A DNA stretch of 12,880 nt, taken from an uncultured Prevotella sp. (GTDB taxonomy: Bacteria > Bacteroidota > Bacteroidia > Bacteroidales > Bacteroidaceae). Made by a program: the position numbers and the translations under genes. Location of the stretch: the NCBI GenBank assembly GCA_900557035.1, contig USRA01000056.1:1-12880 (forward strand), given 5' to 3'. Shown here in pieces: positions 1 to 12,880 of this stretch. The notes under the pieces were generated by a model that was given only the letters and a program-made list of their open reading frames with translations, did no database searches and had not been told where the DNA came from. How positions within the stretch are numbered: position 1 is the stretch's first letter; every line of letters starts with the position of its first letter.

Positions 1-38
1 TAATATAAGTTATTGATTTACAGACGATTAAATATTAA

Positions 39-158
39 TTTAACGCAGTATTGAAGGATAATAAATATGCCAAATACCTAATTGGGAATATAAAGGTGGA
101 TTTCATAGATAATGGATTAGAAGATGTAGAACTGGTGCTTGAAGCAGTGGAAACATAG
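39..158 (+). pseudogene. Possible 3' remnant of a gene (short open frame)
   Basis: This frame is open from just after a stop at 36-38 to TAG at 156-158. It has no ATG near its beginning. The translation has ordinary protein composition, including NAVLKDNKYAKYLIGN and a tail LEDVELVLEAVET. The minus-strand frame over the same bases gives a low-complexity serine/threonine run, as expected of an antisense shadow. A second open frame (4-51) runs into it with an offset, so this may be the frameshifted C-terminal end of a gene beginning left of the window. I do not recognise a family. It could also be chance. Confidence 0.25.
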
Positions 159-201
159 CTTTTTTGTTTTCTGGCGATAGATAATGAAGAATAGGATTTT
201 T

Positions 202-266
202 GGACGCACCAGTAAATCCAGTTTAGAATAACATCTATGCTTGACACAGGATTATGCTGGTGCTCC
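202..266. repeat. Imperfect inverted repeat downstream of the deiminase gene
   Basis: Left arm 202-219 (ggacgcaccagtaaatcc) and right arm 249-266 (ggattatgctggtgctcc) are near inverted copies. They share GCACCAG/CTGGTGC and AATCC/GGATT, with small offsets and a loop of about 29 nt. It sits just past the stop of the minus-strand deiminase gene. It could form a 3' stem-loop that ends or stabilises that operon transcript, but no T-run follows, so a classic intrinsic terminator is not supported. Confidence 0.35.
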
Positions 267-273
267 ATAATAA

Positions 274-1101
274 TTATTTTTTAATATTCCAAGTTATACA
301 ATTCAAGGCTCCGCCTTGTTTAATGATCTCTTCACTATCCAACTGGTAGATATTACATGATGGATAGTATGTTTTTATTTGCTCCATAGCTTGCTCATCC
401 TCTTCTATGTTGATAGCTGGCAGAACGATGTTGTTGCCAACTTGCAGGAAGTTGATGTATGCCCAATTTCGCTTATCTGCTCGCTGCACATGATAATGTA
501 GCTTCTCTATCCGAAAACGGGTGGCAAACCGTCGCTCGAATTCTTCTGCAAGTTCCTGGTCGTAATCAGCATAGTTGGTCATTAGAAGATGTGACTCGTC
601 TATTGGTTTCACTATTCCATCAGCATGTCCATATTTCTCATATTTATCCCATGGAAGCATGATGACCTCACAATGAAATAGATTCTCCAACTCATTCAAT
701 ACTTCAGCTTGCGGATATTGAGCGTTTTCATAAAAAACTTTCTCTGTCATGATGATGCAATCATGGGCTTTAACCACATTCCCGCCATCTATTATCAAAT
801 CGGTGGTTTGGATATTGGGTAGTTTCAAAGCATTGCACACGCTCTTTGTATCCGTGATATATTGCTTGTCTGATTCTTTCTTTGTGAGATAATCGGGATA
901 ATACTGATACTGCAGAAAATCCTCTTCGGCTAGTTGAATCGGCATGTAGTCACGACACCAGATATCGGCTGTGTTTGATAACAGAGTCATATTGATGTGG
1001 ACATTCTTCAGTAACTCTGAAAAACGGCTGAAGAATGCGGGATGAACCTTTGGAAGCCATTCTGAAACGAATACCTGATTCGTATCTTTATCTACTATCA
1101 T
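274..1101 (-). CDS. Agmatine deiminase / peptidylarginine deiminase family protein (short form)
   Basis: This 275-residue protein has the guanidino-hydrolase (PAD_porph-type) fold signature. Visible motifs, in order, are W-C-R-D-Y-M-P (48-54), where family members have R-D-x-G-P; D-G-G-N (105-108); G-H-A-D-G (158-162), carrying the catalytic-type His/Asp; and G-G-A-L-N-C (263-268), with the nucleophile Cys268 near the C-terminus. In the family this Cys attacks the guanidino carbon, for example of agmatine, giving N-carbamoylputrescine and ammonia. Usual length is about 340-370 residues, so this is a compact variant and its true substrate is uncertain. There is no signal peptide, so it is probably cytoplasmic. 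Its ATG overlaps the upstream gene's TGA (ATGA, 1098-1101), which implies translational coupling in an operon with the next two genes. It is last in the operon. Family assignment is strong; agmatine as substrate is inference. Confidence 0.85.
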   Translation of the reverse strand: MIVDKDTNQVFVSEWLPKVHPAFFSRFSELLKNVHINMTLLSNTADIWCRDYMPIQLAEEDFLQYQYYPDYLTKKESDKQYITDTKSVCNALKLPNIQTTDLIIDGGNVVKAHDCIIMTEKVFYENAQYPQAEVLNELENLFHCEVIMLPWDKYEKYGHADGIVKPIDESHLLMTNYADYDQELAEEFERRFATRFRIEKLHYHVQRADKRNWAYINFLQVGNNIVLPAINIEEDEQAMEQIKTYYPSCNIYQLDSEEIIKQGGALNCITWNIKK

Positions 1102-1784
1102 ATCTGTATCTTTTTAAATTGCCATGGCCGTGGGTCTTGGATATGCTTCTTGTCTTTTGTTAAGGTGAACCCTTTGCCGAGAAGTTCCTGATGCTCTTTT
1201 GCTTGCATCTTCTGCCCGTTTTCATCATATTTCGCCACGTTCTTGCGCACATCAGCTTCTACCTCTACCTTTTCTTCTCCATCAACCCATTTGATGGAGA
1301 AGCCATCAAAGATGGAGGCTTGCGAATAAAGCATATCATATAATAAGGAGGAACGACTGTCGGGTGGATTTCCATCTACAGAAAACTCACGTATCAGCAG
1401 GGATGCCCTGATGGCATCTTCTGGATGGGTGCCTTTCTCGAACGTGATGTCGATTCCTGAAACATGGTTGTGCAGGATGCCCAACTTGAAGATGCTCTTG
1501 GGAGAACCATTCTTGGGGTTGCGATGATATACGATGGGGTCTTTGATGCCACCCTCGGCCTCTTCGTGATAGTAGAACTCCACACACGTGGGTTGTACTG
1601 TTACCTGTTGGATACCAGTACTTACCAGGAAGTGACCGGCTAAAGCTATCTGAGCGATTTCCTTGAATTCAGAAGGGATGAATGGGGTGCCCTGATTTCC
1701 GAATGGGTGGTCTTCGTTCAGAATTTTTCTCCGTGTATCCTCACTCAAGGAAAATGATTCTAAAGTTTTTTTCAAGTTCTGCAT
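1098..1784 (-). CDS. Conserved hypothetical protein, possible remote alkyladenine-DNA-glycosylase fold
   Basis: This is a 228-residue soluble protein with no signal peptide or membrane segment. I do not recognise it with certainty. By eye, the middle has the order of elements of Mpg/AAG 3-methyladenine glycosylases. A-x-x-L-A-G-H-F-L-V (around 45-54) resembles the A-x-x-L-L-G-K-x-L-V start. V-E-F-Y (68-71) resembles the catalytic E-A-Y, and D-P-I-V-Y-H (82-87) resembles the conserved D-x-x-x-H. I-D-I-T-F followed by A-S-L-L-I-R (111-132) resembles the N-I-S...V-L-L-R strand pair. The charged tail (170-228) has no match I know. An A-rich purine tract (aaaggaaaag) precedes the ATG. It sits 51 bp after the sigma/macro fusion gene and overlaps the deiminase gene by 4 bp, so it is the middle gene of an operon. 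That it is a real gene is fairly certain; the function is a guess. Confidence 0.7.
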   Translation of the reverse strand: MQNLKKTLESFSLSEDTRRKILNEDHPFGNQGTPFIPSEFKEIAQIALAGHFLVSTGIQQVTVQPTCVEFYYHEEAEGGIKDPIVYHRNPKNGSPKSIFKLGILHNHVSGIDITFEKGTHPEDAIRASLLIREFSVDGNPPDSRSSLLYDMLYSQASIFDGFSIKWVDGEEKVEVEADVRKNVAKYDENGQKMQAKEHQELLGKGFTLTKDKKHIQDPRPWQFKKIQI

Positions 1785-1835
1785 GATCTTTTCCTTTTTC
1801 TTTCAAAACCTATATTTCACTCTTTCTTCAGAAAA

Positions 1836-3008
1836 TTACTCTATCACCTCCCAGAAACTCTCCGGCAAGCTGATGTTCTTCATCTTCTTTGCGCTCTTGA
1901 ACAATGGGGCGATGTCTTCGGCTTCGAAGCCGGCGATGCCGCAACCTATTGGGGTTACCAGGAAATGTAGCTCGGGATGCTGATGGGCAAAGATAATGAA
2001 TTCCTCCACGTATGGACGGATGGTTTCCACGCCGCCCTGCATTGTAGGGATGGCGTAACTCTGGCCCTGCAAGCCTACACCCTTGCCCATGACGGCACCG
2101 AAATGCAGGCGGGCAATGCGGGCAGCTCCACCACCATGCATGCCAGCCAGATTGCTACCAAACACAAAAATCTCGTTCTCTTTTAATGAATCAATCCAGC
2201 TAGGAGTGATTCTTCCCTTCTTCATATCTTCCATATTATTCTTATTATTAAATATGTTATTGCCATTATCTGCCGCTTCCTCGCAGCACATGCATTCTGC
2301 CATCATTCTCGGCATAGAACTCATGCTCGGCATCGACATCTTTGGAGCACTTGAAACAGATGTGTCTTCCTCTGCGAACGACAGATAGCTTCCGTATTCC
2401 GATGCGTCGAAGTATCTCTTGAAATAAGGAATCACCACATCGTGCATCATCTTCTGGCAACGCTGGGTGACGGCAGAATGGGATATGCCCAACTGGGCGG
2501 CTACGTCCTTGCCCCTGAATCCCTCTATATAGAGCATCTTCAGGATGATGCTGTTCTTGCTGTCTCTGCCATAATAGAAATTGCCGATATCTTCTATCGT
2601 CTGGTAAAGATCGTGCTCAAACTGGTTGTCGGTTACGTCAAACTGCATCTTGCGGCTTTCCTGCCGTGCTTCGAAACTCTCGAAGCGATGCTCCTTCACC
2701 ACCTCCTTCAGTTTATCCAGCAGCAGGAACCGGAAGCCGTTTACCATCCATGTTTTGAGCGACATGCTTGGCTTTCTATCTTCCAAAGGCTTGAAGTCGT
2801 GTTCGCAGAGATAGAGATAGTATTCGTGAGCCAGCGAGAAGAAATCCATACCTGGCTTGTGCTGCAGGTCATATCGCTTGTCGTAGATGCAATAAGCCAC
2901 CCGGCAGTATCCGTAGTAATACTCCCTTACTATTCTGGCATTGGCATCCTTGAAGCCCTGCAGAATCTCATCATCCGATAAACTTTCTAAATTCTTTTCT
3001 TTCTTCAT
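1836..3008 (-). CDS. Sigma-70-like protein fused to a macro-like (ADP-ribose-binding type) domain
   Basis: About 390 residues. The N-terminal 210 or so look like a divergent sigma-70 family protein: a region-2-like segment ending L-K-T-W-M-V-N-G-F-R-F-L-L-L-D-K-L-K (around 84-101), then a region-4-like helix-turn-helix G-K-D-V-A-A-Q-L-G-I-S-H-S-A-V-T-Q-R (165-182). A Met/Ser/Pro-rich then Asn-rich linker (216-265, including a C-x-C-C cluster) follows. The C-terminal 112 residues carry E-I-F-V-F-G-S-N-L-A-G-x-H-G-G-G-A-A and T-P-I-G-C-G-I-A-G-F, typical of stand-alone macro-like proteins of phages and Bacteroidales. Start choice: the frame opens at a TTG (3035), but the -7 promoter element lies at 3044-3051, leaving almost no leader, so I use ATG at 3006-3008. 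It is first gene of the operon and divergent from an ECF sigma gene. Whether it drives transcription or only binds DNA is unknown. Confidence 0.8.
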   Translation of the reverse strand: MKKEKNLESLSDDEILQGFKDANARIVREYYYGYCRVAYCIYDKRYDLQHKPGMDFFSLAHEYYLYLCEHDFKPLEDRKPSMSLKTWMVNGFRFLLLDKLKEVVKEHRFESFEARQESRKMQFDVTDNQFEHDLYQTIEDIGNFYYGRDSKNSIILKMLYIEGFRGKDVAAQLGISHSAVTQRCQKMMHDVVIPYFKRYFDASEYGSYLSFAEEDTSVSSAPKMSMPSMSSMPRMMAECMCCEEAADNGNNIFNNKNNMEDMKKGRITPSWIDSLKENEIFVFGSNLAGMHGGGAARIARLHFGAVMGKGVGLQGQSYAIPTMQGGVETIRPYVEEFIIFAHQHPELHFLVTPIGCGIAGFEAEDIAPLFKSAKKMKNISLPESFWEVIE

Positions 3009-3043
3009 ATCGATATATCTTTTTGATATCCGCAATTCGATTG

Positions 3044-3051
3044 CAAATATA
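3044..3051 (-). promoter_or_regulatory. Bacteroidetes-type -7 element for the sigma/macro operon
   Basis: On the minus strand this reads TATATTTG, an exact TAnnTTTG. It predicts transcription starting a few bases beyond 3044 and a leader of roughly 30 nt before the ATG at 3008. No clear TTTG was found at the expected upstream distance, so strength is uncertain. Confidence 0.55.
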
Positions 3052-3224
3052 TACTTTTTCTTTGAGAAACCGGAGGAATAGCTCTTTTTTTTCTATTCTC
3101 TATGATATTAAAAGAGAAAAGAGAAGGAAAAATTAAGCTGGTATCGAAAAAAAAGTATCCCGCCTTTTTACTTTTCCCATTTTGAATGGTCATATAATCG
3201 TAACGTTCAAGAAATAAAACGAAT

Positions 3225-3764
3225 ATGAGTATAAACGACAATGGCATTATGGAAGCGCTGAAGGAAAATCCACAGAACGGATTTCGGATGCTGATGGCGA
3301 AATATCAGGAAAACGTATATTGGCATATTCGCCGACTGGTAGTTTCGCACGATGATGCACAGGATGCCTCGCAGGAAACCTTCGTGAGAATCTATCGCTC
3401 GTTCGGCAACTATCGGGGCGATTGCTCTCTGAGAAGCTGGATTTATCGCATAGCCACTAATGAGGCTCTTAGGATTATCAGCAAACGGAGACAGGAAGTT
3501 GTCTCCATTGAATCGGAAACCACAGGTGTCAACCTGATTCAAGGCGATGATTATATCGACTTCGATGATAAGGTGGCGGTGAAACTGCAGAAGGCGATTC
3601 TCTCGCTGCCGCCAAAGCAGCAGCTGGCATTCAATCTTCGGTATTACGATGAACTCGGGTTCGACGAAATAGCGAAGGTTGCGGATTCCACGCCAACCAG
3701 TATCAAGGCAAGCTATCATGTTGCCAAAGAGAAAATTATCAAGTACATGAATTCGAACGATTAA
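3225..3764 (+). CDS. ECF-type RNA polymerase sigma factor
   Basis: A 179-residue protein with the two-domain ECF layout. Region 2 spans about 20-88, with D-D-A-Q-D-A-S-Q-E-T-F-V-R-I-Y-R (43-58) and C-S-L-R-S-W-I-Y-R-I-A-T-N-E-A (67-81), which contact core polymerase and the -10 DNA. Region 4 spans about 120-173, with L-S-L-P-P-K-Q-Q-L-A-F-N-L-R-Y-Y (127-141) and a helix-turn-helix around F-D-E-I-A (146-150) to Y-H-V-A-K-E-K (164-170). It is followed 35 bp later by a one-pass anti-sigma-like gene and then a secreted Spy-like gene, a standard envelope-stress arrangement. No TAnnTTTG sequence precedes it at a plausible distance, which would fit an ECF-type autoregulated promoter, but that is inference. 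An alternative ATG lies at 3249. Confidence 0.92.
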   Translation: MSINDNGIMEALKENPQNGFRMLMAKYQENVYWHIRRLVVSHDDAQDASQETFVRIYRSFGNYRGDCSLRSWIYRIATNEALRIISKRRQEVVSIESETTGVNLIQGDDYIDFDDKVAVKLQKAILSLPPKQQLAFNLRYYDELGFDEIAKVADSTPTSIKASYHVAKEKIIKYMNSND

Positions 3765-3799
3765 GTGAGAGTTCTGTGAGTTTTTAATGGTTATTCAAA

Positions 3800-4201
3800 A
3801 TGGAAAAGAATATGGATACAAATTTTGATTTCAATAAAACCGGGAAATTCAACTTCGACCAGGTGGGTAAGCGGATGCCTTACTCAACGCCAGAAGGATT
3901 CTTCAAGGAGATGGAAGCCAATATCCTGGAACAGGTGAAGGATAACAAACCGAAACCTGTCGGGATACAGCCGAAGAAACGACCTCTGATGAAGGTGATA
4001 TGGGCGGCTGCAATGGCAGTGGCAGCATCGGTGGCAGTACTCCTGATACTCCACATCGATTTCGCTGCGCCTCATTCTTCTCTGCCATCTCAGGCAGATA
4101 ATGAGATGCAAGCGGTAGATCAGGCTTTCGCTCAGTTATCTCCTGCTGATCAGGCTTATTTGCTCAATGTTTATCAGGAGGATGTCTTTCTTGATGAATA
4201 A
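3800..4201 (+). CDS. Putative one-pass membrane anti-sigma factor
   Basis: 133 residues. The cytoplasmic N-terminal half carries M-P-Y-S-T-P-E-G-F-F (26-35), the P-E-G-(Y/F)-F motif seen in Bacteroidales proteins encoded just after ECF sigma genes. A basic K-K-R-P-L-M-K patch precedes one membrane helix at about 66-85 (I-W-A-A-A-M-A-V-A-A-S-V-A-V-L-L-I-L). The short periplasmic tail has acidic residues and ends Y-Q-E-D-V-F-L-D-E. There is no ZAS-type H-x-x-x-C-x-x-C zinc motif. Genetic position and topology suggest it holds the sigma factor at the membrane until an envelope signal arrives. The pairing is inferred from context. An in-frame ATG at 3812 is an alternative start. Confidence 0.75.
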   Translation: MEKNMDTNFDFNKTGKFNFDQVGKRMPYSTPEGFFKEMEANILEQVKDNKPKPVGIQPKKRPLMKVIWAAAMAVAASVAVLLILHIDFAAPHSSLPSQADNEMQAVDQAFAQLSPADQAYLLNVYQEDVFLDE

Positions 4202-4255
4202 ACGGATTCAAGAATATAATTAATAGATTCTATAATATATAAATTAAGGTGAATT

Positions 4256-4756
4256 ATGAAAAAGATTTTAGGTATTTTGATGATGGTTGTCGCAATGATG
4301 ACCGTTTCTACAAGTGTATGTGCACAGGCGCCTAATCAGAAGCAGCGCCTCTCTCGTGAACAGTTGGCTGAAAAGCAGGCACAATATATTGCTCACGATT
4401 TGGGTCTTGATGACAAGACCAGTTCTAAATTTATCGACACCTATACCCAGTTCCAGAAAGAGGTTTGGGCATTAGGACCTCGTCCTCATCACAAGAAGGG
4501 GGAAATGAAATCCGATGCTCAGACAGAGCAGGAGATTAAGCAGCGTTTTGAGATGAGCGAGAAGATTCTCAACATCCGCCAGAAATACTACAAGAAGTAT
4601 TCTCAGTTCCTGACACAGCAGCAGATTCAGCGGGTTTATGAGATAGAGCGACAGATGAGAAAACGATTTGCTCAGAAAGGTCCGCGCAAGAGGGGCAATC
4701 ACGCAGGTAAACCAAAACCTGGAAGATTTCAGGGACAGCCAATGCAGAATAAGTAG
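4256..4756 (+). CDS. Secreted Spy/CpxP-like periplasmic protein
   Basis: 166 residues. It has an N-terminal signal peptide: M-K-K, a hydrophobic core to about 18, and cleavage near V-C-A-Q-A, residues 21-25. Cys22 lacks a good lipobox because Val precedes it, so a lipoprotein is unlikely. The mature protein is predicted to be almost wholly helical and very polar, with L-T-Q-Q-Q (119-123) matching the L-T-x-x-Q motif of Spy/CpxP proteins. It ends in a strongly basic Gly/Pro/Lys-rich tail (about 135-166). Known Spy and CpxP are periplasmic chaperones or stress dampeners. Here the gene is third after an ECF sigma and an anti-sigma gene and is followed by a strong terminator, so it is plausibly both target and feedback element of that sigma. 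Family is inferred from pattern, not from a search. Confidence 0.75.
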   Translation: MKKILGILMMVVAMMTVSTSVCAQAPNQKQRLSREQLAEKQAQYIAHDLGLDDKTSSKFIDTYTQFQKEVWALGPRPHHKKGEMKSDAQTEQEIKQRFEMSEKILNIRQKYYKKYSQFLTQQQIQRVYEIERQMRKRFAQKGPRKRGNHAGKPKPGRFQGQPMQNK

Positions 4757-4835
4757 TTCTCCTATAGAGAATTTCTTGCGAAATACGATGTTAGTTTAAA
4801 AAATTACTTTCTATAATATCAGATATATGCGAATG

Positions 4836-4873
4836 GCGGTTGGTGCAGAGATTGCATCAACCGCTTTTTTTTT
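4836..4873 (+). terminator. Intrinsic terminator of the ECF sigma operon
   Basis: A 12-bp stem, gcggttggtgca (4836-4847) with tgcatcaaccgc (4853-4864), contains one G-T pair and a 5-nt loop. Nine Ts follow (4865-4873). The T-run overlaps the stop codon of the convergent DUF3810 gene. Confidence 0.93.
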
Positions 4874-6056
4874 ATTTCCTGCCTTGCTCATCTTTTCCTT
4901 GAGTATTCTTTTTTTCTTCCCAAGCCAGAATCAAGCCGATGACGCCTGAATAGCTCTTCCTGCCTTCTGCCACATGGTTGCCCCTGAGGTAGAGTTCGAA
5001 GATGAAATCCTGGGCGGCATCCAATGCCTTGCATCGCTTGCTGAACCAGTAACGGCGGTCGTTTCTTGCCCGCTGGATAATCTCGGGACGGATATGTTTC
5101 AGGAATCTTTCTCCCTCCTTTTCGCCGAGAATATCGAAAACATTGTTCAGTACGTGGAAGAAAATGTGGTAATAGCCGCTGAACCTCACCAGCTTATCTG
5201 CCGATACTGTGCACACGATGTAACTGTAGAAATTCGCCTCACCCTCGTTGGCTACACCCAGAAAGTGAGCAAACTCGTGGGCATAGGTGGCAGGATAATC
5301 GTGGGGAAGAATATCTCCATTAAGCGTGAACTCACAGAAGAAAGGCCCCATGCTTCCGGTAACGCCCGACATCGAACTGAGGGGTGTGAATAGCATCGTC
5401 TTGGCATGAGGATGCTGGTTGAAAGGTGCATTGATACCCTCCTTATAACCTATTTTATTATATTCCTTCAGAATCGCATCCCGCACCCGATTTTTCAAAC
5501 CATCATCTGCGATGCTATCAGAGAAAATGCTACTCCCGGCAATATCAGAAGAAATGCTTAAAGCGTTGAGGCTGTCGGCATATTGATAGGCGAATGCCTT
5601 GAATTTAGCTTCGCTTACTTCCACCGGCTTCATTCCTATTCTGTCATAGATATTCGGCTGGGAGTAGTTTAATCCCCAGGCGATGTAGAACCAGGCATAT
5701 ACCCAAAGCAGGTATTCTGCCACTCTTCCGAATACAACCTTCTTCTTGGGATAACAGCCTCTCTTCGCTGCCAGGAAGAAGTATCGCCTGGCAAGCTTCT
5801 TTCTCAATCCTATCTCATAGATGGGATAGAAGATAACCCAGGCAATGCTGAGAGCGATGAAAATATCGCCTACGGCAAAAGGAAAAAATCCTGAGATGGG
5901 AGAGAGGAGTGTGCCGATAATCGGATAGATACGGGTGGTGTAGATGAATCCCCATAGAGGAATCATTTTGGCAAGAGTAACGAGGAGGAGCAGTACCAGC
6001 AATAACCAGTGGCGCCACTTTACCCGATTGAGTCGAAATGTATGCAGTATCTTCAT
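4872..6056 (-). CDS. DUF3810 family membrane protein with an HExxH metallopeptidase-like motif
   Basis: 394 residues from the chosen ATG. There are three membrane segments: about 16-36, 55-81 (with the loop around S-P-I-S-G-F-F-P-F-A-V-G-D) and 112-130. A large C-terminal domain carries Y-A-H-E-F-A-H (258-264) followed by N-E-G-E-A-N-F (270-276). H-E-x-x-H plus a downstream Glu is the zincin arrangement, and this block is typical of DUF3810 proteins, which have no firmly established activity that I know of. Start choice: the frame opens 31 codons earlier (6149), but a -7 element TATTTTTG lies inside that stretch at 6106-6113. The ATG at 6054-6056, followed by K-I-L-H, is therefore the likely start. 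It is transcribed alone, divergently from the microprotein gene. Confidence 0.88.
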   Translation of the reverse strand: MKILHTFRLNRVKWRHWLLLVLLLLVTLAKMIPLWGFIYTTRIYPIIGTLLSPISGFFPFAVGDIFIALSIAWVIFYPIYEIGLRKKLARRYFFLAAKRGCYPKKKVVFGRVAEYLLWVYAWFYIAWGLNYSQPNIYDRIGMKPVEVSEAKFKAFAYQYADSLNALSISSDIAGSSIFSDSIADDGLKNRVRDAILKEYNKIGYKEGINAPFNQHPHAKTMLFTPLSSMSGVTGSMGPFFCEFTLNGDILPHDYPATYAHEFAHFLGVANEGEANFYSYIVCTVSADKLVRFSGYYHIFFHVLNNVFDILGEKEGERFLKHIRPEIIQRARNDRRYWFSKRCKALDAAQDFIFELYLRGNHVAEGRKSYSGVIGLILAWEEKKNTQGKDEQGRK

Positions 6057-6105
6057 ATTCTTTATTCTAATTGTTCTTAATGTTGCCAAATATGGCTTTC
6101 TGGTG

Positions 6106-6113
6106 CAAAAATA
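6106..6113 (-). promoter_or_regulatory. -7 promoter element of the DUF3810 gene
   Basis: The minus strand reads TATTTTTG, an exact TAnnTTTG, about 50 nt before the ATG at 6056. It decides the start codon, because the longer reading frame would begin upstream of the promoter. No good TTTG was seen further upstream. Confidence 0.6.
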
Positions 6114-6131
6114 CAAAAGTTTTCTGAATAG

Positions 6132-6165
6132 TTGACAGCATCGATTCATTTTTTTGCTATTTTTG
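6132..6165 (+). promoter_or_regulatory. Promoter of the microprotein gene
   Basis: The -7 element TATTTTTG is at 6158-6165. A TTG at 6132-6134 lies 23 nt upstream, slightly more than the usual 19-21 nt, so the upstream box is weak or absent. Predicted start is near 6171, giving a leader of about 50 nt before the ATG at 6221. Confidence 0.6.
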
Positions 6166-6220
6166 CATATACAAAAGATAGAAACGAATTTATTGACTTT
6201 AAGTAATAGGAGGGGCTATC

Positions 6221-6325
6221 ATGAAACAGACACAGGAAAAATTCGAGGCTATGAACCTAGAGTATGAGAACCTCTATAATGAGGAAGATGACCGCAGAGA
6301 TTATAATTCTGTTTGGTACAGTTAG
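6221..6325 (+). CDS. Small acidic protein of 34 residues, unknown function
   Basis: The ORF begins ATG at 6221 and ends TAG at 6323-6325. It is preceded by an excellent Shine-Dalgarno (aggagggg, 6208-6215) 5 nt from the ATG, unusual in a genome where most genes have none. The protein starts M-K-Q-T-Q-E-K-F-E, is rich in Glu/Asp (net charge about -5) and ends Y-N-S-V-W-Y-S with several aromatic residues. There is no signal peptide or membrane helix. It is likely helical in its first two thirds. It has its own upstream TAnnTTTG element and is followed by a hairpin, so it appears to be a complete single-gene unit between DUF3810 and the M15 peptidase. I do not recognise a family. A leader peptide is less likely because no gene follows on this strand. 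Confidence 0.65.
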   Translation: MKQTQEKFEAMNLEYENLYNEEDDRRDYNSVWYS

Positions 6326-6349
6326 GTAATTGAGTGCAGTTAGACAATA

Positions 6350-6398
6350 AAGGCTATGCTATTTGTTGCAGAATCTCAAGCAACAACAGCATAGCCTT
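6350..6398. terminator. Bidirectional hairpin between convergent genes
   Basis: The outer stem is a perfect 11 bp, aaggctatgct (6350-6360) with agcatagcctt (6388-6398). An inner stem pairs gttgc (6365-6369) with gcaac (6380-6384). T-rich sequence follows on the plus side and tttattg on the minus side. It separates the plus-strand microprotein gene from the minus-strand M15 peptidase gene. Confidence 0.75.
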
Positions 6399-6407
6399 CT
6401 TCTGTTC

Positions 6408-7106
6408 TTATTTCTCGAAGTGCTGGTAATCCTTGCTATGTTTCCAGTCGCCACCCCATCGGAACCCTTTCTCCTTGAAGAGCCGGTAGCATAAATCGCC
6501 CTTTCTGATCATGTAAGTATGGTGCTTGCTACGGTCGAGATAAGGTCGTGCCGTAGCTGGCTCTACCACTTCCTTGCCATTCTTCAAATGCTTATGATAG
6601 GGATTGTATAGGGTATTGATGTCAACGGCAAGTCCCTTGCCATGCTTCGAGACGGTCTTGGTATGTGAGATGAATCGGAAATTGAAGCTGGAGGAGTTGT
6701 TGTCCCTCATCGCCCTCTCGTCATCGGCATCCCAGTAGTCGATAAGCCTCATTCGCTCTATCGGATATTTTGCCTTATATAGCTTTTTGAGAATATCGAG
6801 CACATCTGCCGCTATCGCCTTGTTTACCACCATTTCACCTACGATGTTTCTGCCGTCCTTATCCACATGCAGGCATCTCAGATATCGCAGTTCGCTTCTT
6901 GCTACGGTGCAATTCTTTTTATACGTCTTTCCTTGCATCAGATGGAAGATGGGGTCAGGGATAGGAGAGATGGAGAAGAAATGCTTCTCTCCAAGTTTTC
7001 TGATGGTTTGCTCGCTGACGATATCTCCCGGCTTCTGCGCCTTGGATGGAAGGCAGCAAAGCATGGGAAGAGCAAGGTATAGGATGATGATCTTTTTCCA
7101 AAACAT
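6408..7106 (-). CDS. Secreted M15-family peptidase (D-Ala-D-Ala carboxypeptidase-like)
   Basis: 232 residues. A signal peptide covers about 1-23 (F-W-K-K, a hydrophobic core, then P-S-K-A before Q-K-P). The zinc site of M15 peptidases is visible: S-K-H-G-K-G-L-A-V-D (153-162) gives His155 and Asp162, and the C-terminal G-G-D-W-K-H-S-K-D-Y-Q-H-F-E (218-231) gives His229. The family cleaves D,D- or L,D- bonds of peptidoglycan stem peptides, so it is probably a periplasmic wall-remodelling enzyme. Which bond is cut cannot be told from sequence. A clear Shine-Dalgarno, aaggag, lies 9 nt before the ATG. The 43-bp gap from the RAM-domain gene upstream would allow co-transcription. It ends at the bidirectional hairpin. 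Confidence 0.9.
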   Translation of the reverse strand: MFWKKIIILYLALPMLCCLPSKAQKPGDIVSEQTIRKLGEKHFFSISPIPDPIFHLMQGKTYKKNCTVARSELRYLRCLHVDKDGRNIVGEMVVNKAIAADVLDILKKLYKAKYPIERMRLIDYWDADDERAMRDNNSSSFNFRFISHTKTVSKHGKGLAVDINTLYNPYHKHLKNGKEVVEPATARPYLDRSKHHTYMIRKGDLCYRLFKEKGFRWGGDWKHSKDYQHFEK

Positions 7107-7149
7107 AATTCTTACTCCTTAATTTTTATTCTCTTAATTCTTTCTTGAT

Positions 7150-7452
7150 TTAATTTCTCTTCTCCTTATTTTGATTCACAGGGATATAATGCGAATCCTT
7201 GATTTCGCCAATTACGATGATGCTATGGAGACTTCCGATGCAGTCGATATTTCCCAGGGTGTTGAGCATGAAGTCCTGATAATCCTTCATGTCCCGGGCA
7301 TACACCTTGATCTGGAAGTCGTAATCGCCAGTGGTATTGTAGCACTCTGTTATCTGGTCGATGGTTTGCACGGTATCCATAAATTGCTGAATCAAATCGT
7401 GGGTGTGCTGCTTCAGTCGGATATTGCAGAGCACAATCACGTTGTGTCCCAT
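7150..7452 (-). CDS. Lrp/AsnC-family RAM (ligand-binding) domain without the DNA-binding domain
   Basis: 100 residues matching the C-terminal RAM domain of Lrp/AsnC regulators. M-G-H-N-V-I-V-L-C-N-I-R-L-K opens the first strand. E-C-Y-N-T-T-G-D-Y-D-F-Q-I-K-V (about 36-50) is the conserved G-x-x-D-(Y/F) segment that binds amino-acid effectors. G-S-L-H-S-I-I-V-I-G-E-I-K (73-85) is the last strand. Full-length relatives are about 150-160 residues with an N-terminal helix-turn-helix, which is missing here. Twenty in-frame codons upstream of the ATG (7453-7512) still read K-R-L-E-R-E-G-Y-I-Q-R-Y-G-A-I-V-D-H-H-K, the usual link between the two domains, so a 5' deletion is likely. There is no good ribosome site at the ATG. 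It is either a stand-alone RAM protein or a decaying regulator. Confidence 0.75.
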   Translation of the reverse strand: MGHNVIVLCNIRLKQHTHDLIQQFMDTVQTIDQITECYNTTGDYDFQIKVYARDMKDYQDFMLNTLGNIDCIGSLHSIIVIGEIKDSHYIPVNQNKEKRN

Positions 7453-7515
7453 CTTGTGATGATCTACGATTGCTCCGTATCGCTGGATGTATCCCTCTCG
7501 CTCCAGTCGCTTTTA
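7453..7515 (-). pseudogene. Residual HTH-to-RAM linker of the truncated Lrp gene
   Basis: This is in frame with the RAM gene and has no start codon. A TAA at 7513-7515 closes the frame upstream. Shifting one base at the AAAA run there would give Q-E-T-L-K-R-L-E, close to the E-R-V-K-R-L-E of a recognition-helix end, so a frameshift plus deletion is possible. The promoter lies only about 50 nt further up, too close for a complete HTH domain. Confidence 0.5.
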
Positions 7516-7560
7516 GTGTTTCTTGTAGAATAATATTCTGTGAATTTGCTTAATACGCTG

Positions 7561-7568
7561 CAAAGATA
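7561..7568 (-). promoter_or_regulatory. -7 element facing the truncated Lrp gene
   Basis: The minus strand reads TATCTTTG followed by C, an exact TAnnTTTG. Predicted start near 7554 gives a leader of about 100 nt before the ATG at 7452. No clear upstream TTTG was found. Confidence 0.5.
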
Positions 7569-7595
7569 GTATATTTTTCTGAATTACGAAGAATG

Positions 7596-7627
7596 TTTGG
7601 CAGATAAAATTCTTCTTCTTACCTTTG
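7596..7627 (+). promoter_or_regulatory. Promoter of the MetE-type methyltransferase gene
   Basis: TTTG (7596-7599), a 20-nt spacer, then TACCTTTG (7620-7627). This is a full match to the Bacteroidetes two-box promoter. Transcription should start near 7633, leaving a leader of about 75 nt. The -7 box overlaps the left arm of a palindrome. Confidence 0.75.
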
Positions 7628-7650
7628 CATTCGCAATTCCGGATGCAAAG
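7623..7650. promoter_or_regulatory. 28-bp near-palindrome over the promoter, candidate operator
   Basis: Arms ctttgcat (7623-7630) and atgcaaag (7643-7650) are perfect inverted copies. Inside them 4 of 6 further positions per half also match, so 24 of 28 bases are symmetric. It covers the end of the -7 box and the predicted start site, where a dimeric repressor would block transcription. An RNA hairpin is less likely because most of the left arm would lie upstream of the transcript start. Part of the left arm is forced by the promoter consensus. Confidence 0.5.
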
Positions 7651-7707
7651 AGCCGTTCATCATCTGATAATGGCTAATTAAGAATCTAAAATATAGGAGA
7701 TAAAAAA

Positions 7708-8862
7708 ATGAGTAACGTAAGAAATATACATTTTGAGGCAGTGGGCAGCTATTTGCGCCCTGCAGAGTTGAAGGAAGCAAGAGCTAAGTTTGCAGATGGT
7801 AAGATTTCTGCCACCGACCTTCGCTGCATCGAAGACCGTCTGATTACAGAGGGCGTCAAGCAGCAGAAGGCGCATCATTTGCCTTATATCACCGATGGTG
7901 AGTTTCGCCGCAGCTATTGGCATCTCGACTTTATGTGGGGATTCAATGGCGTGGAGCATATCGAACTGGAGCATGGCTACCAGTTTCATGGTGAGGAGAC
8001 AACCAAGGGTTCTATCCAACTGACCGGCAAGATAACCGGAGAGAATCATCCTTTTATCAAGGATTTCCTGTTTGTGAAGCAGTTTGAGGAGTTGGATGCC
8101 GAGGGTAAATATATTTTCGAGGCAAAGCAGACGGTTCCTGCTCCTGCACAGTTTCTAGCCGAACTATTCCGTGGCAAGAATGCCGAGAACACCCGCAAGT
8201 TCTATCCTAACACCACCCAGCTGATAGAGGATATTGCCCAGGCTTATCGCACCTTCTTCCAGGAGATTTATGCAGCCGGTTGCCGCACCATCCAGCTCGA
8301 TGATTGCACCTGGGGAATGATTGTAGATAATGATTATTGGAAGGCTAAGGTGGGTTCCGGTTTTACCCTTGAGCAGGAAGCCCTGCAATATTTAAAGGTG
8401 AACAACCTTGCCATCGAGGGCAAACCGGAGGGATTGACTATCAACACCCACGTATGCCGAGGCAATTATCATTCCTGCTATGCTACCAAAGGTGCCTACG
8501 ATGCCGTGGCTCCTTATCTTTTTGCTCATGAGGATGTGGATACCTTCTATCTGGAGTATGATGACGAGCGTTCGGGTGGTTTTGAGCCATTGAAGTATGT
8601 GGCAGATGGCAAGAAGGTGGTTCTGGGTTTGGTAACCTCTAAATCTCCTGTGTTGGAGGATAAAGCTACGGTCATCGCCAGAATCCACGAAGCTGCCAAG
8701 TATATTCCTCTCAATCGCCTGAGCCTCAGTCCTCAATGCGGTTTTGCCTCTTGCGAGATTGGCAATAAACTGACCGATGCTGAGCAATGGGCAAAGATAG
8801 ATTGGGTCAGAGAGATTTCTGAGGAAGTTTGGGGTTCTTCTTCTTTCTCCGGTGCAGAATAA
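7708..8862 (+). CDS. Cobalamin-independent methionine synthase-like protein (MetE C-terminal type, YxjG/YxjH-like)
   Basis: 384 residues, equal to the catalytic half of MetE (usual whole enzyme about 750). The zinc and homocysteine site is visible: T-H-V-C-R-G-N (247-253) gives His248 and Cys250, Y-L-E-Y-D (281-285) gives Glu283, and S-P-Q-C-G-F-A-S (341-348) gives Cys344. D-G-E-F-R-R (63-68) and Q-L-D-D-C-T-W (196-202) are further family blocks. Such core-MetE proteins transfer a methyl group to a thiol such as homocysteine; the methyl donor for this short form is not certain. A good Shine-Dalgarno, aggag, lies 8 nt before the ATG. Its final residues G-S-S-S-F-S-G-A-E go beyond the usual E-E-V-W end and overlap the convergent PepSY gene by 56 bp. 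It is divergent from the truncated Lrp gene. Confidence 0.92.
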   Translation: MSNVRNIHFEAVGSYLRPAELKEARAKFADGKISATDLRCIEDRLITEGVKQQKAHHLPYITDGEFRRSYWHLDFMWGFNGVEHIELEHGYQFHGEETTKGSIQLTGKITGENHPFIKDFLFVKQFEELDAEGKYIFEAKQTVPAPAQFLAELFRGKNAENTRKFYPNTTQLIEDIAQAYRTFFQEIYAAGCRTIQLDDCTWGMIVDNDYWKAKVGSGFTLEQEALQYLKVNNLAIEGKPEGLTINTHVCRGNYHSCYATKGAYDAVAPYLFAHEDVDTFYLEYDDERSGGFEPLKYVADGKKVVLGLVTSKSPVLEDKATVIARIHEAAKYIPLNRLSLSPQCGFASCEIGNKLTDAEQWAKIDWVREISEEVWGSSSFSGAE

Positions 8863-10387
8863 TATAGCCGGAAAGCAAAACCAGCGAAATCAGCAAACCG
8901 GAAATAAAAACGAAGAGGTCGGATAGAGGACCTAAGAATGGAGAATAGCATCTGCCCACGTGAAGCTCTAATGCTACATTCCAAAGTGACATTGGGGTGG
9001 CTGAAAGCAACTCAGGGGTAGATGCTGTTTCATCTAAGCTCGCTCCTTTACTATAATCGAAAACCACCTCTTTTCCACCGAAGAAATCCTTGGAATAACC
9101 GCTGACCAAAGAACTTGAAATCGGAATCATCGATTTTCCTTGGTTGGCTTTCCCTGTGAAATAATCCACAATCAGATTCTTTTCCGGATTCCAACGGAAC
9201 ATGCCGCTGAATGATCCTATCAGCCAACCACCCTTGCCATCACTCTCGAAAACATTCACTCCCATCGGACTTATTTTTGGAGATTGCTTCTTATCCAATA
9301 AAACCGGCTTCTGGCAGAAATGCTCATCTACTCGCAGAAAACCTTCTGATGTAGAAACAAGCCAGTTGCCCTCTGCTGCATCCCATCGGATGGCGCGAAG
9401 TTTATCGTGCCAGACATTTCCATCCTTCACCTTTTCCGTGGTTTTGTTCATTGCCAGAGGTATCATCAAAGGTGGTCGGAGACACATTCCTGTTATCGCT
9501 AGCCAGAGCGTAAGGATGATGGTGGCATATCCAAGCTTGTTATGCCATTTGGCATTGAAAACCATCTGTTTGCCAAGCTTCATCATTCTTTCTCTTGCCT
9601 GTAATCTCTTCTGTCGGCGGATACGGTAAGGAAGAATGAAGAGGATGATGCCCGTAATCGACAAGATGATGAGCACGATGGCGATGGCATCCACCACCAA
9701 TCTTCCGGCTAATCCGAAGAAAGCACCGCTATGTAGGTTCCAAACGGTCTTGAAAAGGGTAACTTCCGGAACAAAACCTTCCGGTTGACCGATGATCTTG
9801 CGGGTAACAATCGTCTTTTCGTTGGCTGCATCCGTCTTCTTTCCGGAGATTTCATAAACGGCAGAACGGGTCATGGCGATGATGCTTGTGCTATCTTTGG
9901 TCAATGTAATGTCGGCGATACGCTCTTCAGTATCTGCGAGCGGAAACATCTTCCATTCTTTTCCGTCGAAGCGATATACGTCCATCATGGCAGCACACCA
10001 GATTTCTCCGTTTTTCGTCTGCACGATGTTGCGGATATTCCTGCCATCCACGTTTTCAGGCAACCCTTGGTTAAAGTCTTTCCAGCTTTTCATCTCAGCA
10101 TCGGTAAGCCATACGCCACCATAACCATACGCCAGGATGGAATCACTTGGAGTTTTGCTGATGCGGTGATTGATCTTGATAGAACCCTTGATGATGCCGT
10201 TGTTGAAATTCTTGATATGATAAGCCGATGGCATCAGAGTTCTGCTTACTTCACAACCGGCGAATAGCTGGCGATGATTTAAAATGATACCTGATACGCA
10301 GAATACCAACATAAAGACAGACAGTACAAGTCCGAACCAACGATGGTATTTCTTCCATGTTAAACGTTTCTTCTTTTTTTCTCTCAT
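8807..10387 (-). CDS. PepSY-associated TM-helix membrane protein with propeller-like ectodomains
   Basis: 526 residues. Membrane helices lie at about 17-37, 228-253, 283-303 and 487-511. Conserved histidines beside them are those of the PepSY_TM iron/heme-reductase-like family: K-Y-H-R-W-F-G (13-19), N-H-R (37-39), N-L-H-S-G (217-221), W-H-N-K-L-G (281-286) and L-E-L-H-V-G-R (473-479). Family members sit in the inner membrane and often serve siderophore iron release. Both ectodomains contain short strands with G-x-x-W motifs (G-G-V-W-L 90-94, G-E-I-W-C 127-131, G-N-W-L-V 340-344, G-G-W-L-I 386-390) resembling beta-propeller sensor repeats rather than PepSY domains. It ends in a basic K/R tail. 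A 20-bp tandem repeat spans the start codon. Its 3' end overlaps the MetE-type gene. Confidence 0.87.
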   Translation of the reverse strand: MREKKKKRLTWKKYHRWFGLVLSVFMLVFCVSGIILNHRQLFAGCEVSRTLMPSAYHIKNFNNGIIKGSIKINHRISKTPSDSILAYGYGGVWLTDAEMKSWKDFNQGLPENVDGRNIRNIVQTKNGEIWCAAMMDVYRFDGKEWKMFPLADTEERIADITLTKDSTSIIAMTRSAVYEISGKKTDAANEKTIVTRKIIGQPEGFVPEVTLFKTVWNLHSGAFFGLAGRLVVDAIAIVLIILSITGIILFILPYRIRRQKRLQARERMMKLGKQMVFNAKWHNKLGYATIILTLWLAITGMCLRPPLMIPLAMNKTTEKVKDGNVWHDKLRAIRWDAAEGNWLVSTSEGFLRVDEHFCQKPVLLDKKQSPKISPMGVNVFESDGKGGWLIGSFSGMFRWNPEKNLIVDYFTGKANQGKSMIPISSSLVSGYSKDFFGGKEVVFDYSKGASLDETASTPELLSATPMSLWNVALELHVGRCYSPFLGPLSDLFVFISGLLISLVLLSGYIILHRRKKKNPKLPQKSL

Positions 10388-10407
10388 TGTTGTTTTCTAC
10401 TAAACAT
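10384..10407 (-). CDS. Seven-codon upstream mini-ORF (possible leader peptide)
   Basis: The duplicated ATG at 10405-10407 opens a frame M-F-S-R-K-Q-Q and stops at TGA (10384-10386), overlapping the PepSY gene's ATG as ATGA. It would lie about 20 nt from the predicted transcript start. It may couple or dampen translation of the gene below, or be a neutral result of the duplication. Confidence 0.35.
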   Translation of the reverse strand: MFSRKQQ

Positions 10408-10424
10408 TGTTGTTTTCTACTAAA
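10385..10424. repeat. Exact 20-bp tandem duplication over a start codon
   Basis: Unit cattgttgttttctactaaa occurs at 10385-10404 and again at 10405-10424 with no mismatch. Read on the minus strand, each copy ends in ATG; the lower copy supplies the PepSY gene start. Together they make up nearly all of the predicted 5' leader. Confidence 0.95.
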
Positions 10425-10431
10425 TGGGTTG

Positions 10432-10463
10432 CAAAGGTAAGAATATCTATCAACATCTGCAAT
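10432..10463 (-). promoter_or_regulatory. Promoter of the PepSY-TM gene
   Basis: The minus strand has TACCTTTG at 10432-10439 and ATTG at 10460-10463, separated by 20 nt. The -7 box is exact; the upstream box is one base off TTTG. Predicted start is near 10426. Confidence 0.6.
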
Positions 10464-10535
10464 ACCCAAAAATAATGATTTAGGATGCCTCTGTTTTTTC
10501 TAATCTTTAGTTTCTTCACTTTTTCACTAAAAAAG

Positions 10536-10567
10536 TTTGGTGATTTCGTGATTTACTAGTAACTTTG
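10536..10567 (+). promoter_or_regulatory. Promoter of greA
   Basis: TTTG (10536-10539), a 20-nt spacer, then TAACTTTG (10560-10567), a full match to the Bacteroidetes promoter. Predicted start near 10573 gives a leader of about 55 nt that ends in an aagga ribosome site before the ATG at 10628. Confidence 0.75.
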
Positions 10568-10627
10568 CACCCCGAATAAAAAATCATCATTCATTAAGAA
10601 CAATAAGAAGCTAGAAAACAAGGAAAA

Positions 10628-11092
10628 ATGGAATATATGTCTCAAGAAGGCTACGATGAGCTCGTGGCCGAACTTCAACACATGGTTAACGTAGAGTTGC
10701 CAGCCGTTCGCGATGCGATTGCTGAGGCTCGCGACAAGGGCGACCTCAGTGAGAATTTCGAGTATCATGCCGCTAAGCGTGAGCAGGGCAAACTGTTGAG
10801 CCGTATCAGTTTCAAGCAGAAGGTCTTGGAGAATGCCCGTGTCATCGACAAGTCTCGACTGAAGAGCGATACCGTTGGCTTGTTGAGCAAGATTAAGATT
10901 ACCAATCTCGCCAACAAGTGCAGCATGAGTTATGTTATCGTAAATCCGCATGAGGCAGATTTGCATAGTGGCAAGATTTCTATCAAGTCGCCTATCGCCA
11001 AGGCCCTATTGGGTAAGAAGGCTGGTGATGAAGTAATGGTAAAGGTACCAGCTGGCTTGCTCAAATTCCGTCTGGATAGCGTTGAGTTATAA
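10628..11092 (+). CDS. greA: Transcription elongation factor GreA
   Basis: 154 residues, the normal length for GreA (about 155-160). The N-terminal coiled coil (about 1-75) carries at its tip R-D-K-G-D-L-S-E-N-F-E-Y-H-A-A-K (35-50), whose Asp39 and Glu42 are the acidic residues that enter the polymerase secondary channel and stimulate transcript cleavage in backtracked complexes. The C-terminal FKBP-like domain (about 80-154) contains S-P-I-A-K-A-L-L-G-K-K-A-G-D-E-V (121-136). E-N-F-E-Y replaces the common E-N-A-E-Y, a conservative change. It is a single-gene unit with its own promoter and terminator. The last six codons plus stop are tandemly repeated just downstream. Confidence 0.96.
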   Translation: MEYMSQEGYDELVAELQHMVNVELPAVRDAIAEARDKGDLSENFEYHAAKREQGKLLSRISFKQKVLENARVIDKSRLKSDTVGLLSKIKITNLANKCSMSYVIVNPHEADLHSGKISIKSPIAKALLGKKAGDEVMVKVPAGLLKFRLDSVEL

Positions 11093-11113
11093 CTTGATAG
11101 TGTTGAGTTATAA
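11072..11113 (+). repeat. 21-bp tandem duplication of the greA 3' end
   Basis: Copy 1 (11072-11092) holds the last six codons L-D-S-V-E-L and TAA. Copy 2 (11093-11113) follows at once and reads the same six residues and TAA in the same frame. The two differences (CTG/CTT, AGC/AGT) are both synonymous although copy 2 is past the stop. Confidence 0.9.
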
Positions 11114-11125
11114 TGTATTCTTTTA

Positions 11126-11181
11126 AAGGAAAACTCCCGATAATTTGAAACTGCTCAAATTATCGGGAGTTTCCCTTTTTT
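11126..11181. terminator. Strong terminator after greA, probably bidirectional
   Basis: A perfect 18-bp stem (11131-11148 with 11155-11172) with loop aactgc extends by several more pairs (ggaa/ttcc side) and is followed by six Ts (11176-11181). On the minus strand a weaker tttaaaag tract follows, so it may also end the convergent MutS-related gene. Confidence 0.93.
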
Positions 11182-11237
11182 ATAAATCTTATATTAGTGC
11201 TTTTATAAGTCCTATCAATCTTTTCCCTGAACTGTAT

Positions 11238-12880
11238 TTAATATTTCTCCAGAATCTTATTCAGCAGGAAGGTGGCATTCTGGTTTCTTGCCACACCCTT
11301 CTGTATTTTATACGTATAGGTAACATCTGTACCCAAATCTATCTCGAAACAATAGTTGTGGAATTTTCCTGATGCATCATTCTCCATCTTGGAGAGTTCC
11401 AAGTCGTGGGTAGCGATAATGCCGCTCACTGGCTGCTTGGAGATGGCTTCGAGGAACTTTCTCGAACCATTCAACTTATCCAACGAATTCGTTCCTTTTA
11501 AAATCTCGTCCAGAATAATCAGCGTTCGGAGTGGCTCCTTATCGCCCTCTATACTTTCCTTGCAGAACTTTCCCTTTGTACTTTCCTTGCAGAATTTCAG
11601 AAGCTCTTCCAATCTAATCAATTCTGCGTTGAAATAAGAGATGCCATGCGTCAAATCATCGGTGGTTCTCATACTCGAGAACAATCTGAAACGGGAAATC
11701 TTCAGTTGATCCGCAAACACCGGCATACCCGCCATCGCCAGGATATAGTTCACGCCCAGCGAACGGAGGAAGGTACTCTTTCCAGCCATGTTGGCTCCGG
11801 TGATAATATAATAGTTGTCATCCTTGATGGTGAAATCATTCTTCACCGCCTTGGCACCCAAAAAAGGATGATAGAGATTTTTTCCCTCGAACACGATTTC
11901 CGGACTTCCGATTTCTGTATTTTCAGAAACATTGCTTTCAGAAACTTCGCTTTCTGCATCTGCCTCCTGCTTTCCCGAAACAAATTCCGCCTCTTCCGCC
12001 TCCGGATGATTATATCGGAAATTCGCCATAGAAACCATCGCATCCATCTCGCTGATGATATGCATCCATTCCTCCATCTTTACCATATAGGTATTCTTCC
12101 ATTTCAGGAAACTGCGAACCAGGAAGAAATCGCTCAGCATAAAGGCATCGGTAAAGAAAAGACCTAGAAAGTTGCCTCTTCTGTCATATCCCTTCAATAT
12201 CTTTTCCAGTTGGGCAAAGGAAGGCAGGGCATCGGCAAGAGATTCCTGCATCTCCTTGCCTAACTCGCTATGGAAATTGCGCCTGTTGATAAGCTGGAGA
12301 ATCTTGGCATAGGCGATGAGCTGATGGCGAAGTTTGCCGCCATTGCTATCAATTTTATCAAGTGTCTGCTTGCAGACGAAGAACACCACCATATATTGTG
12401 CCAGTACCCACCACAAGGCGATATCCACCGAAACCATATCGCATATCGACAATATCACGGAACCGATGACTCCGACAATCAGCAGCCATCCGATAACGAG
12501 CGAAACCGGAGACCCAAACCATGCCGGCACCTCCATCTTCGAAACCTTCTGCATTGCATCCACTACGGCAGCAGAATCAATCTTCTTCATCTTGCCATTC
12601 TCCATTTTGTCATTCGCAGTCAGACTTCTGTTCTTTTCGCCAAGCGCCAGAAACTCCATTCGCCAGTTTTCGCCTTCTCCAGCCAATTCCTTCTGCAAAT
12701 CCCTTCTTCTTTTGATATCCTCCATGCTCAGAGGCGTTTCCCGGGTAAGATTCCTGGCGAGTGCCTCCGAGCCGCCCGATGTGATGGTTCGGCAGATGCG
12801 GTTGAACAGCGAACTCTTGCCGAATACATCGAGGTCGAAGGAATAAGGATGCTGCGGATTCTGATAGGAATCGCCCGTTT
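11238..12880 (-). CDS. MutS-related ATPase with membrane segments (5' end outside the window)
   Basis: The frame is open to the right edge, so the N-terminus is missing; at least 546 residues are present. The start region (12726-12880) reads Y-S-F-D-L-D-V-F-G-K-S-S-L-F-N-R and S-G-G-S-E-A-L-A-R-N-L, matching the core/lever part of MutS-family proteins. Two adjacent membrane helices lie at about 12370-12506. The ATPase follows: Walker A T-G-A-N-M-A-G-K-S-T (11772-11801), D-D-L-T-H-G-I-S-Y-F-N-A-E-L, Walker B L-I-I-L-D-E (11505-11522), then A-T-H-D. Membrane helices are absent from true mismatch-repair MutS, so this is the MutS-related family common in Bacteroidetes, of unclear role. A Ser/Glu-rich insert (about 11900-12000) precedes the ATPase, and a 27-bp tandem repeat lies before Walker B. 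Confidence 0.9.
   Translation of the reverse strand, partial: TGDSYQNPQHPYSFDLDVFGKSSLFNRICRTITSGGSEALARNLTRETPLSMEDIKRRRDLQKELAGEGENWRMEFLALGEKNRSLTANDKMENGKMKKIDSAAVVDAMQKVSKMEVPAWFGSPVSLVIGWLLIVGVIGSVILSICDMVSVDIALWWVLAQYMVVFFVCKQTLDKIDSNGGKLRHQLIAYAKILQLINRRNFHSELGKEMQESLADALPSFAQLEKILKGYDRRGNFLGLFFTDAFMLSDFFLVRSFLKWKNTYMVKMEEWMHIISEMDAMVSMANFRYNHPEAEEAEFVSGKQEADAESEVSESNVSENTEIGSPEIVFEGKNLYHPFLGAKAVKNDFTIKDDNYYIITGANMAGKSTFLRSLGVNYILAMAGMPVFADQLKISRFRLFSSMRTTDDLTHGISYFNAELIRLEELLKFCKESTKGKFCKESIEGDKEPLRTLIILDEILKGTNSLDKLNGSRKFLEAISKQPVSGIIATHDLELSKMENDASGKFHNYCFEIDLGTDVTYTYKIQKGVARNQNATFLLNKILEKY
11544..11597 (-). repeat. 27-bp in-frame tandem repeat in the MutS-related ATPase
   Basis: Two nine-residue units, K-F-C-K-E-S-T-K-G then K-F-C-K-E-S-I-E-G, lie between the D-D-L-T-H-G block and Walker B. 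The DNA copies are 27 nt apart with few differences. This lengthens the loop that leads into the Walker B strand. Confidence 0.85.

Follow-up and report, generated by a model that had tools for sequence, protein, structure and literature searches.

Ligand- or protein-gated C-terminal extensions are an established feature of some ECF sigma factors (PMC8999054). In the DarG/TARG1 macro domains a role has been assigned to a lysine (K80 / K84), and K80 is catalytic in TaqDarG (PMC8501950). Here we describe a gene of an uncultured Prevotella sp. whose single open frame joins a sigma-type half to a half of the macro superfamily.

Architecture of the fusion gene

The window, that is the whole 12,880-nucleotide stretch analysed (contig USRA01000056.1), carries the fusion gene on its minus strand (1836..3008). 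The ATG is at 3008, the stop ends at 1836, and the frame encodes 390 aa without an internal stop; homologues and the presence of both halves at related loci support it. The first-pass annotation had described a continuous frame with three motifs, and we found all of them: GSNLAGMHGGGAA, the first ligand-loop motif (residues 284-296; 2121..2159, minus strand), GCGIAGF, the second one (residues 355-361; 1926..1946, minus strand), and a C-x-C-C cluster (residues 239-242; 2283..2294, minus strand). The cluster lies in a variable linker (residues 201-261; 2226..2408, minus strand) which is unconserved between species, and it had been suggested to act as a redox or metal switch. Among the loci compared, the cluster was restricted to Segatella copri and the linker diverges elsewhere, so this idea was dropped.

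The ECF-type sigma half comprises residues 9-200 (2409..2984, minus strand). Within it, residues 154-183 (2460..2549, minus strand) form the region 4 helix-turn-helix, which matches Pfam PF08281 at E 0.0044, below the gathering score. In single-sequence Pfam searches the sigma and HTH models all stayed below their gathering scores, and TIGR02937 (sigma70-ECF) gave E 2.6e-6 and 27.1 bits, with a model cutoff of 42.9. We therefore compared alignments: 27 N-halves against 15 ECF-type proteins drawn from the phylum sample together with the window's own ECF sigma. The hhalign probability was 98.8% (E 4e-17, 166 columns over sigma2 and sigma4), and the unrelated C-half gave 4.2% as a control. Since the comparison set was taken from matches of the N-half family's own profile, this is a confirmation and not an independent test. 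The best PDB sequence match of the N-half profile was FliA (E 2e-4). As in ECF group 4, sigma2 and sigma4 regions lie within about 190 aa; the score does not rise above the curated sigma models. Because those cutoffs are not reached, we use the label ECF-like and assign no named ECF group. Judged by profile comparison, the N-terminal half, which had been read as sigma-70-like, is homologous to ECF sigmas and of a divergent ECF type.

The macro-superfamily (A1S_2505) half comprises residues 262-390 (1839..2225, minus strand). Over residues 280-385 this half scores E 5e-43 and 145.7 bits against NCBIfam NF049995 (entitled 'A1S_2505 family phage non-structural protein'), above the curated cutoff of 45, and in PHROGs the half belongs to family 2072 (PHROG 2072), whose function is unstated. 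The single-sequence Pfam search again stayed below gathering scores. We considered the canonical macro family (PF01661) as its identity: the window's domain obtained no family, two of 37 aligned members matched (best E 0.009, short of the gathering score), and hhalign against canonical PF01661 macro domains of the same genomes gave 40%, which together were too weak alone. The DarG-like macro domains then matched with 91.6% (E 8e-7, 99 columns), and the controls gave 0.8% (vWA) and 0.5% (canonical-macro subset). No solved relative stood above noise. By this comparison the C-terminal half is homologous to DarG-like macro domains, in agreement with its earlier description as macro-like, and the domain assignments of both halves are fairly safe at the profile level.

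The vWA partner gene and a promoter-like element

The vWA gene is the usual neighbour of the fusion gene. By neighbour-ORF clustering, a vWA-domain gene was found near the fusion in 29 of 34 loci, with a cut copy at the end of L001. Of 52 loci, 37 have it in divergent orientation at a distance of 100-200 bp and one at 1.5 kb; in seven it lies elsewhere in the stretch, and in seven it was unseen. The divergent arrangement at 100-200 bp accounts for 34 of 48 after four duplicate places are dropped. In the sample of 301 genomes from the family of S. copri, any vWA match at E <= 1e-10 occurs in 80. We drew the line for a partner-type vWA at 320 bits after seeing the gap between 324.6 and 257 bits, and above it are 18 of the 301 genomes: 16 of the 19 with the fusion vs 2 of the 282 others. 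The vWA gene adjoins the fusion gene in 15 of those 16 and lies about 6 kb off in S. copri. At L090 a different vWA gene (PF00092, E 5.6e-8) takes the partner's place.

In the S. copri locus L003, the order is fusion, a 230-aa gene, an agmatine-deiminase-like gene, ARH, a DUF3990 gene and vWA; the window stops after the agmatine-deiminase-like gene. Directly downstream of its fusion gene, the window encodes a 228-aa protein (1098-1784, minus strand) to which Pfam, NCBIfam, PHROGs and PADLOC all gave no match. Divergently upstream is an ordinary ECF sigma gene (3225-3764, plus strand), followed by a putative anti-sigma-like gene; in L001 this sigma gene is absent from the side of the fusion. 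We rejected these neighbours (the agmatine-deiminase-like, 228-aa and upstream ECF sigma genes) as conserved context since they are not retained outside S. copri.

The divergent regions between vWA and fusion genes share an element with the vWA-sense consensus GCTTAATTTTT-N9/10-CTTCTTTAAAGAGATAAA. Our scoring matrix was built from 25 sites, all from among the 37 divergent regions, and the two blocks stand at a 9-10 bp gap in 24 of these 25 sites. All 37 regions contain the element in a single orientation (best matrix score 20.2-47.0). Where the vWA gene lies elsewhere (L003, L004, L017, L021, L025, L028 and L029, none in the training set), the element was found just before it in 7/7 loci (22.4-38.4), with no comparable score elsewhere in the stretch. 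The element thus belongs to the vWA gene, as displaced vWA genes keep it immediately upstream. In two genomes with a partner-type vWA and no fusion (G444 and G472), the region before the vWA gene scores -3.0 at best. Shuffled DNA (3 x 368 kb) gave one match of at least 15 and none of at least 18. Four loci depart from this pattern: the element is present but a partner-type vWA is not seen in L009 and L092, and L012 and L075 have neither.

Whole genomes were scanned with a fixed-gap pattern, so that weaker regulon sites could be missed. In 12 fusion genomes, the pattern found the vWA site in 12/12 (10 at <=2 mismatches, two at 3) and four further matches, of which three had 3 mismatches and the other had 2. 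The 12 genomes without the fusion yielded 10 matches, all with 3 mismatches. The background is not low: in the fusion genomes a reversed pattern gave 14 matches vs 16 for the true one at <=3 mismatches. Since good matches are few, a small regulon is likely as far as good sites are concerned; weak sites fall outside this inference. By these pattern searches, a conserved promoter-like element precedes the vWA gene and has few other good matches in the scanned genomes.

An opposite copy of the element faces the fusion gene in 13 loci (L005-L011, L013-L016, L018 and L019; 14.1-33.0). In the window we observed a weak copy 90 bp before the fusion ATG and directed towards the fusion gene (3099..3139, minus strand), with a matrix score of 14.6, the best in 3009-3224 and a level equalled by one match in 1.1 Mb of shuffled DNA. 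L002 shares this site and L001 has a stronger one, at 24.2; in L003 the region ahead of the fusion gene lacks the element (best 5.3). By eye, we take TATATTTG (3044..3051, minus strand) to resemble the Bacteroidetes -7 box TAnnTTTG.

We favour a reading in which the fusion protein would be a locus-specific, divergent ECF-like sigma with a built-in ADPr-type ligand domain, acting on the vWA partner. The profiles establish the homology; we infer the mechanism, about which our confidence is evenly divided. The sigma half would steer RNA polymerase to the element, using a -35-like CTTAAT and a -10-like TTTAAAG about 17 nt apart. The regulon would be mainly the vWA gene, plus the fusion gene itself where a second copy faces it. 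The macro domain would bind an ADP-ribose-type ligand (ADPr, O-acetyl-ADPr or protein-borne ADPr) and would gate the sigma half in the manner of the SnoaL-like or Cys-rich extensions of other ECF sigmas. The vWA protein may be an effector or a feedback partner, and a vWA-macro contact is suggested by the direct vWA-macro fusions described below. Such a circuit of sigma, element and vWA is plausible. The first-pass annotation had spoken of a one-component regulator; this description was incomplete, as most loci add a vWA partner gene with a conserved element.

The same protein could instead be a locus-specific DNA-binding repressor or autoregulator which has a sigma fold but is not a working sigma; its HTH would sit on the palindromic element between the divergent genes until a ligand sensed by the macro domain releases it. 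The element core is nearly palindromic and would suit an operator too. The opposite second copy in 13 loci, the scarcity of good matches elsewhere in the genome and a sigma half that stays below curated cutoffs are also consistent with a repressor. However, the ECF similarity extends over sigma2 as well as sigma4, more than a repressor that uses just its HTH should require, and the two blocks with their fixed gap look like a promoter. We consider a repressor unlikely, but the most serious competitor of a working sigma.

Possible ligand and activity of the macro half

An ADP-ribose-type ligand is expected mainly because of the fusion partners of the A1S_2505 domain, which makes the expectation circumstantial. 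The partners come from 20 places with long open frames among the matches listed, which are not a random set, and ten proteins were scanned per library. The domain was found fused to NADAR (L064), to ADP-ribosylglycohydrolase (ADP_ribosyl_GH; L100, L105 and L107, and L111 via the DraG model), to PARG_cat_microb (L099), to DUF1810 (L096 and L037) and to vWA (L102 and L114). ADPr-type genes also occur within the stretches examined, namely ARH in 6 of 34 loci, Nudix in three, Sir2 in two and DUF3990 in one, as counts that were not compared with a background rate. The DUF3990 neighbour is presumably ADP-ribosyltransferase-like. The link to ADP-ribose drawn in the first-pass annotation is thus borne out by context only, through fusion partners and neighbours.

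The S. copri genome that contains L001 (G001) has a second A1S_2505-domain gene, which is the DUF1810 fusion L037 (1093-1953, minus strand), and a short third A1S_2505 piece (L038). Another A1S_2505-domain protein (L110, 2081-3466, minus strand) contains a long array of near-identical GAATAGSY repeats.

The domain had been called an ADP-ribose-type sensor or hydrolase. Where DarG-like domains have PTK, we observed PTM in 30/30 fusions, with the Met aligned to the catalytic lysine. PTK was present in 13 of the 15 distinct DarG-like rows, with its lysine at residue 79-82, a position from which we take it to correspond to K80. Since Met replaces the catalytic lysine, a DarG-type hydrolase is disfavoured and the sensor, or reader, is the likelier half of the earlier proposal, on the sequence motif. 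In three rumen Bacteroidales loci (L025, L028 and L029), both loop motifs (GMHGGG and GCGIAGF) are lost, SYAIPTMQG is kept and the domain is retained. These members may form a binding-dead or repurposed branch.

If the macro half were nevertheless an enzyme, it would strip ADP-ribose from the vWA partner, the transcription machinery or DNA, and the sigma half would only localise it. The same domain is fused to ADPr hydrolases, and a His and a Cys in the loops are invariant or near-invariant in most members, as an enzyme would have it. The exchange of the DarG/TARG1 lysine in all 30 fusions compared speaks against this, as do the three members that keep the domain without either loop motif. We regard an enzymatic role as rather improbable.

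The gene could also derive from a phage or another mobile element and serve as a conflict module. Its macro half would then counteract defence signals made of ADPr or derived from NAD, with the sigma half setting when the module is expressed. Of 50,697 phage records, 423 contain the A1S_2505 domain; two fusion loci are on IMG/VR contigs and one is on a plasmid. On the other hand, a single phage record contains the sigma half, and this is a 4-kb contig that lacks annotation and shares 97.5% identity with the query; the S. copri copy sits among ordinary chromosomal genes. The window protein had no match in the PADLOC anti-phage defence library. We think that a conflict module has little chance of being the right description.

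Distribution of the fusion and comparison with known systems

In a search of 5.8 billion proteins, 7060 homologues at E <= 1e-3 were found among 7999 scored candidates, and the 120 matches listed align to 98-100% of the query length, with identities of 89-98%. With the N-half profile we fetched 32 loci, 30 of them genomic (S. copri, Leyella, Hallella, Prevotella and rumen Bacteroidales) and two from IMG/VR. Both halves were seen at 31/32 and formed one open frame in 30/31; the exceptions are a frameshift in L017 and the end of the contig within L019. N-half identity falls to 39% among loci that still have the one-ORF fusion. Related fusions had been anticipated in Bacteroidales, and they are indeed present in Prevotellaceae and other Bacteroidales.

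In the 301-genome sample, the NF049995 domain occurs in 141 genomes. The N-half profile at E <= 1e-10 gave 21 matches there, 19 strong and two weak. All 19 strong ones share their ORF with NF049995, and no strong sigma-half match without the macro half was found among the 301 genomes. The two weak ones (G548 and G482; E 7e-18 and 3e-15) are stand-alone sigma-half relatives of about 190 aa, with no macro or vWA match in the surrounding stretch examined. In the phylum sample of 296 genomes, the sole strong N-half match was the centre genome itself. A further 37 genomes match weakly (E 2e-6 to 9e-4), and most of the 24 weak ORFs examined look like ordinary ECF sigmas.

It is hardly credible that readthrough between two adjacent genes created the open frame by accident: strains with a single half or a frameshift exist (including L017) and the public annotation of a plasmid copy covers the C-terminal 124 aa only, but the unbroken ORF at 30/31 loci, with N-halves as distant as stated, and in 19/19 strong matches rules this out as the general case. 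It also excludes the outcome that the first-pass annotation had named as refuting, homologues always split into two genes, and with it a lost stop codon here. On this evidence from related sequences, sigma-type and macro-superfamily halves are fused in one real gene.

Broken or cut N-halves occur mainly in S. copri (frameshifted or cut, e.g. P0126, P0136 and P0134), as do C-only proteins of 132 aa (e.g. P0251 and P0255). A 277-aa form in the protein database (P0222-P0241), seen on several contigs, lacks most of the sigma2 region through a clean in-frame deletion and retains the HTH and the macro half. For the origin of the fusion we built a macro-domain tree (65 rows, 126 columns). Sigma-fused rows were scattered and did not form one group, with 11 label changes of which at least four are forced by well-supported branches, so a single fusion origin without losses is unsupported; some of the 'stand-alone' protein-database rows may be internal-start calls of fused genes.

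An ATG at the domain boundary (Met259; 2232..2234, minus strand) is a candidate second translation start. After near-copies were removed (35 of 46 fusions kept), a Met stands 19-24 residues before VFGSN in 28/35 fusions, vs 9-16/35 in seven six-residue windows upstream. The leader is AT-rich: the A+T content of the 20 nt before boundary ATGs is 69%, close to the 70% of true gene starts, and 50% for other internal ATGs (Mann-Whitney p 1.6e-11, with no correction for relatedness). Because A+T rises at the boundary regardless of Met, this signal could be due in part to composition. In the plasmid copy mentioned above (L137, Prevotella sp. E2-28, 5992-7104), the annotated protein starts at the boundary ATG, and the 741 nt open frame upstream, with the sigma half, is left unannotated.

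It is possible, and we propose it tentatively, that one gene yields two products, the fusion and an internal-start macro-only protein, which together with vWA make a self-contained ADPr-responsive switch. The fused copy would be adjusted by the ligand state and by the free macro copy. Its sigma half would serve essentially one dedicated promoter, as an ADPr-gated sigma with a one-gene regulon.

Judged from its sequence, the sigma-macro gene with its vWA partner and its own control site looks like an undescribed small genetic switch in some gut and rumen bacteria of the Prevotella group. If the favoured reading is true, transcription initiation in these common bacteria takes a direct input from ADP-ribose or a different metabolite derived from NAD, and the input domain belongs to a family that so far has had a phage-protein label alone. 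With a regulon of one locus, a single experiment could address ligand, promoter and output together, and the conserved element is a ready-made promoter for a reporter test. The gene would also provide a functional handle on the A1S_2505 family in those phage records.

The first-pass annotation knew of no described function, and we found none in the open-licence literature. A description of the sigma-macro fusion was likewise not found there, which leaves its absence from print unproven; in the literature so searched, a macro domain as an ECF sigma extension is unprecedented. The word stem 'macro' is absent from the ECF review, which cites a reclassification with 26 extension-bearing groups (PMC8999054). 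In the NAD+-ADPr network survey, which covers viruses, 'sigma' is absent from the main text (PMC9503650). No obvious DarT/DarG pair was present in the stretches read around the fusion.

Like the extension-bearing ECF sigmas, the protein has a two-domain ECF-type sigma followed by an extension, which in those proteins has a sensory role (PMC8999054); unlike them, its extension is a macro-superfamily domain. The C-half is a member of the A1S_2505 family (NF049995; PHROG 2072), a family without a stated function, but in contrast to the phage label of that family the domain is here encoded by bacterial genomes and joined to a sigma half. It resembles the DarG/TARG1-type macro domains in profile and differs from them by the Met in place of the PTK lysine and by its junction to a sigma half. 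As in the proteins of the NAD+-ADPr network (NADAR, ADPr-glycohydrolase and macro), ADPr-handling domains are mixed and fused (PMC9503650).
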